Shown: positions 1 through 64,000 of the stretch, piece after piece
How the letters are laid out: the number at the start of each line of letters is the position of its first letter
Position numbering within the stretch: the first letter of the stretch is position 1
NCBI GenBank assembly: GCA_947475295.1
Contig: CANJLF010000011.1
Location: forward strand, 1 to 64,000
DNA length: 64,000 bases
Direction: 5' to 3'
Source: Fidelibacterota bacterium
GTDB lineage: Bacteria > Pseudomonadota > Alphaproteobacteria > Rhodospirillales > Rhodospirillaceae
Program-made: the position numbers and the translations under genes
Notes under the pieces: model-generated
Told to the model about the DNA's origin: nothing
The model's input: the letters and a program-made list of their open reading frames with translations, nothing else
The model's database searches: none

Positions 1-2646
1 CCGCCCAAGGACGGCTCGGACCGTCCCGACGAAGACTTCGCCATGGACTGGGAAGTGGACGCCGGCTCCCAGAAACACATTAAAGAGATCCTCGATGCCC
101 TGAAGGGCGCCGACGGCGTCATTCTAGCAACCGACCCGGACCGCGAGGGCGAGGCCATCTCCTGGCACGTCCAGGATGAACTCGAGCGCCGCAAGGCCTT
201 GAAGGGCATGTCGGTCAAACGCGTCACCTTCAATGCCATCACCAAGAACGCCGTGCTGGAAGCCATGCAGCATCCGCGCGACGTCGATCAACAGCTGGTG
301 GACGCCTATCTCGCGCGCCGCGCCCTTGATTACCTTGTGGGCTTCACGCTTTCGCCGGTGTTGTGGCGCAAATTGCCGGGATCAAAGTCCGCCGGCCGCG
401 TGCAGTCGGTGGCTTTGCGCCTGATCTGCGACCGCGAGTTGGAGATCGAGAAATTTAAGGCCGAGGAATACTGGACCGTCGGCGCGGACATGAACACGGC
501 CAAGGCCGAGAAGTTTGCCGCGCGCCTGACCCATTTCGAGGGCAAAAAACTCGATAAGTTCGACCTGAACAACGGCGAGATCGCCGAACGCGCCGCCGCC
601 GCCGTGCGCCACGGCACGTTCACCGTCACGTCCGTCGAGAAGAAGACCAAGCAGCGCCGCCCCTACGCGCCCTTCACCACCTCGACCCTGCAGCAGGATG
701 CATCGCGCCGGCTTTATTTCTCGGCGCGCCAGACCATGGATATCGCCCAGAAGCTCTACGAAGGCTTCGAGATCGGCGGTGAGACCGTGGGTCTGATCAC
801 TTATATGCGTACCGACGGCGTACAGATGGACGGCGAAGCCATTACCTCCGTGCGCAAACTCATCGGCGAACGCTACGGCGCGAAGTTCGTGCCCGAGGCG
901 CCGCGCGTCTATAAAAGCAAAGCCAAGAACGCGCAGGAAGCCCACGAAGCCATCCGCCCCACCGACGCCAACCGTACGCCCGACAGCGTTGCGCCCTATC
1001 TGTCGGCCGACCAGTTGAAGCTCTATGAGCTGATCTGGAAGCGCACCATGGCGAGCCAGATGGAATCCGCAGTGCTCGATCAGGTGTCGGTGATTTCATC
1101 GACCGCCGATCAGCAGACCCAGTTGCGTTCCAGTGGCTCGACCATCGTCTTCAGAGGCTACATGGAAGTCTACGATGACACCGCCGCAGCGGCCGCAGTT
1201 GCGGGCGAAGGTGCCGCCGAAGACGAAGAAGCCGTGGGCAACCTGCTGCCCGTGGTCACCGAAGGCCAAAAGCTCGATGTCGGCACGGTCACGCCGGAAC
1301 AGCATTTCACCCAGCCGCCGCCGCGCTACTCCGAAGCCAGCCTGGTCAAGTCGCTGGAAGAAAAGGGCATCGGCCGGCCTTCCACCTATGCCTCCATCAT
1401 CCAAGTCTTGCAGGACCGCAAATATGTCCGCATGGACAACCGACGCTTCATCCCGGAAGACCGTGGCCGCGTGGTCATTGCCTTCCTGGAAAGCTTCTTT
1501 GGCCGCTATGTCGAATACAACTTCACCGCCGATCTGGAGAACCAGCTCGACGAGATTTCCAGCGGTAATCTGAACTGGAAAAAAGTCCTCGCCGATTTCT
1601 GGCGTGACTTCATCGTCGCCATCGACGGCACCAAGGATCTGACGCGCACCGCCGTGATCGATGCGCTGGATGCTCTGCTGGAGCCGCACTTATTCCCAGT
1701 CCGCACCGACGGCACCAACCCGCGCAAGTGCCCAGCCTGCGCCGACGGCCGTATCGGCCTCAAGTTCGGCAAATTCGGCGCCTTCATCGGCTGCAGCAAA
1801 TACCCCGAGTGCCGCTACACCCGCCCGCTGGGCGCACCGGAACCCGGCGCCGGCGAGGTACTCGACGGCCCCAAGGAACTCGGCCTCGATCCCAAAACCG
1901 GCCTCAAGATCACGCTGCGCGTCGGCCCCTACGGCCCTTACGTCCAATTGGGCGGCGAGGAAGTCCTTCCTGCGCCGCCACCCGTGCCCGAAGAACTCGG
2001 ACCCGACGGCAAGAAGAAGCGCAAGAAGAAGGCCGCGCCCAAAGACAAGCCCAAGCGCGCGTCGCTGCCCAAAGGCACCCAGGTCGCCGATGTCGATTTG
2101 GAGAAGGCCCTGAAGCTTCTGTCGCTGCCGCGTGAAATTGGGCTTGAGCCTGAAACCGGCGAAATGATCCTGGCCGGCATCGGCCGCTTCGGACCTTACT
2201 TAAAAGTCGGTCCGCGTTATCAATCGCTGCCCAAGGACGACGACGTTCTGGAAATCGGTTTGAACCGCGCCGTCATCGTTTTGGCTGAAGGCAAAGAGCG
2301 CGCGGCCAAACGCGGCGGCGGAGCCGGCGCCAAGAATATCGGCAATCATCCGGAAGACGGCCGCGCGATTACATTGCGGTCAGGTCGCTTCGGCGCCTAT
2401 GTACAGCACGGCCAGATCCGTGCGACATTGCCCAAGGATATGGATGCTTCAACTGTCAGTGTCGACTCTGCCGTGGCCTTGCTTATGGCCAAAGCCGCCA
2501 AAGGCGGTGCGGGCGTGAAAGCGCCGAAGAGCAAAGTCGCCAAGGCCGACGCCCCCCTTGCAAAAGCCGCGAAAGCCGCCAAGGCAACCAAGGCGAAGGC
2601 CAAAACCGCCAAAGCCAAATCTCCCCCACGTAAGGCGGCGGAATAA
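1..2646 (+). CDS. topA: DNA topoisomerase I (5' end truncated by window)
   Basis: Type IA topoisomerase that relaxes negative supercoils by transient single-strand breakage. The frame is open from base 1 without a start, so most of the TOPRIM domain lies outside; the first residues (PKDGS...EDFAMDWEV) and the DPDREGEAI motif just after belong to the TOPRIM end. The active-site tyrosine is in the GLITYMRTDG motif, with its codon at 802-804. A single C4 zinc finger (CPACADG...GCSKYPEC) starts near 1732. It is followed by topoisomerase C-terminal repeats (GRFGPYLKVG, GRFGAYVQHG) and a Lys/Ala-rich tail, common in alphaproteobacterial TopA and probably DNA-binding. rnr begins three bases after the stop, which suggests cotranscription. 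Identity is secure. Confidence 0.96.
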   Translation, partial: PPKDGSDRPDEDFAMDWEVDAGSQKHIKEILDALKGADGVILATDPDREGEAISWHVQDELERRKALKGMSVKRVTFNAITKNAVLEAMQHPRDVDQQLVDAYLARRALDYLVGFTLSPVLWRKLPGSKSAGRVQSVALRLICDRELEIEKFKAEEYWTVGADMNTAKAEKFAARLTHFEGKKLDKFDLNNGEIAERAAAAVRHGTFTVTSVEKKTKQRRPYAPFTTSTLQQDASRRLYFSARQTMDIAQKLYEGFEIGGETVGLITYMRTDGVQMDGEAITSVRKLIGERYGAKFVPEAPRVYKSKAKNAQEAHEAIRPTDANRTPDSVAPYLSADQLKLYELIWKRTMASQMESAVLDQVSVISSTADQQTQLRSSGSTIVFRGYMEVYDDTAAAAAVAGEGAAEDEEAVGNLLPVVTEGQKLDVGTVTPEQHFTQPPPRYSEASLVKSLEEKGIGRPSTYASIIQVLQDRKYVRMDNRRFIPEDRGRVVIAFLESFFGRYVEYNFTADLENQLDEISSGNLNWKKVLADFWRDFIVAIDGTKDLTRTAVIDALDALLEPHLFPVRTDGTNPRKCPACADGRIGLKFGKFGAFIGCSKYPECRYTRPLGAPEPGAGEVLDGPKELGLDPKTGLKITLRVGPYGPYVQLGGEEVLPAPPPVPEELGPDGKKKRKKKAAPKDKPKRASLPKGTQVADVDLEKALKLLSLPREIGLEPETGEMILAGIGRFGPYLKVGPRYQSLPKDDDVLEIGLNRAVIVLAEGKERAAKRGGGAGAKNIGNHPEDGRAITLRSGRFGAYVQHGQIRATLPKDMDASTVSVDSAVALLMAKAAKGGAGVKAPKSKVAKADAPLAKAAKAAKATKAKAKTAKAKSPPRKAAE

Positions 2647-2649
2647 CGG

Positions 2650-5007
2650 TTGAGCCGTCCCCACCAACCGCGCGGAAAAAAGGAAGGCTTCAAAGGAGCC
2701 AAGCCTACCGCGCGGGTTTCACCTCATTCAAAAAAGACCAATATCAATATGACACTTCCCAGCAAGGAAGAGATCCTTGCGTTTATCCGCGATTCTAAAA
2801 CCCAAGTCGGCAAGCGCGAGATCGCACGCGCCTTCAACATCCAAGGCCCGGCGAAGATCGCCCTCAAGGCCCTTCTCAAAAACCTCACCAACGACGGCGA
2901 CGTCGAGCGCGGCGAAAAGCGCCGCGTCGGCCAGGCCGGAGCATTGCCGCCGGTCGATGTGATCGACATCACCCATACCGACAAGGACGGCGACCTGTTT
3001 GCCAAGCCGGCAAAGTGGGAGTCCACCGCCCCGCCGCCGGTGATTTTCGTTATTCAACCCAAGGCGCGCGGCTTTGCCAAAGGCAAGTACAAACCGCTCA
3101 CCGTCGGCGTCGGCGACCGCGTGCTGGCGAAAATCCTGCCCGCCGGCGACGACAGCTATGAAGCGCGGCCCATCAAGAAGCTCGCAGCCGCGCCGACACG
3201 CCTGCTCGGAGTCTTCGAACTCGAAGGCGACCGCGGACGCTTGCGGCCGGTCGATAAAAAATATCGCCACGAAGTTATCGTCGCACGTAGTGACTTCGGT
3301 CCCGCGTTGCCCGGCGATCTGGTCGCCGTGGAGGTTTTCGATGTACCAAAGTACGGGCCGCAGCGCGGTCGCGTGATCGAGCGCTTAGGGCCCATGAATG
3401 CCAGCAAAAACTTGAGCCTAATTGCCATTCATGCCCAGGGCATTCCGCACACCTTTAACGACCAAGCCGTGGCCCAGGCCGCCCATGCCAAGGCAGCGCC
3501 CTTGGGCGACCGCGTCGATCTGCGTCAAATCCCCTTGGTCACCATCGATGGCGAGGACGCCCGCGATTTCGACGACGCGGTTTTTGCCGAACCCGATACG
3601 GACCCGGCCAATGCCGGCGGTTGGCATCTCTTGGTCGCCATCGCCGATGTCGCCTGGTATGTGCGCGCCGGCGACGCTCTCGACCGTGACGCCTATGTGC
3701 GCGGCAACTCGGTCTACTTCCCCGACCGCGTGGTGCCGATGCTGCCGGAAGAATTATCCAACGGCTGGTGTTCCCTGAAGCCCCACGAAGACCGGCCCGT
3801 GCTGGCCGCCCACATGTGGATCAATGCTCAGGGCAAGCTCTTACGCCACAAGATCATCCGCGGCCTCATGCGCTCGGAAGCGCGGCTGACCTATACGCAA
3901 GTGCAAGCTGCCCGCGACGGAACACCCGACGCTATAACCGCGCCGCTCATGGAGCGCGTCATCAATCCGCTTTACGGCGCATACGCGGCGCTTGAAGAGG
4001 CCCGCTCCAAACGCGGCACCTTGGAACTTGATCTAATCGAGCGCAAGATCATGGTCGATCGCGAAGGCAATATCCTCGGCGTCGAGCCGCGCGCGCGTTA
4101 CGACAGCCACAAGCTGATCGAGGAGTTCATGATCGCCGCCAACGTCTCGGCGGCTGAAACCCTATCGACATCCGCTTACCCCGGGGTCTACCGCGTCCAC
4201 GACAAGCCCGATCCGGAACGCATCGATGGCTTGCGCGAAGCTTTGCAAACCCTCGATCTTAAATTCCCCAATGCCGGCGAAGCGCGCGCCGCCGATTTCA
4301 ATCGCGTGCTCGCTCAAGTCCGCGGCGGGCCCCACGTGCACATGGTCAATACGCTGGTGCTGCGCACCCAGGCCCAGGCGGTCTACAGCCCCGAGAACAT
4401 CGGCCACTTCGGCTTGGCGTTGAAAAAATACGTGCACTTCACCTCGCCCATCCGCCGCTATTCGGACCTGCTGGTACACCGTGCGCTTATTGCCGCACAA
4501 AAATTGGGGGATGGCGGCTGGAATCCAAAACAGGACCCGGATCTGGTGGCGATCTGTGAATACATCTCCATGACCGAGCGCCGGGCCGCCCTGGCCGAGC
4601 GTCAGACCGTGGACCGGTTTACCGCCTCCTACCTTGCCGACCGCACCGGGGCCATATTCCGCGGCCGGATCAACGGCGTCAGCCGCTTCGGCCTGTTCGT
4701 CAACCTGGATGAAACCGGCGCCGACGGCATCCTGCCCATGCGTAACCTACCCCAGGACTTTTACGACCTGGACGAGCGCGCTCACCGCGTGGTCGGGCGC
4801 CGCCGCGGCCTACAACTGCGGGTCGGCGACGTCGTTGACGTCAAATTGCTGGAAACTGATGAGGTGACGGGCGGCATCGTTTTCGAGTATTCTGGACGGG
4901 AAGCTGGGGGCCGGGAGGGCACAGCCCCCAGACAAAAGGCGCCCAGGCAAAAGCAAAGTGGGGCGCCCAAGAAACCGCCACACCGCCGCACGAAACACAG
5001 GCGATGA
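2650..5007 (+). CDS. rnr: Ribonuclease R
   Basis: Processive 3'-5' exoribonuclease of the RNB family that degrades structured RNA and takes part in rRNA and tmRNA-linked quality control. In order: an N-terminal winged-helix region (PSKEEILAFIRDSKTQVGKREIARAF), cold-shock domains, the RNB catalytic core with the Asp-rich metal motif GEDARDFDDAV near 3550, a C-terminal S1 domain (FRGRINGVSRFGLFVNLDE near 4660), and a basic tail. The start is uncertain. TTG at 2650 gives a Lys-rich N-terminal extension. ATG at 2749 (MTLPSKEEIL) fits the usual beginning of the winged-helix domain. It follows topA directly and overlaps the next gene by four bases (ATGA), so topA-rnr-S41 peptidase looks like one operon. 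Confidence 0.95.
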   Translation: MSRPHQPRGKKEGFKGAKPTARVSPHSKKTNINMTLPSKEEILAFIRDSKTQVGKREIARAFNIQGPAKIALKALLKNLTNDGDVERGEKRRVGQAGALPPVDVIDITHTDKDGDLFAKPAKWESTAPPPVIFVIQPKARGFAKGKYKPLTVGVGDRVLAKILPAGDDSYEARPIKKLAAAPTRLLGVFELEGDRGRLRPVDKKYRHEVIVARSDFGPALPGDLVAVEVFDVPKYGPQRGRVIERLGPMNASKNLSLIAIHAQGIPHTFNDQAVAQAAHAKAAPLGDRVDLRQIPLVTIDGEDARDFDDAVFAEPDTDPANAGGWHLLVAIADVAWYVRAGDALDRDAYVRGNSVYFPDRVVPMLPEELSNGWCSLKPHEDRPVLAAHMWINAQGKLLRHKIIRGLMRSEARLTYTQVQAARDGTPDAITAPLMERVINPLYGAYAALEEARSKRGTLELDLIERKIMVDREGNILGVEPRARYDSHKLIEEFMIAANVSAAETLSTSAYPGVYRVHDKPDPERIDGLREALQTLDLKFPNAGEARAADFNRVLAQVRGGPHVHMVNTLVLRTQAQAVYSPENIGHFGLALKKYVHFTSPIRRYSDLLVHRALIAAQKLGDGGWNPKQDPDLVAICEYISMTERRAALAERQTVDRFTASYLADRTGAIFRGRINGVSRFGLFVNLDETGADGILPMRNLPQDFYDLDERAHRVVGRRRGLQLRVGDVVDVKLLETDEVTGGIVFEYSGREAGGREGTAPRQKAPRQKQSGAPKKPPHRRTKHRR

Positions 5008-6599
5008 ACGCGACTTTTTTAAGAACTTGGATTTTAAGCGTCGTCAGGTTCGGCGCGGTGGCAACTGCCGCCGTCGCACTGAGCGGCTGCGCTTGGGGGT
5101 CGGCCAACACCCACCGCGCGTACCGCCCCGTCGTTGTCGAAGGCGTCGACATCAACGTCGTGTACGATGTCCTTGTCCACGGCTTCGACGAAATCCAGGA
5201 TCGCGCAATGGACGATCCACCCCTGGACACGATGTTCATGGCGGCGCTGAACGGTATGAAAACCGTTGACCCGGCTTTGCAGATCAAATCGGCCAAGAAA
5301 AATCTGGCGCTGTATTACAACGACCGGAAGGTCATGGAGCTTGGGCCTGAGTCAAAACCAGACGTTCGGACTTGGAGTCTTACGACTCTTAGGGCCGTGA
5401 TGGGCGCCCGCAGGTCCTCGCCGGCATTTCGCGCCCTTGATGAAGAGGCGCTGTACAAAGTCGTCTTCGGCTACGCCTTAACCACGCTCGATCCCTATTC
5501 GCGCTATGCTGGCCGGCAGGTTGCCGCCAGCCTCCGGCTCGTGCGCGAAGGTGTCATAGGGCTTGGTGTCCGACTTGAGCTGAACTCCGACGGTGCGCTG
5601 GTTAAAGCGATTCTCGACGATAGTCCGGCGAGCACTGCCGGACTACACCTCAACGACATGATCGTTCAGGCCAATGGCGTCAGCTTGAAGAACCGGCAGC
5701 TGGCCGAAGTCCGCCGTCGCCTTGACGGCGGTGTCGGGACAACCGTGAACCTGACCGTGCGCCGGCCGGGCGAACAAACCCCGCTGGATATCAAGGTCGC
5801 GCTCGATCTTGTCGTGCCCGACACGGTGGCGGAAACCTTCGATAACGGCATTCTGGTTCTCACTGTTCATAGCTTCAATCAGCGTACCGCCTACGCCGTT
5901 GAAAAAGCCGTCACCACGGCGCGCGAGAGCGGCAAACTCAAAGGCATCGTGCTGGATTTTCGCGGTAACGGCGGCGGTCTATTGGATCAAGCCGTCGACA
6001 TCGCCGATTTATTCTTGGACTCAGGCGACATCATCACCTTGCGCGGGCGCCACCCTGACGCCAATCAATTTTATAAGGCCAACCCGGGCGACATCGTGGC
6101 CGGCATTCCCATCGCCGCGGTCATTGACGGCAAGTCGGCGTCGGCCGCGGAGATCGTCGTTGCCGCCCTTCAGGACAACCATCGCGCCGCCGTCGTCGGC
6201 ACCGTAAGTTGGGGCAAGGGCTCCGTGCAAACCATTCGGCGCCTGCCCAACGCCGGCGAGTTCGCTCTGACCTGGGCTCGGGCCATTACGCCGCGTGGCG
6301 CTGCCCTGCACGGTTTAGGCCTTCTGCCCAATATCTGCCTTAGCAATGAAGCGGACTCGGCCACCAACGTCACCAACCGGATCCGGGCCGGCGTCGGCGC
6401 CAATGCCGAGGCCCAACGCCTCTGGCGCGCGCCCGAAGATAATCCGGCCGCCCACGAAGCCTTACGCAACGCCTGCCCCGCCGAAGCCCATGCGGACCGG
6501 GCCTTGGACCTTGAAGTTGCCAAGAAGATCCTCAGCGATCCCGCCTTGCTGGCGCTTGCGACCCCAGGCGACACCTCGCATTTAGCCCTAAATCCCTGA
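5004..6599 (+). CDS. S41 family C-terminal processing peptidase, probable lipoprotein
   Basis: A CtpA/Prc-type serine protease. The N-terminus has a hydrophobic signal ending in a lipobox (ALSGC, Cys29), so the protein is probably anchored to a membrane on the periplasmic side. A PDZ-like domain follows (GLGVRLELNSDGALVKAILDDSPA, about residues 180-270). The S41 core carries the catalytic serine in DGKSASAAE and the lysine in SWGKGSVQT, the usual Ser-Lys dyad. Length 531 aa is slightly longer than typical CtpA, with an N-terminal region of about 150 residues before the PDZ. Its ATG overlaps the rnr stop (ATGA), implying translational coupling. The substrate is unknown. Distinguishing CtpA, Prc or another S41 subgroup is not possible here. 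Confidence 0.88.
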   Translation: MNATFLRTWILSVVRFGAVATAAVALSGCAWGSANTHRAYRPVVVEGVDINVVYDVLVHGFDEIQDRAMDDPPLDTMFMAALNGMKTVDPALQIKSAKKNLALYYNDRKVMELGPESKPDVRTWSLTTLRAVMGARRSSPAFRALDEEALYKVVFGYALTTLDPYSRYAGRQVAASLRLVREGVIGLGVRLELNSDGALVKAILDDSPASTAGLHLNDMIVQANGVSLKNRQLAEVRRRLDGGVGTTVNLTVRRPGEQTPLDIKVALDLVVPDTVAETFDNGILVLTVHSFNQRTAYAVEKAVTTARESGKLKGIVLDFRGNGGGLLDQAVDIADLFLDSGDIITLRGRHPDANQFYKANPGDIVAGIPIAAVIDGKSASAAEIVVAALQDNHRAAVVGTVSWGKGSVQTIRRLPNAGEFALTWARAITPRGAALHGLGLLPNICLSNEADSATNVTNRIRAGVGANAEAQRLWRAPEDNPAAHEALRNACPAEAHADRALDLEVAKKILSDPALLALATPGDTSHLALNP

Positions 6600-6630
6600 T
6601 TTATATATATTTTTTGGCCCACCCCAGCGC

Positions 6631-6658
6631 TTGACAGTGATTTGGGGCAGTGTATTGT
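6631..6658 (+). promoter_or_regulatory. Candidate sigma70-type promoter of rpmG
   Basis: A perfect -35 hexamer TTGACA (6631-6636) is followed after 16 bases by TATTGT (6653-6658). The pair lies about 65 bases upstream of the rpmG start, in the intergenic region after the S41 peptidase gene. Spacing and sequence fit a strong housekeeping promoter. The transcription start has not been located. Confidence 0.6.
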
Positions 6659-6724
6659 GCGCCGCTCACCGACGGCCTGCCTTAAGGGGCGCCGCGCAGC
6701 AGGATTTTAGGACAGGATACGATC

Positions 6725-6892
6725 ATGGCAAAGCCAGCCACCATCCAGATCAAATTGGAAAGCACGGGCGGCACGGGCTACTACTACGTGACCAAAAAGA
6801 ACCCGCGCAACATCACCGAAAAGATGGTGATGAAGAAGTATGATCCAGTCCTGCGTAAGCACGTGGACTTCAAGGAAGGCAAGATCAAGTAG
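6725..6892 (+). CDS. rpmG: 50S ribosomal protein L33
   Basis: A 55-residue protein beginning [29 protein letters not shown] and ending [11 protein letters not shown], the standard length and motifs of bacterial L33 in proteobacteria. It sits near the E site of the large subunit. The zinc-binding CxxC pairs of some L33 paralogues are absent, so this is the C-minus form. The gene has its own promoter-like sequence upstream and an intrinsic terminator 22 bases after the stop, so it is probably monocistronic. It converges on divK. Confidence 0.95.
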
Positions 6893-6913
6893 GATCGCAC
6901 ATCCTCACGAATC

Positions 6914-6944
6914 AAAAAGCCCACCGCAACGGTGGGCTTTTTTG
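6914..6944 (+). terminator. Intrinsic terminator of rpmG
   Basis: GCCCACC (6919-6925), loop GCAAC, GGTGGGC (6931-6937), then a run of seven T. The A-run on the other side makes it potentially bidirectional, so it may also end divK transcription from the minus strand. Confidence 0.88.
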
Positions 6945-6966
6945 TTTCTGCGGTCCGAGATTATTC

Positions 6967-7347
6967 CTATGGGATGGCTTGCGGCTCCAGGAAACGCGAC
7001 ACCGTTTGCAGGAAGCTCGCGACAGAAATCGGCTTGGCGATATAGCCGTCGCATCCGCCGCTGCGGATTTTCTGTTCGTCGCCTTTCATGGCAAAAGCCG
7101 TCACCGCCACGACCGGGATCTTGCAGAGGTCGTCGTCGGCCTTGAGCATCTTGGTGATCTCAAGACCGGAAATTTCCGGCAGCTGAATATCCATGAGTAT
7201 CAGATCGGGCCGGTTTTTGCGCGTCATCTCAATCACCAGGCGACCGTCCTTGGCCTGCAGCGTATTGTAGCCGTGCGCCTGCAATAGGTCGTTGAACAGC
7301 TTCATGTTCAACTCGTTGTCTTCGACGATCAGAATAGTCTTAGGCAT
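6967..7347 (-). CDS. divK: Single-domain response regulator DivK
   Basis: A 126-residue CheY-like receiver with no output domain. It begins [21 protein letters not shown] and contains the phospho-acceptor Asp in [13 protein letters not shown], the switch Thr in [10 protein letters not shown] and the conserved Lys in YIAKPIS. These strings are very close to DivK, which receives phosphate from DivJ/PleC-type kinases and signals polarity and CtrA activity in alphaproteobacterial cell division. In Caulobacter, divK is followed by pleD near rpmG; here pleD is absent and the neighbour is rpmG, in convergent orientation. It is probably transcribed alone. Confidence 0.93.
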
Positions 7348-7490
7348 GGTCTGTTTTTTGCCTCAGTCATGGGGTCAAAACCGTACGGTAAACGCACCCC
7401 AACCGCTGATTGTTTCGAGTCTAATCAATATATATGTGTAAACCGCGCACCACAAGCTATCCTCCGCCGCCGGCGGAAAACAGCGCTTTT

Positions 7491-8348
7491 TCAGCGGAAA
7501 ACCACGGTTTTCTGACCATTCAGCAGAACCCGCCGCTCGGCGTGGTAACGCACGGCCCGCGACAGCACGACGTTTTCCAGATCACGACCCACGGCGATCA
7601 TGTCGGCAACGGCATGGGTATGGTCGACGCGTTCAACCGCCTGTTCAATGATCGGGCCTTCGTCGAGGCCGTCGGTGACGTAGTGGGCGGTGGCGCCGAT
7701 GATTTTCACGCCGCGCGTATAGGCCTGCTGATAGGGCTTGGCGCCCATGAAACTCGGCAAGAAAGAGTGATGGATGTTGATGCAGCGCCCAGCGAGGAGC
7801 GTCGCAGTCTTGGGGCTCAGCACCTGCATGTAGCGCGCAAGCACCACGAGATCAGCGCTGGAGTCCTTTGCGATCTTCAGCCACGCCGCTTCCTGAGCCT
7901 CCTTGCCGCCGGGTGTCAGCGGAAGATAGTGGTAGGGAATGCGGTGCCACTCGACAATCGAGCGCATGTCTTCGTGGTTGGAGAAAACGCCAACGACATC
8001 GATCGGCATTTGCCCGGCGTGCCAGCGGTGCAGAAGGTCGTGCAGGCAGTGGCCGATTTTGGAAACCGCGATCAGGACACGTAACCTCTGATCGGCCGGC
8101 ACAATGCTCCAGTCCATTTTGAACGGCGCAGCGACAGCGGCAAAGCGCTGCGTCACATCGCTGGGACTGGTCGACGACGGCGTGAAGACCGCGCGCATGA
8201 AAAACCGCTGCGTCGCCGGGTCGCCGTATTGTGAGGATTCGTCGATGAAGCAGCCGTGATCGCGTAAGAATCCCGACACCGCCGCCACCAATCCGGTGGT
8301 GTCGGGGCAGGCGATGGTCAGGATGTATTTCCCGGCGGTCGTGTTCAT
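7491..8348 (-). CDS. purU: Formyltetrahydrofolate deformylase
   Basis: Hydrolyses 10-formyl-THF to THF and formate, balancing the one-carbon pool. The protein has an N-terminal ACT domain (ILTIACPDTTGLVAAVSGFL) and a C-terminal formyltransferase fold with the hydrolase signature INIHHSFLPSF.GAKPYQQA and GATAHYVTDGLDEGPII, where the catalytic His and Asp lie. Length 285 aa matches the family. It stands alone between divK and rpoH, all on the minus strand but with gaps, so no operon is evident. The last residues (RVLLNGQKTVVF) are the usual PurU C-terminus. Confidence 0.95.
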   Translation of the reverse strand: MNTTAGKYILTIACPDTTGLVAAVSGFLRDHGCFIDESSQYGDPATQRFFMRAVFTPSSTSPSDVTQRFAAVAAPFKMDWSIVPADQRLRVLIAVSKIGHCLHDLLHRWHAGQMPIDVVGVFSNHEDMRSIVEWHRIPYHYLPLTPGGKEAQEAAWLKIAKDSSADLVVLARYMQVLSPKTATLLAGRCINIHHSFLPSFMGAKPYQQAYTRGVKIIGATAHYVTDGLDEGPIIEQAVERVDHTHAVADMIAVGRDLENVVLSRAVRYHAERRVLLNGQKTVVFR

Positions 8349-8388
8349 GGGGTTGCGTTTAGCACAGGACGGTTGAGCTCAGTACGGC

Positions 8389-8423
8389 AAAATAAAACCG
8401 CCCCGCTCGGCTGAGCGGGGCGG
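8389..8423 (-). terminator. Intrinsic terminator of rpoH
   Basis: An 11-bp GC stem (8398-8408 with 8413-8423, loop GGCT) lies just downstream of the rpoH stop on the minus strand. Read on that strand it is followed by TTTTATTTT. It separates rpoH from purU. Confidence 0.88.
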
Positions 8424-8440
8424 CTGTAGCAGATGAAGTT

Positions 8441-9352
8441 TTAGGCCATAGCGGGCCGCGGCAGGGCCTTAGAAGCCGCGGCTTCAAGCGCCTTGGACGC
8501 CGTCACCACCGCCTTCTGCAGCTTGTCAAAGGCGCGGTTTTCGATCTGACGCACGCGCTCGCGGCTGATGCCGTATTCGGCGCCAATTTCCTCGAGCGTG
8601 CGCGGGTTGTCGACCAAGCGGCGCTCCTCGATGATACGCCGCTCGCGCTCGGTCAGCGTTCTCAGGGCCTGCCTTAGCAAGCTTGTTCCGAGGACGCGGT
8701 CCTCCTTTTCGGCCAGCACCGTTTCCTGGCTGGGCTTGTCGTCCACCAGAAGATCCTGACGCTCGGTATCGCCCTCTTCGCCCACCAACTGATTGAGTGA
8801 GGAGTCCGACCGCGACAGGCGGCGGTTCATGTCGATGACCTCTTGCGTGGTCACGTCGAGCCGCTTGGCAATGGTGTTGGCCGCATCCAGGGGAATATCG
8901 CCCTCTTCGTAGAGGCCAAGCTTCGCCTTGAGCTTGCGCAGATTGAAGAACAGCTTCTTCTGCGCCGCCACGGTGCCGACTTTCACCAGCGACCATGAAT
9001 TGAGCACGTATTCGTTGATCGCCGCTTTAATCCACCACATGGCGTAAGTCGCCAATCGGAAGCCGCGATCCGGCTCGAACTTCTTCACCGCGCGCATCAG
9101 GCCTACATTGCCTTCGGAAATCAGATCCGAAACGGGCAAGCCGTAGAAGCGGTAGCCCATGGCAATCTTGGCCACCAGGCGCAGGTGGCTGGTGACGAGT
9201 TTATGTGCGGCCTCGGTGTCGCCGTGATCGGCGAAACGATGGGCCAGCATGAATTCTTCTTCCGGTTCCAGAAGTGGGAATTTCTTGATCTCCGCCATAT
9301 AGGCCGACAAGCCACTTTCCGAAGCCAGGACGGGAACACGTGAACTAGCCAT
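8441..9352 (-). CDS. rpoH: RNA polymerase heat-shock sigma factor RpoH (sigma32)
   Basis: A group-3 sigma70-family factor that directs transcription of heat-shock genes. It has region 2 motifs ([30 protein letters not shown], then [15 protein letters not shown]), the RpoH box typical of sigma32 ([12 protein letters not shown]), and a region 4 helix-turn-helix ([20 protein letters not shown]). Length 303 aa is normal. A strong ribosome binding site AAGGAGG lies nine bases before the ATG. The leader upstream is long (see 9353-9875). Alphaproteobacteria often have two RpoH copies; only one is visible here. Identity is secure at the family level. Confidence 0.95.
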
Positions 9353-9875
9353 AACAAACCTCCTTCGGGCTCAAAGCCCCCAACCTCGCCCTCGCCGAAG
9401 CGACGGGCTTATAACGCGCCGACATGGTCCCAAGGTCCCCAAAATCTAAGGTTCCTAGGACGTACTTGACGGGTGTTACGCGTAGGTAACCCGCAAAGCA
9501 CACGCACGCATTGCTGTCTGATGGAGATGAAGCGCCAACTGAGTGCGCATGGGGTCATATCCTTCTTAAGCAACATGACACGTCGGTGGCCCGCCACATG
9601 GCCAGACCTTTATGCCGGGAAACCCGCGAACGGCATCCCCCTCGACGCGAATATTAACCCAATTGGTGGGACGGGGTAAAGCATAACCGGCACGGCAGCT
9701 ATGCAGTTATGCATATGTCTTTTCAAGGGTTTAGCGCCGGATGCCGGAAAATGGCCGAGCGCAATGCAAAGGGTTTTCAACCCGTTATATCCGCCACAAT
9801 TAAAGCAGCGCGATGCCATATCCCCGCCACACGGCGACGTCATCTTGTAGTCAGGATCTTTCATAAGGAGCTGTC
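9353..9875. other. 523-base intergenic region between divergent rpoH and an exported-protein gene
   Basis: No convincing gene is seen. The rpoH ribosome binding site (AAGGAGG) lies at the left edge, and an AAGGAG for the next gene at 9865-9870. A short imperfect inverted repeat (GGGTGTTAC...GTAGGTAACCC) is present around 9469-9491, directly after TTGACG, and could be part of a promoter or operator. Promoters for both divergent genes must lie here, but no -10/-35 pair stands out. Confidence 0.4.
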
Positions 9876-10556
9876 ATGTTGAACTTCCGCAAATCGCTGA
9901 AATCCGGCATCGCCGCAGCGCTGATCGCGGTCACAGGCTTTGCTGCCATCGCGCCCACGGTGGCGATGGCGCAGGATCGCGACGGCCGGCGCGGCGAACA
10001 CAACAATCGTGGTGACCGCAATGACAATCGCGGCAACTTTGGCCGCCACAATAGCGGTCCCGGACGCCCTGATTGGCGCGGCGATCGTCACTGGGATGGT
10101 CCTTCGCGCGCCGTCGTGATGCGTGCGCGCCCCAGCTTCTATCGTCCCTACGCCGTGCCGCGCAGCCGGTACTATCAGAATGTCCGCGTTTATCGCCCCT
10201 ATGGCCATGCGTATCCGGGTTTCGGATTTTACTATCGCGACACCGACGCCTTTCGCTTCCTGGGTCTGACGGCGCTCAGCCTGGTCGCGCTCAATCAGTT
10301 GAACGAAGCGCAGCAGCGCGCCCACGAGGAAGCGTTCATTGAAGCCACATCGGCGCCGATCGGCGAGCCGATCATTTGGAACGAAAGCGGGCGCACGGGC
10401 GCCGTGACGCCGCTGCGCGACGGCACCACCGCCGACGGCCGTCAATGCCGCGAGTTCCAGCAGGACGTCACCATCGGCGGCGACAAAACCGAAGCTTACG
10501 GCACCGCCTGCATGCAACCCGACGGGAGTTGGGAAGTCGTGAACGATAACGGCTAA
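9876..10556 (+). CDS. Exported RcnB-like / 17-kDa surface antigen-like protein
   Basis: 226 residues with a clear Sec signal (MLNFRKSLKSG...TVAMAQ). Next comes an Arg/Gly/Asn-rich, low-complexity stretch (residues about 33-75), an RcnB-like Tyr/Arg-rich segment with a hydrophobic patch (FRFLGLTALSLVALNQL), and a C-terminal domain (GRQCREFQQDVTIGGDKTEAYGTACMQPDGSWEV). That C-terminal domain resembles the 17-kDa antigen/RT0821-type domain found in many alphaproteobacterial envelope proteins. Probable location is periplasm or outer membrane. The ribosome binding site AAGGAG is well placed, and a terminator follows at 10581. The function is unknown; an envelope stress or metal-related role is only a guess from the RcnB-like part. 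Confidence 0.65.
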   Translation: MLNFRKSLKSGIAAALIAVTGFAAIAPTVAMAQDRDGRRGEHNNRGDRNDNRGNFGRHNSGPGRPDWRGDRHWDGPSRAVVMRARPSFYRPYAVPRSRYYQNVRVYRPYGHAYPGFGFYYRDTDAFRFLGLTALSLVALNQLNEAQQRAHEEAFIEATSAPIGEPIIWNESGRTGAVTPLRDGTTADGRQCREFQQDVTIGGDKTEAYGTACMQPDGSWEVVNDNG

Positions 10557-10580
10557 AGAAATTCTTGTTTCATGACCTGA

Positions 10581-10615
10581 TCCCGCTCCTGACCCCCAGG
10601 AGCGGGATATTTTAT
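10581..10615 (+). terminator. Intrinsic terminator after the exported-protein gene
   Basis: A perfect 10-bp stem TCCCGCTCCT / AGGAGCGGGA (10581-10590 with 10598-10607) with a 7-base loop, then TATTTTA. It lies between two convergent genes. Confidence 0.85.
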
Positions 10616-10618
10616 GTC

Positions 10619-12232
10619 TCAGCTGATAACACTTAAGGCTAGCGCTTCGGCGACACGGATGCCGTCCACCGCCGCCGAGAGAATGCCGCCGGCATAGCCC
10701 GCCCCTTCGCCCGCCGGATACAGCCCCTTGGTATTGATACTTTGAAAATCCTCGCCGCGCTTGATGCGGATCGGAGCCGAGGTGCGCGTCTCGACGCCGG
10801 TCATGATGGCGTCGTCCATGGCGTAGCCTTTGATCTGGCGCTCGAAGGCGGGCAGCGCCTCGCGGATCGCCGCCACGGCATAGTCTGGCAAGCAGGCGCT
10901 GAGGTCGGTCAGGTGAACGCCGGGCTTATAGGACGGCAGCACGCTGCCCAGCGCGGTTGAAGGCCGCCCGGCCAGGAAATCCCCCACGCGCTGCCCCGGC
11001 GCTTCGTAGGTGCCACCGCCGGCCGTGAACGCCAGCGATTCCCATTGGCGCTGGAAGGCGATTCCGGCAAGCGGGCCGCCCGGATAGTCAGCCGGCGTCA
11101 CGCCGACCACAATGCCGCTGTTGGCGTTGCGCTCGGCGCGCGAATACTGGCTCATGCCGTTGGTGACGACGCGCCCCGGCTCCGACGTGGCGGCCACCAC
11201 CTGCCCACCCGGACACATGCAGAAGCTGTAAACATCGCGGCCGTTGGCGCAGTGATGCACCAGCTTGTAGTCCGCGGCTCCCAACAGCGGATGACCGGCG
11301 TATTTGCCGAACCGCACTTTGTCGATCATGGCCTGGGGATGTTCGATGCGCACGCCGATGGAAAAGGGCTTGGCTTCGACATAGACACCGCGGTCATAGA
11401 CCATTTGGAAGGTATCGCGCGCGCTATGACCCACGGCCAGCACCACATGATCGGCGGCGATATGCTCACCGCTCGCGAGCACCACACCGCGCACTGACCG
11501 CGTTCCATCGGCCGCTGTAGCGATGTCCAGGTCCTCGACCTTGCATTCAAAACGAATCTCGGCGCCCAGCTTTTCCATGGTCGCGCGCATGCTTTCCACC
11601 ATGGACACCAGCCGGAAGGTGCCGATGTGGGGCTTGCTGACATAGAGGATCTCTTCCGGCGCGCCGGCCTTGACGAATTCCGTCAGCACCTTGCGCCCGC
11701 GATAGGCCGGGTCCTTGATCTGGCTGTACAGCTTACCGTCCGAAAAGGTGCCCGCCCCGCCTTCGCCGAACTGCACATTGGATTCAGGGTTCAACACGCG
11801 CTGACGCCATAGGCCGAAGGTATCCTTGGTCCGCTCGCGCACGATTTTGCCGCGGTCGAGGATGATCGGGCGAAAGCCCATCTCGGCCAGAATAAAGCCG
11901 GCGAACAATCCGCAAGGGCCAGTGCCGATGACGACGGGCCGAGATTTCAGCGTTTCGGGCGCGCGCGCGACGAATTTATAGCTGGTGTCGGGGCTGGTCC
12001 CGACGTGAGGGTCGCCGGCCAGGCGCTCCAGCACCGCCGCTTCGTTTTTAACGGTCACATCCAGGGTGTAGATCAGATGGATCGACGCCGGCTTGCGGGC
12101 ATCAAAACCCCGGCGAAAAACCGCATAGGCAACAAGGTCCGATGCCGGAATGCCGAGTTTTTTGAGGATCGCGCTTTTGAGGGCACCCTCGGCGTGATCC
12201 AGCGGCAGTTTGATTTCAGTCAGGCGTATCAA
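10619..12232 (-). CDS. FAD-dependent oxidoreductase (COG2509 type, uncharacterised)
   Basis: Predicted flavoprotein of the large NAD(P)/FAD-dependent dehydrogenase family. The body shows a dinucleotide-binding region (PVVIGTGPCGLFAGFILAEMGF), a middle section VQFGEGGAGTFSDGKLYSQIKD that is diagnostic of COG2509, and a C-terminal FAD motif (GLYPAGEGAGYAGGILSAA). I place the start at TTG 12230-12232, giving IRLTEIKLPLDHAEGALKSAI as in relatives; an ATG at 12283 adds 17 residues that look non-homologous. No neighbour shares its pathway. The substrate is unknown for the whole family. Length is 537 aa with this start. Confidence 0.85.
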   Translation of the reverse strand: MIRLTEIKLPLDHAEGALKSAILKKLGIPASDLVAYAVFRRGFDARKPASIHLIYTLDVTVKNEAAVLERLAGDPHVGTSPDTSYKFVARAPETLKSRPVVIGTGPCGLFAGFILAEMGFRPIILDRGKIVRERTKDTFGLWRQRVLNPESNVQFGEGGAGTFSDGKLYSQIKDPAYRGRKVLTEFVKAGAPEEILYVSKPHIGTFRLVSMVESMRATMEKLGAEIRFECKVEDLDIATAADGTRSVRGVVLASGEHIAADHVVLAVGHSARDTFQMVYDRGVYVEAKPFSIGVRIEHPQAMIDKVRFGKYAGHPLLGAADYKLVHHCANGRDVYSFCMCPGGQVVAATSEPGRVVTNGMSQYSRAERNANSGIVVGVTPADYPGGPLAGIAFQRQWESLAFTAGGGTYEAPGQRVGDFLAGRPSTALGSVLPSYKPGVHLTDLSACLPDYAVAAIREALPAFERQIKGYAMDDAIMTGVETRTSAPIRIKRGEDFQSINTKGLYPAGEGAGYAGGILSAAVDGIRVAEALALSVIS

Positions 12233-12367
12233 GGCATAGATTCCACATGTAAAGCGGGCGCCACCATAGGGGGACTTTCCCATCTATTCCAGCGGAAGCG
12301 GAACTTCCAGAGACGTGCGTCGTTTAGACACCAAGGCCCATTGCTGAACCACCGAAAGGAACTTCCC

Positions 12368-12556
12368 ATGCCGCTCGTCTCTATTGTTCTCACGTTGATC
12401 GTTGTGGGCGTGCTGCTGTGGCTGATCAACAGCTACATCCCCATGGACAGCAAGATTAAGAGCATCCTTAACGTCGTTGTGGTGATTGCGGTCGTTCTCT
12501 GGCTGCTGCAGGCTTTCGGCGTTTTGGGCGCCCTCAACGGGATTCATGTAAGCTGA
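12368..12556 (+). CDS. Small two-helix membrane protein (Thivi_2564 type)
   Basis: 62 residues: MPLVSIVLTLIVVGVLLWLINSY, a short linker PMDSKIKSI, then a second hydrophobic helix NVVVVIAVVLWLL and the tail QAFGVLG. This pattern matches a widespread family of tiny inner-membrane proteins of unknown function. An AAAGGAA ribosome binding site lies seven bases before the ATG. The longer open frame upstream overlaps the divergent oxidoreductase gene and is not convincing. Confidence 0.75.
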   Translation: MPLVSIVLTLIVVGVLLWLINSYIPMDSKIKSILNVVVVIAVVLWLLQAFGVLGALNGIHVS

Positions 12557-12710
12557 TAAAACCAGTTCCCACAGTCCGTTAGGGCCTTAAGGGTGGCGGA
12601 GCTCCTGGAACACTGACACAATCTCGCCGTTATTATTAGGCACGCTGCCATCCTGGTATAGGATAGGGCGGGGTTGTCGTACCTCGCGTCCAAAAATAGG
12701 GAGGCTGCAC

Positions 12711-13070
12711 ATGAACACCACATCCAAACTCGTTATCGCCGCCGGATTAGCCTTTATGGCCACGACGCCTCTCGCGGCCTACGCGGCCGACGATTGCATT
12801 CGCCTTTCGAACATTGACGAGTCACCGGCCATCGACGAGAAGACCATTCTCATCAAACTGAAGTCGTCCCACGAGTTCAAGCGCATCGATCTCGTCAGCA
12901 CTTGCACCGGACTGACCTTCAGCGGCTTCTCGCATAAGACTCCGGAAGACATGCTGTGCAAGTCCAATCCGCTCCATGTGAACCAGATCGGCGGCATGAC
13001 CTGCATGATCGACAAGATTGTCGACATCAGCGAAACCGAAGCTAAGACGCTCCAAGCCAAACGCAAGTAG
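12711..13070 (+). CDS. Hypothetical exported protein
   Basis: 119 residues with a Sec signal (LVIAAGLAFMATTPLAAYAA) and a mature part with four Cys (DDCIRLSNIDE, STCTGLTF, EDMLCKSN, GGMTCMIDKI). The arrangement of an N-terminal CIR-I motif, a Leu/Val-rich strand and a C-x-GL motif resembles the DUF6491-type secreted proteins, but this is a tentative match. The ribosome binding site GGGAGG is well placed. It stands alone before greB, on the same strand. Periplasmic location with disulfide bonds is likely; the role is unknown. Confidence 0.65.
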   Translation: MNTTSKLVIAAGLAFMATTPLAAYAADDCIRLSNIDESPAIDEKTILIKLKSSHEFKRIDLVSTCTGLTFSGFSHKTPEDMLCKSNPLHVNQIGGMTCMIDKIVDISETEAKTLQAKRK

Positions 13071-13118
13071 CCGAAGGCCGGCACGCCCCTATCGATTGGG
13101 GACGCTGAGAGCGGATTA

Positions 13119-13688
13119 ATGAGCAAAGCCTTCACCAAGGAGTCCGACGCGGACGACGACGACGCGTTGGAGGGTGCGGACGTTGCCGTGCCCGGCGGCA
13201 AGAACTACGTCACGCCCGAAGGCTTCCAGAAACTGCAGGATGAACTCCTCACCTTGCGCCGCGTCGAGCGTCCCAAGGTGGTGGAGATCGTCTCCTGGGC
13301 CGCCGGCAACGGCGACCGCTCCGAAAACGGCGACTATATCTACGGCAAGAAGCGCCTGCGCGAGATCGACCGGCGCATCCGCTATCTGACCAAACGCCAC
13401 GAAAGCGCCGAGGTGGTCGACCCGGCCCTGCAAAAGAATCACAAGCAGGTGTTCTTCGGCGCGACCGTGACCTATGCCGACCCAGCCGGCGAGGAACACA
13501 CTATTCGCATCGTCGGCGTCGACCAGGCCGATCTGACCGCCGGGCTGGTCAGCTGGGTATCCCCCATCGCACGGGCGCTGCTAAAGGCCGGCATCGGCGA
13601 TACCGTAAAGCTGCGCACGCCCGTCGGCGATCAATCCATCGAAGTCGTCGATATCAGCTACGGGCCAAAGCGTATTTCGCGGCGATAA
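13119..13688 (+). CDS. greB: Transcript cleavage factor GreB
   Basis: Binds the RNA polymerase secondary channel and stimulates cleavage of backtracked RNA. The protein has the Gre coiled-coil with the tip motif GNGDRSENGDYIYGKKRLREID (acidic residues that hold Mg2+) and the C-terminal FKBP-like domain. GreB rather than GreA is indicated by GKNYVTPEGFQKL and LRRVERPKVVEIVSWAA. An acidic N-terminal extension of about 25 residues (SDADDDDALEGAD) precedes the domain. Its 3' end overlaps the oppositely oriented RidA-like gene by 35 bases. Confidence 0.93.
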   Translation: MSKAFTKESDADDDDALEGADVAVPGGKNYVTPEGFQKLQDELLTLRRVERPKVVEIVSWAAGNGDRSENGDYIYGKKRLREIDRRIRYLTKRHESAEVVDPALQKNHKQVFFGATVTYADPAGEEHTIRIVGVDQADLTAGLVSWVSPIARALLKAGIGDTVKLRTPVGDQSIEVVDISYGPKRISRR

Positions 13689-14019
13689 CGGCGATCTCCA
13701 CCAAATAGTCCGGCGTCACCAGCTTGGCTTCCAAGGTCGCACGCGCGGGCGGATTGGCCGTGGAGACCCACGCATCCCAGGCCGCGTTCATATCGGCGAA
13801 GGTCTTGATGTCGGCGAGATAGATCGTCGCCGACAGGATCTTTTCCTTCGACGACCCGGCGCGCGCCAGCAGATCATCGATCTGCTTCAGCACGGCCGCG
13901 GTCTGCGCGGTGACGTTGGCGGCGTCCTTGTTGACCTGACCGGCGAGATAGACGGTATCGCCATGGACCACCGCCTGGCTCATGCGGGGACCCATATCTA
14001 AACGTTGAGTTGCAGTCAT
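13654..14019 (-). CDS. RidA/YjgF-family protein
   Basis: A 121-residue reactive-intermediate deaminase family protein. The sequence runs TATQRLDMGPRMSQAVVHGDTVYLAGQV...ANPPARATLEAKLVTPDYLVEIAVIAA; the Arg in NPPARAT is the conserved substrate-contact residue of the RidA fold. It may hydrolyse reactive enamines/imines, or belong to one of the non-archetypal Rid subgroups. The start ATG at 14017-14019 has an AGAAGGA site upstream; a longer open frame runs into prfC and is rejected. It lies 17 bases after prfC on the same strand and overlaps greB tail to tail. Confidence 0.88.
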   Translation of the reverse strand: MTATQRLDMGPRMSQAVVHGDTVYLAGQVNKDAANVTAQTAAVLKQIDDLLARAGSSKEKILSATIYLADIKTFADMNAAWDAWVSTANPPARATLEAKLVTPDYLVEIAVIAAKYALARS

Positions 14020-14036
14020 GACGTAATCCTTCTCTA

Positions 14037-15626
<1,590 letters not shown>

Positions 15627-15629
15627 ACT

Positions 15630-15950
15630 TTAGCCCTCGAAGGCGTCGAGTTGCAGCGCGACCTTAAGGCCATCTAGCGCGTCCCTTACCGTGATCTGGC
15701 AGGACAGGCGCGAAAATTCGGTGGCGTAGTCGGAGTTGTCCAACAGGTCTTTTTCCTCGTCGCCGGCGCGCCCCACTTTGTCGATCCAGGCCGGGTCCAC
15801 GGCCACATGGCATGTGGCGCAGGCCATAGCACCGCCGCACTCGGCGCGGATCGGCACGCCGGCGTGACGCAACGCTTCCATAAGAGAGCCTCCGGATTTG
15901 ACCGTCACTTCTTGGACGGACTCGTCCGGCAGCGTCACGACGATCTTCAT
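15630..15950 (-). CDS. [2Fe-2S] ferredoxin
   Basis: 106-residue adrenodoxin/Isc-type ferredoxin. Cluster ligands are Cys38, Cys44 and Cys47 (ECGGAMACATCHV) and Cys84 (LSCQITV). The spacing C-x5-C-x2-C-x36-C fits vertebrate-type/Isc ferredoxins. A ferredoxin-NADP reductase gene lies 36 bases upstream on the same strand, so the two may form an electron-transfer pair. A second ferredoxin of the same class is at 24443-24772 in the Fe-S/thiolation operon, so this copy probably serves another partner, such as a cytochrome P450 or dioxygenase elsewhere; that is inference. Confidence 0.9.
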   Translation of the reverse strand: MKIVVTLPDESVQEVTVKSGGSLMEALRHAGVPIRAECGGAMACATCHVAVDPAWIDKVGRAGDEEKDLLDNSDYATEFSRLSCQITVRDALDGLKVALQLDAFEG

Positions 15951-15986
15951 AGCGGCCTTGTACCTGCAAGGCCGCGTGGGGGATCG

Positions 15987-17027
15987 TTATGAAACGCCCA
16001 GTTTGGCCTGGATGGAGGAGCTGGAGGTCGTGTGCTCGAACCGCAGCTTTTGGTTGGGCCTTGCATAATGGAAACAGGCATGGGCCATCAAGGCCGATTC
16101 ATGGAAACCCGACAATATGAGCTTCAATTTGCCCGGGTAGTAGCACATGTCCCCGATGCAGAAGATGCCGGGCGTGCTGGTTTCGAAGGTCTCGGTCGAG
16201 ACCGCCACCCGGTTGTTGTCCATGTTGAGGCCCCAGTCGGCGATGGGGCCCAGCTTCATGGTCAGGCCGTAGAAGGCCAGCATGGCGTCGCAGCCCACGT
16301 CGAATTCGCCCTTTTCGGCGCTTTTCAGCGTCACGGACTTGATCTGCCCGTTATCGCCGTTGAGCCGGAGGATATCGCCGATGGCCAGGTTGACCTTGCC
16401 GGCCTTCACCAGCGCGTACATCTGATCGACGGTCGCCTGCATGCCGCGGAATTCATTGCGCCGGTGCACCAGCGACATGCCGGAAACGACCGGGTTCAGG
16501 TTCACGGTCCAATCGAGCGCCGAGTCACCGCCGCCGGCGATCAGCACATTCTTGCCGCGAAACTGTTCCATCTTGCGCACGGCATAGAACAGCGACTTGC
16601 CTTCAAATTCCTCCAGCCGTTCGAGCTTCGGCTTCTTAGGCATGAAACTGCCGCCGCCGCCGGCCACCACGATCACCGGCGCTTCGATGACGGTGCCGAT
16701 GTCGGTGACCATGCGCCAGTGGCCACTCTCGAGCTTCTCGATCTTCTCGGCCATCTGCTGAAAATGGAACGTCGGATTGAACGGCGCGATCTGCTCCATC
16801 AGATCTTTGGCAAGTTCCGCGCCGGTGATCTTCAAGCGGCTCGGAATATCGAGAATGGCTTTCTCAGGATAAAGTTCGGCGCACTGGCCGCCGGGACGGT
16901 CGAGAATATCGACGACGTGCGAACTGAGACCTAAAAGACCCAGCTCGAACACCGCGAACAGACCTACAGGTCCGCCGCCGATAATAATGACATCGGTTTT
17001 ATGCGATTGGCTTCCGGCGTCAGGCAT
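15987..17027 (-). CDS. Ferredoxin-NADP+ reductase, thioredoxin-reductase-like type
   Basis: 346-residue flavoprotein with an FAD-binding GGGPVGLFAVFELG motif near the N-terminus, an NADPH-binding GGGDSALDWTVNL motif in the middle, and the closing FAD motif GIFCIGDMCYYPGKLKLI. It lacks the redox CxxC of thioredoxin reductase, which identifies the YumC-type FNR family. The C-terminal extension (LRFEHTTSSSSI) is typical of these FNRs. The likely reaction is electron exchange between NADPH and the ferredoxin encoded just downstream. The start ATG at 17025-17027 is supported by family length. Confidence 0.92.
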   Translation of the reverse strand: MPDAGSQSHKTDVIIIGGGPVGLFAVFELGLLGLSSHVVDILDRPGGQCAELYPEKAILDIPSRLKITGAELAKDLMEQIAPFNPTFHFQQMAEKIEKLESGHWRMVTDIGTVIEAPVIVVAGGGGSFMPKKPKLERLEEFEGKSLFYAVRKMEQFRGKNVLIAGGGDSALDWTVNLNPVVSGMSLVHRRNEFRGMQATVDQMYALVKAGKVNLAIGDILRLNGDNGQIKSVTLKSAEKGEFDVGCDAMLAFYGLTMKLGPIADWGLNMDNNRVAVSTETFETSTPGIFCIGDMCYYPGKLKLILSGFHESALMAHACFHYARPNQKLRFEHTTSSSSIQAKLGVS

Positions 17028-17099
17028 GGTCCCTCCCCAGGATCATACATACACACGGAACAGAACCGCGCCTCGACCAAACACACTAACGCGCGACGT

Positions 17100-18749
17100 T
17101 TACGGTACCGACTTAGAAAGGTAGTCCGACCACTGTTCCGGCGTATCAAGATCAGTCAATACGGCAGTGTCCCCAAATTCGACCTCGTAAACAAGAGACT
17201 CATTGGCGCCGATCAGCGCCTTGGCCCCGACATCGCCGGTGACTCCGTGCATATCCTCGAAAAAACGCCGGGCCCAGAGGACCGGGTTGCCGCGGTTGCC
17301 GTTGTGGACCGGCACGCCAATGGCCTTTTCGACCTCAGGGTCGAATCCGGCTATCAGCCGATTCACGTGGTCGGCGGTCACGCCGGGCATATCGCCCAAG
17401 CCGACAACGGCTGCCGCAATGTCGGGCGCCAGGGCATCGATACCGGCCTTGAGGGATGTGGACAGGCCTTCGGCATAGCGCGGGTTATGGATGATCTGAA
17501 CCTCGAGCCCCTTCAATGCCGCGCGCACCTCGGGCTCCTGGTGGCCGGTGACGACAATAACCTGGGACGCCTTAGACGCGCACAAGGCCGCCACGGTTCG
17601 GCGCACCAAAGGCATGCCGTCGATTTCCATCAGCAGCTTATTGCTGGGACCCATGCGACGCGACTGTCCGGCGGCCAGAATCACAGCGGCAACCTTGAGT
17701 TCGGGCCCATTGAGTCCAGACGGGGTCCGGGTCTGCACGGCGCTCTCGCGCGGCAAAGGCCGGCTCGGCGTGTCCACCAAAAGACCGCCGACACCCATGG
17801 CCATGATGTCCTTGGGACCGACCGCAATGCCGGCCGCAAGACGCTGCATCACCCAATCGACGCCGTTCAGCTTCGGCGAGCGCGCGCAGCCCGGCAGCAC
17901 GAGTATGGGAATGGGCACCGGCCCCTTGTCCACATGGGCCAGCACCAGAAGATTGCCGGGGTCCACGGGCATGCCGAAGTGGTCGATGACGCCGCCCGCC
18001 GCGACAATGCCCGCCGGCACCACGTCGCCGCGATCGACGGTGGCTGACGCGCCGACGATCAGCACGATTTCGGCACCTTTGGCCAGAGCCGCGCGGACCT
18101 CGCGGGTCACATCGGCGGCATTGTGGCCAGCGCGGGCGACGCTGAGCGTGGTTCCGCCGAGGGCTGTGATGCGCTCGCGGGTGATCTCTTCGGTCGAAGC
18201 CATAACGGAGGCTTTAAGGCCCGGCGCCGTCGTGCTGATGAGCGCGAAGCGCTTCGGCGCGTAAGGTGCGAGCTTCACCGCCGCCGGACCGAGCGTGCTT
18301 TCGATGCGCGCCATGACGTCGGCTGAAACCGCAAAGGTAATGATCTTGACGGTGGCGACAATCTGCCCGGCCTTGGCGGCGTCTTTGTCGGCGAGCGTCG
18401 CGATGGTCACGCATTCGTCAATGAGATTGGCTGCGGTAACAGCGGCGGCATTGATCTCGACCACGCCGGCATGAGCCGCCAGCAGATTACAGCGTCCGGT
18501 CCGCGCCGCCGAAAGTGTGACGTTGGCTCCGGCGACCTGGCGTGCGATGCGCGCGGCCGCTTCGTCCTCGGGCACGTCGCCTTCTTCAAGCCGCGCGCCG
18601 ATCACATCCGTCATGCCGGCGGCGCTTAGCGCCGCAACGTCGTCGGACGTGATGACGTGGCCCTTCTTCAGAACCAGGCCATCGGCGCGCGTGGTATGGG
18701 CAAGTATGATCCCGGCGGCCTCGTCGATGGCAAAGGAACCGAACTTCAT
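17100..18749 (-). CDS. MoeA/MoaB-like plus MobA-like fusion for molybdenum cofactor maturation
   Basis: 549 residues in two parts. Residues 1-340 form a molybdopterin-binding region of MoCF type (VLIVGASATVDRGDVVPAGIVAAGG). Residues 350-545 are a nucleotidyltransferase domain (AAVILAAGQSRRMGPSNKLLMEIDG...VVGLGDMPGVTADHV), as in MobA/MocA enzymes. MocA-type enzymes attach CMP to molybdopterin to make MCD for xanthine-dehydrogenase-family enzymes, and this fusion is a recognised alphaproteobacterial form. Its ATG overlaps the xdhC stop by four bases, so both are cotranslated. No molybdoenzyme subunit gene lies in this window. Confidence 0.85.
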   Translation of the reverse strand: MKFGSFAIDEAAGIILAHTTRADGLVLKKGHVITSDDVAALSAAGMTDVIGARLEEGDVPEDEAAARIARQVAGANVTLSAARTGRCNLLAAHAGVVEINAAAVTAANLIDECVTIATLADKDAAKAGQIVATVKIITFAVSADVMARIESTLGPAAVKLAPYAPKRFALISTTAPGLKASVMASTEEITRERITALGGTTLSVARAGHNAADVTREVRAALAKGAEIVLIVGASATVDRGDVVPAGIVAAGGVIDHFGMPVDPGNLLVLAHVDKGPVPIPILVLPGCARSPKLNGVDWVMQRLAAGIAVGPKDIMAMGVGGLLVDTPSRPLPRESAVQTRTPSGLNGPELKVAAVILAAGQSRRMGPSNKLLMEIDGMPLVRRTVAALCASKASQVIVVTGHQEPEVRAALKGLEVQIIHNPRYAEGLSTSLKAGIDALAPDIAAAVVGLGDMPGVTADHVNRLIAGFDPEVEKAIGVPVHNGNRGNPVLWARRFFEDMHGVTGDVGAKALIGANESLVYEVEFGDTAVLTDLDTPEQWSDYLSKSVP

Positions 18750-19750
18750 GACGCCTCGGCCCGCAGCGTTTCGATCACCTGGGCCATGATCGACACGGCG
18801 ATCTCGGCGGGCGTCAGGGCATTAATGTCGAGGCCCACGGGGCCATGAATGCGCGCCGTGTCGGCAGGCATGAAGCCTTGCTCGGCCAACCGCGCCAACC
18901 GGCTCGCATGGGTTTTGCGGCTGCCGAGGGCGCCGATGTAAAAAGCCTGGGAACGCAAGGCCGCCGCCAGAGCCGGATCATCCAGCTTGGGATCGTGGGT
19001 CAGGGTGACTACGGCGGTACGCGCATCGGGTGCGACGATCTTCATGCCGTCGTCGGGCCATTCGATGATGGCGTGAATGTTGGCCAGATCACCGGAACGC
19101 ACAAAGGCCTCGCGCGGATCGATCACCGCCACATCAAAGCCGGCGAGCTTTGCCATGGGCGCCAGGGCTTGGGCGATATGCACCGCGCCGACGATGACCA
19201 TACGCGCCGGCGGGCTGTAGACCCGCACGAACAGGCCGTCTTCCATCACACCAGATTGATCGGCGGCGATACGGCGGCGAACTTCGGCAATCTGCGCGGC
19301 CGAGAGCGCCAATGCGCCTTGCAGCGTGTCACTGACCAGAGCCCGTTGACCGGACGCGGTATCGGTAACCGTCGCGAAAGGCTGTTTGCGCGCGCGTAGG
19401 TCCGCAATCATGTGCAGCCGGTCGGGGCTTACCACCGGCTCGACAAAAACCTGCACGCGACCGCCGCAGGCAAGGCCCACTTCCCAGGCCGCCTCGTTGC
19501 CGACGCCGAATTCCAAAAGCTTAGGACTGCCCGTGCGCATAGCTTCCAGAGCGGCGTCCACCACCGCGCCTTCGATGCAGCCGCCGGAGACCGAGCCGGC
19601 GAAGTCGCCGCTCTCGCGCACGGCCATATGGCTGCCCACGGGCCTGGGACTGGAGCCCCAGGTGGCGACGACCGTGGCCAGCGCCGCCTTCTTGCCCTGG
19701 GCAAGCCATTGCTGAAGGTGATGCAGCGGATCGGACGCAACGTCAGTCAT
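18746..19750 (-). CDS. xdhC: XdhC/CoxI family Moco-insertion chaperone
   Basis: 334 residues with the N-terminal XdhC/CoxI domain (ALATVVATWGSSPRPVGSHMAV, then GSVSGGCIEGAVVDAAL) and the C-terminal XdhC Rossmann domain (RMVIVGAVHIAQALAPMAKLAGFDVAVIDPR). XdhC binds the cofactor and hands it to xanthine dehydrogenase-type apoenzymes after sulfuration. The following MoeA/MobA fusion overlaps by four bases, which joins cytidylylation and insertion in one transcript. It is the first gene of this pair. Confidence 0.92.
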   Translation of the reverse strand: MTDVASDPLHHLQQWLAQGKKAALATVVATWGSSPRPVGSHMAVRESGDFAGSVSGGCIEGAVVDAALEAMRTGSPKLLEFGVGNEAAWEVGLACGGRVQVFVEPVVSPDRLHMIADLRARKQPFATVTDTASGQRALVSDTLQGALALSAAQIAEVRRRIAADQSGVMEDGLFVRVYSPPARMVIVGAVHIAQALAPMAKLAGFDVAVIDPREAFVRSGDLANIHAIIEWPDDGMKIVAPDARTAVVTLTHDPKLDDPALAAALRSQAFYIGALGSRKTHASRLARLAEQGFMPADTARIHGPVGLDINALTPAEIAVSIMAQVIETLRAEAS

Positions 19751-20229
19751 GGATGAGCCTTACGTGAGCGGGCAGCATTTTCATTCTATACACGCGCGCT
19801 TCGCGCGAAACCAACCGGCCGCAGTGCAAAAAGGTGAGAAGTGAAAGTCCCCTCGATAACAAGCGGTGGGGGGTGTCACAGGACTTACACACAAAATAAC
19901 GTGACAATCCCCGGATTCTTTGAGATGATTCAAATAGAACTCAGGGGCACCGTCAAAAATTCATGCAGCCGGCGCGTCACCACGGCACTCCAAACGAGGC
20001 CTTAGGCCTCGATCTGGCATCGGACAGCCCGGGCTTTGCCCCGCGCAGCTTTGGCGAATCCCCGCTCCCCGCTTTTCTGAGCCCGCCTTCCCGCTTGGAA
20101 GGCGTTGTTGTTTCCCCAACCCCCAACAGTCACGAAGGAGGTCCTGCAGATCCGGTTGAATACCCGGCGTCCGGCACCCGTCGGCGCGGGTCGTTGAGCG
20201 AGAACAATTTTCAGGAGCAAAAGCATCAG
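19751..20229. other. 479-base hairpin-rich intergenic region upstream of phoH
   Basis: No gene is supported; the frame open through it from 19963 reads as low-complexity non-homologous sequence. It holds a perfect dyad CGAGGCCT-T-AGGCCTCG (19995-20011), AGCCCGGGCT (20026-20035), an 8-bp hairpin CGCCTTCC-CGCTT-GGAAGGCG (20084-20104) and ACCCG/CGGGT (20176-20191). A GC-rich imperfect palindrome is near 19791-19807. It probably contains the divergent promoters for xdhC and phoH and a structured phoH leader. Confidence 0.45.
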
Positions 20230-20964
20230 ATGGGCAAGCGTTCAGCTCGTTTCAAAAAGCCATCACGCGACAGCAATGAAGAATTCCAGCTCCATGCCCT
20301 CCCGACTGGCTGGGACCCAATCGAGGAACGGCGCGACCAAAGTTTCATCCGCCACGTCAAACCGCGCAGCGACGGCCAGCAGCTTTTGATGGAAGCCATA
20401 GACAGCCAGGCGCTCACTCTGGCTTTAGGCCCGGCGGGCACCGGAAAGACCTACCTCGCCATCGCCGCGGCGGTAAAAGCCCTCGACGAGGGCCGCATCG
20501 ACCGCATCGTGCTCTCACGGCCGGCCATCGAAGCCGGTGAAGCCCTGGGTTATCTGCCGGGCACGATGGAAGAGAAAATGGCGCCCTATCTGCGCCCGCT
20601 CTACGACGCGCTGGCCGACCGGCTGGGCGGCAAACGCCTGCGGCAATATATGGCCGACGGCACCATCGAGATCGCGCCCATCGCCTATATGCGCGGGCGA
20701 ACGCTCAACAACGCCTTTGTGGTGATCGACGAGGCCCAGAACTGCACTTACGTCCAGATCAAGATGCTTCTGACACGGCTGGGCTGGCACTCGACCATGG
20801 TGATCACGGGCGATCCCGACCAGACCGATCTGCTGCCGGGGATGTCGGGCCTTGCCGACATCGCCAACAAACTTTCGACTTTGAGTGATATCGCGGTTGT
20901 GAAGCTCACCAAGGTGGATGTCGTCCGCCATCCACTTGTGGCCTGCATGCTCGCCGCGCTCTAG
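20230..20964 (+). CDS. phoH: PhoH-family ATPase
   Basis: 244-residue PhoH-type P-loop ATPase: Walker A LGPAGTGKTYLAIAAA, Walker B NAFVVIDEAQNCT, and GDPDQTDLLPGMSGLADI as the sensor region. Members are implicated in RNA metabolism as helicase- or nuclease-associated ATPases; the E. coli gene responds to phosphate starvation. I chose ATG 20230 (MGKRSARFKKPSRDS), with AGGAG at 20213-20217, because the 89 codons upstream look non-coding. The short form, without an N-terminal PIN or KH part, is the common stand-alone version. A terminator follows. Confidence 0.9.
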   Translation: MGKRSARFKKPSRDSNEEFQLHALPTGWDPIEERRDQSFIRHVKPRSDGQQLLMEAIDSQALTLALGPAGTGKTYLAIAAAVKALDEGRIDRIVLSRPAIEAGEALGYLPGTMEEKMAPYLRPLYDALADRLGGKRLRQYMADGTIEIAPIAYMRGRTLNNAFVVIDEAQNCTYVQIKMLLTRLGWHSTMVITGDPDQTDLLPGMSGLADIANKLSTLSDIAVVKLTKVDVVRHPLVACMLAAL

Positions 20965-20970
20965 AAACAC

Positions 20971-21002
20971 GAAACCGGCCTCAATTTTTTGAGGCCGGTT
21001 TC
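20971..21002. terminator. Long perfect inverted repeat after phoH
   Basis: GAAACCGGCCTCA (20971-20983) pairs with TGAGGCCGGTTTC (20990-21002) around a T-rich loop: 13 bp, perfect. There is no T-run directly after on either strand, so it may stall or protect transcripts rather than terminate by itself. It sits 24 bases before a classical terminator. Confidence 0.55.
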
Positions 21003-21026
21003 ATACGAGGTGCGTCCCTGAAACTT

Positions 21027-21057
21027 GGGGCGGTACGTAAGTGCCGCCCCTTTTTTT
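21027..21057 (+). terminator. Intrinsic terminator of phoH
   Basis: GGGGCGGTAC (21027-21036), loop GTAA, GTGCCGCCCC (21041-21050), then seven T. The stem is 10 bp with one G-T pair. Confidence 0.88.
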
Positions 21058-21189
21058 CGTTTCTTAGGACCAAAGTTCACCACAAAAGGCTGCGCAAACC
21101 AAGGCTTGTCCTTGTGAATTTTCGGCGACAGAAAACCACTACTTATCGTGACAATTCGCCCGTCAGCCGCGATCCCTAGAGGCTCCGCG

Positions 21190-22281
21190 CTATTGGGCGG
21201 GCGCCGGAGCCGGTATGGGCGCCGGTGCGGGTGCGGCAGCCGGCGGAGCCACGGCCGGGCCGCCGCCCGCCGAGATGTAAAGGGTGCGCTCCTGCAAAGC
21301 GACATAGATGTGCAGCCGGCGCAGGATATTCATGCCCAGCGTCACCGGCGCGGTGGGTGCGCTTGGCGCGGCCGCCGCCGGCTTGGCCGTCTTGGCGCCT
21401 TGCATCACGTTGATCAGCGTATTGTTGATGCCGATGTCCTCGAAGGACAGGCTTTTGAACCGGCGCTGATAGACCTCCTTGCCGTTTCGCACTTCTTTGG
21501 TCTTGGTCATGTTGTCGCTGGCGATGTTAAGTCCATTGGCCTTGGCGATATCCAAATCCAAATACGTATTGGGCGAGTTGGTATCGAGCACCGCGACCAA
21601 AGGCGTGCCGTCGATGCGCACCGGAAAATTGATGCGGTTCTGCGCGTCGAAAAAGAACGGCGACACCGTCAGGCCGTTGGCCTGCCAATAGACGACTTTG
21701 CCCACGCAATGGTTCTGCAGGAACAAGCTCATCTGGTTGCCGGTAAAGTCGAGATCGACGTCGAAGCGGACCAGCATGTCGAGGGTAAGCCGGCCGTCGA
21801 CGGCCGCGTCCACCGCGCCCGGTTCGGCGATCAGAAAGCCGGTTTCGGGAAACTTCAAGGTGCCCAAAGTGATCGACGGCAGCATGACATTGCGCGCATT
21901 GGCCTGGCCGGGGATGCCCGCGACGACTTCGCCGCCGACGACCGGCGTTATGCCCAAGGCCGTCGCGGTCTCGGCCTTCAAGGCGCGGAAAGCGCTGCCG
22001 GTATCGAGCAACAGCGTGGACGCACGCTCGACCAGAGTCACCGGCACCTTCAAGCGGCCGTCGGGCAAAGCCTGCAGCTCCATCGAGGTGAGCTTAACCA
22101 AGGCCGGGCAGCCGCCGGCAGCGGGAGGGGCAGCTGCGGCGGCAGCTGGGGCGGCAGCGGCGGCGGCAGGCGCGTCGGCTGCCAGCGCGGGCGCAAGGAT
22201 GATCGCCTGAGACATGAAGGCGCCCGCCATCAAAGCACCCACTCCTAAAGCAGATGTCAATTTGCCAAAACCTGAACGCAT
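21190..22281 (-). CDS. Exported two-domain retropepsin-like aspartyl protease
   Basis: 363 residues with an N-terminal signal (FGKLTSALGVGALMAGAFMSQAIILAPALAA), an Ala/Pro-rich linker (residues 36-56), two retropepsin-like domains, and an Ala/Pro tail. The first domain has the canonical LLLDTGS (Asp93). The second has AVLDTNS (Asp232-Asn234) where DTG is expected. The structure resembles fused aspartyl proteases with TIGR02281/clan AA features. If the two domains pair in an active site, both Asp are still present but one flap glycine is replaced by Asn. Probable location is periplasm. The substrate is unknown. Confidence 0.72.
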   Translation of the reverse strand: MRSGFGKLTSALGVGALMAGAFMSQAIILAPALAADAPAAAAAAPAAAAAAPPAAGGCPALVKLTSMELQALPDGRLKVPVTLVERASTLLLDTGSAFRALKAETATALGITPVVGGEVVAGIPGQANARNVMLPSITLGTLKFPETGFLIAEPGAVDAAVDGRLTLDMLVRFDVDLDFTGNQMSLFLQNHCVGKVVYWQANGLTVSPFFFDAQNRINFPVRIDGTPLVAVLDTNSPNTYLDLDIAKANGLNIASDNMTKTKEVRNGKEVYQRRFKSLSFEDIGINNTLINVMQGAKTAKPAAAAPSAPTAPVTLGMNILRRLHIYVALQERTLYISAGGGPAVAPPAAAPAPAPIPAPAPAQ

Positions 22282-22329
22282 CGTAAGTCCCCCGGAACGT
22301 GGCCCAACGCGGGCTGACGAAGTCCGACC

Positions 22330-22953
22330 TTATAAGTATTCCCGCGCGCCCTCAAGGAGAGGTGCCAACGGCTCCTTCTGGCGGCAGTCGAAATAGAACC
22401 GAAGATAGCTTAGGATGGTTTCAACCACCCGGCAGCAGGTCAGTGATTTAGGCATGGACACAAGAAAGTCCGTCTCTCTGAAGTCCCGGTTTTTTGTCGT
22501 CGTTTCCCAATATTCGAGATCGAGAAGGTCCTCGTCGTCCTTTAACAGTTCAAAGGCGCTTCGCCCGGAGCGCTTAATGAACTCGGCGGGGTCTTCGCCG
22601 TCAGCCAGTTCTTCCATGCGCTCGGACGATCCAAAATCCTTACGCCAATCAAAAGCCGAGTGCGGATCGTACCGATCTTTCGTGTCCTGATCTAAAAGAC
22701 GCGCATATAGGGCCCGCGCAAGGTCTTCGACTTCAGCTTGCGAAAATTTATTCATGTCTCGCTTTACCAGTCTGAACAACCGCACAACATCCCTAGTCAG
22801 CAGCGCCCCGATTATTTGGGCGCGCTCGGCATTTGAAGTGCGGAGAGAGCGAGTAAACTCATCGCGTCCAAACATCTGCCGGAGTGGCTGTGGTACCCGA
22901 ATGCGATGGTAGTAGGATGGTCCCCTCTTAAAAACATGCGTCCGCAACGCCAT
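22330..22953 (-). pseudogene. Truncated tyrosine-recombinase (integrase) N-terminal part
   Basis: About 207 residues from ATG 22951-22953 (MALRTHVFKRGPSYYHRIRVPQPLRQMFGRDEFTRSLRT). This opening is typical of the DUF6538 N-terminal domain of phage/ICE-type site-specific integrases. The catalytic C-terminal half with the R-H-R-Y residues is missing; the frame stops 48 bases from the next gene. Base composition is visibly less GC-rich than the neighbours. It lies 100 bases from the 3' end of a tRNA-Met gene, on the same strand, which is the usual place for an integrase at an attachment site. Read as the relic of an element that integrated in the tRNA. Confidence 0.7.
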
Positions 22954-23053
22954 CACAGCACCTAATGTGTGACAGGCTGTGTGACAGTCCCTCGCTACCA
23001 CATCTAAAATTAGATGCAGTAGCGAAGTCTTTTCAATGAGTTGAGTTGATGGT

Positions 23054-23130
23054 TGGTAGCGGAGGAGGGACTCGAACCCCCGACCCCAGGATTATGATTC
23101 CCGTGCTCTAACCAGCTGAGCTACCCCGCC
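23054..23130 (-). tRNA. tRNA-Met (anticodon CAT)
   Basis: 77 bases on the minus strand: acceptor GGCGGGG, D-arm AGCTCAGCTGGTTAGAGC, anticodon loop ATCATAA (anticodon at 23094-23096), T-arm GGGGGTTCGAGTCCCTC, acceptor CTCCGCT, discriminator A and encoded CCA. The first pair is G-T. The D-loop and T-arm fit an elongator-type methionine tRNA. The 3' end points to the truncated integrase, marking a likely attachment site. Confidence 0.93.
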
Positions 23131-23244
23131 CAACCATCGTAACGACGACCTAGGGCCGTCGCAGAAGCTGTGGGTTTTAAGTGGGTGGCCTGCAATTGTC
23201 AAACCGCCGGCGTACACCCATAAGCCCTTATCCCGGCTGCCAAA

Positions 23245-24438
23245 TCAGCGCCCCGCGGCCAATTGAGCTTCCCGGCGCTGGTTATGGGCAATGGGCTGAG
23301 CCGCATCGCCGCGGACAATCCAGCCGCCGCCCAGCACGCGGCCGCTGTCCACGCGGGCGTCATAGAAAACGCAAGCCTGGCCCGGTGTCACGGCGGCTTC
23401 GGCCTCGGCTAAGACCACCCGCGCCGCACCCCCGCCCTCGCCGAACACAGTCGCGGCAATGGGAGCCTGGGTGTTGCGGAGTTTGACGCGGACCGGTGTG
23501 CCGTCCGGCGAAGGCCCCTCGCCGTCGCCCAGCCAATTGAGGCCGTAGAGGGCAAAGGACTGACGCAAGAGCGCCGCCTTCGGGCCGGCGACGATGCGCG
23601 CCGTGTCGGGTTCAATGCGCACGACATAGAGCGGCTCGGCTTCGCCGCCGACGCCAAGCCCCTTCCGCTGGCCGACCGTGAAATTGATCACGCCCTCGTG
23701 GCGGCCCAGCACGCGGCCGTCGATATGCACGATCTCGCCGCCGCGCGCCGCTTCGGGACGCAGCTTACGAATGACCGCGGCATAGTCGCCGTTGGGCACG
23801 AAACAAATATCCTGACTATCGGGCTTGGCAGCCACATGCAGGCCGAATTTTATGCCGAGCTCGCGCGTCTCGCGCTTGTTCATGCCGCCCAATGGAAAGC
23901 GCACGAAGTCCAGCTGCGCGCGCGTCGTCGCGAACAGGAAATAACTTTGGTCGCGATCCGGGTCGGCGGCCTGATGCAAGGCGACACTGTTTCCCTCGGC
24001 GACACGCTGCACGTAATGGCCCGTGGCCAGCGCATCGGCGCCTAATTCTTTTGCGGCCTTGAGCAGATCACGGAACTTGACGGTCTGATTGCACAGCACG
24101 CAAGGCACGGGCGTCTCGCCGTGGATATAGCCGTCGGCGAAGCGGTCCATGACGTCGGCTTTGAAGGTGGTTTCGTAATCCACGACATAATGCGGGATGC
24201 CGATCATGTCGGACACACGACGCGCATCGTAAATATCCTGACCGGCGCAGCAGGTCTTGCTTTTCGCCGTGGCCGCGCCGTGGTCGTACAACTGCATGGT
24301 CAAGCCGACCACGTCATAGCCCTGCGATTTCAGCAGCGCCGCAGCAACCGAACTGTCCACCCCGCCGGACATGGCGACAACGACGCGCGTCGCGGCGGGC
24401 GTCTTGGCAAGTCCCATAGAGTTAAGCGAGTTTGCCAT
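23245..24438 (-). CDS. mnmA: tRNA-specific 2-thiouridylase
   Basis: Thiolates U34 of tRNA Lys, Glu and Gln using persulfide sulfur from a cysteine desulfurase. PP-loop motif VVVAMSGGVDSSVAAALL, catalytic Cys in PVPCVLCNQTVKF, the second Cys in DSQDICFVPNG, and the C-terminal beta-barrel domains (FTVGQRKGLGV, VRVKLRNTQAPI). Length 397 aa is normal. It lies four bases after a ferredoxin gene that follows a cysteine desulfurase, so donor and acceptor of the sulfur relay are in one operon. Confidence 0.95.
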   Translation of the reverse strand: MANSLNSMGLAKTPAATRVVVAMSGGVDSSVAAALLKSQGYDVVGLTMQLYDHGAATAKSKTCCAGQDIYDARRVSDMIGIPHYVVDYETTFKADVMDRFADGYIHGETPVPCVLCNQTVKFRDLLKAAKELGADALATGHYVQRVAEGNSVALHQAADPDRDQSYFLFATTRAQLDFVRFPLGGMNKRETRELGIKFGLHVAAKPDSQDICFVPNGDYAAVIRKLRPEAARGGEIVHIDGRVLGRHEGVINFTVGQRKGLGVGGEAEPLYVVRIEPDTARIVAGPKAALLRQSFALYGLNWLGDGEGPSPDGTPVRVKLRNTQAPIAATVFGEGGGAARVVLAEAEAAVTPGQACVFYDARVDSGRVLGGGWIVRGDAAQPIAHNQRREAQLAAGR

Positions 24439-24442
24439 CTCG

Positions 24443-24772
24443 TTAGTCCATCATGTTGCGCGTGGCCGGCGGCAGACTCACGGTTAAGCCGTCGAGGGCG
24501 TCGGTGACAATAACCTGGCACGCAAGCCGCGAGGTGCCCGTGACGCCATACGTCAGATCCAACATGTCCTCTTCGGTGGCGTGCGCCGCCGGAAGTTTCT
24601 TGAACCAATCGCCGGCCACGATCACGTGACAGGTCGAGCACGCCATGGAGCCCTCGCAGGCGCCTTCCATATCGATACCGTTGGCGTGGGCCACCTGGAG
24701 CAAACTGACATTGCCGGGCGTCTTCACTTCCTTGGGCTTTCCGTTGCGCTCGATAAATATGACTTTGGGCAT
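24443..24772 (-). CDS. [2Fe-2S] ferredoxin, Isc type
   Basis: 109 residues; ligands Cys39, Cys45, Cys48 (ACEGSMACSTCHV) and Cys85 (LACQVIV). Spacing C-x5-C-x2-C is that of IscX-associated Fdx/adrenodoxin. The neighbours (cysteine desulfurase upstream, mnmA four bases downstream) point to electron supply for Fe-S cluster assembly or tRNA thiolation. It differs from the ferredoxin at 15630 in having the more Isc-like MEGACEGSMACSTCHV core. Confidence 0.92.
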   Translation of the reverse strand: MPKVIFIERNGKPKEVKTPGNVSLLQVAHANGIDMEGACEGSMACSTCHVIVAGDWFKKLPAAHATEEDMLDLTYGVTGTSRLACQVIVTDALDGLTVSLPPATRNMMD

Positions 24773-24809
24773 TCCGGGTCCGATAGTGGGCGATTGCCGC
24801 CGTTATGTA

Positions 24810-25934
24810 TTACGCCGCGGCGTCTGAAGCTAGTGGCCGCCAAATGGCCAGGAATTTGGAGATATCCGCAGGCATCGTTTCCCAGCCCAGGCTAACGCGA
24901 ATGGCCGATTTGGCCTCAGCTGGCTCCACACCCATGGCGAGCAGTACATGGGACGGGGCGATTTTCCCGGATGAGCAGGCGGAACCCGCGCTCACCGCCA
25001 CGCCGGCCAGATCAAGCCGCATGATCTGGGTTTCGCTCGACACCCCCGGCAAGGCAATGCACGACGTATTGCCCAGGCGGGCAACCGCTTTGCCGAAGAT
25101 TTTGGCGCGCGGTACACCGGCTGCGATGGCCGCTTCCATGTCATCGCGCAACTGGCGAACGCGCGCGGCATCGTCCAAGAGCCGCGCGGCCGCCCGAGCC
25201 GCCGCGCCGAAACCAACAATGCCCGGAACGTTTTCGGTTCCCGCGCGACGTCGGCGCTCCTGTCCGCCGCCCAGCATGTCGGCGGTGATTTCAACGCCGC
25301 CGCGCAACACCAAAGCGCCCGCGCCTTTCAAGCCGCCGAACTTGTGGGCCGAGAGACTCAAGCTGTCGACAGCCAGCGCGCGCATATCCATGGGCATCTT
25401 GCCGACGGCCTGCACGGCGTCGCAGTGAATCAGCGCGCCGTATTTGCGGGCCAGTTCCACGGCCTCTGCGACAGGCTGCAAGACGCCGGTCTCATTGTTT
25501 GCGAGCATCAGCGCGATCAACACCGGGCCTGAGCGTTGTTCGAGTTCCCGTTCGAGAGCTTTCAGATCAATGAGGCCGTCGGCATCGACAGCAATCCGGT
25601 CAGCTTCGGCGACATGAGCCAGCACCGAGGGATGCTCAACGGCCGAGGCCAGCACAGCCGAACACCGCGCCGCAGCGGCTAATCCGCGCAGCGCCAGCGC
25701 GTTGGCTTCTGTTCCACCGGACGTGAATATGATGTGTTGCGCCGCGGCGTTGACGAGGCCCCCGACCGCTTCCCGTGCGTCTTCAACGGCAGCGCGCGCG
25801 CGGCGCCCAGCACTGTGCACCGACGACGGATTGCCGAAACGGCTCAGCTCCTCCGTCACGGCGTCCGCCACCTCGGGCAAAACCGGAGTGGTCGCGTTGT
25901 AATCGAGATAGGAAAGTGAATCGGTCGGGGCCAT
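24810..25934 (-). CDS. Cysteine desulfurase (NifS/IscS family)
   Basis: PLP enzyme converting cysteine to alanine while loading a persulfide. The start YLDYNATTPVLPEV, the Schiff-base Lys198 in SLSAHKFGGLKG, and the catalytic Cys320 in SAGSACSSGK are all present. 374 residues is slightly shorter than IscS, and the short lysine/active-site loop groups it with class I desulfurases of the NifS/IscS type. It follows the Rrf2 regulator gene by 37 bases and precedes ferredoxin and mnmA. There is no iscU or iscA gene in this cluster, so the desulfurase may serve tRNA thiolation more than Fe-S assembly; that is inference. Confidence 0.9.
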   Translation of the reverse strand: MAPTDSLSYLDYNATTPVLPEVADAVTEELSRFGNPSSVHSAGRRARAAVEDAREAVGGLVNAAAQHIIFTSGGTEANALALRGLAAAARCSAVLASAVEHPSVLAHVAEADRIAVDADGLIDLKALERELEQRSGPVLIALMLANNETGVLQPVAEAVELARKYGALIHCDAVQAVGKMPMDMRALAVDSLSLSAHKFGGLKGAGALVLRGGVEITADMLGGGQERRRRAGTENVPGIVGFGAAARAAARLLDDAARVRQLRDDMEAAIAAGVPRAKIFGKAVARLGNTSCIALPGVSSETQIMRLDLAGVAVSAGSACSSGKIAPSHVLLAMGVEPAEAKSAIRVSLGWETMPADISKFLAIWRPLASDAAA

Positions 25935-25971
25935 GGGCCCCTTTTACCACCCCTGAGCGGCGAGGAACGCC

Positions 25972-26406
25972 CTATTCGGCGAGGGCTTGCGCGTTCGCGC
26001 CGTTCGCCAGCTTGCCCGACAGCACGTCCTGAACCGTCACGCTTTTCAGGAACTTGGCGACCTCTCGTTCCATAGCCAGCCAAAGGCATTCCATCTGAAC
26101 CCGCAGGCTCATGCCTTCGGCAGGCTGTTGAGGCGCGGCCGGCGCGGGGGATTCGAACACCGCTCCATATATATCGGCGATGGTGATTTCGTGGCTGGGC
26201 CGAGCGAGCACATAGCCGCCCCCCGGTCCCCGAACGCTCTTAATCAGGCCGTTGGCGCGCAGCCGCGCAAACAACTGCTCAAGGTAGGACACGGAAATGT
26301 CCTGGCGCTTGGCGATGGCCGCCAGGGTGGTGGGTTGGTGGCCGGGTTGGCAGGCCAGATCAACCAAGGCTGCCACCGCATAGCGAGCTTTAGACGTGTC
26401 TTTCAT
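25972..26406 (-). CDS. Rrf2-family transcriptional regulator lacking the usual Fe-S cysteines
   Basis: 144 residues from ATG 26404-26406 (MKDTSKARYAVAALVDLACQ), with AAAGGA upstream. A winged-helix DNA-binding domain (ISVSYLEQLFARLRANGLIKSVRGPGGGYVLAR) is followed by the effector region. In IscR/RirA that region holds three Cys for a [2Fe-2S] cluster; here only Cys107 (QMECLWL) is kept and the positions expected for the other two read APAAPQQPAEG. It probably still controls the downstream desulfurase-ferredoxin-mnmA genes but may not sense Fe-S status directly. It is first in that operon. An extended N-terminus from 26478 is less likely. Confidence 0.85.
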   Translation of the reverse strand: MKDTSKARYAVAALVDLACQPGHQPTTLAAIAKRQDISVSYLEQLFARLRANGLIKSVRGPGGGYVLARPSHEITIADIYGAVFESPAPAAPQQPAEGMSLRVQMECLWLAMEREVAKFLKSVTVQDVLSGKLANGANAQALAE

Positions 26407-26707
26407 ATGTGGCGGGTCCTTTTCGCCTAACCTATTGGCTGCAAAGTATTTTTCCGCATCAGCCGGAAACTGTGCCATTCGATTTACCGCCCCATACGGG
26501 AATAATTGAGAGACTTTCTGTAGGGTTATACGGCCACTACATGTATGTGGATCACAAATCGCCCCAGATACGCTCGGGATAATGTATGGGTTGCGAGGCC
26601 ATTTCAGGTTTGCACCACAGGGCCGCTTCCCCTAAATAGCCCCCTCTCCATCCCCACGATTTCCGCCGCCCATGGTAGTCTCGGGATTCGCGACACAAGG
26701 ACCCCAA
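26407..26707. other. 301-base divergent intergenic region between Rrf2 gene and hydrolase gene
   Basis: No gene is seen. It should hold the promoters of both divergent genes. The main visible element is a near-perfect dyad at 26534-26550. A second imperfect stretch TATAACCC...AGTC (minus strand, about 26511-26530) weakly recalls Rrf2-type sites, but is not good enough to call. Confidence 0.4.
26534..26550. promoter_or_regulatory. Candidate operator dyad upstream of the Fe-S/thiolation operon
   Basis: CCACTACATGTATGTGG is a dyad with one mismatched pair around ACATGT. It lies about 130 bases upstream of the Rrf2 start and 158 bases upstream of the hydrolase start. It could be the binding site of the Rrf2 protein or another regulator. 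Basis is symmetry and position only. Confidence 0.35.
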
Positions 26708-27385
26708 ATGCCCGAAGTTATTTTCACCGGCCCGGAAGGGCGCCTGGAAGGCCGCTACCATCATAGCGAAGTGCCCCGCGCGCCGATTGCCGTCATTCTT
26801 CACCCGCACCCGCAGCACGGCGGGACGATGAATAATAAGGTGGTCTACAACCTCTATTATGTCTTTGTAAAAAAAGGCTTTTCCGTCGTCCGCTTCAATT
26901 TCCGCGGGGTTGGACGCTCGCAGGGCGATTTCGACAACGGCCAGGGCGAGCTGTCCGACGCGGCCTCGGCGCTGGACTGGCTGCAGTCGGTCAATGCCAA
27001 CGCTTCGTCATGTTGGGTCGCGGGCTTTTCCTTCGGCGCCTGGATCGGCATGCAGCTTCTGATGCGCCGCCCGGAGATCGAAGGCTTCGTCTCGATCGCG
27101 CCGCCGGCCAACATGTACGACTTCTCGTTCCTCGCACCCTGCCCGTCTTCGGGCCTCATCCTGCAAGGCACCGACGACGACGTGGTGCCGGAGCCGTCGG
27201 TGGAGAAACTCGCCAACAAACTCAAGATGCAGAAGAACATCACCATCGACTATCAGCTGGTCAAAGGCGCCAACCACTTCTTCAAAGATCACATGGATCA
27301 GCTGGTGAGTTCGGTGAACACCTATGTCGATGCCCGCATGGGCACAGGCTCCACCACCGGACGCCGGAAATCCGCGCAAGGTTAA
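26708..27385 (+). CDS. Alpha/beta hydrolase (serine type)
   Basis: 225 residues from ATG 26708 (MPEVIFTGPEGRLEGRYH), with AAGGA upstream; the ATG at 26672 adds 12 residues without a ribosome binding site. The oxyanion-hole strand is VILHPHPQHGGTMNNKV, the nucleophile elbow GFSFGAW, and the acid and His are in LQGTDDDVVP and GANHFFKDHMDQ. This HPHPxxGGxMxN type matches the widespread dienelactone-hydrolase-like/YfbR-type COG2945 family. The substrate is unknown. It converges on anmK with a seven-base gap. Confidence 0.85.
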   Translation: MPEVIFTGPEGRLEGRYHHSEVPRAPIAVILHPHPQHGGTMNNKVVYNLYYVFVKKGFSVVRFNFRGVGRSQGDFDNGQGELSDAASALDWLQSVNANASSCWVAGFSFGAWIGMQLLMRRPEIEGFVSIAPPANMYDFSFLAPCPSSGLILQGTDDDVVPEPSVEKLANKLKMQKNITIDYQLVKGANHFFKDHMDQLVSSVNTYVDARMGTGSTTGRRKSAQG

Positions 27386-27392
27386 GCAGGGT

Positions 27393-28550
27393 TTAGGCCG
27401 ACTTGGTTTTGCGCTGCGCTCGCGGCGCTGTTTTTCTTTGCGCGCGCGGCGCGGCGATGCGCCCGCCGCAGGTGGGCTTTTTAACGCCGGTTGTGCCTGG
27501 AAAACTTAGCGGCAGTCCGCGCAGGCACCGCACGGCGAAATAAGCGAAGGCTTGCGCTTCAAGCGCATCGCCGTTCCAGCCGATCTCATCCACGGACGCC
27601 ACGGGAAGGCCGGTATATTCCGTCAACAACGCCATGAGGCGCGGGTTGTGACGGCCGCCGCCGGTCACAAATAATTTCTGCGGATGCCCAGGACAATCCG
27701 CCAAGGCCCGCGCCACCGAAGCCGCTGTGAAGGCGGTCAATGTGGCGGCGCCATCTTCGGTTCCCAGATCCTTGACGTAATCGGCGCTAAACGCGAAACG
27801 GTCGAGGGACTTCGGCGGGCGCATGCCGAAGAAGGGGTGATCCAGCAGCCGCGCGACGATATCGCTGTGCACGTGGCCCTTGGCCGCCACCGCGCCGCCA
27901 TCATCCATGGCGATACCAAGACGCTTACTCACCCAATCGTCGATCAATCCATTACCCGGTCCGGTATCAAAGCCGCTCAGGTCATCAATCCGTGCGCCGA
28001 CACACGTGAGGTTTGCCACGCCACCGACGTTTAAAATAGCGGCCGGCAGCGCATGCCGCGCAGCGAGAGCGGCATGATAGATCGGCAGCAGCGGCGCTCC
28101 TTGTCCACCGGCCGCCATGTCGGCGCTGCGGAAATCGAAGGCCACATCAATGCCAAGCGCGTCAGCCAAGCGCTGGCCGTCGCCCATCTGCCAGGTGGCG
28201 CCGTCTGCCGGACGATGCCAAATGGTCTGGCCGTGAAAGCCGACCAGATCCACGGCCGCCGGTGTCACGCCCATGGTTTCAAGTAAATGCTCCACGGCGG
28301 ATGCATGGAGATCGGTCAACTCGGCTTCTAAGGACTCTTCGACGGGAGAAGCGCCCCGGTCCGGCGCGGCGGTAATGAAAGCCCCCAACCGGGCGCGGAA
28401 GACCGGCGCGTAAGGTACGGTTAGCGCAGGGCCTTCCTGGACAAAGCTTTCGCCGTCGGTCTCCAGATAGGCGGCATCGATGCCGTCCATGGAGGTACCA
28501 CTCATGAGGCCCACGACGCGCAATGGCTTGAAAGATGTGGAAGCGACCAT
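27393..28550 (-). CDS. anmK: Anhydro-N-acetylmuramic acid kinase
   Basis: Phosphorylates and opens 1,6-anhydro-MurNAc recovered from peptidoglycan turnover. The family N-terminus VGLMSGTSMDGIDAAYLE (ATP-binding), the GFHGQTIWHRP motif with the catalytic Asp region, and FVTGGGRHNPRLM near the C-terminus are all present. 385 residues, with a basic C-terminal tail (RAQRKTAPRAQRKTKSA) that contains a duplicated APRAQRKT. It opens divergently from tyrS across a 294-base region filled with long hairpins. Confidence 0.94.
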   Translation of the reverse strand: MVASTSFKPLRVVGLMSGTSMDGIDAAYLETDGESFVQEGPALTVPYAPVFRARLGAFITAAPDRGASPVEESLEAELTDLHASAVEHLLETMGVTPAAVDLVGFHGQTIWHRPADGATWQMGDGQRLADALGIDVAFDFRSADMAAGGQGAPLLPIYHAALAARHALPAAILNVGGVANLTCVGARIDDLSGFDTGPGNGLIDDWVSKRLGIAMDDGGAVAAKGHVHSDIVARLLDHPFFGMRPPKSLDRFAFSADYVKDLGTEDGAATLTAFTAASVARALADCPGHPQKLFVTGGGRHNPRLMALLTEYTGLPVASVDEIGWNGDALEAQAFAYFAVRCLRGLPLSFPGTTGVKKPTCGGRIAAPRAQRKTAPRAQRKTKSA

Positions 28551-28636
28551 GGGTACATTGTCCGATTGAGGCGGGTGTGGTACTCACCCGCGCCAGCTGC
28601 GGTGGATATATCTACTATATCATGACGCCGTGCTGG

Positions 28637-28716
28637 CCCTAGTACCCGGTTTCCGAAATTCGTGATTTGTGGCAGCGTCCCGCGTAACGAATTTCGGAAA
28701 CCAAAGGGTACTAGGG
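28637..28716. repeat. Long hairpin element 1 upstream of tyrS
   Basis: An outer stem of 11 bp (CCCTAGTACCC 28637-28647 with GGGTACTAGGG 28706-28716) and a perfect 15-bp inner stem (28648-28662 with 28688-28702) are separated on the right arm by a 3-base AAA bulge. The loop has 25 bases (28663-28687). Read on the minus strand, it has the layout of element 2: CTAGTACC stem, T-rich left bulge (TTT), long inner stem, loop entering with TTACGCG. The inner-stem sequence is not shared with element 2. No T-run follows, so a terminator is unlikely. Confidence 0.85.
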
Positions 28717-28727
28717 ATATTTTGATC

Positions 28728-28805
28728 TAGTACCGCTCTTCGATCAGAAGTTCCTGACGCGAATGCACGGTTACCCAGTGCAGGAACTTCTGATCGGCGG
28801 TACTA
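28728..28805. repeat. Long hairpin element 2 upstream of tyrS
   Basis: A 9-bp outer stem (TAGTACCGC 28728-28736 with GCGGTACTA 28797-28805), a 4-base left bulge TCTT (28737-28740), a perfect 16-bp inner stem (28741-28756 with 28781-28796), and a 24-base loop starting ACGCG. It lies 39 bases before the tyrS start and 11 bases after element 1, which is in the opposite orientation. Both have the same architecture but unrelated inner stems. Confidence 0.85.
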
Positions 28806-28844
28806 ACCTGCAAACCTCTTTTGAAGTCCCAAACGAGCGCTGCC

Positions 28845-30095
28845 ATGACCCAATACCGGTCCGACCTGATCCAGACCCTGACGGCGCGCGGATTCTTGCA
28901 TCAGTGCACCAACCTGGAAGCCTTGGACGCAAAGGCCACGTCCGGCGTGGTTACGGCTTATGTAGGTTACGACGCCACGGCCGACAGTCTGCACATCGGC
29001 AATCTGGTCTCGATCATGATGCTGCGTTGGCTGCAGAAGACAGGACATCGGCCGATCACCCTCATGGGCGGCGGCACCACCAAGATCGGCGATCCTTCCG
29101 GGCGGGATGAAACCCGCGTGTTGCAGGACGACGCCACTATCAATGCGAGAATCGCTTCCCTGCAGACGGCCTTTGGTCGCTACCTGGCTTACGGCACAGG
29201 CAAGACCGATGCGCTCATGGTCAATAACGCCGACTGGCTGGACGGCCTGCAGTACATTCCATTCCTGCGCGACATCGGCCGGCACTTCACCATCAACCGC
29301 ATGCTGACCATGGACAGCGTCAAGCTACGGCTCGAACGCGAGCAGCCGCTGACCTTCCTTGAGTTCAACTACATGATCCTGCAGGGCTACGACTTCGTCG
29401 AACTCTACAGGCGCTTCGGCTGCACCTTGCAGCTGGGCGGCTCCGACCAATGGGGCAATATCATTCAGGGTGTCGACCTCGGCCGGCGCGTCGTGGATGC
29501 GGAGTTGTTCGGCTTTACCTGCCCGCTGATTACGACGTCTTCCGGCGCAAAGATGGGTAAGACCGCTGCTGGGGCCGTGTGGTTGAAAGCGGAACGCTTC
29601 AGTCCCTACGACTACTATCAGTTCTGGCGCAACACCGAGGACGGCGACGTCGGCCGCTTCCTGAAGCTGTTCACGGATTTGCCGTTGGAGGAAATCGCGC
29701 GGCTGGAAAAACTTGAAGGTGCGGAGATCAACGACGCCAAGAAGGTGCTGGCTCTGGAAGCCACCACCCTGCTGCACGGCGCTGAAGCCGCCAAAGATGC
29801 CGCCGAGACCGCGCGCAAAACCTTCGAGCAAGGCGGCATCGGCGACGACTTGCCGACCGTTGAAATCAGCGCGACGGAGTTGAAAACCGGCATCCCGGCC
29901 TGGAGCCTATTCCAACGCGCTGGGCTGGCCGAAAGCAACGGCGAAGCACGTCGCCTGATCCGCGGCGGCGGGGCTAAGGTCAATGATCAGAAGTGCGACG
30001 ATGAGAATGTGATGGTGACGGCCGACGCCGTGGTCGACGGCGTCATCAAACTCAGCGCCGGCAAAAAACGTCATGCCATCGTCAAGCTCACTTAA
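28845..30095 (+). CDS. tyrS: Tyrosyl-tRNA synthetase
   Basis: Class Ic synthetase charging tRNA-Tyr. HIGH-type motif [14 protein letters not shown], tyrosine-binding residues ([35 protein letters not shown]), KMSKS-type motif [13 protein letters not shown], and a C-terminal S4-like RNA-binding domain ([20 protein letters not shown]). I start at ATG 28845 ([17 protein letters not shown]), the usual beginning; a TTG at 28821 would add eight residues. Its 3' end overlaps the oppositely oriented YhdP-like gene by four bases. The two long hairpins directly upstream could affect its expression. Confidence 0.96.
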
Positions 30096-33000
30096 GGCGG
30101 TGGAGACTCCACTTTATCAGCCGATTTGTCGTTCGGCCGGGCGCTCGCGGGCGCGGGTTCCTTGGCTGGGCCCGGTTTAAAGATATCAAAGATGTGGCGC
30201 AGGAATCCCGGCATAAGGGCCGCCAAAGGATTGACCGACGGCTGCGCCGTCGCCACATCGCCGCGATAACTATAGGTCGCGGCGAAGATGCCGCCGCCCT
30301 TCTCGCCCCCCGTCACGATTGGGCCCAGCACGGGAATGGCGTTCAAGATGGAATTGAACGTGTAAGCCGGGATCAACGTGCCGTCGAAGTTCATAATCGA
30401 CGAGTTAAAGCTGTAGGTGCCTTCGCCGGTGAGGCCCAAAGAGCTGCCGAACATTTCGCCGTCGCGCACTGTCAACGTCGCGTTGGCGTAGGAGAATGGG
30501 ACTCGCAATGTCTTGAACGAAATGCCCTTGCCGCGCAGTTCGTCGACGATGCCGGTGAGAGACGCCACAGACAAAAGCCGCGCCAACACCGGCGCCTGGA
30601 CCAGATTGAAGTCCTTGATCTCGGCCAGCCCGTTGACGGTTCCATCAGCCGCGAGTTCGCCGCTGATTTCAAGCCGGCCGCCGACGATATCGCTGAACAT
30701 CCCAATGGCCCGGACGACACTGCCGCCGTTGACGCTGCGGCCGGTGAATTTCCGGGGCCCGGTTTCGGAACTTAAGTTGAAACTAAACGGCGTTGCGCCA
30801 TCGACGTTACTCATGAAGTCGATGGTTTGGATGCCAGTGTAGTCGCGTTCGAAGTTCAGGCTGACATTGGTAAAGTCGGCATTCTGTGTCAACCACATGC
30901 GGTCGAAGGAGGCACGCAGCCGGAGTGGCGTATCGAACGGCGTATCGCTGGACCCGGCCGCCGCTTTACCGCGTTTGTCGTCGCGGTTCAGTTCTTTCCA
31001 GAAGTATGTGGAATTGAACGCGGGGCCCGCGACATTGACCGTATAGCCGCCGACTACGTCCACACTGACTTCGCCGCCCAACTTGGTTTCACCGACCACG
31101 CTGGGTTTGATGGTCAATAGCTGCATTCTGCCGTCCTCGGCGAAAATCACGCTGCCGGACACATCGAGGTCGTCGCCGGAGGTGACGTGAAAGGCCGGGA
31201 CCTTGTCCAACCGGCCTTTGAGGAAAGTCACTTCGACTTTGGCTGTGGCCGCGGCACCCGGCTCCTTGCGCCACCCCAGCTCCGGCACGGCCATGGTGGA
31301 GGAGGTCAAATCCACATCAGCTTCAAGCCTACTCGTGTCGTCACGCTTGACGACATAGATCACGTGCGCCGGGACCGCGCCGTCGAGGTACGGCGGGACG
31401 AACGGCATGACGCTGAGCCCCACCAACGGGCGGTGGGCGTTATCGACGACGGGGTCAAGAACGTAGTGGCTGCGGAAATCCCCCCCGACAAAGTTCTCGC
31501 GCCACGTGACGGAGGTCGGGATGCCGCCGAGCGCAGCTTTTCCGACAACGTCCATGCCGCCGCGGTCAAGCGTGAGCGCAAGATCGCCGCGGGTCATGGG
31601 CAGCCCGAAAGCAAGCTCGGGTATGTCGATGCCCGTGGCCTTGGCCTTCACGCCGATCTTGAGCTGGTCGAGCTTCAAGTCTTTGATCAAGGGAAAATCC
31701 AACGTCAAATCGACGCTGGCGTCGCCCTTGGCGCGCGCGGCATCAAGGCCGATCTGGCTGGCATAGCCCAGGGGCTTGTGGTCGATCAGCCGCATCACAT
31801 CGCCGAACCCGCCCGTAACATTCACTTGAATGCCAGCGCGCTCGTTGCCGCTGCCCAGGCCGTACATGCGTACCTTGCCCGAAGGCACGGACAGCCCCTT
31901 GCCCGATAGCGCATCGGGCAAGTGCCCGCCGGTGATGTCGATCACAACTTGGTTAGCGGCGATGTTGAGAGTCCCGGTAGTATCCTCGACTTCGGGCATG
32001 TCTCGCATATACCGCACGGTGATGCCCCTGAGCGCGCCGCTCAGACGCGCCTCGGTTGCATCGAGTTCGTTGACGGTGGGGCCGGCTAAACGCAACTTGA
32101 AGCGCGTGTCATATAACCCGCCGTCCCGCAAATTGTCATTTATCCAGCTGCGAGTATTGGGCTTGATGACGACGGGCCAGAATTTTTTCAACGCCGGCAA
32201 CGTTAGCGCCGCCATGGCGACATTGAGATCCACCACCGGCGCGCTGTTCAGCGCCTTGCCCTCGCCCGTCATGGTGATCACCGGCGGCGTATCGCCCGGG
32301 GCATTCAATTCAACCCGGAACTGATCAAGCGTGATGCGATCGAAGTTGGCGCCCACGGTCCCTTTGAGCGCAATCGCCCTGACCGGATAATCTTGCGCCA
32401 CCGGCTCGGGCATGTGGATCTGGCCGTCTTGGCCCTTCACGTCGAACTGCAGATCGCTGATGCGCGCACCGGTATTCGACAAGGCGAGCGTCGCGGCTGC
32501 CGTTCCGCTGAGACGCAGATCGATCATGCCGAAAGGCGCGAGCTGCGGTGCCAAGCCCGCGACGCGCGCCGGCCTGAAGCCTTCGACGTTCAAATCCACT
32601 TTCAGGTTCCCGCTGGCGGCGGCATAGCGGCCTTTGGCGGTGAAGTTCCAGGTTTTGCCTTCTTCGATCACGGGAAAATTGGCGTCGATCTCGACGTCGC
32701 CGCCGGCGCGGGCAAAATTCATGGTCGCGTCGGGAACCAGCCAGCGCTGACCGGAAACCTCATCCACCAGCACGACGGTGGTGTTGTCGATGGCGACGCG
32801 GTTGAGATAGCCGGCGGGATTGTCGCCGCCGGGCGCACGCGTCAACGCGCCGATCAGCGAAACCGCCAGCGCATTGCTGCTGGTATTGTCGAAGGCAACG
32901 ACCGGCGACGCGACAGGAGCAGCAGGAGCCGGACTTGGGGGAACGCTCGGTGGTACACCCTCGACGCCTAGACCCATGGATCCGTCGGCGCGATGGATAA

Positions 33001-33373
33001 AGCGGATGATCGGATTGGACAGGCGCACCTGCTCCGGTGCGGCGATGCCGCGTTTCAGCGCCGGCAGGCTGAGACGTATGACCATGCTGGGCAAACCGGC
33101 GATGACGGCGCCCGAATCATTCAGCACGCGCACGTCGCGCACGGTCAGCTCCGGCGCGCCGGAGAATCCCGACCACTTGAAATTGGCGGCGGCCATGCGA
33201 AATGTGAACCCCGGCGCGATGTTGGTAAAGGCGCTGGAGATGTAAGGTGCTACGGCGTCGAGCTTCAGCGAACCCTGGCTTAGCCGCCACGCCAGCACGG
33301 CGGCCGTCAGCAGCACGACCAGGATCGCAGCTTCCAGCGTTCGAATCAAAAACCTGACTGCGCCGTGTGTCAA
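30092..33373 (-). CDS. AsmA/YhdP-family large envelope protein (DUF3971)
   Basis: 1093 residues: an N-terminal membrane anchor ([22 protein letters not shown]), then a long, mostly beta-strand periplasmic region with DUF3971/AsmA-like features ([39 protein letters not shown]) and a typical C-terminal AsmA2 part ([32 protein letters not shown]). YhdP, TamB and AsmA-type proteins form hydrophobic-groove bridges that move phospholipids to the outer membrane. The length suits YhdP. It is single-copy here, converging with tyrS. The transport role is known for the family and inferred for this gene. Confidence 0.85.
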
Positions 33374-33562
33374 CGCCGCTGACTCCAGAATGACAGGGCC
33401 CGAAGTTGGTCAATCTTCCAACCTGGGCAATCTTCCTCGGGCGATGTCGCTATCGGAATGCCGGCACGGCGCACTGGGCGCCCTTATATCCGCCGCCGCT
33501 TGACCGCCCCCCTTCTATAACCCACTGTCTGTGGCAACGATAGAGAATCCTACGAGTCGCAT

Positions 33563-36526
33563 ATGGTCCCCCTGCCCCTCTCAGCAGCCCCGCCGCCGGC
33601 TGACGGCGCGCGCGCTACACGCCTGCACAACGACTGGTTGGCAGCGGCGGAGTCACAGTCGCCCGGCGTTGCCGCCTTCATGCGTGCGGTGTCCGGCGAG
33701 GAGAAATGGCGCGGCCTTATGGATGCTATATTTGGCAGCAGCCCGTTTTTAAGCGGCCTACTTCTTGACCACCCCGCCACATTCATGGCCTTTGCCGAAA
33801 GCGGGCCCGATAGGTGCGTAGGAGACCTCACAGCGAAAATCCTGGCAGCCGTAGGCGCCGATGCGGACGTCGCCGCAATCATGACGGAGTTACGCCTCGC
33901 CAAAGCCGAAGCCGCCCTGCTGATCGCGCTGGCCGACATCTCAGGCCTGTGGACGGTCGACCAGGTCACCGCCACCCTGTCGGATTTTGCCGATGCCTGT
34001 GTGCGCCGCGCCTTGCGCGCGTTGCTGTTACAAGCTCATGCACGCGGCAACCTTCAGATCAAAGATCTCAACGATCCCGAAGCCGGTGTTGGTTATGCCG
34101 TGCTGGGTCTCGGCAAACTTGGCGGACGCGAACTGAATTATTCCTCGGACATCGATCTGCTGGTTTTCTACGACGCCAAGCGCCTACCCTATGTCGGCAA
34201 GAAAAGTCTGCCGGAGTTCGCGGTTCAGCTGACCAAGGACCTCACACGCCTTCTGCAGGAGCGCACGGCCCAGGGCTACGTCTTCCGCACGGACCTGCGC
34301 CTGCGGCCCGATCCGGGCTCGACCGCTATCGCCGTGTCGCGCGAGGCCGCGCAAGTCTACTACGAAAGCTACGGCCAGAATTGGGAACGGGCCGCCATGA
34401 TCAAGGCGCGCGCCGTGGCGGGCGACATGAAAGTCGCCGCCACTTTCATCCATGACATGCAGTCGTTCATCTGGCGCAAGTCCCTCGACTTCTATGCCAT
34501 TCAGGACATTCACTCCATCAAGCGCCAGATTTACGCCCATAAGGGCGGCGGTACGGTGGAGGTCGCCGGCCACAACATCAAGCTGGGCCGCGGCGGCATC
34601 CGCGAGATCGAATTCTTCGCGCAGATCCAACAGCTCATTTGGGGCGGCCGCTTCACCCAGGCGCGGCTGTCGCAGACGTTGCCGGCCTTGGACGCGCTAA
34701 CGGCATTGGGGTTCGTCACGCCCACCGTGCGCGACGACCTGGCCGCCGCCTATCGTTACCTGAGAAAACTGGAACATCGGCTGCAGATGATCGCCGATGA
34801 GCAAACCCAAACCCTGCCGGCGGACCTGATCAAACTTGCCCATGTCGGCGCCTTCATGGGTCACTCCGATCTTACGGTTTTCATGACGGAGGTCGAAAAG
34901 ACTCTTCGCACCGTCGAAATCCATTACGCCGGGCTGTTCGAGGACTCACCATCGCTGGCCGTGGACGGCAACCTGGTATTTACCGGCACCGAGGACGACC
35001 CCGATACCATCGCCACGCTGAAGCGCCTGGGCTATCAAAATCCCGTGGCGATCGCCGGGACCGTGCGCGGCTGGCACCACGGGCGCACGCGCGCCACACG
35101 CAGCGACCGCGCGCGGCAATTGCTGACCGAGGTCATGCCAAGTCTGCTCAGCGCCTTCGCTAAAACCGCCCAGCCCGATGCCGCCTTCGTTCGTTTTGAC
35201 CGTTGCCTGGCCGCCTTGTCCGCAGGCGTTCCGCTGCTGTCGGTGTTTTACGCCAACCCCGACCTCCTCGACCTCGTCGCTGAGATCATGGGCGACGCCC
35301 CGCGTCTCGCCGAACACTTAAGTCACAGGCCGTCGCTGCTGGACTACGTGCTCGCGCCGGAGTTCTACGCCCCGATCGGCAAGCTCAATGAACTCCAGAT
35401 CGATCTGCAACGGTCCTTGAATGCCGCGGAATCTTTCGAAGCCATACTCGATGCCTGCCGCCGCTGGACCAACGATCAGCAATTCCGCGACGGCGTCCAG
35501 ACCTTGCGGCGCATGATCGACCCCTTGCAGGCGGCCGAGCACTTCACTGCAATCGCCGAGAGCGTGATTGGGGAATTGGTGCCACGGGTCTGCGACGAGT
35601 TCGCACTGCAATACGGGCATATTCCCGGCGGTCAACTGGCCGTGCTCGGCTACGGCAAACTGGGCAGCTTCGAATTGACGCCGACGTCGGACCTGGACCT
35701 CGTGGTTATTTACGACGTTTCCATGGATGCGCATTCCAAAGGGCCCAAACCCCTGCCGGCGCCCGCCTACTATATCCGCCTGACCCAGCGCCTGATCACC
35801 GCCTTCACGCTGCTGACACGCGAGGGCAAGCTTTACACGGTCGATCTGCGGCTGCGCCCCAACGGCGACAAAGGGCCTCTGGCCAGCAGCCTCGAGGCTT
35901 TCGCCAAGTATCAGGCCGAGGACGCCTGGACCTGGGAACATATGGCTTTGACACGCGCGCGCGTGGTGTTTGGCCCTCCGGAATTACAGACAAAAATCCA
36001 AAGTGCCATTGCCGCGGTCCTGGACCGGCCGCGAGACCCGTCAGCGCTGGTCTACGCCGTGGCCGATATGCGCGCACGCATGCGCCGGGAACAGAAGGAC
36101 GGCGGGCTGTGGGACTTAAAGCGTACGGCAGGCGGCCTGATCGATGCCGAGTTCGTTCTGCAATACCTGTTGCTGGCCCATCGCCATGTGAAGCCCGCCA
36201 GCGCCCGGCCCGACGACATTATCGCCGCCTTGAATTCTGAGAACGTTCTCACCAAGGACGACGCTGACACCTTGCAAAGCGGCATTGCCCTTTGGTCGCG
36301 CCTTCAGGTCATGCTACGCCTGACGACCGAAGGCGAACTGCCCGATGTCGAGACGCCCTTGGGGCTGAAACGCAAACTGGCTTTGAGCGCCGGCATGCCG
36401 GACTTCGTCACACTGGAAAGCCTGATGCGCGACACGGCCGAAGCCGTGTCCGCCATCTTCTATAAAGTCATCGACGCTCCCGCCGAAAAGGCGCGAGAGA
36501 AAATGGGCCCTGAGGCCCCGCATTAA
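33563..36526 (+). CDS. glnE: Bifunctional glutamine synthetase adenylyltransferase/adenylyl-removing enzyme
   Basis: Adds or removes AMP on glutamine synthetase under PII control. 987 residues carry two nucleotidyltransferase domains: an N-terminal one with GLGKLGGRELNYSSDIDLLVFYD (near residue 181) for deadenylylation, and a C-terminal one with GYGKLGSFELTPTSDLDLVVIYD (near residue 694) for adenylylation. The spacing and the PII-deUMP binding helices between them fit GlnE. The ATG at 33563 gives the usual N-terminus. bcp begins 10 bases after the stop and DUF455 after that, so the three may be cotranscribed. Confidence 0.96.
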   Translation: MVPLPLSAAPPPADGARATRLHNDWLAAAESQSPGVAAFMRAVSGEEKWRGLMDAIFGSSPFLSGLLLDHPATFMAFAESGPDRCVGDLTAKILAAVGADADVAAIMTELRLAKAEAALLIALADISGLWTVDQVTATLSDFADACVRRALRALLLQAHARGNLQIKDLNDPEAGVGYAVLGLGKLGGRELNYSSDIDLLVFYDAKRLPYVGKKSLPEFAVQLTKDLTRLLQERTAQGYVFRTDLRLRPDPGSTAIAVSREAAQVYYESYGQNWERAAMIKARAVAGDMKVAATFIHDMQSFIWRKSLDFYAIQDIHSIKRQIYAHKGGGTVEVAGHNIKLGRGGIREIEFFAQIQQLIWGGRFTQARLSQTLPALDALTALGFVTPTVRDDLAAAYRYLRKLEHRLQMIADEQTQTLPADLIKLAHVGAFMGHSDLTVFMTEVEKTLRTVEIHYAGLFEDSPSLAVDGNLVFTGTEDDPDTIATLKRLGYQNPVAIAGTVRGWHHGRTRATRSDRARQLLTEVMPSLLSAFAKTAQPDAAFVRFDRCLAALSAGVPLLSVFYANPDLLDLVAEIMGDAPRLAEHLSHRPSLLDYVLAPEFYAPIGKLNELQIDLQRSLNAAESFEAILDACRRWTNDQQFRDGVQTLRRMIDPLQAAEHFTAIAESVIGELVPRVCDEFALQYGHIPGGQLAVLGYGKLGSFELTPTSDLDLVVIYDVSMDAHSKGPKPLPAPAYYIRLTQRLITAFTLLTREGKLYTVDLRLRPNGDKGPLASSLEAFAKYQAEDAWTWEHMALTRARVVFGPPELQTKIQSAIAAVLDRPRDPSALVYAVADMRARMRREQKDGGLWDLKRTAGGLIDAEFVLQYLLLAHRHVKPASARPDDIIAALNSENVLTKDDADTLQSGIALWSRLQVMLRLTTEGELPDVETPLGLKRKLALSAGMPDFVTLESLMRDTAEAVSAIFYKVIDAPAEKAREKMGPEAPH

Positions 36527-36536
36527 GGAGAGACAC

Positions 36537-37112
36537 ATGGCCGCAAAAAAGAAGTCCGCACCGCTCAAGAAAAAAGCGCCGAAAAAGAAAGCCGCCAAAA
36601 AGAGCGTCAAGAAAACCGTCAAGAAGGCGGCAAAGCCGGCGACCCCCCGCGCCAAATCCCTGCTGGGAAAACCCGCCCCGGATTTTTCCATGCCGACCGA
36701 CGACGGCGGCACGCTGGCCCTCAAGGACCTGCGCGGCAAGCGCGTGGTGCTTTACTTCTATCCCAAGGACGATACCCCCGGCTGCACGGTCGAAGCCTGC
36801 GCCTTCCGGGACGGACTGCCGAAGTTCTCGACCGCCAAAGCCGTGGTCGTCGGCGTCTCCAAGGACAGCGTCGCCAGTCACCAGAAGTTCAAGGCGAAGT
36901 TCCAATTGAATTTTGCTTTGGCTTCCGACACCTCAAAAGTCTGCGAAGCTTATGGCGTGTGGGCACAAAAGAGCATGTACGGCCGCACTTACATGGGCGT
37001 CGAGCGCTCGACCTTCATCATCGACGAGGGCGGCATCGTCCGCGCCGAATGGCGCAAGGTGAGCGTGCCGGGCCACGCCGAAGAAGTCAGAAAGGCGCTT
37101 GAGGTCTTGTGA
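36537..37112 (+). CDS. bcp: Thiol peroxidase (peroxiredoxin, Bcp type) with Lys/Ala-rich N-terminal tail
   Basis: Reduces hydroperoxides with thioredoxin. The peroxiredoxin core starts at about residue 41 (SLLGKPAPDFSMPTDDGG) and includes YPKDDTPGCTVEACAFRD, with peroxidatic Cys83 and resolving Cys88 (the atypical two-Cys Bcp pattern C-x4-C). Before it are about 40 residues made almost only of Lys, Ala and Pro (KKKSAPLKKKAPKKKAAKKS...), absent from ordinary Bcp of about 150 residues. The tail resembles histone-H1-like or nucleoid-binding tails. AGGAGA precedes the ATG. It lies 10 bases after glnE and overlaps DUF455 by four bases (GTGA). Confidence 0.9.
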   Translation: MAAKKKSAPLKKKAPKKKAAKKSVKKTVKKAAKPATPRAKSLLGKPAPDFSMPTDDGGTLALKDLRGKRVVLYFYPKDDTPGCTVEACAFRDGLPKFSTAKAVVVGVSKDSVASHQKFKAKFQLNFALASDTSKVCEAYGVWAQKSMYGRTYMGVERSTFIIDEGGIVRAEWRKVSVPGHAEEVRKALEVL

Positions 37113-37897
37113 CGACGACCCTCGCAGCTTTTGCGGTAGAGATCCTCTCCACCGCCGATCCGGATAGCAAAGTCGCCAAGACCATCGCCGCCGCCGAGGC
37201 CTGGCGGCGCGGTGGTCTGGCGGTGGGGCACGCCGTTCCGCCGGAACGGCCCGCACGGCCGGCACGGCCGGTCCTTATGAGCCCGCGCGAAATGCCCAAG
37301 CGCTCAACAGGACCCAAGGGCCGCATCGCGCTGGTTCACGCCCTCGCCCATATCGAGCTGAACGCGGTCGATCTCGCCTGGGATGTCGTGGCGCGGTTTG
37401 GCGCCGGCATGCCGCGCGCGTTTTTTGATGATTGGGTGGACGTCGCCCTTGAGGAAGCAAAACACTATGCCGCCCTGGCCGCGCGTTTGCGGTCCCTCGA
37501 TGCCGCTTACGGCGACCTGCCGGCCCATGACGGTCTGTGGGAAGCGGCCATGCGCAGCGCCGACGACCTCGCCGCCCGCCTCGCGCTGATCCCCATGACC
37601 TTCGAGGCCCGGGGCCTCGACACCACGCCGCCAACCACCGCGAAACTCCGCGCGAGCGGCGACGAGCAAACCGCGGCGATCTTGGATGTCATCTACACCG
37701 ACGAGATCAAACATCTCGCCGTGGGCGTACGGTGGTTTGAGTTCCTGTGCGCAAGCGCCGGCAAGGACCCGCACGCCGCTTACAAGCACGTTGTCGATAC
37801 GCGATTTCCGGGCGGCTTAAGAGCACCCTTCAACATGGAAGCGCGGGAGCGCGGCGGTATGGGCGCGGAGTACCTGCGCCCTTGGCTGCAAGCTTAG
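37109..37897 (+). CDS. DUF455 family ferritin-like protein
   Basis: 262 residues from a GTG that overlaps the bcp stop (GTGA). The family has a four-helix-bundle fold with metal-binding Glu/His motifs, seen here as [30 protein letters not shown] and [15 protein letters not shown]. These ExxH-type motifs resemble diiron carboxylate proteins. No enzymatic function is established. Position next to a peroxiredoxin is consistent with an oxidative or metal-related role, which is inference. It overlaps the 3' end of prfB by four bases, tail to tail. Confidence 0.85.
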
Positions 37898-39016
37898 GGA
37901 TTTAGAACATCAGCGCCGGTCTTGATGCGCGCCGCCAAGGATGCAGCCATGAACTTGTCGAGATCGCCGTCGAGCACGCCTTGGGAATCGGAAGTCTCCA
38001 CGTTGGTGCGCAAGTCCTTGACCATCTGATAGGGTTGCAGGACGTAGGAGCGGATCTGGTGGCCCCAGCCGATCTCGGTCTTGGCGGCTTCTTGCTGGGC
38101 CAGCTTGGCTTCCTGCTTTTCCAGCTCTAATTCATAAAGCCGCGAGCGCAGCATCTCCCAGCACTTGGCGCGGTTTTGGTGCTGCGAGCGCTGGCTCTGG
38201 CACTGCACGACGATATTGGTCGGATTATGCGTGATGCGCACGGCGCTATCGGTCTTATTGACGTGCTGACCGCCGGCGCCCTGCGAACGATAGGTATCGA
38301 TGCGGCAGTCCTTTTCGTCGATCTCGATCTCGATGGTGTCGTCGACCACCGGATAGACCCAGACCGAAGAAAAGCTGGTATGGCGCCGGGCGTTGGAGTC
38401 AAAGGGCGAGATACGCACCAGACGGTGCACGCCGCTTTCGGTCTTGAGCCAGCCGTAGGCGTTAAGGCCCGAGATCAGGAAGGTCACGGACTTGATGCCG
38501 GCAACTTCGCCGCCGCTCTCTTCCAGATACTGCACCTTATAGCCTTTGCGCTCGGCCCAGCGCGTGTACATGCGCGCCATCATCTCGGCCCAGTCTTGGG
38601 CTTCGGTGCCGCCTTGCCCCGCATGGATTTCGAGGTAGCAGTCGTTGGGGTCGGCTTCGCCCGACAAAAGGCTTTCCAGTTCCACGCGCTTGGCGCGCAC
38701 CAACACGTCGGCGACCATGCGCCGCGCTTCCTCAATGGCTTGTTCGTCTTTCTCTTCGTCGGCCAGCTCCGACAAAGCGACCGCGTCGCCGAGATCGCGT
38801 TCGAGCTTGCGGGTCGAGGCAATGGCGGTTTCGATCTGGGTCCGTTCGCGCATCAATTTCTGCGCTTCGGCGGGCTTGTTCCAGAGATTGGGGTCTTCGG
38901 CCTTGACGTTTAGTTCGTCAAGGCGCAGCAGCGCGCGATCCCAGTCAAAGATGCCTCCGGAGCAAGGTGAGGCAGCGCTCTATATCGTTGACTTGTTTTT
39001 CGATGTCGGGGCGCAT
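37894..39016 (-). CDS. prfB: Peptide chain release factor 2, made by programmed +1 frameshift
   Basis: Reads UGA and UAA stop codons. The start ATG (39014-39016) opens a 23-codon frame ending CTT-TGA, then +1 slippage continues with GAC TGG GAT CGC, giving about 373 residues. In the main frame are the stop-codon-reading SPF motif ([16 protein letters not shown]) and the peptidyl-tRNA-hydrolysis GGQ motif ([17 protein letters not shown]). A SD-like CGGAGG lies three bases before the slippery CTT. Frame start at an internal ATG (38856) would lose the N-terminal domain. It lies 90 bases after the PBP1A gene on the same strand. Confidence 0.95.
38944..38959 (-). promoter_or_regulatory. prfB programmed frameshift site
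   Basis: On the minus strand: CGGAGG (38954-38959), three bases, CTT (38948-38950), in-frame TGA (38945-38947), C (38944). This is the arrangement of the E. coli prfB site (AGGGGG-TAT-CTT-TGA-C). Low RF2 slows termination at UGA and favours +1 slippage, so RF2 regulates itself. Confidence 0.95.
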
Positions 39017-39106
39017 GGGAAACTCGCGTGTTTTGAAATGGGTAGTGCCGCGTTTTAGGGAAATCGCGGCCGTTAGACAAGGGGCCAGGACGCGTAAATG
39101 CAATAC

Positions 39107-41560
39107 CTAGTACAGGCCGCCCGCCGCGGGCTGATTCGGCAGGGTCACGCCGGTATCGTCCTCTTCCGACTGGCCGGTGATTGTGACCTGCGTGCTGGGC
39201 GACGTGCCGGTCTTGAAGGCTTCAAGGATCACACGACTGGCGCCCGCCTCGGCCAGACGACCGCTCTCGTGATCGACGCGCACGAGGCTAATGCCCGGCG
39301 GCACACGGAACGGAGTGGCGGCCTTGTTCTTTAGGGCGTCTCGCATGAATTCGCGGAAAATCGGAGCCGCTACCGTTGCGCCCTGTTCATGCGCACCCAG
39401 GGTCTTCAATTCGTCGAAGCCGACGAACACGCCCGCGACAAGATCGGGCGAGAAGCCCAGAAACCAGACGTCATGAATGTCGCTCGAGGTGCCGGTCTTA
39501 CCGGCGAGCGGCTTGCCGAGTTGGGCGACCGAACGGCCCGTACCGCTTTGAATCACGCCTTCCATCATATGCACGACCTGATAGACGCTGGCGGGATCGG
39601 CCAGCTGGGCGCGATCGTCCGGCAAGGCCGGCGGTCCCTGATTGTCCCAGGCTTCCGCGCTGCAGGCGGCGCAAGCCCGCATGTCCGTGCGGAAAATGGT
39701 CTTGCCGTTGCGGTCCTGGATACGGTCGATAAGAACCGGGTTCAGCTTCTTGCCGCCGTTGACCAGCTGCGCGTAAGCCGTGGTGAGGCGCAAGGGAGTC
39801 GTGACTTCGGCGCCGAGCGAATTGGCGAGGTTGGTCGGGAATTTATCGACAATGCCGAATTTTTCGGCAACACCCGCGACCTTGTCCATTCCAACCGCCT
39901 GCGCCAGGCGAACGGTAATCAGGTTGAGCGACTTTTCAAGGCCGGTGCGCACCGTCACGCGGCCAAAAAATTCACCGGCTTCGAAGTTCTGGGGCTTCCA
40001 TTTCGGCAGGCCAGGACCCTGATCCATGACAAACGGCGCATCGAGCACAAGCGTCGAAGGCGTGTAACCGGATTCCATGGCGGCGAGGTAAACGAAGGGT
40101 TTGAAAGCCGAGCCCGGCTGCCGCATGGCTTGCGTTGCGCGGTTGAATTGCGAGCGGGCGTAGGAAAAGCCGCCGTCCATGGCGAGCACACGGCCAGTGT
40201 GCGGATCCAACACCACCAGAGCGCCTTCGACGTCGGGGATCTGGCGCAGCCCGAACGTACGTTCAGGATAGGCAGCGCCCTCGCTGTTTTTTTCCACGGG
40301 CTCGACGGCAACGACATCGCCCGCATGCAGAACCTGGGTGGCGGACTTAACGAGATCGCCGACAGCCTGTTCCGGCAGCGACGGACGCGCCCACCGCAGT
40401 TCGCTCAGGGGTATCGTTCCAGCCTGTCCGCCGCGCACGACGACGGTCGCCTTCTCGGCCTGGACGGCGTTGACCACGCCCAGCTGCCACTCGGCAGGCA
40501 GACCTGCCGGGTCCTGTACATGTCTAAGACCTTCGGCCCAATCGCCGGTCAGCTTCGTAATGGGCCCGCGCCAGCCATGCGCGCGGTCATAGTTGATAAG
40601 GCCATTTCGCAAGGCGCGGTTGGCGATCCGCTGCAACTCGGGGTCGAGAGACGTGCGAACGGCAAGGCCGCCCTTATACAAAGCTTCTTCGCCGAACTTC
40701 TGCGCCAGATCGCGCCGAATGTTTTCGGCGAAGTAATCGGCGCCCATCACGACTTCGGTTTCGGAACGGTTGCGGACGGTAATGGCTTCGGCGCGTGCGG
40801 CCTTAGCTTCGGCGGTGGTGATGTAGCCGTCTTCCTGCATGCGCCCGATGACATAATCGCGCCGGTCCTTGGCGGCCTCGGGTTGACGCAAGGGGTTGTA
40901 ATTATTCGGCGCCTTGGCGAGACCGGCCAGGAAAGCGGCCTCACCCACAGTCAATTCGTCCTGCGACTTATTGAAGTAATTCATGGCCGCGGCTGCGGTG
41001 CCGTAGGCGCCAAAGCCCAAGTACTGCTGGTTCAGATAGAGTTCGAGGATGTGCTCTTTGGTAAAGGCCTGCTCGATCCGAAGCGAGAGAATCGCCTCAC
41101 GAACTTTGCGATCCAAACTGTATTCGCGCGTGCCGCCGAGGAGGAAATTCTGCGCCACTTGCTGCGTGATCGTGGAGGCGCCCTTGATACGCCGGTCGCT
41201 GCCGGAGATTTTTTCGCCCAGAGCAACCACCACCGCGCGCATCAGGCCCACCGGGTCGATGCCGGGATGGCTGTAGAAACGCTGGTCTTCGGAAGCGACA
41301 AAGGCATCGATGATGCGTTTGGGAATCGCGGTGATGGGCACGAACACCCGGCCCTCGACGGCATATTCCTGGATCAGCGAGCCGTCGCCGGCATAAACCC
41401 GGGTCATGACCGCCGGCGCGTAGGTCGCCAGCGTGCGGTAGTCGGGCAGGCCTTTACTGAAGTGCCAGAAAATGAAAACCGCCGCGCCGCCGGCAAAGAA
41501 AATGCCGAGCATGAGCACGCAAAAACCTATCGTCAGCCACCGCATCATGGGAATACGCAA
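39107..41560 (-). CDS. mrcA: Penicillin-binding protein 1A
   Basis: Bifunctional peptidoglycan synthase: an N-terminal membrane anchor (LTIGFCVLMLGIFFAGGAAVFIF), a GT51 glycosyltransferase domain with catalytic Glu in VASEDQRFYSHPGIDP and STITQQVAQNFLLG, and a transpeptidase domain with the SxxK motif PGSAFKPFVYLAAM and KTGT near the C-terminus (GKPLAGKTGTSSDIHDVWF). An OB-like insertion (residues about 330-430) is usual for alphaproteobacterial PBP1A. 817 residues. It lies downstream of the amidase gene, with prfB following, an arrangement seen in many alphaproteobacteria. Confidence 0.95.
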   Translation of the reverse strand: MRIPMMRWLTIGFCVLMLGIFFAGGAAVFIFWHFSKGLPDYRTLATYAPAVMTRVYAGDGSLIQEYAVEGRVFVPITAIPKRIIDAFVASEDQRFYSHPGIDPVGLMRAVVVALGEKISGSDRRIKGASTITQQVAQNFLLGGTREYSLDRKVREAILSLRIEQAFTKEHILELYLNQQYLGFGAYGTAAAAMNYFNKSQDELTVGEAAFLAGLAKAPNNYNPLRQPEAAKDRRDYVIGRMQEDGYITTAEAKAARAEAITVRNRSETEVVMGADYFAENIRRDLAQKFGEEALYKGGLAVRTSLDPELQRIANRALRNGLINYDRAHGWRGPITKLTGDWAEGLRHVQDPAGLPAEWQLGVVNAVQAEKATVVVRGGQAGTIPLSELRWARPSLPEQAVGDLVKSATQVLHAGDVVAVEPVEKNSEGAAYPERTFGLRQIPDVEGALVVLDPHTGRVLAMDGGFSYARSQFNRATQAMRQPGSAFKPFVYLAAMESGYTPSTLVLDAPFVMDQGPGLPKWKPQNFEAGEFFGRVTVRTGLEKSLNLITVRLAQAVGMDKVAGVAEKFGIVDKFPTNLANSLGAEVTTPLRLTTAYAQLVNGGKKLNPVLIDRIQDRNGKTIFRTDMRACAACSAEAWDNQGPPALPDDRAQLADPASVYQVVHMMEGVIQSGTGRSVAQLGKPLAGKTGTSSDIHDVWFLGFSPDLVAGVFVGFDELKTLGAHEQGATVAAPIFREFMRDALKNKAATPFRVPPGISLVRVDHESGRLAEAGASRVILEAFKTGTSPSTQVTITGQSEEDDTGVTLPNQPAAGGLY

Positions 41561-41699
41561 CCTCTTAGCTTTGGCCCCTTACTTTTGATCTGGGCCGGGC
41601 GTGCGGCTGTTTAGCACGGCCACAGGCGGTGGTAGCCCAGAAATAAGGCAAAAATCAGCCCGGGACGCCCTTTTTGGCGCCGTTCAAGGGGTTAAACGC

Positions 41700-43097
41700 T
41701 CAAAGTCGGCTAACGCTCCGGCTGGGGCCGAAATGGGTGTCGAGACCGCGCACCAGGGCGCTCATGAGCTTGGACCGGTAGGCGTCCTTCTTGAGGAAGG
41801 TTTCGTCCTCCCGGTTCGACAGGTAGCCCATTTCAATCAACACCGACGGGATATCGGGCGATTTAAGCACCGCGAAACGGGCGAACCTGTGACTGTTCCG
41901 CACCAGCGTCACTTCACGCTCGAGTTCATTGATCAGTTTGGCGGCGAGTTTGGTGGCCAGGTTCATGCTCTCACGCTGGGCAAGGTCCACCAGGATATGG
42001 CGGACCTCCTGGGTCTCGTGCGAAAGGTCGATGCCGATAATGCTGTCGGCGCTGTTTTCCTGCTCCGCCAGGGCTTCGGCCTCTTTGTCGGAGGCCCGTT
42101 CCGAAAGGGTATAGACCGACAGGCCGCGCACGGCCTTGTTGGCCATAGAGTCCGCGTGCAGCGACACAAAGATGTCGGCCTGGGCGGTGCGCGCGATCTC
42201 GCGGCGTTCGCTCAATCCGAGGGACACATCGTGGTCGCGCGTCAGGATGACTTTGTACCGGCCGGTACCTTCCAGGCGCGTCCGCAGCTGCTGGGCGGCG
42301 GCCAGGGTGATGATCTTTTCATAGATGCCGCTGACGCCTATGGCGCCCGGATCGACGCCGCCGTGGCCGGGATCGATGGCGATGATTTTCTTTTGGCTGG
42401 CGACTTTGGGCGCGGCCTTGGCGTCTTCGGCCGGAGGTTTGGCTGCCGGCGGCTGCGCGGCCGCGGTTTGCGGCGCGGGCGCGCCGAACTGGCCGATCTT
42501 ATGTTGCGGGCCCAGCACCGCCATGAACTGCGCCCGCTCCATGGGCTCCAGGTCGACGACAAAGCGGAACGGCGTCTGGCCGGTCGCCGGTAATACAAAG
42601 GCGTTCTTGATATTGGCCGGACCACCCAGATCGACAACGATGCGGGCGTTGCCGGTTTGAAACAGGCCAAAACGCACGGATTTCACCAGACCAACCGTGC
42701 CCTGGGCCGCGTTACCCACGGCCCAATCCAGTTCAGGCAGGTCGATAACGACCCGGTAAGGGTCGGCCAGCCGGAACAGGCTGAAGTCCACGCCTTCCGA
42801 AAGCTCCAGCACCAGGCGGGTATGAGTGCCATGGTCATAAAGACGCATGGCCGAAGCGATGCCGAGCACGCGGCCCGCCGCTTGCGACACCATCGGCCAC
42901 ATCACCGCGGCGGCCCCCGCCACCACCACTAAACGCCGGTTTATCGACGGATTATATATGTTTTCTAATGACTTGCGTGATCCTTCCCGGCTTTCGACGG
43001 AAGGACCTGTAAGCAATGGCGCGGCATACTTGGGATCGAGGAAATTCGTCATGAGACGTACAAATCGCCGCGTTAAGTCATTGACTCTGAACAACAT
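41700..43097 (-). CDS. amiC: N-acetylmuramoyl-L-alanine amidase with AMIN domain
   Basis: Cleaves the lactyl-amide bond between MurNAc and the stem peptide, mainly at septation. After a hydrophobic signal (RRLVVVAGAAAVMWPMVSQAAG) comes an AMIN domain (TRLVLELSEGVDFSLFRLADPYRVVIDLPEL), a Pro/Ala linker, and an Amidase_3 domain with zinc ligands in IDPGHGGVDPGAIG, the Glu region, and SLHADSM. ATG 43095-43097 has AAAGG just upstream; further starts at 43154 and 43052 are possible. The signal is far into the sequence and includes an RR (twin-arginine-like) pair, consistent with Tat export as for AmiC. It is the first gene before PBP1A. Confidence 0.9.
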   Translation of the reverse strand: MLFRVNDLTRRFVRLMTNFLDPKYAAPLLTGPSVESREGSRKSLENIYNPSINRRLVVVAGAAAVMWPMVSQAAGRVLGIASAMRLYDHGTHTRLVLELSEGVDFSLFRLADPYRVVIDLPELDWAVGNAAQGTVGLVKSVRFGLFQTGNARIVVDLGGPANIKNAFVLPATGQTPFRFVVDLEPMERAQFMAVLGPQHKIGQFGAPAPQTAAAQPPAAKPPAEDAKAAPKVASQKKIIAIDPGHGGVDPGAIGVSGIYEKIITLAAAQQLRTRLEGTGRYKVILTRDHDVSLGLSERREIARTAQADIFVSLHADSMANKAVRGLSVYTLSERASDKEAEALAEQENSADSIIGIDLSHETQEVRHILVDLAQRESMNLATKLAAKLINELEREVTLVRNSHRFARFAVLKSPDIPSVLIEMGYLSNREDETFLKKDAYRSKLMSALVRGLDTHFGPSRSVSRL

Positions 43098-43615
43098 ACA
43101 CCTTTTTCCCGAGTCGCGGCAAGAATCTTGCGGAATGGGCCTTTGTAACTGCAAATTTGGGCTGCGAGAGGGCGGGAATTAGACGTTGTCACGTCGGCCA
43201 TGACCCGTTTATGGTTGCCATACTCGTGGTTACTTCCGACACGCCGCCGAGGGCTGGTATCCCTCGATTCACTGAGCTTTAGTTCTCTGAATCTCAAGGG
43301 TTTTTGTCCGGAAGAGACCCGTTTCTGAAACGGGAATGGTTGGCTTTAGACGCCCTCCGGCCCCACCACATCGTAGCCCGGGGGCTAGTGTGCCGAGATC
43401 TATGTTTAGCCGCCGCTCGCCAACCGTGAACGTCCGTATCCCGGCGTTCCGTTCGGCTGACTTTTGCGGCAGCCCAACTCGGTCCACTCGCCTGCTCATG
43501 TCCGGCGCAAACTTATCCATTTCATCATTTACACAAACCCGCTGCGGACGCGCGCTCTTAGGTCCTTTGACCTTGGGCCGCGCGGGCACCGCGGCGTCAC
43601 GGAGTACGCCTGACT
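43098..43615. other. 518-base divergent region including the long rne leader
   Basis: No gene is supported. Hairpins toward rne are CCCGTTT-CTG-AAACGGG (43318-43334) and TAGCCC-GG-GGGCTA (43374-43387). GC-rich complementary stretches lie just before the rne start. RNase E is known to control its own mRNA through a structured 5' leader in E. coli. The long leader here may play a similar role, but no sequence homology to the E. coli leader can be claimed. Confidence 0.45.
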
Positions 43616-46600
43616 ATGGTCAAAAGAATGCTCATCGAGGCCACGCACCCGGAGGAAACTCGGGTCGTGGTACTGGACGGAACGCGGCTTGAAGAATTTG
43701 ATGTAGAGACCTCTACCAAAAAGCAAATCAAAGGCAACATCTACCTGGCCAAAGTGGTCCGGGTTGAGCCGTCGCTTCAAGCAGCCTTCGTCGATTACGG
43801 CGGGAACCGTCACGGGTTCCTGGCCTTTAGCGAAATCCATCCCGACTACTACCAAATCCCGGTGGCCGACCGCGAACGCCTCATGGCGGAAGCACAGCGC
43901 CATGAGGAAGAGGAAGAACGCCGTGACTCCGCCCGCGAAAGCCGGCGTCAGGCACAGGCGGGAAATGATCAAGCTGGCCACGACCAGGAACACGGTCATG
44001 AGCACGGTGCCGAGCAGTCCCCCGATCAAATCCATGATCATGACCACGCGCACGACCATGACCATGATCACGGCGATCACGACCACGATCACGACCACGA
44101 TCACGGCGACGCCATTCCGCTGGCCTTTATTCCGCCGGCCATCACCTCGCCCGTGACCACGTCGGACGATGACGACGACCACGAAGACGAGGTCAAATCC
44201 GACGCCGCTGAGCATGAGCCTGAGTCGGCTGAGCCATCTTTCGCGCCCGTTGAACAGACGCCCGAGACCGCGACCGTGTCCGATGCGCCGGTCGAGGCAA
44301 GCGCGGATGGTCAGCCAGCGCCGACGTCGGATGAACAGACGGCGGCCGGCGAACAAGGCGGCGCGCAATCCGGTGAACATGCCGGCGAACAAGGCAGCGG
44401 TGACCAGCAAGCCCCGCACAAGCCCGACAACAAGGCCGCCGGTGTCGAAACCGTCGGCGGTGAAGAAGACGAAGAAGAAGCCGCCGAAGACAAACAGCGC
44501 CGCCGTTATGTCGCATCGCGCCATTACAAAATTCAGGAAGTCATCAAGCGCCGCCAGATCATGCTGATCCAGGTGGTGAAGGAAGAGCGCGGCAATAAAG
44601 GCGCTGCGCTCACGACGTTCCTGTCACTGGCCGGACGCTATTGCGTATTGATGCCCAATAGCCCGCGCGGCGGCGGTGTGTCGCGCAAAATCACATCCGC
44701 CCAGGACCGTCGCCGCTTAAAGGCGATTCTCGGCGATCTCGAACTACCCACGAACATGGCGGTGATTCTCCGTACCGCCGGCGCCGAGCGCAACAAGACC
44801 GAAATCAAGCGCGACTACGAATATCTGCAGCGCACCTGGAACAGCATCCGCGAAGTCACAATGACCAGCCGCGCGCCGGCCCTCATCCATGAGGAAGCCA
44901 GCCTGATCAAGCGCGCGATCCGCGACATCTATAGCCGCGACATCGAAGAGGTCTGGGTCGAAGGCGAGGAAGGCTACAAGGTCGGCAAAGACTTCATGAA
45001 GATGCTGACGCCGAGCCACGCCAAGAAGGTGCAGCGCTACAAGGACGACATCATTCCGCTGTTCCACCGGTACCAGGTGGAAAGCCAGATGGAGGCCATC
45101 AACAGCCCGACCGTACAGCTGCGCTCGGGCGGATCGATCGTGTTCGCCCAGACCGAAGCGCTGGTCGCCATCGACGTCAACTCGGGCCGCGCCACCAAAG
45201 AGCGCCACATCGAAGAGACCGCCTACAAGACCAACATGGAAGCCGCCGACGAAATCGCGCGCCAGCTTCGCCTACGCGATCTTGCCGGCCTGATCGTCAT
45301 CGACTTCATCGACATGGAAGACAGCCGCAACAACCACGCGGTTGAACGCCGGTTGAAAGAAGCGCTGAAAGCCGACCGCGCCCGCATTCAGGTGGGCCGC
45401 ATCAGCCACTTCGGCCTTTTGGAACTGTCGCGCCAGCGCCTGCGCCCCAGCCTGATCGAAGCTAACTACCGCCCCTGCGCTCATTGCGCGGGCTCCGGCA
45501 TGGTGCGCTCGACGGAATCCGCCGCGGTCTATTCGCTGCGCATGCTGGAAGAAGAAGGCGGCCGCCAACGCTCCAGCGAAGTCACCATCACCGTGCATCC
45601 GGACGTAGCACTTTATCTGCTGAACTATAAGCGCGAAGCCCTGGCCAGCATTGAGAGCCGCTATCGCCTCCGCACGATTGTGCTGGGCGACGCCACCCTG
45701 GTGCCTCCGAATATCCGCTTGGATCGCGTCAAAGCCGTGCGCGCCATTGGCGATGAGAACGAAATAGCGCCTCACCGCGAGCCGCCCCGCGAGATCGAAC
45801 GCCCCGCCGTGATTGAAGCGGACGTCGCGGAAGACGAGGAAGAGGAAGAAGAAGCCAGCGCATCCGAAGCGCGCCCGCAGGAATCGCGTCACCGCGACCA
45901 ACGGCCGCCGCGTGACCAAAGTCGCGATCACAATCGCGACCGTAACCGTGACGCAAACCGAGATCCCAATCGCGATCCTAATCGGGAAGCCAGTCGCGAT
46001 CCCAACCGCGAAGGCGGCCAAGACGGCGGGCGCAAGCGCCGCAGACGTAGACGCCGCGGCGGCGCCAACCGCAGTCCCGATGGTTCGGTGCCGCCCGCAA
46101 GCGGCAACGAATTCGCGCCCGCGCCGGACGGCGAAAATTCATTTCAACCGTCGCAAGCGCAGAACGCCAGCGATGCGCCGCGCGAAGCTCAAGGTGACGA
46201 TCAAGGACAACTTGGCGGCGCTCCTGGCGAGCAACGCCCCGGACATGATGACCCGGCCCGGCGCGGACGCCGGCGTGGTCGCCGAGGTGGACGCCGGCGG
46301 CGGCGCGGCGGCGAGCCCGGTAGCGAACGCGGCGGACCGCAAAGCGGTGCGCCAAACGAAGACGGCGCGCAGCCGTCTGCGGCCCAATGGTCGCAAGATG
46401 GGGCCGAAGACGCGCCGCATGATTCACCCCGGCCCGAGCGTGCTGAAAGCGGGCCGGCGGCTTCTGTCGCCGCTGTACGAGCTTCAGCACCGGAACCCTC
46501 CGGCGATGCATCCACACCCGCAGCTCCGAAAGGCTTCTTCCGCGCTTTGAAGGAGTCATGGCGACGCAACGACGGCGACGGGCAAAGTGAGTCCGCGCCT

Positions 46601-46753
46601 AGCGCGGCGGCGCCGTCGCCGCTGCCACCTCCGCCAGCGCCGCAGCCCGCGCCCCAGTCCGCACGGGCCGAGGCGCCTCGTGCTGAAGCGCCGCGCGCCG
46701 AGCCGGAATCCTCGGGGCCGTCCCGCAAGGGATGGTGGGATGCTAAGGAGTAG
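43616..46753 (+). CDS. rne: Ribonuclease E with large S1 insertion and His-Asp repeat
   Basis: Endoribonuclease of mRNA decay and rRNA/tRNA maturation, and degradosome scaffold. The S1 domain starts at the N-terminus (GNIYLAKVVRVEPSLQAAFVDYGGNRHGFLAF) and is split by about 205 acidic, low-complexity residues (90-296), including a His-Asp repeat at about 140-164. It then resumes (YKIQEVIKRRQIMLIQVVKEERGNKGAALT). The catalytic DNase-I-like part has AIDVNSGRATKE (Asp near residue 519) and VIDFIDMEDSRN. The Zn-link is CAHC (Cys621 and Cys624). The C-terminal 250 residues are disordered, with Asn-Arg-Asp repeats and Arg-rich runs. A small C-terminal motif RKGWWDAKE ends it. Confidence 0.94.
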   Translation: MVKRMLIEATHPEETRVVVLDGTRLEEFDVETSTKKQIKGNIYLAKVVRVEPSLQAAFVDYGGNRHGFLAFSEIHPDYYQIPVADRERLMAEAQRHEEEEERRDSARESRRQAQAGNDQAGHDQEHGHEHGAEQSPDQIHDHDHAHDHDHDHGDHDHDHDHDHGDAIPLAFIPPAITSPVTTSDDDDDHEDEVKSDAAEHEPESAEPSFAPVEQTPETATVSDAPVEASADGQPAPTSDEQTAAGEQGGAQSGEHAGEQGSGDQQAPHKPDNKAAGVETVGGEEDEEEAAEDKQRRRYVASRHYKIQEVIKRRQIMLIQVVKEERGNKGAALTTFLSLAGRYCVLMPNSPRGGGVSRKITSAQDRRRLKAILGDLELPTNMAVILRTAGAERNKTEIKRDYEYLQRTWNSIREVTMTSRAPALIHEEASLIKRAIRDIYSRDIEEVWVEGEEGYKVGKDFMKMLTPSHAKKVQRYKDDIIPLFHRYQVESQMEAINSPTVQLRSGGSIVFAQTEALVAIDVNSGRATKERHIEETAYKTNMEAADEIARQLRLRDLAGLIVIDFIDMEDSRNNHAVERRLKEALKADRARIQVGRISHFGLLELSRQRLRPSLIEANYRPCAHCAGSGMVRSTESAAVYSLRMLEEEGGRQRSSEVTITVHPDVALYLLNYKREALASIESRYRLRTIVLGDATLVPPNIRLDRVKAVRAIGDENEIAPHREPPREIERPAVIEADVAEDEEEEEEASASEARPQESRHRDQRPPRDQSRDHNRDRNRDANRDPNRDPNREASRDPNREGGQDGGRKRRRRRRRGGANRSPDGSVPPASGNEFAPAPDGENSFQPSQAQNASDAPREAQGDDQGQLGGAPGEQRPGHDDPARRGRRRGRRGGRRRRRGGEPGSERGGPQSGAPNEDGAQPSAAQWSQDGAEDAPHDSPRPERAESGPAASVAAVRASAPEPSGDASTPAAPKGFFRALKESWRRNDGDGQSESAPSAAAPSPLPPPPAPQPAPQSARAEAPRAEAPRAEPESSGPSRKGWWDAKE

Positions 46754-46778
46754 TGATTCTGATTTGGTTGCATTTTCT

Positions 46779-46803
46779 GTCGCGCGCTAAGACGCGCGCG
46801 ATT
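46779..46803 (+). repeat. Dispersed GC hairpin repeat, copy 1
   Basis: GTCGCGCGCT, three variable bases (AAG), ACGCGCGCGATT. It folds as an 8-bp stem TCGCGCGC/GCGCGCGA. A second copy, inverted and identical apart from the three central bases, is at 52331-52355. It lies 25 bases after the rne stop. Confidence 0.75.
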
Positions 46804-46812
46804 CAAAAGTGA

Positions 46813-46831
46813 TGCCGGCCCTCGGCCGGCA
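46813..46831. repeat. Inverted repeat between convergent rne and aminotransferase genes
   Basis: TGCCGGCC-CTC-GGCCGGCA, a perfect 8-bp stem. No T-run follows on either strand. It may act with the preceding hairpin as an end structure of the convergent transcripts. The sequence after it up to 46868 weakly resembles the right half of the repeat at 55947-55998. Confidence 0.5.
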
Positions 46832-46863
46832 GGGAACCGGAGACCACTTCGCCGGAAAATGCT

Positions 46864-48018
46864 CTAACCCTGCGCGCGCCAGTTCACGAGGCGCGTGCAG
46901 GCCTCTTCCATGTCGGCGGTCGAGCCGGCGAAAGAAAAACGCACAAAGTGATGGCCGTGGAAGGGATCGAAGTCGGTCCCCGGCGTCGTTGCGACACCTG
47001 CTTCGTTGAGCATCCGTTTACAGAACGCCGCTGCGTCTTCGCCAAAGCCGGAGATATCGGCGTAGATGTAGAACGCTCCATCGGCCGGCGCGAAATGCGT
47101 GAACCCGCTTTCCGGCAAGCGGCGCAGCAGCACTTCACGATTGCGCGCATAGCGCGCGACATTAGCTTCCAACTCCGCGCGGCAATCGAACACCGCGATG
47201 CCGGCGTGCTGGGAGATCGCGGGCGGCGCGATAAACAAGTTCTGCGCCAGACACTCCAAGGGGCGCTTGAGATCCTCCGGCACCACCAGCCAGCCCAGAC
47301 GCCAGCCGGTCATGCTGAAGTATTTGGAGAAGCTGTTCACCACGATGGCCGTGTCCGACACACCGGCGGCGGTGGTCGCGGTCACACCAAAGGTGATGCC
47401 GTGATAAATCTCGTCGGAGATCAGCCTGATGCCGTTCGTGTCGCAAAAAGCCGCCAGCTCACGAAAAGCGTCGGGCAGAATCACCGAGCCGGTGGGATTG
47501 GCGGGGCTGCCAACGATGAGTCCTTCGGGCAAGCGCGGCAGCTTTTTCAAATGGGCGACGGTCGGCTGATAGCGCGCCGCCGCGTCGACCTCGATCAACT
47601 CAGCCACGACCCCGAGGCTGGTCAGAATGTGCCGGTAGGCCGGATAGCCGGGCGCAGCCAGGGCCACGCGGTCCCCGGCCTCGAAGGCGCTGAGAAAGGC
47701 CAGCACAAAACCGCCCGATGATCCGGTCGTGACAAAAATCCGCTCCGCCGCCACATCGGCGCCGTACATGTCGCGGTAGTGGCGGGCGATGCGGCTCCGC
47801 AAGGCCGGCAAGCCGCTGGCCAGCGTATAGCCCAAAGGGTCATCGCCGCCGACGATACGCGCCACCTGCTTGGCGGCGGCCTGGGGGATTCCCGTGGAAG
47901 GCTGCCCCACCTCAAGATGAATGATGCTGCGCCCGGCGGCTTCCAGCGCGGCGGCTTCGCGCATCACGTCCATCACAATGAACGGCGGCACCAGCGCGCG
48001 TTTTGCGACTTTGATCAT
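46864..48018 (-). CDS. PLP-dependent class I/II aminotransferase
   Basis: 384 residues from ATG 48016-48018 (MIKVAKRALVPPFIVMDVMREAAALE). Fold type I motifs: GQPSTGIP, SPANPTGSVI, ISDEIYHGITF, and the Schiff-base Lys in NSFSKYFSMTGWRLGWLV. This places it in the aspartate-aminotransferase subgroup (COG0436). Substrate cannot be fixed from sequence. Its start is one base after the stop of the GGT-like gene upstream, so the two are cotranscribed. The stop codon TAG lies in a palindrome-like stretch also discussed at 46813. Confidence 0.88.
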   Translation of the reverse strand: MIKVAKRALVPPFIVMDVMREAAALEAAGRSIIHLEVGQPSTGIPQAAAKQVARIVGGDDPLGYTLASGLPALRSRIARHYRDMYGADVAAERIFVTTGSSGGFVLAFLSAFEAGDRVALAAPGYPAYRHILTSLGVVAELIEVDAAARYQPTVAHLKKLPRLPEGLIVGSPANPTGSVILPDAFRELAAFCDTNGIRLISDEIYHGITFGVTATTAAGVSDTAIVVNSFSKYFSMTGWRLGWLVVPEDLKRPLECLAQNLFIAPPAISQHAGIAVFDCRAELEANVARYARNREVLLRRLPESGFTHFAPADGAFYIYADISGFGEDAAAFCKRMLNEAGVATTPGTDFDPFHGHHFVRFSFAGSTADMEEACTRLVNWRAQG

Positions 48019-48019
48019 T

Positions 48020-49414
48020 TTAATCCTTTGGTGTGAGCACCACGGCATATCCTGCGCCGCTTTGATCGCTTTGCACCAGGCAGCCGGGCTCATGAAGGTC
48101 GCAGGCCAGCATATTAACGAGGCCCGAGCGCCGGTCGAATTCCCGCGCGCTGCTGCCGACACGCCGCTCGACGACGGCGGCATGGGTCAAGGCCGCGGTC
48201 CGCGCGATGGCATCGGCGCCGGCCGCGGCGGCGGCAAACACCATGCGGTTGTCGGCATGATGGACGGCGATCACGGGCGCCAAACCTTGCGGATGCGCGC
48301 CCGGCGCATCGGGCGCCGGCGCCAGCAAAAAGCCGGTGGCGGGCGGCATGATGCCGAGGCCAAAGGGCGCGCCCATGCTGAGCGCGCAGGCCACCGCGCC
48401 GCCTTCGGTGTCGGCGACGACAAAGCTGGTGGCGCCCGCGGCAACCGCTTTGTCCGACGGCCGTGGAGGCCGCGCCGCAAGAGTCTTTAGAAAATCGCCG
48501 CCGCCCACGTCCGCCGGCAAGACAAACAGGCGCGTCGGTCCTTCGTCCATACCGGCGGCAACGACCCAGCGTGGCACATAGCTACGCAAGTCTTCGCCGG
48601 TGATGACGCTGCCCGCTGCGGCAAAGGCATCGACCATCTCGTCCACGAGCGCCTCCGCATAGAGATCCCCGGCCCCGTGGGCACGCAAGCGTCCCAGCAT
48701 GGTCGCAAGGTCAGCTTGCTTGATCGTCTCGCCAGCCTGCAGGACTTGCCGGCGCGGCGTCATGAAGGCCGTCAACGCAATGCGGTCGTTGACCAGAACC
48801 CCGCCGTCGGCAGCGAGGTCTTGGGCAAGCGCGCGTGACACTTTGGTGCCGAAGCGCGCGAGATTTTCCGCCGGCGCCACATCTTGCGCCCAGGGCAGCT
48901 TGGCGTATTTGGCATGCAGGGCAAAGAGCCCGCGCGGCAGCGCCGGGATCGCCGCGCGATAACGCGCCGCCCCTTCGTCGGTGCCGGGCCGCGGCGTGAA
49001 GTCCAAGGCTTCCGTGGTGCCGGTCACGGCATCATGCACGACACAAGCGCCGCTGCCGCCGAGCCCGGCCGAGGACGGCAAGGTCACGGAGAGGGCAAAC
49101 CCCAAAGCCACGGCGGCGTCGGTGGCGTTACCGCCGGCGCGCATAATGTTACGGGCGACGAGGGCCGCCTCGGCTTCGTCGGCGGCGATAAGCCCGGCGT
49201 AAGACGGCGCCCTGTCGCCCATCCCAAACTGGAGATGAATGGGCGGTAAACCAACCTGCGGCACACCCTCGCAGGACGCCAGGGAAGCCGTCATTACAAG
49301 GGCTCCACACAGCGAAAAAAGGCCCCGGCGGACGCTGAGAAAATGCCATAATCTCCCGCTATTGCTGATGCTATTCCGGGGGCTGTGGCCCGTCTTCGTC
49401 TGTTCAACACTCAT
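48020..49414 (-). CDS. Gamma-glutamyltransferase-like N-terminal-nucleophile lipoprotein, short form
   Basis: 464 residues from ATG 49412-49414 (MSVEQTKTGHS). A hydrophobic segment ends in LASC, so it is a likely lipoprotein. The body matches GGT: GLIAADEAEAALVARNIMRAGGNATDAAVALGFALSVTLPSSAGLGG at the N-terminus of the large subunit, and GATSFVVADTEGGAVACALSMG around the Thr where GGT autocleaves to free the nucleophile. It is about 100 residues shorter than typical GGT. It may act on glutathione or gamma-glutamyl peptides. It lies just upstream of the aminotransferase, with a promoter shared divergently with the M48 gene. Confidence 0.8.
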   Translation of the reverse strand: MSVEQTKTGHSPRNSISNSGRLWHFLSVRRGLFSLCGALVMTASLASCEGVPQVGLPPIHLQFGMGDRAPSYAGLIAADEAEAALVARNIMRAGGNATDAAVALGFALSVTLPSSAGLGGSGACVVHDAVTGTTEALDFTPRPGTDEGAARYRAAIPALPRGLFALHAKYAKLPWAQDVAPAENLARFGTKVSRALAQDLAADGGVLVNDRIALTAFMTPRRQVLQAGETIKQADLATMLGRLRAHGAGDLYAEALVDEMVDAFAAAGSVITGEDLRSYVPRWVVAAGMDEGPTRLFVLPADVGGGDFLKTLAARPPRPSDKAVAAGATSFVVADTEGGAVACALSMGAPFGLGIMPPATGFLLAPAPDAPGAHPQGLAPVIAVHHADNRMVFAAAAAGADAIARTAALTHAAVVERRVGSSAREFDRRSGLVNMLACDLHEPGCLVQSDQSGAGYAVVLTPKD

Positions 49415-49423
49415 AGCTTTATT

Positions 49424-50848
49424 GTGAATCCCTTGACCCATCGCCTGACACCCGCCGCCTTCCCTGGCATCCGCCAACGCGCTTGCGGGCTTTTGGCGGC
49501 GGCCTCCTTCGGCGTGCTGCTGATGGGTACAAGCGCGCCTGCCGTCGCGCAAGACTTCAGTACCGGCGCGGTGCTGGAAGACACCGAAATCGGCGAAACC
49601 CTGAAGGCCTACGCCCGGCCGATCTTGATCGCCGGCGGAATTCCGCCCGAAACCATCTCGATCCACATGGTCGTCGACGACAGCATGAACGCCTTCGCCA
49701 CCGAGGGTGGCAATATCTATCTCCACACCGGCCTGCTGCTGCGCGCGAAGAATTCAAACGAGGTCATCGGCGTCCTGGCCCACGAGATCGGCCACATCGC
49801 CGGCGGCCACGTCATCATGGTGGCCAGCGACATGGCTGGCCCCAACACCATTTCAATTCTCGCCACGCTGCTCGGCGTCGCCGCCGGTATCGCCAGCGGC
49901 AATCCCGACGTCGGCATGGCGGTGATGATGGGCGGCCAGCGCGCGGCCCTCGGCCAATTCCTGAGCTTCAGCCGCGGCCAGGAAGCCCGCGCCGATCAGT
50001 TCGCCTTAAAAACCCTGACCGACACGCACCAGTCGGCCAAGGGATTACGCGACTTCTTCGAGCGCCTCCAGGGCGAGGAACGCCTGATCACGTCCAACCA
50101 GGACCCCTACATCCGCACCCATCCGCTCAATATCGACCGTATGTCGACCATCGCGGCCGCCATGGAGGTCTCGCCCTATTCGGGCGTGCCGTCGGACCCG
50201 GAACTGGACCGCCAGCACCAGCGCATGCTGGCCAAGCTGTTCGCCTTTCTGAAACCGCAGATCACCACCCTGCAGCGCTACCCCGACGCCGACAAAAGCG
50301 TTGAAGCCCGCTACGCCCGCGCCATCGCCTATTACCGCCGGGGCCAGTTCGACGAGGCACTGCCGCTGGTCGACAGCCTGCTCACCGACGCGCCGCACGA
50401 TCCCTACTTCTGGCAGATCAAGGGCGACATGCAGCTCAGCCGCAGCAAGGTCGACGAAGCTGTACTCGCCTACCGCGAAGCGCTGAAATACATGCCCGAT
50501 GCGCCCGAGATTTTGGGCGCCCTCGCCCATGCCCTGGTCGAAAGCGGCAAGCCTGAAAACGGCCCCGAGGCCCAGGCAGCCTTAAAGCACGCCCTGGTCC
50601 TGCACCCGGAAGACCCCGGCGCCTGGGATATGCTGGCGCGCTCCTATGCCATGAGCGACGAGGTCGGCATGTCGGCCTATGCCGCCGCCGAGCGGGCCAT
50701 CCTCATGGGCCAGTTCGGCGACGTCGCCCGCTACAGCATCCAGGCGGAAAAACTGCTGCAAAGGGATACCCCGACATGGTATCGCCTCCAGGATATCAAG
50801 ATCTTAGCCCAGAATAATTTACGCGAAATGCGCACCAAGCGTAGGTAG
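49424..50848 (+). CDS. Exported M48 metalloprotease with TPR repeats (BepA-like)
   Basis: 474 residues from GTG 49424 (MNPLTHRLTPAAF), with an upstream GTG at 49385 also possible. A signal (ACGLLAAASFGVLLMGTSAPAVAQ) is followed by an M48 domain: NAFATEGGNIYLHTGLLL, the zinc motif VLAHEIGHIAGGH, and the third ligand region SRGQEARADQFALKTL. The C-terminal 200 residues hold TPR repeats (ARYARAIAYYRRGQFDEAL...DEAVLAYREALKYMPDAPEIL). This architecture is that of BepA/YfgC, which handles outer-membrane protein assembly quality in the periplasm. It precedes the DsbA-like gene by 39 bases. Confidence 0.9.
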   Translation: MNPLTHRLTPAAFPGIRQRACGLLAAASFGVLLMGTSAPAVAQDFSTGAVLEDTEIGETLKAYARPILIAGGIPPETISIHMVVDDSMNAFATEGGNIYLHTGLLLRAKNSNEVIGVLAHEIGHIAGGHVIMVASDMAGPNTISILATLLGVAAGIASGNPDVGMAVMMGGQRAALGQFLSFSRGQEARADQFALKTLTDTHQSAKGLRDFFERLQGEERLITSNQDPYIRTHPLNIDRMSTIAAAMEVSPYSGVPSDPELDRQHQRMLAKLFAFLKPQITTLQRYPDADKSVEARYARAIAYYRRGQFDEALPLVDSLLTDAPHDPYFWQIKGDMQLSRSKVDEAVLAYREALKYMPDAPEILGALAHALVESGKPENGPEAQAALKHALVLHPEDPGAWDMLARSYAMSDEVGMSAYAAAERAILMGQFGDVARYSIQAEKLLQRDTPTWYRLQDIKILAQNNLREMRTKRR

Positions 50849-50887
50849 TATGGCCGCATGATCCGAATCCCTCATAAGGAATTTCCC

Positions 50888-51640
50888 ATGCGTATCGCTA
50901 TTGCCCTGCTCGCGTTCGCCCTTGTGGGGCAGACCCTCTCCCTGATTGTCCCAGGGGCCGCCGTCGCCGCCGATGCCCTCTCCGCCGCCCAGAAGGACGA
51001 GGTCAAGAAGCTGGTGCGCGAATACATCCTGGAAAACCCGTCGATCATTTCCGAGGCGATCAACGCCCTCGAGGCCCAGGCCGATAAGATCAAGATCGAC
51101 AAGCGCGCGAGCGTCATGCTCAGCCGCCGCCAGGAGCTGCTGAATCCGACTGAGGGCACCGTCCTCGGCAACCCCAAGGGCGATGTCACGGTCGTCGAGT
51201 TCTTCGACTACAACTGCGGCTATTGCAAATCCATGTTCCCGGCCGTGGTCGAACTGCTCAAGGAAGATCCCAAGTTACGCCTGGTCATGAAGGAGTACCC
51301 GATCCTCGGGCCCTCATCCCTGACCGCGGCGCGCGCGGCCCTTGCCGCCCGTAAGCAAGGCAAGTGGTCTGAGCTCCATATGGCGCTCATGGCCTACAAA
51401 GGTCAGGTGAGCGACAGCGTCGTCATGGTCGTCGCGCAGAATATCGGCCTGGATACCAAAAAGCTCCAGGAGGACATGAAGGACCCGTCCCTCAACGACA
51501 TCCTGTCGAAGAACCACAGCCTGGCCGACGACCTGGCCATCGACGGCACGCCGCAGCTGATTGTCGAGGGCAACTTCCTGCCCGGCGCGGTGCCTAAATC
51601 CGATTTGGTCGACGCCATCGCCCAAGCCCGCAAAAAATAG
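50888..51640 (+). CDS. Exported DsbA-family thiol-disulfide protein
   Basis: 250 residues from ATG 50888 (MRIAIALLAFALVGQTLSLIVPGAAVAA), with AAGGA upstream. The mature part has an N-terminal helical segment (QKDEVKKLVREYILENPSIISEAINALEAQ) and a thioredoxin-fold domain with the active site DYNCGYCKSMFP. Cys-Gly-Tyr-Cys and the cis-Pro in DGTPQLIV are typical of the Com1/BdbD-like group of DsbA. It probably forms or isomerises disulfides in periplasmic proteins. It is in one direction with the M48 gene and could share its transcript. Confidence 0.9.
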   Translation: MRIAIALLAFALVGQTLSLIVPGAAVAADALSAAQKDEVKKLVREYILENPSIISEAINALEAQADKIKIDKRASVMLSRRQELLNPTEGTVLGNPKGDVTVVEFFDYNCGYCKSMFPAVVELLKEDPKLRLVMKEYPILGPSSLTAARAALAARKQGKWSELHMALMAYKGQVSDSVVMVVAQNIGLDTKKLQEDMKDPSLNDILSKNHSLADDLAIDGTPQLIVEGNFLPGAVPKSDLVDAIAQARKK

Positions 51641-51695
51641 GCCCCGCGCGGATCGCGCGTCCCAGCGCCGCCTGAATAGGTAAGAGACTCTCGTC

Positions 51696-52313
51696 ATGAC
51701 CGAGACCGGTTTCACCGCCAAGGAACGTGTGCGGTTCCGCAAGCTGTTGGAAGTGGCGCACTCGACCACCTACACCGGCGAGCGCGATGCCGCCGTCAGC
51801 GCCGCCACGCGCCTGGCCGCCGCCCACGGCATGAGCTTGCGCGAAGCGGCTGGTATGACTGAGGCGCCCGTTGTCTCCGATCCCGGCCCGCGCCAACGGC
51901 CGCGGCGCCCTTCAGGCTTTCCCGCCGACTTCGGCGCCGCCGGCCCTGAAAATATGGGCACCTGGTGGCAGCACGCCCGCCGGCCGGCCGCAGGGCCGTC
52001 CGCCGAATACCGCACCGAGAGCGAGAGGGTCGCCGCCGAGAAGAAACGCCGCGACGAGGCCATGGACGACGCCATCCTGCGCGGCCTCGACGCTGAGGAG
52101 CGCGCCAAGGCGGCCAGGGCCGCCGCCGCCAGCGGCCGCCTGCATATGCGCCCGGCCAAACGCGGGTCGTGGCGGGCACGGCCCGAATTCATCCGCGTGC
52201 TGCTGACGGAAACCGGCATGACCGCCAAGGAAATCGCCGCCGCCGCCGGGGTGACGATCTACGACGTGTTCCGCGAAAAGCTCTTGATGCGGCGCGTGCC
52301 CGTGGCGGGATAG
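51696..52313 (+). CDS. Hypothetical protein with DUF2786-like start and C-terminal helix-turn-helix
   Basis: 205 residues. The N-terminus (RVRFRKLLEVAHSTTYTGERDAAVSAATRLAAAHG) resembles the DUF2786 motif. The middle is Pro/Arg/Ala-rich and probably disordered. The C-terminus (FIRVLLTETGMTAKEIAAAAGVTIYDVFREKLLMRR) has a helix-turn-helix-like pattern. DNA binding is therefore possible. The start ATG 51696 follows the DsbA-like gene by 55 bases. There is no close functional clue from neighbours. Confidence 0.6.
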   Translation: MTETGFTAKERVRFRKLLEVAHSTTYTGERDAAVSAATRLAAAHGMSLREAAGMTEAPVVSDPGPRQRPRRPSGFPADFGAAGPENMGTWWQHARRPAAGPSAEYRTESERVAAEKKRRDEAMDDAILRGLDAEERAKAARAAAASGRLHMRPAKRGSWRARPEFIRVLLTETGMTAKEIAAAAGVTIYDVFREKLLMRRVPVAG

Positions 52314-52330
52314 CACCCGCCGCGTTTTTT

Positions 52331-52355
52331 AATCGCGCGCGTTCCAGCGCGCGAC
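52331..52355 (-). repeat. Dispersed GC hairpin repeat, copy 2
   Basis: On the minus strand: GTCGCGCGCT, GGA, ACGCGCGCGATT, identical to the copy at 46779-46803 outside the three central bases. It is followed 10 bases on by another hairpin ATTGATCG-TATCC-CGATCAAT (52365-52385). Both lie between the hypothetical gene and the lipoprotein gene. Confidence 0.75.
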
Positions 52356-52469
52356 ATCCCCCGAATTGATCGTATCCCGATCAATCGTATCTTCCCGCCC
52401 ACACCGACCGGACTTTCATGTTCGGTGAGCGTTGTATCCACGACACTCACCCGCAAAGGACATGCACCC

Positions 52470-52733
52470 ATGAAAGCCACACTCGTTGTCACGACCGTAG
52501 CCGCCCTTCTCGCCCTTAGCGCTTGCGGCAATGATCCGGGCACACGGGCCATCACCGGCGGCGCCATCGGCGTTGGCGCGGCGGCCGTGCTTGGCGCCCC
52601 GTTGATCGCCGGCGCTGCTGTCGGCGCCGTGGCCGGTGCGGTCACGACACCTGGCCAGGATGAGCGCGCCGAACGCCGCGAAGAACGCCGTGAGGAACGC
52701 CGCGATCGCGAAGATCGGCGCGACGGCTACTAG
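52470..52733 (+). CDS. Small glycine-zipper lipoprotein
   Basis: 87 residues from ATG 52470, with AAAGGA upstream. Lipobox LSAC gives a Cys near residue 19. Next are Gly/Ala-rich zipper-like helices (ITGGAIGVGAAAVLGAPLIAGAAVGAVAGAV) that may insert in membranes, and an acidic-basic tail with the repeated EERREERR unit. Such proteins are common, uncharacterised envelope lipoproteins. Confidence 0.7.
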   Translation: MKATLVVTTVAALLALSACGNDPGTRAITGGAIGVGAAAVLGAPLIAGAAVGAVAGAVTTPGQDERAERREERREERRDREDRRDGY

Positions 52734-52760
52734 ACCGCGGAATCTAATTCGAACTTAAGT

Positions 52761-52778
52761 CGTACCAGGTACGAATTA
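52761..52778. repeat. GTACCWGGTAC dyad, copy 1
   Basis: CGTACC-A-GGTACG followed by AATTA. It lies 28 bases after the lipoprotein gene and about 45 bases before copy 2. Confidence 0.7.
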
Positions 52779-52805
52779 CGCCCTCTGTTCGAGCAAGGGA
52801 GCGAT

Positions 52806-52827
52806 TAATTGTACCTGGTACGAATTA
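52806..52827. repeat. GTACCWGGTAC dyad, copy 2 (contains the HNH start codon)
   Basis: TAATT, GTACC, central T, GGTAC, GAATTA. The TTG at 52809-52811 that opens the HNH reading frame is inside this copy, so the first residues (YLVRIT) are encoded by the repeat. Confidence 0.75.
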
Positions 52828-53252
52828 CCTCTCCCGCATTCTGCCTGCTCGCGCTCGCGCTTCTCTCCTGCGCGAGCCCAGCGGCTGCGGCGCGTATCCA
52901 CCGCGACCGGCATGTGCTTGTCGTCTTCCAGCGCGGCCATCCCTGCCCATCGATCGGCAAGACAGGCGACGGCACCCGCGGCGCGTGCCCGGGCTGGCAG
53001 AAAGATCATTTGATGGCGCTTGAGTGCGGCGGCGCCGACGCGGTGTGGAATCTGCACTGGCTGAGCGTTGCAGATCATGCCGCCAAAACCAGGCTCGACA
53101 ACAAGGGCTGTCGGATGATCAAGGGCGCGTTGCCCGGCGCCAGCGCGTCCCTAACTAAATTCGTACCAGGTACGAATTATTCTCCAAGCTTATCCAACTC
53201 ACTATCCCCCGGCTCTTGGGGCCCGGCGCGCATTTCCTCGGGCGGGTCGTAG
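52809..53252 (+). CDS. Small exported HNH nuclease-like protein
   Basis: 147 residues from TTG 52809. A signal-like segment (FCLLALALLSCASPAAAA) is followed by a compact HNH-type domain: HPCPSIGKTGDGTRGACPGWQKDHLMALECGGADAVWNLHWLSVADHAAKTRLDNKGC. The DH of QKDHLMAL and the Asn of AVWNLHW fit the HNH core, as in small bacterial proteins with CPxTGKTRGACPGYVVDH. It is probably secreted or periplasmic. The reading frame continues after copy 3 of the dyad (53158-53178), so the original C-terminus is uncertain and the last 30 residues may be read-through. Both ends coincide with dyads. Confidence 0.7.
   Translation: MYLVRITSPAFCLLALALLSCASPAAAARIHRDRHVLVVFQRGHPCPSIGKTGDGTRGACPGWQKDHLMALECGGADAVWNLHWLSVADHAAKTRLDNKGCRMIKGALPGASASLTKFVPGTNYSPSLSNSLSPGSWGPARISSGGS
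53158..53178. repeat. GTACCWGGTAC dyad, copy 3
   Basis: AATTCGTACC, central A, GGTACGAATT: a perfect 21-base dyad with a single central base. It lies inside the HNH reading frame, and its right end supplies the stop codon of the opposite-strand gene (TAA at 53177-53179). Confidence 0.8.
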
Positions 53253-53488
53253 TTCAGCGCGATGAGGAGGCGCTTCCACAGGTGGTTGGCGGCCTCGAGG
53301 ACCAGCAAGGCCACAAACAGCACCGGCATGACGACCGCGCCCAAAGCGAAGTCGTAATAGCGCATGCGGCTGCTGGGGGCCCGCAATACGGACGTGGTCA
53401 GGATCAGGCCTATCAGCAGATAGATCCCGAGGGCGGAGTAGACGTAGATCATTGGATTGAGATTAGCATCGCGGGGCCGCGGAAACAC
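53177..53488 (-). CDS. Small two-helix membrane protein, unknown function
   Basis: Up to 103 residues (GTG 53486-53488), or 91 from ATG 53450-53452 (MIYVYSALGIYLLIGLILTTSVL). Two transmembrane segments (YSALGIYLLIGLILTTSV and FALGAVVMPVLFVALLVLEA) and a charged C-terminal tail (NYDPPEEMRAGPQEPGDSELDKLGE). Its 3' end overlaps the HNH frame in the opposite direction. No family recognised. Confidence 0.6.
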   Translation of the reverse strand: MFPRPRDANLNPMIYVYSALGIYLLIGLILTTSVLRAPSSRMRYYDFALGAVVMPVLFVALLVLEAANHLWKRLLIALNYDPPEEMRAGPQEPGDSELDKLGE

Positions 53489-53496
53489 CCCCCGCT

Positions 53497-53590
53497 GTCA
53501 TACCCGGGCCCGAGACCCGGGTATCCATTTCTCATCCGCTACAACGGCGCGTTCTGCACAATGAATCCCCGGAACAAGTCCGGGGATGAC
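53497..53590. repeat. Dispersed palindromic repeat (two-hairpin unit)
   Basis: 94 bases with inverted ends GTCATACCCGGG... and ...CCGGGGATGAC. It contains the hairpins TACCCGGG/CCCGGGTA (53501-53523) and ATCCCCGGA/TCCGGGGAT (53565-53587), joined by a 40-base unstructured spacer. On the minus strand it translates as VIPGLVPGIH...WIPGSR, the well-known peptide of alphaproteobacterial extragenic palindromes. This argues for a genome-wide repeat rather than a gene. It lies 20 bases after the flgE stop. Confidence 0.78.
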
Positions 53591-53610
53591 CAAAAAGGAA
53601 GCGGTTAACC

Positions 53611-54927
53611 CTACCGCTTCAGGTCGCGCACGGCCTGGGTCATTTCGTCGGCCGTGGTCAGCACCTTGGCGGCGCTGGAATAGGCACGCTGGGTGATGAT
53701 CATTTTCGAGAACTGGTCGGCCAGGTCGACGTTGGAGGCCTCCAGCGCGCCGACGATGATTTGCGTGGTGCCGGTAGGCGTGCCCAGGCCGCTGAGCTGC
53801 ATCTCGCCGGCCTCGACGGTCGGCAGGAAGACGTTGCCGTTGCGGGCCTCTAAGTTGTTGTCGGCGGCGAAGGTGGCGATGGGCAGTTTGTAGAGGTTGC
53901 GCACCTCGTGGTTGGAATAGCTGCCGATCAGCACGCCGTTGCCGTTGAAGTAGGTGTTCTGCAGGCGCCCGGCGATGTAGCCGTCCTGGATGATGTTCTG
54001 CACCGTCAGTTTGCCCTGGTCGGCCAGCTGGGTGAGCTTGGTGAGGTCGAGCGTGAAGGACTGCGGGCCGTTGGCGTCGCTGATTTCCACGAAGATCTGC
54101 CCGTCGGTGGGCGAGATGATATGGCCGGTGCCGTCGAAGTCGAGGTTCGGCGGATCGAAGCTGACCGCCACCGGCTGGTTGTTGGTGTCGAGGCTCGCCA
54201 TATCCATCGTCCAGGCATTGGCCGAAAGATCGCCGGTGAAACCGACCGTGAGCGTGCGGGAATTGCCGTCCTGATCGACAAGGGGCAGGCCCACGCTCTG
54301 GCGTCCGCCGGCGGAGGCCGAGAGGTTGGCTTGCAGCTGAATAGTAGTGGTGGCCTTGGACGGAATACCGGCCGGGAACAGCAGGGTCGGCGACGCGCCC
54401 GCCGTAACGCTGGCGCTGCTGTAGACCACGGGGGTGAGTGAGCTGAGACTGTTGGCCTCGGAGAAATTGCCGTCGGCGTCGGCGGCCCAGCCGTAAACGT
54501 AGGAGCCGTCGGCGGTGGTGAGATAGGTGTCCTGCTGATCGTCGGTGCCGTCGCCGTCCAGATCGGTGCCGGAGACATTCACGGTCTTGCCGAACAGCGC
54601 GCCGTCGCGGGTAAAGCGCCAATCGCCGGTGGCCCCTTGATTGGCGTTCGTGACCAAAAAGCCACGGCCGTTCAAGGCCAGATCGAAGGTGCGGCCCGTG
54701 GTGGCGATGGTGCCTTGCTTGTCCACCTGACGGTAGTCGAAGGATCTGACGGTAAAGAAGCCCTTGTCCGTCGGCTGGATGTGGTTCAGCAGCGTCTCGA
54801 AATGCGTGTCCTGCGCCTTGTAGGCGGTGGTGTTGGTATTGGCGATATTGGTGGAGATGTTGGACAGCTGGTGCGACTGCGTGTTCATCGCCTGCACTGC
54901 CGTGTTGAATGTTCCCTGAAGGCTCAT
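53611..54927 (-). CDS. flgE: Flagellar hook protein FlgE-like
   Basis: 438 residues. N-terminal flagellar rod/hook motif (MSLQGTFNTAVQAMNTQSHQLSNISTNIANTNTTAYKA), central D-domains (TFDLALNGRGFLVT, GFTGDLSANAWTMDMAS), and a C-terminal FlgE motif (ALEASNVDLADQFSKMIITQRAYSSAAKVLTTADEM). The length and C-terminus fit FlgE better than FlgF or FlgG (about 250-270 aa). GGAG precedes the ATG by eight bases. No other flagellar gene is nearby, so this is an orphan, perhaps a second hook type or the rest of a cluster located elsewhere. Confidence 0.85.
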   Translation of the reverse strand: MSLQGTFNTAVQAMNTQSHQLSNISTNIANTNTTAYKAQDTHFETLLNHIQPTDKGFFTVRSFDYRQVDKQGTIATTGRTFDLALNGRGFLVTNANQGATGDWRFTRDGALFGKTVNVSGTDLDGDGTDDQQDTYLTTADGSYVYGWAADADGNFSEANSLSSLTPVVYSSASVTAGASPTLLFPAGIPSKATTTIQLQANLSASAGGRQSVGLPLVDQDGNSRTLTVGFTGDLSANAWTMDMASLDTNNQPVAVSFDPPNLDFDGTGHIISPTDGQIFVEISDANGPQSFTLDLTKLTQLADQGKLTVQNIIQDGYIAGRLQNTYFNGNGVLIGSYSNHEVRNLYKLPIATFAADNNLEARNGNVFLPTVEAGEMQLSGLGTPTGTTQIIVGALEASNVDLADQFSKMIITQRAYSSAAKVLTTADEMTQAVRDLKR

Positions 54928-55141
54928 CGCAACGCTCCGCTTTCCTAAATCCGTTTGCCAAAGTCATATGCCCGGCGCTTTAAGCGCACGGGTGGCGTTC
55001 AGGGATGAAGTAAGCAAGCCCCATGCCATGGGGTGATGCCAGCGCGATCAAGGACTTAGCAGGGAATGGCGCGGCGCGGCGGGGCGGGTTTTACGTAAAT
55101 CGCCCAGGCACCCGGCAGGATTTGCCGGGCTACGCAGGCTG

Positions 55142-55936
55142 CTAAATCAGCCCACCCAGCGGGCTCGAGGGATCGGCGTAAAGCTTTTTCGGTATGCGGC
55201 CGGCAAGGTAGGCGAGGCGTCCGGCTTCTACCGCAAGCTTCATGGCGCGCGCCATGCGGATGGGATCTTTCGCCGCGGCGATGGCGGTGTTCATCAGCAA
55301 GCCGTCGCAGCCCAATTCCATGGCGATGGCGGCGTCGGACGCCGTGCCCACGCCCGCATCCACCAGCACCGGCACCTTGGCGGCTTCGATGATCAGGCGG
55401 ATATTCACCGGACTTTGGATGCCGAGGCCCGATCCGATCAGAGAGCCCAACGGCATGATGGCGCAGCAACCCATGTCTTCGAGCTTCTTCGCCATGATCG
55501 GATCGTCGCTGCAATAAACCATCACGTCGAAGCCGTCTTTGATCAGGGCTTCGGTCGCGCTCAAGGTCTCGACCATGTTGGGATAAAGCGTCTTCTGATC
55601 GCCCAGCACTTCCAGCTTCACCAGGTTCCAGCCGCCGGCTTCGCGCGCGAGACGTAAGGTTCGCACGGCATCCTGCGCCGTGTAGCAACCGGCGGTATTG
55701 GGCAGATAGGTGTATTTTTTGGGATCGACGAAATCCATCAGCATGGGCTGCTTGGGGTCCGACACATTGACGCGCCGCACGGCGACCGTGACGATCTCGG
55801 CGCCAGAGGCTTCAATCGCCCGCGCCGTCTCGGTGAAATCCTTGTACTTGCCGGTGCCCACCAGCAGCCGCGAGCGGAAGCGCTTGCCCGCTACGGTGAA
55901 AAAATCCTCAGTACCGATCTGATCGCCGTCCATCAT
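55142..55936 (-). CDS. thiG: Thiazole synthase
   Basis: 264 residues; builds the thiazole phosphate of thiamine from deoxyxylulose phosphate, dehydroglycine/iminoglycine and ThiS thiocarboxylate. It has the TIM-barrel features [33 protein letters not shown], the catalytic Lys in [18 protein letters not shown], and [33 protein letters not shown]. It is separated from thiS by 59 bases that are mostly one palindrome. The other thiamine genes (thiE, thiO/H, thiC) are not in the window. Confidence 0.95.
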
Positions 55937-55946
55937 CTTTTCCTTT

Positions 55947-55998
55947 GCGCGTGATCTTATCGGAAAACCGGCAGACCACTTTTCCGAATCACGCGCTA
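55947..55998. repeat. Dispersed palindromic repeat between thiS and thiG
   Basis: GCGCGTGAT, bulge CTTA, TCGGAAAA, loop CCGGCAGACCAC, TTTTCCGA, ATCACGCGC: 17 paired bases with one four-base bulge. Sequence and layout match a common alphaproteobacterial extragenic palindrome (GCATGATC...CCGAAAACCGG...CACTTTTC...GATCATGC), as I recall it. The TAG stop of thiS lies at its right end (55996-55998). If transcribed, it is in the thiS-thiG mRNA. Confidence 0.72.
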
Positions 55999-56196
55999 AC
56001 CACCACCAATAAAATGCACAATTTCCAGCCGGTCGCCCTCGGCCAGCGCCGTCGCCGCAAAAACCGACTTCGGCACGATCTCCAGATTGCGTTCCACGGC
56101 GACTTTGCGGGCGTCGATACCGAGCTCGGCCAAGAGGCCGGTGACCGTCAACCCCGCGGCCACGGTCCGGGTTTCCCCGTTCAGGACAATCTGCAT
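55996..56196 (-). CDS. thiS: Sulfur carrier protein ThiS
   Basis: 66 residues, ubiquitin-like fold ending in the required di-glycine (VHFIGGG; here three Gly). The C-terminal Gly is adenylated and converted to a thiocarboxylate that delivers sulfur to ThiG. N-terminus [26 protein letters not shown]. It is first in thiS-thiG. A TPP riboswitch was looked for upstream on the minus strand and not seen. Its stop codon lies in the palindrome that follows. Confidence 0.93.
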
Positions 56197-56416
56197 CGAA
56201 AACCGGTGCCTTCTTGGGTGATATTAAGCGAGAAAGTCGCCCGGCGTAAGTATGGGATGGCGGGCGGATTCTTGCAACAAGTCCTGGTAGTTAAAAGATT
56301 TTTTGCCTTTTTTCTCACCAGGGGGTGGTTGCCCTGGGCGAAGCGGTAGTATATCCAGGTCGTTAAGGGTTGCTGCTTTAAGAACGACCCCTTCTAAGTG
56401 GGCAGGAAGAACGCAC

Positions 56417-56884
56417 GTGAGCCGGGTAGTCCTTATTCTTAATGGGCCGAACCTCAATCTGTTGGGGCAGCGGGAGCCGGACATTTATGGACGCACGTCC
56501 TTGGACGATATCAAGGGTGCGGCCACCGCCCGGGCCAAAAGCCATGGCCTGGATGCCGACTTCCGCCAGAGCAACGACGAGGGCGAACTGGTGTCCTGGA
56601 TCCAGGGTGCCCGCACCACTTCAACAAATCCTGGGGCGGCCGGCATCATCATCAATGCGGCGGCCTACACCCACACCTCCGTCGCCATTCTCGATGCACT
56701 GCTCGCATGCGGCGTGCCGGTGATCGAGGTGCACCTTTCCAACATTTTCAAGCGCGAGGAGTTCCGCCACCACTCCTTCGTTTCGCGCGCGGCCACCGGG
56801 GTCATCTGCGGCTTCGGCGGGCAAGGTTATGAGCTGGCGGTGGATGCCATGGCGCAACTTATCAGCAAGGCAAAAACGGCGTGA
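56417..56884 (+). CDS. aroQ: 3-Dehydroquinate dehydratase, type II
   Basis: Third step of the shikimate pathway. 155 residues from GTG 56417, with AGGAAG upstream ([25 protein letters not shown]). The Tyr and Arg of the active site lie in the N-terminal loop; further motifs are [29 protein letters not shown] and [24 protein letters not shown] longer frame starting at 56303 is unlikely. Its stop overlaps the accB start (GTGA), so aroQ-accB-accC form one transcript. Confidence 0.95.
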
Positions 56885-57381
56885 CAAAATCTCAGGACAA
56901 AAAACCCGAAGCGGCAGCGCTTCAGAAAGCAAAGACGAACTCGCCGATTGACAGCGATCTCGTCCGCCAGCTGGCCGACGTGCTCAATGAAACCGGGCTT
57001 TCGGAAGTCGAGTACGAAAGCGGCGGCATCCGTATCCGTGTCGCCAAACACATGACCAGCGCCGTGGTCGGCACGCCCCAGCCGGTTTACGCGCCCGCTG
57101 CCGCCGAGGCGCCTGTCGCCGCCAAGCCGGTGGATCCCGCGAGCCACCCCGGCACCGTCAAGTCGCCCATGGTCGGCGTGTTCTATCTGCTGCCCGAACC
57201 GGGGGCGGCACCCTTCATCAAGGTCGGCGATCAGGTAGCCGAGGGTCAGACCGTCGCGCTGATCGAAGCCATGAAGACCTTCAATCCGGTCAAGGCGCCG
57301 CGCGGCGGTAAAGTCGTGAAGATTCTGCTCGAGAGCGGCTCGCCCGTCGAGTACGGCGAACCACTGGTCATCATTGAATAA
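56881..57381 (+). CDS. accB: Biotin carboxyl carrier protein of acetyl-CoA carboxylase
   Basis: 166 residues from GTG 56881, overlapping the aroQ stop. An N-terminal helical region ([34 protein letters not shown]), an Ala/Pro hinge (residues about 70-90), and a biotinyl domain with the attachment Lys in [15 protein letters not shown]. It carries biotin between biotin carboxylase and carboxyltransferase. accC starts 15 bases downstream. Confidence 0.95.
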
Positions 57382-57396
57382 CCCGAAGCACATCTG

Positions 57397-58752
<1,356 letters not shown>

Positions 58753-58777
58753 CCGACCCCTCATCCGCGGTGGCATC

Positions 58778-59437
58778 ATGACCACCGAAATCACCCCGGA
58801 CCTGGTTCTCAAAGCCTACGCTTACGGCGTTTTCCCCATGGCCAAGTCGCGCGACGACAGCGACGTGTTCTGGGTGCAGCCGAAATTGCGCGGCGTGCTG
58901 CCGCTGGATGAATTCCATCTGCCGCGCTCGCTCCGTAAACGCCTGCGCCAGGGCACCTTCACCGTCACCATCGATCAGGTTTTCGACGGAGTCATGGCCG
59001 GCTGCGCCGAGACCAGCGCTACGCGCGCCGACACCTGGATCAACGACCGCATCATGCAGCTGTTCAGCGCCCTGCACCGGGCCGGCGTCGCCCACAGCAT
59101 CGAGGTCTGGAAAGACGGCGCATTGGCCGGTGGGCTTTACGGGCTGGCCATGGGCGCGGCGTTTTTTGGCGAAAGCATGTTCAGCCGTGAAACCGACGCG
59201 TCAAAGGTCGCGCTCACGCACCTTGTGGGCATCCTCAAGCAGGGCGGCTTTACACTGCTCGACACACAGTTCATCACCGACCATCTGGCGCGCTTCGGCA
59301 CCATCGAGATCAGCCAGCAGGATTATCTGACGCAGTTAAGTGAGGCGCTGACGCAGAAAGCCCACTTCGAGGGGCCCTTGTCTCAGCGCGACTTGGAAGC
59401 CGTGCTGCTTTCACAGCGCAGCACCCAGATATCGTAA
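58778..59437 (+). CDS. aat: Leucyl/phenylalanyl-tRNA-protein transferase
   Basis: 219 residues from ATG 58778 (MTTEITPDLVLKAYAYGVFPMAKSRDDSDVFWVQPKLRGVLPLDEFHLPRSLRKRL). It adds Leu or Phe from tRNA to proteins with N-terminal Arg or Lys, feeding the N-end-rule degradation. Conserved strings include GCAETSATRADTWINDRIMQLFSALHRAG, IEVWKDGALAGGLYGLAMGAAFFGESMFS, and LDTQFITDHLARFG. The 3' end overlaps the opposite-strand DUF2155 gene by 55 bases. A longer frame from 58619 overlaps accC and is rejected. Confidence 0.95.
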   Translation: MTTEITPDLVLKAYAYGVFPMAKSRDDSDVFWVQPKLRGVLPLDEFHLPRSLRKRLRQGTFTVTIDQVFDGVMAGCAETSATRADTWINDRIMQLFSALHRAGVAHSIEVWKDGALAGGLYGLAMGAAFFGESMFSRETDASKVALTHLVGILKQGGFTLLDTQFITDHLARFGTIEISQQDYLTQLSEALTQKAHFEGPLSQRDLEAVLLSQRSTQIS

Positions 59438-59775
59438 ACCGGGTGATCCAGCGCCGAGAGCGCCGGCGACGAGCCAAACATCCAGCCGCTGAAAACCTTC
59501 TGTTTTTCCTTGCCGGTCGCCAACTGGAAAATCTCCAGAAACGCCGCGTTTTCGGGGGCTTCCTCGGGCGGATGGGTGACGCAGGTGTGGGCGACGACTT
59601 CGAGCGTGCCGAAGACGATCGGCGCGCCGACCTTGCCGCTGACGGTACTGACCCGCGCGGCGACCTTATCCAGCCCGCCCAGGACGACCGTATCCATGGG
59701 GATATCGGTCGCAGCTGCGGTGCCGACAAAAGCGAGACTAAACGCCAGACCGAAAAAAAGCTTCTTCACGTTCAT
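59383..59775 (-). CDS. DUF2155 exported protein
   Basis: 130 residues with a signal (LFFGLAFSLAFVGTAAA) and the DUF2155 core (MDTVVLGGLDKVAARVSTVSGKVGAPIVFGTLEVVAHTCVTHPPEEAPENAAFLEIF, then VFSGWMFGSSPALSALDHPVYDIWVLRC). The family is largely confined to alphaproteobacteria and is often next to aat and the MCE genes, as here. Two Cys (HTC and LRC) may form a disulfide. It overlaps mlaD by four bases, so it is last in the MCE operon. Function unknown. Confidence 0.88.
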   Translation of the reverse strand: MNVKKLFFGLAFSLAFVGTAAATDIPMDTVVLGGLDKVAARVSTVSGKVGAPIVFGTLEVVAHTCVTHPPEEAPENAAFLEIFQLATGKEKQKVFSGWMFGSSPALSALDHPVYDIWVLRCESSTASKSR

Positions 59776-60233
59776 TTCGCTTGATCGCCGGAATTGGTGG
59801 CAAGGAAAATGATCTGGCCCACCAGGTCTTCCAACGACTGGTAATCGCGGGTTTTGCCGATGACACCGCCGGCGGCGATGCGTTCGCTCGCGCGGCCCGG
59901 AACCAGGTTGACGTATTTGCCGCCCAAGAGGCCGTCGCTGACGATGGAGGCTTCGGTATCCGTCGGCAATGTCACATTGGGCTCGATCGACATGACGACC
60001 TGGGCCTGGAAGGTGTCGGGATTGAGGGTCTGGCCGGTGACGGTGCCGACGTCGATGCCGCTGATGCGCACATCGCTGCCGCGCTCAAGCCCGCCAACCT
60101 TCAAGAAAGTGGCTTTGACTTCATAGCCGGTGACCTGCTTCAGATCGGCGATGGAATAAGCGAAGAGCAGGAACATGGCGGCCACCACCAGCACGACGGC
60201 GCCGAGCACGGTTTCGATGGGATTGCGTTTCAT
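59772..60233 (-). CDS. mlaD: MlaD-type MCE lipid-binding protein
   Basis: 153 residues: an N-terminal transmembrane anchor (IETVLGAVVLVVAAMFLLFAYSI) and one MCE domain (YEVKATFLKVGGLERGSDVRISGIDVGTVTGQTL...PTDTEASIVSDGLLGGKYVNLVPG). MlaD forms a hexameric ring in the inner membrane and passes phospholipids between the MlaFEB transporter and periplasmic carriers. Here mlaE and mlaF are not adjacent. Overlaps the upstream MCE gene (60230-60233) and the downstream DUF2155 gene by four bases each, so the three are tightly coupled. Confidence 0.88.
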   Translation of the reverse strand: MKRNPIETVLGAVVLVVAAMFLLFAYSIADLKQVTGYEVKATFLKVGGLERGSDVRISGIDVGTVTGQTLNPDTFQAQVVMSIEPNVTLPTDTEASIVSDGLLGGKYVNLVPGRASERIAAGGVIGKTRDYQSLEDLVGQIIFLATNSGDQAK

Positions 60234-60775
60234 GGGTTCTGCTCTGTTGTGGCTTTCGCCGGTGTTTTGCGGGCGTCTTTGGCGCGCTGCACGATCAAGG
60301 CGACGAGATCCTCGATGATCACGGCGTCCTGCGTGTAGGACATATGCGCGCCGGACTTCAGCATGTCTTCGGTACCGCCGGGCCTAAGCTCGATGTACTT
60401 GCTGCCGAAGATGCCGTCGGTCTCGATGACCGCAGCGGTATCGTCAGGCAAAGCCACGGCTTGCGTCAGGCTGAAGGTCAGAACGGCGTGCTGCTCCGCA
60501 TCGAGAGCCGAGGCCGTGACCGTGCCGACATTGAGGCCGGCGATCCTGACAGGGCTGCCCACATGCACGCCATCGGAGCGATTGAAAGTGGCCGTCAGCG
60601 TCAGTACGCCCGGCTCGGCCGCGCGCTGACCGCGGTTGGCCAGCGCCGTGAACACGAGCACCACCACCAGAAAAGTCGCCGTCAGCACGCCAACCAAATA
60701 TTCGCGGCGCTCGATTTTCGACAAGGTTCTGGTTTCTCGAAGAAGGTTAGCCTGAGAACTCAGGGGGACACTCAC
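60230..60775 (-). CDS. Second MCE (MlaD-like) protein
   Basis: 181 residues with a longer N-terminus (MSVPLSSQANLLRETRTLSKIERREYLVG), a membrane anchor (VLTATFLVVVLVFTALANRG), and an MCE domain (LTLTATFNRSDGVHVGSPVRIAGLNVGTVTASALDA...PDDTAAVIETDGIFGSKYIELRPGG). It has the same layout as the following mlaD, and both may contribute to one hetero-oligomeric ring or to two rings. Tandem MlaD-like genes recur in alphaproteobacteria. The overlap by four bases indicates translational coupling. Confidence 0.85.
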   Translation of the reverse strand: MSVPLSSQANLLRETRTLSKIERREYLVGVLTATFLVVVLVFTALANRGQRAAEPGVLTLTATFNRSDGVHVGSPVRIAGLNVGTVTASALDAEQHAVLTFSLTQAVALPDDTAAVIETDGIFGSKYIELRPGGTEDMLKSGAHMSYTQDAVIIEDLVALIVQRAKDARKTPAKATTEQNP

Positions 60776-60784
60776 GGGCGAAAC

Positions 60785-61132
60785 TTAAGCCTCCGGCGTC
60801 CAGGCCTGATAGTCATCGGCGGCTTTGGCGCGCTGGCCGCCGCGTTGATCGGCGCCGGGCGGCAGATAAGCCTGAGCCGTGCCAGTGAGATTGGGCTGGT
60901 GCGGCTTCAACCACGGACGCGCGGGTCCTTCGAGCGGCGCATCGGTGGTGTGATGCAGCCAGGCATGCCATTCGGGCGGCACTTTCGAAGCTTCCGGCTC
61001 GCCCTTGTAAACCACCCAGCGCTCGTGGCGCGTACCGCGCATGCGCTTGGAGGTGTAATAGACGTTGCCGTAAGCGTCCTCGCCCACCAGCTCGCCGTGG
61101 AGTTTGGTATGCAGCCAGGTGCCGAAATTCAT
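60785..61132 (-). CDS. NADH dehydrogenase accessory subunit NDUFA12 (B17.2)
   Basis: 115 residues (MNFGTWLHTKLHGELVGEDAYGNVYYTSKR...RHERWVVYKGEPEASKVPPEWHAWLHHTTDAPL). This supernumerary complex I subunit is found in mitochondria and alphaproteobacteria; its presence is a strong lineage marker. It is first in the operon with the two MCE genes and DUF2155, nine bases before the first MCE gene. The rest of complex I (nuo) is not in the window. Confidence 0.93.
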   Translation of the reverse strand: MNFGTWLHTKLHGELVGEDAYGNVYYTSKRMRGTRHERWVVYKGEPEASKVPPEWHAWLHHTTDAPLEGPARPWLKPHQPNLTGTAQAYLPPGADQRGGQRAKAADDYQAWTPEA

Positions 61133-61507
61133 TGCCGATCAACTCCGTTCAAGTACCCGTTCTCACAGGCTTATTGGGCGGCACTATGGCGAGATTCCCG
61201 AAGGGGGTCTAGCAGCCGGTTTTGCGCCACTCGCGCGGAGCGTGCATCTACATCCTGTGGATGACTTGTCATCCTACCACAATACATATTGCCCCTAGGT
61301 CCCCCCTTCCGTAATCTAGTGGCTCTGTCGTCGCCACACCCTATATGTGGTGCGCGGAGCGAGGGCCGAGGGGAAAAAGCTTGGAAAACCAAGCCGTTAG
61401 CTGAGACCCGCCGACGCGCGGGCCGGGGCGGCTGTTTTATCGAGTCTCGCCCTCGGCGCCCCACATTTGGTGTCGCTTTTGGTCAGGTTGAGACGGGGTT
61501 CCGGGGC
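61133..61507. other. 375-base divergent region upstream of NDUFA12 and nrdJ, with palindromes
   Basis: No gene is seen. Inverted repeats are GGATGA-CTTG-TCATCC (61259-61274), CACAATACATATTG (61278-61291) and CCACA-CCCTATA-TGTGG (61334-61350). The last two have AT-rich dyad cores recalling NrdR sites, but neither is a full consensus match. No cobalamin-riboswitch core could be recognised. Confidence 0.4.
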
Positions 61508-64000
61508 ATGCGCGTTTCGCGGCGTTTTACCACCGAAGGCAAGTCGCCCTACGACGGCATCGAATTCCGCGCGCTGGCCAGCGAAATCCGCAATCCCGAC
61601 GGCTCGGTGGTCTTCCGCCAGGACGCCGTCATGGTGCCGGCGGCCTGGTCGCAGGTGGCCTCGGACATCCTGGCGCAGAAGTATTTCCGCCGCGCCGGCG
61701 TGCCGGCCAAGCTCGTGCCCCTCGCCGAAAACGACGTGCCGGATTTTCTGTGGCGCAAGACCGCCGCCACGGCGGAACTCCGCGAACTGCCCGAGAGCGA
61801 ACGCAGCGCCGGCGAGACCGATGCGCGCCAGGTCTTCGACCGCCTCGCCGGCACCTGGACCTATTGGGGCTGGAAGGCCGGTTTCTTCGACAGCGACAAC
61901 GACGCGCGGGCCTACTTTGACGAAATGCGGTTCATGCTCGCCAGCCAGATGGGCGCGCCCAACTCGCCGCAGTGGTTCAATACCGGCCTGCACTGGGCTT
62001 ACGGCATCGACGGCCCCTCGCAAGGCCACTTCTATGTGGATTACCGCAGCGGCCAGCTGACGGCAGCCAGCAGCGCCTACGAACGCCCCCAACCCCACGC
62101 CTGTTTCATACAGGGCATCGCCGACGATCTGGTGAACGAAGGCGGCATCATGGATTTGTGGGTGCGCGAAGCCCGCCTGTTCAAATATGGCTCGGGCACA
62201 GGCACCAACTTCTCGTCTCTGCGCGGCGAAGGCGAGAAACTCTCGGGCGGCGGCGAGTCCTCGGGCCTCATGAGCTGGCTGAAAATCGGCGATCGCGCCG
62301 CCGGGGCCGTAAAGTCCGGCGGCACCACGCGCCGCGCCGCCAAAATGGTGATCCTCAACGTCGATCACCCCGACATCGAGACCTTCATCGACTGGAAAGT
62401 GCGCGAGGACCAAAAGGTCGCAGCCCTCGTGACCGGCTCGCGCCTGACCAAAAAGCACCTCGCCGCCATCATGCGCGCGGTGAAGAGCTGGGACGGCGCC
62501 GATACGGGCACCGCGGCGGACGGCCGCTTCGATCCCAAGGTCAACAAGCAGCTGCGCAAAGAAATCAAAGCCGCCCGCGCCGCCATGCTGCCCGACAACG
62601 TCATCCAGCGGGCGCTGCAGTTCGCGCGCCAAGGCTACACCTCGGTCGATTTCCCCGAGTTCGACACCGACTGGGATTCCGAAGCCTACGGCACCGTCGC
62701 CGGCCAGAATTCCAACAACAGCGTGCGCGTCACCGACGCCTTCCTCGACGCCGTCGAGAAAGACGGCGACTGGGATTTGACCAACCGTGTCGGCGGCAAG
62801 GTCATCAAAACCTTGAAGGCCCGCGCCCTGTGGCAGCGCATCGGCGAAGCCGCTTGGCAGTGCGCCGATCCGGGCTTGCAGTTCGACACCACCATCAACG
62901 ATTGGCACACCTGCCCGCAGTCGGGGCGCATCAATGCCTCGAACCCGTGTTCGGAATACATGTTCCTGGACAACACCGCCTGCAATCTCGCGTCCCTGAA
63001 CCTGCTCGCCTTCCGCGAGGCTGACGGCGCCTTCGACGTCGCCGGCTTCGAACACGCGGTGCGGCTGTGGACCATGGCCTTGGAAATCTCCGTGCTCATG
63101 GCGCAGTTCCCATCGAAAGAGATCGCTGAGCTGTCGCACAAATTCCGCACGCTGGGTCTCGGCTTCGCCAACTTGGGCGGACTGCTCATGACCAACGGCC
63201 TTGCTTACGACAGCGACGAAGGCCGCGCCATGGCCGGCGCCGTCAGCGCATTGATGACCGGCACGGCCTACGCCACCTCCGCCGAAATGGCCGAAGAACA
63301 CGGCGCGTTCCCGGGGTTCCTGCCCAACCGCATCGACATGCTGCGCGTCATGCGCAACCATCGCCGCGCTGCCTACGGCCATCACGATGGCTATGAAGGC
63401 CTGCACACCGGGCCGGTGGCGCTGAACGCCGCCGATTGCCCCGACCCCAGCCTGGTGTCAGCCGCCAAACACGCCTGGGACCGCGCGCTGGAACTGGGCA
63501 CCAATCACGGCTTCCGGAACGCGCAAGTCACCGTGATCGCGCCCACCGGCACTATCGGCCTGGTCATGGACTGCGACACCACCGGCATCGAGCCCGATTT
63601 CGCCCTGGTGAAGTTCAAGAAGCTGGCCGGCGGCGGCTACTTCAAGATCATCAACCGCACCGTGCCGCTGGCGTTAAAGACGCTGGGCTACGGTCCGCGC
63701 GAGATCGAAGACATCATCGAATATGCTCTGGGCCGCGCCACGCTAAAGAGTGCGCCCGCCATCAACGCCATATCACTCGCCGACCGTGGCTTTGACAAAA
63801 AGGCGCTGGAGGCCATCGAAGGCGCGCTGACCGACGCCTTCGATATCAAGTTTGTGTTCAACCGATATAACCTCGGCGACGAGTTCTGCATCAACAAGCT
63901 GGGCTTCGACAGCGAGCAGCTGAACGACGTGGGCTTCAACATGCTGGAAGCGCTCGGCTACAGCAAAGCCGACATCGATGCCGCCAACGTCTACGTCTGC
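61508..64000 (+). CDS. nrdJ: Vitamin B12-dependent (class II) ribonucleotide reductase, 3' end truncated
   Basis: 831 residues are visible, open to the end of the window; the family is about 1200 aa. N-terminus MRVSRRFTTEGKSPYDGIEFRALASEIRNPDGSVVF is the usual alphaproteobacterial form. Conserved core: PNSPQWFNTGLHWAYGIDG, KYGSGTGTNFSSLRG, NNSVRVTDAFLDAVE, and SNPCSEYMFLDNTACNLASLNLL with the catalytic Cys region. It reduces ribonucleotides with adenosylcobalamin and therefore works with or without oxygen. The C-terminal Cys pair and zinc region lie outside. Two dyads that may be NrdR sites are upstream. Confidence 0.96.
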   Translation, partial: MRVSRRFTTEGKSPYDGIEFRALASEIRNPDGSVVFRQDAVMVPAAWSQVASDILAQKYFRRAGVPAKLVPLAENDVPDFLWRKTAATAELRELPESERSAGETDARQVFDRLAGTWTYWGWKAGFFDSDNDARAYFDEMRFMLASQMGAPNSPQWFNTGLHWAYGIDGPSQGHFYVDYRSGQLTAASSAYERPQPHACFIQGIADDLVNEGGIMDLWVREARLFKYGSGTGTNFSSLRGEGEKLSGGGESSGLMSWLKIGDRAAGAVKSGGTTRRAAKMVILNVDHPDIETFIDWKVREDQKVAALVTGSRLTKKHLAAIMRAVKSWDGADTGTAADGRFDPKVNKQLRKEIKAARAAMLPDNVIQRALQFARQGYTSVDFPEFDTDWDSEAYGTVAGQNSNNSVRVTDAFLDAVEKDGDWDLTNRVGGKVIKTLKARALWQRIGEAAWQCADPGLQFDTTINDWHTCPQSGRINASNPCSEYMFLDNTACNLASLNLLAFREADGAFDVAGFEHAVRLWTMALEISVLMAQFPSKEIAELSHKFRTLGLGFANLGGLLMTNGLAYDSDEGRAMAGAVSALMTGTAYATSAEMAEEHGAFPGFLPNRIDMLRVMRNHRRAAYGHHDGYEGLHTGPVALNAADCPDPSLVSAAKHAWDRALELGTNHGFRNAQVTVIAPTGTIGLVMDCDTTGIEPDFALVKFKKLAGGGYFKIINRTVPLALKTLGYGPREIEDIIEYALGRATLKSAPAINAISLADRGFDKKALEAIEGALTDAFDIKFVFNRYNLGDEFCINKLGFDSEQLNDVGFNMLEALGYSKADIDAANVYVC

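Follow-up and report, generated by a model that had tools for sequence, protein, structure and literature searches.

The DNA before tyrS carries a real mobile repeat, and the family to which it belongs is unusually strict in structure and spread through the class Alphaproteobacteria. In each unit two long hairpins that differ but co-evolve lie head-to-head; both have a T-rich bulge on the 5' side and CTAG at either foot. The pair is dispersed, relatives have empty sites, recent copies are bounded by CTAG, one copy is nested in another, pairing changes are two-sided and the two hairpins of a unit share their subtype. We interpret this as probably a non-autonomous BIME/REPIN-like mobile element of ~165-170 bp (REPIN is the name for paired REP elements), a hetero-dimer of long hairpins that would be moved as folded single-stranded DNA by an enzyme acting in trans.

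The hairpin pair before tyrS and its family

The element was located in a window of 64,000 nucleotides, the whole stretch of DNA analyzed. Both hairpins (Table 1) have stems of ~25 bp whose outer part contains (C)TAGTACC, and a T-rich bulge confined to the 5' side. Their positions, inverted orientation and 11-base gap, as given in a preliminary description of the window, agree with the sequence. The perfect stems reported there also stand, with inner stems of 16 bp each instead of 15 and 16 bp and with loops of 23 and 24 nt. The statement that the inner stems have no sequence in common was wrong in detail, as GAAATTC or GAAGTTC (a GAARTTC core) occupies the same alignment columns of both. Folded as single-stranded DNA, the hairpins have z-scores of -7.9 and -8.8, and none of 200 shuffles was as stable. 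The window contains 27 inverted repeats, and among the 25 listed only these two hairpins have 100% complementarity over 16 nt. A scan of 28500-28900 returned no site resembling a terminator or a promoter, in line with the earlier remark that the T-run of a terminator is absent.

Table 1 Coordinates of the composite element and its neighbors in the window
Feature	Position	Strand	Basis or remark
Composite element, two head-to-head hairpins, the mobile unit	28637..28805	none	One of 20 copies found in this genome
Hairpin A (subtype III), 5' end at 28716	28637..28716	minus	Sequence and folding
Hairpin A outer 5' arm CCCTAGTACCC, 11 bp, pairs with 28637-28647	28706..28716	minus	
CTAG foot of hairpin A, turned to the spacer	within outer 5' arm 28706..28716	minus	
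Hairpin A 5' bulge TTT	28703..28705	minus	
Hairpin A inner 5' arm GGTTTCCGAAATTCGT	28687..28702	minus	
Hairpin A loop, 23 nt, variable part	28664..28686	minus	
Hairpin A inner 3' arm	28648..28663	minus	
Hairpin A outer 3' arm, left boundary of the composite	28637..28647	minus	
AT-rich spacer, 11 nt; final base is the C of hairpin B's CTAG	28717..28727		
Hairpin B (subtype III)	28728..28805	plus	Sequence and folding
Hairpin B outer 5' arm TAGTACCGC, 9 bp, pairs with 28797-28805	28728..28736	plus	
Hairpin B 5' bulge TCTT	28737..28740	plus	
Hairpin B inner 5' arm CGATCAGAAGTTCCTG	28741..28756	plus	
Hairpin B loop, 24 nt	28757..28780	plus	
Hairpin B inner 3' arm	28781..28796	plus	
Hairpin B outer 3' arm, right boundary of the composite	28797..28805	plus	
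anmK-like gene, divergent neighbor, context only	27393..28550	minus	Pfam AnmK, E 1.8e-84
tyrS, divergent neighbor, context only	28845..30095	plus	Pfam tRNA-synt_1b and SYY C-terminal domain; element upstream not ancestral

Direct searches of the same genome revealed two further composites with the same hairpin order. A covariation model built from 17 hairpins gave 72 matches at E up to 1. They correspond to 40 hairpins (many matched on both strands), which form 20 adjacent pairs with no single hairpin, so the genome holds at least 20 copies of the element. By best-scoring strand 19 of the 20 pairs are head-to-head, and in the remaining pair (C7) one hairpin scores almost equally on either strand.

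We profiled the distribution of the family with the same model. Matches were found in 17 of 61 genomes (the window's own genome, which is counted, and 60 relatives), the richest being G015 (70 matches), the own genome (64), G006 (47), G002 (28) and G017 (21); among the 18 further genus genomes, 6 had none. Scans of the class and the phylum gave 18 positives of 385 genomes and 15 of 398, the own genome counted in both, and every positive in the phylum scan belongs to the same class, as does an unspecified share of the 398 genomes scanned. As 79 candidates were scored per genome in the 61-genome scan and 12 in the other two, these counts are lower bounds. In named records the subtype I pattern (see below) matched at least 117 stretches, and the matches listed include Nitrobacter, Afipia, Bradyrhizobium, Rhodoplanes, Pseudolabrys, Mesorhizobium, Phyllobacterium, Sphingomonas and Novosphingobium, among others. 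On plasmids, subtype I matched four Rhizobiales records and the G428 type matched one record partially; the elements of the window, G394 and G182 had no match in plasmid records, and viral contigs had no exact match to subtype I. As a specificity check, the model search of 250 kb of S. meliloti pSymB returned nothing below E = 1. Two records titled Candidatus Marinimicrobia (L330, L349) carry the element, and these titles look mislabelled (alphaproteobacterial). Copies lie at or beside gene edges and mostly between genes. By simple gene calls, 73 composites are in tandem (38), divergent (25) or convergent (8) contexts or at contig edges (2).

Anatomy was compared in these 73 composites, taken from the first loci, and in 441 hairpins from 291 loci. 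Hairpins entered the set of 441 if the 5' bulge measured 2-6 nt and the 3' bulge no more than 1, if the outer arm was 7 nt or longer and contained TAG or GTG, and if a core-like motif was present and neither stem had more than one mismatch; others were dropped. Subtype I is over-represented in the 291 loci because 117 of them came from the subtype I pattern; the model searched the first 80 of the at least 117 subtype I stretches. Neighboring hairpins 3-25 nt apart are head-to-head in 174 of 178 cases, with the T-bulged arms facing the spacer. The spacer measures 6-16 nt in the 73 composites, with a mean AT content of 81% (lowest 62%), and T accounts for 1128 of the 1484 bulge bases in the 441 hairpins. 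Loops are mostly 19-28 nt long and stems ~25 bp. CTAG stands at both ends in nearly all recent copies, and most of the 73 composites have feet that resemble CTAG. At its two ends the composite carries imperfect inverted repeats, made up by the outer arms of the two hairpins.

Several subtypes were distinguished, among them subtype I (CTAGTGGTCC/GATTCTAACATTCGCA with CTAGTGGAGC/GGATTTGACATTCGC), subtype II (CTAGTGTCGC/GATTCCAAAGTTCGCA with CTAGTGTGGC/GGATTTGAAGTTCC) and subtype III, the element of the window. The core subtype is the same in both hairpins of all 157 callable composites, which fall into two classes (17 of 174 were not callable), and the base after GTG agrees between partners in 151 of 172 callable composites. 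The hairpins of one unit thus evolve together. A strict partner pattern identified a partner for 62 of 80 subtype I hairpins; inspection by eye gave a variant partner for most of the remaining 18, and a few (L278, L289, L309, L311 and L334) lack a partner in the usual form. Among the subtype I copies compared, inner stems are 90-95% identical and loops 49-66%. Other lineages (G394, G115) retain the stems but have loops of 3-6 nt, and the short-loop form of G394 is 133 bp long.

Some unusual arrangements were also observed. Two other alphaproteobacterial genomes contain short-loop versions of about 130 bp with hairpins of 57-66 nt (L254 5591-5723, L255, L256). One solo hairpin in G199 (L432 780-866) is a chimera of a B-type and an A-type arm and looks like a recombination of two units in the shared core. 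In G373, two composites of different subtype directly adjoin (L253 5154-5483).

Pairing and mobility

In the 17 hairpins of the model, 97.3% of cells are paired, two-sided changes outnumber one-sided changes 81 to 3, and 20 of 24 pairs have changes on both sides. Four of five covariation measures were reached by none of 500 shuffles and the fifth by 12. The absence of further copies and of compensatory changes had been named in the preliminary description as what would refute its reading, and this test did not refute it; the two-sided changes across copies support its view that structure is kept while sequence changes. In 174 composites, arms have 0.15 and 0.11 mismatches in 11 bp with their own partner and 2.53 (best register) with the arm of the other hairpin. 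These figures come from hairpins collected by the model or the hairpin finder and lean to structure, because the collection asked for pairing.

This lean is avoided in 115 subtype I hairpins that were identified solely from their 5' arm. In 95 of them the 3' arm complements it exactly, and in 109 with at most 1 mismatch of 13; the 3' arm resembles its own complement more than a B-type arm in 112, equally in 3 and less in none. At the first variable stem position the partner letter follows in 113 of 115 (T-A 31, C-G 82; 2 exceptions), and at the second in 111 of 115 (A-T 93, G-C 18; 4 exceptions). The partner hairpin B was recognized in 103 of 111 cases, and own arms fit better in all 103. This comparison, made without asking for pairing, is the strongest sign that the pairing itself is under constraint, beyond the end sequence alone. 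Gene conversion between copies could add to the conservation.

Across the 441 hairpins, whose collection likewise favored paired structures, 97.7% of cells are Watson-Crick pairs and 0.7% are G.T pairs. Mismatches read on the T-bulge strand include 83 G.T, 48 A.C (p = 0.003) and 131 others, in sequences that are related. A double-stranded palindrome predicts equality of G.T and A.C, and an RNA constraint predicts a large G.U excess. The small G.T excess, a weak test in related sequences, would fit DNA that is single-stranded at times on the T-bulge strand.

Site comparisons revealed empty counterparts of occupied sites. The 300-420 nt before tyrS lack the element in all 15 genus relatives in which this region is readable, and the model found no match at the tyrS loci of the 18 other genus genomes (three of these loci being cut short). 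Alignment of the region with G017, G009 and G015 also shows an empty site. Seven further pairs of occupied and empty sites were found, with G010 always on the empty side, and the site of one recent copy in G182 is empty in G286. G428 and G182 hold copies with nearly identical loops at unrelated sites, and in these the similarity begins and ends at CTAG, with a few end variants. A nested arrangement occurs in a Bradyrhizobium MAG (L351 1300-1660), where the inner CTAG of a subtype II composite is the exact site of a subtype I composite flanked by CTAG on either side; other chains of elements share one CTAG. Solo A or B hairpins in G182 are limited by their own feet. The targets read from empty sites are TTAG (CTAG-like) at the L152 site and ATCG at the G182/G286 site, in sequences too diverged for exact reading. 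With 20 copies in the genome, recurrence in the class, empty sites and a nested insertion, the earlier proposal of a family of structured elements, a mobile palindrome of REP or MITE type, is supported.

Two other kinds of target were considered and rejected. TAG stop codons were one candidate: 19 of 59 open frames that enter a copy end at its terminal TAG, close to the one third expected from three frames, so a stop-codon target was rejected. Some copies appear to supply a gene's stop codon. The second candidate was insertion into terminator hairpins, and four loci (L133, L140, L144, L149) look like this. Flank stems are not clearly commoner than in permuted flanks, as scores of 8, 9, 10 and 11 or more occur in 3, 2, 2 and 1 of 73 composites and were reached in 19, 19, 4 and 27 of 300 permutations. 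In a fold-energy test of the flanks the mean energy lay below all 200 permutations, whereas 33 of 200 equalled the observed cross-junction pairs, and strong stems did not exceed the permuted number (19 versus 18.7). Orthology of the helicase-side copies of G000 and G015 was rejected because their left flanks do not align.

The proposed moving enzyme and competing explanations

We propose that a putative enzyme acting in trans would recognize each hairpin, as folded single-stranded or cruciform DNA, through the bulge and the stem core. It would cut at the CTAG feet and join the unit to another CTAG-like site. The spread would be selfish, and tolerance just outside genes would decide where copies survive.

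The main rival, which we consider rather unlikely, is a MITE, that is, double-stranded DNA moved by a DDE transposase targeting CTAG or TA; such transposases are IS630/Tc1- or IS5-like. The outer arms would then be terminal inverted repeats, CTAG or TA the target duplication, and the hairpins by-products of repeated internal ends. The imperfect inverted repeats at the outer ends of the composite suit this reading, as do the CTAG flanks on both sides of the nested insertion and the patchy, multi-copy, mostly intergenic distribution. A DDE transposase duplicating a 4-bp or TA target would produce the nested CTAG just as well, and CTAG on both sides is also expected when a CTAG-ended unit is joined at CTAG. 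Apart from the nested insertion and the chains, inspection of the 73 composites by eye gave no sign of duplication. However, a MITE leaves unexplained why, in two hairpins that differ, each inner arm follows the outer arm of its own hairpin (112 of 115 for A, 103 of 103 for B), why the T-rich bulge is kept and why solo hairpins end at inner feet. Searches of the own genome also argue against it: BLAST with each hairpin returned family copies and 14-16-nt matches only, with no gene-bearing parent, and neither BLAST nor the model found a parent insertion sequence with the same ends. We therefore favor the hairpin enzyme acting in trans, since it alone accounts for the pairing of own arms, the persistence of the bulge and the solo units.

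An ordinary RAYT/REPIN system, in which the genome's Y1 transposase moves the hairpins like REP or BIME units, is largely refuted as a general mechanism and appears quite improbable. It would account for the inverted hairpin pair, the bulged stem and the tetranucleotide feet, which are as in BIMEs, and among the 61 genomes the Y1_Tnp domain (RAYT family) was detected in 13 of the 17 positives. However, it was also detected in 20 of the 44 negatives and in all six element-free genomes of the genus, and it was not detected in 11 of 17 positive genomes of the class, including three assembled in 1-3 contigs (G069, G074, G202). None of the 20 Y1_Tnp loci of the genus has these hairpins. On the Y1-less positives, Y1-bearing negatives and hairpin-free Y1 loci, RAYT was rejected as the general agent.

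The Y1 loci have palindromes of their own. Fourteen of the 20 hold other palindromes of two kinds, either GTACCTGGTAC-like or with GGGGTCAGA, and several Y1 transposase genes of the genus and family (L041, L043, L045, L048, L070) are flanked by a palindrome holding GGGGTCAGA. In the window, the different palindrome family GTACCTGGTAC occurs at 52756-52827 and 53163-53173, in three places and on both strands at each (6 matches versus 0.17 expected by chance). The same palindrome flanks the Y1 transposase gene of the own genome at C11:71445 (L039 1855-1903), so this genome has a second, RAYT-type repeat system. Near 65 element regions, no recurring neighbor protein family was read by eye as a transposase; by eye, an ABC-type ATPase formed the commonest cluster (6 loci), followed by a sensor-like protein (5 loci).

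It is very improbable that the hairpins are a functional RNA element (a tyrS leader, a bidirectional terminator or an mRNA stabilizer) kept for the action of the transcript. Stable hairpins on both strands, the many copies close to gene ends and the mild excess of G.T over A.C would be expected of such an RNA. However, the tyrS site is empty in relatives, neither a T-run nor a promoter was found, gene context varies among the 73 copies, and the G.T share is small for a constraint on RNA only. Rfam yielded no family at the gathering score and only chance hits below the cut-off. The regulatory RNA of tyrS suggested in the preliminary description is not supported, given the empty sites and the lack of a promoter or terminator in the scan: 15 of 15 readable genus relatives have no such hairpin before tyrS and other copies lie beside other genes. 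A local accident, two hairpins formed by chance, has no point in its favor and is refuted almost beyond doubt by the folding z-scores and the 20 copies in the genome.

With hairpin processing in trans as the preferred reading, a broader view can be held tentatively. The family may represent a RAYT-independent class of mobile DNA in Alphaproteobacteria, a long bulged hairpin hetero-dimer recombined at CTAG as folded single-stranded DNA by a hairpin-processing enzyme in trans, with several subtypes whose hairpins would co-evolve with their enzyme. Recent copies define the unit to the base, the target appears to be CTAG and the architecture is nearly invariant across the class. Genomes in 1-3 contigs carry the element without a detected Y1 transposase. 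The base-exact unit, the apparent CTAG target and the carriers without Y1 allow the search for the enzyme to be put to a direct test. Copies that could otherwise be mistaken for terminators, sRNAs or gene ends can be found and masked with the covariation model.

Comparison with known repeat systems

Literature on RIME, Bru-RS, REPIN/RAYT, MITE and Nitrobacter or Bradyrhizobium repeats, covered mostly as titles and the openings of abstracts and with few subscription papers, contained no recognized description of this element. Short strings of the element were also sought in those paper texts that were available, and no title among the matches listed concerned a bacterial repeat.

Correia, RUP and Nezha are MITEs that target TA or CTAG; they are short and non-autonomous, with inverted ends and a short palindromic target. 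The window family resembles them in all these traits, terminal inverted repeats included. In contrast to them, it has two complete bulged hairpins and keeps own-arm pairing, and no parent insertion sequence was found.

RIMEs are built on a plan of two palindromes, and their size is near that of the short-loop versions of the element (about 130 bp). Like the window family, RIMEs and Bru-RS are described as intergenic structured repeats in Rhizobiales; the model gave no match below E = 1 in the 250 kb of pSymB. The available text of one paper names RIMEs as Rhizobium intergenic mosaic elements (PMC2573895), and that of another describes the Bru-RS of Brucella as intergenic and 103-105 bp long (PMC2267715).

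REP classes offer closer parallels. In the accessible part of their description, CGTC REPs occur mostly in Alphaproteobacteria, form mostly head-to-head dimers and have no known dedicated transposase; they carry a CGTC tag, stems of 8-9 bp and loops of 4-5 nt (PMC3733652). The window family shares the class, the head-to-head dimers and the lack of a known dedicated transposase, but has CTAG, stems of ~25 bp and loops of mostly 19-28 nt. GTAG REPs, in the same accessible text, have stems of 5-13 bp and loops of 2-20 nt (PMC3733652). Their GTAG is one-sided, whereas the window family has CTAG at both feet, stems of ~25 bp and loops of mostly 19-28 nt (3-6 nt in a minority lineage), and its pairing is nearly obligate. 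It also has no linked or required RAYT, which was not detected in 11 of 17 positives in the class and in 4 of 17 among the 61 genomes. By the published definitions, as far as the available text gives them, the element is neither a GTAG nor a CGTC REP, differing in tag, stem and loop sizes and transposase link (PMC3733652, PMC8266576).

The closest likeness in plan is to BIMEs, which the accessible parts of two papers describe as inverted pairs of imperfect hairpins, mostly outside genes, that include hetero-dimers and have a bulge in the stem and a tetranucleotide at the foot, occurring in clusters and as single units (PMC8266576, PMC3733652). The window family likewise consists of inverted bulged pairs that are hetero-dimers with tetranucleotide feet, in clusters and with solo units. 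The BIME/REPIN trait of two inverted hairpins joined by a linker outside genes is present in it, as seen from the 174 of 178 head-to-head neighbors and from the gene context of the copies.
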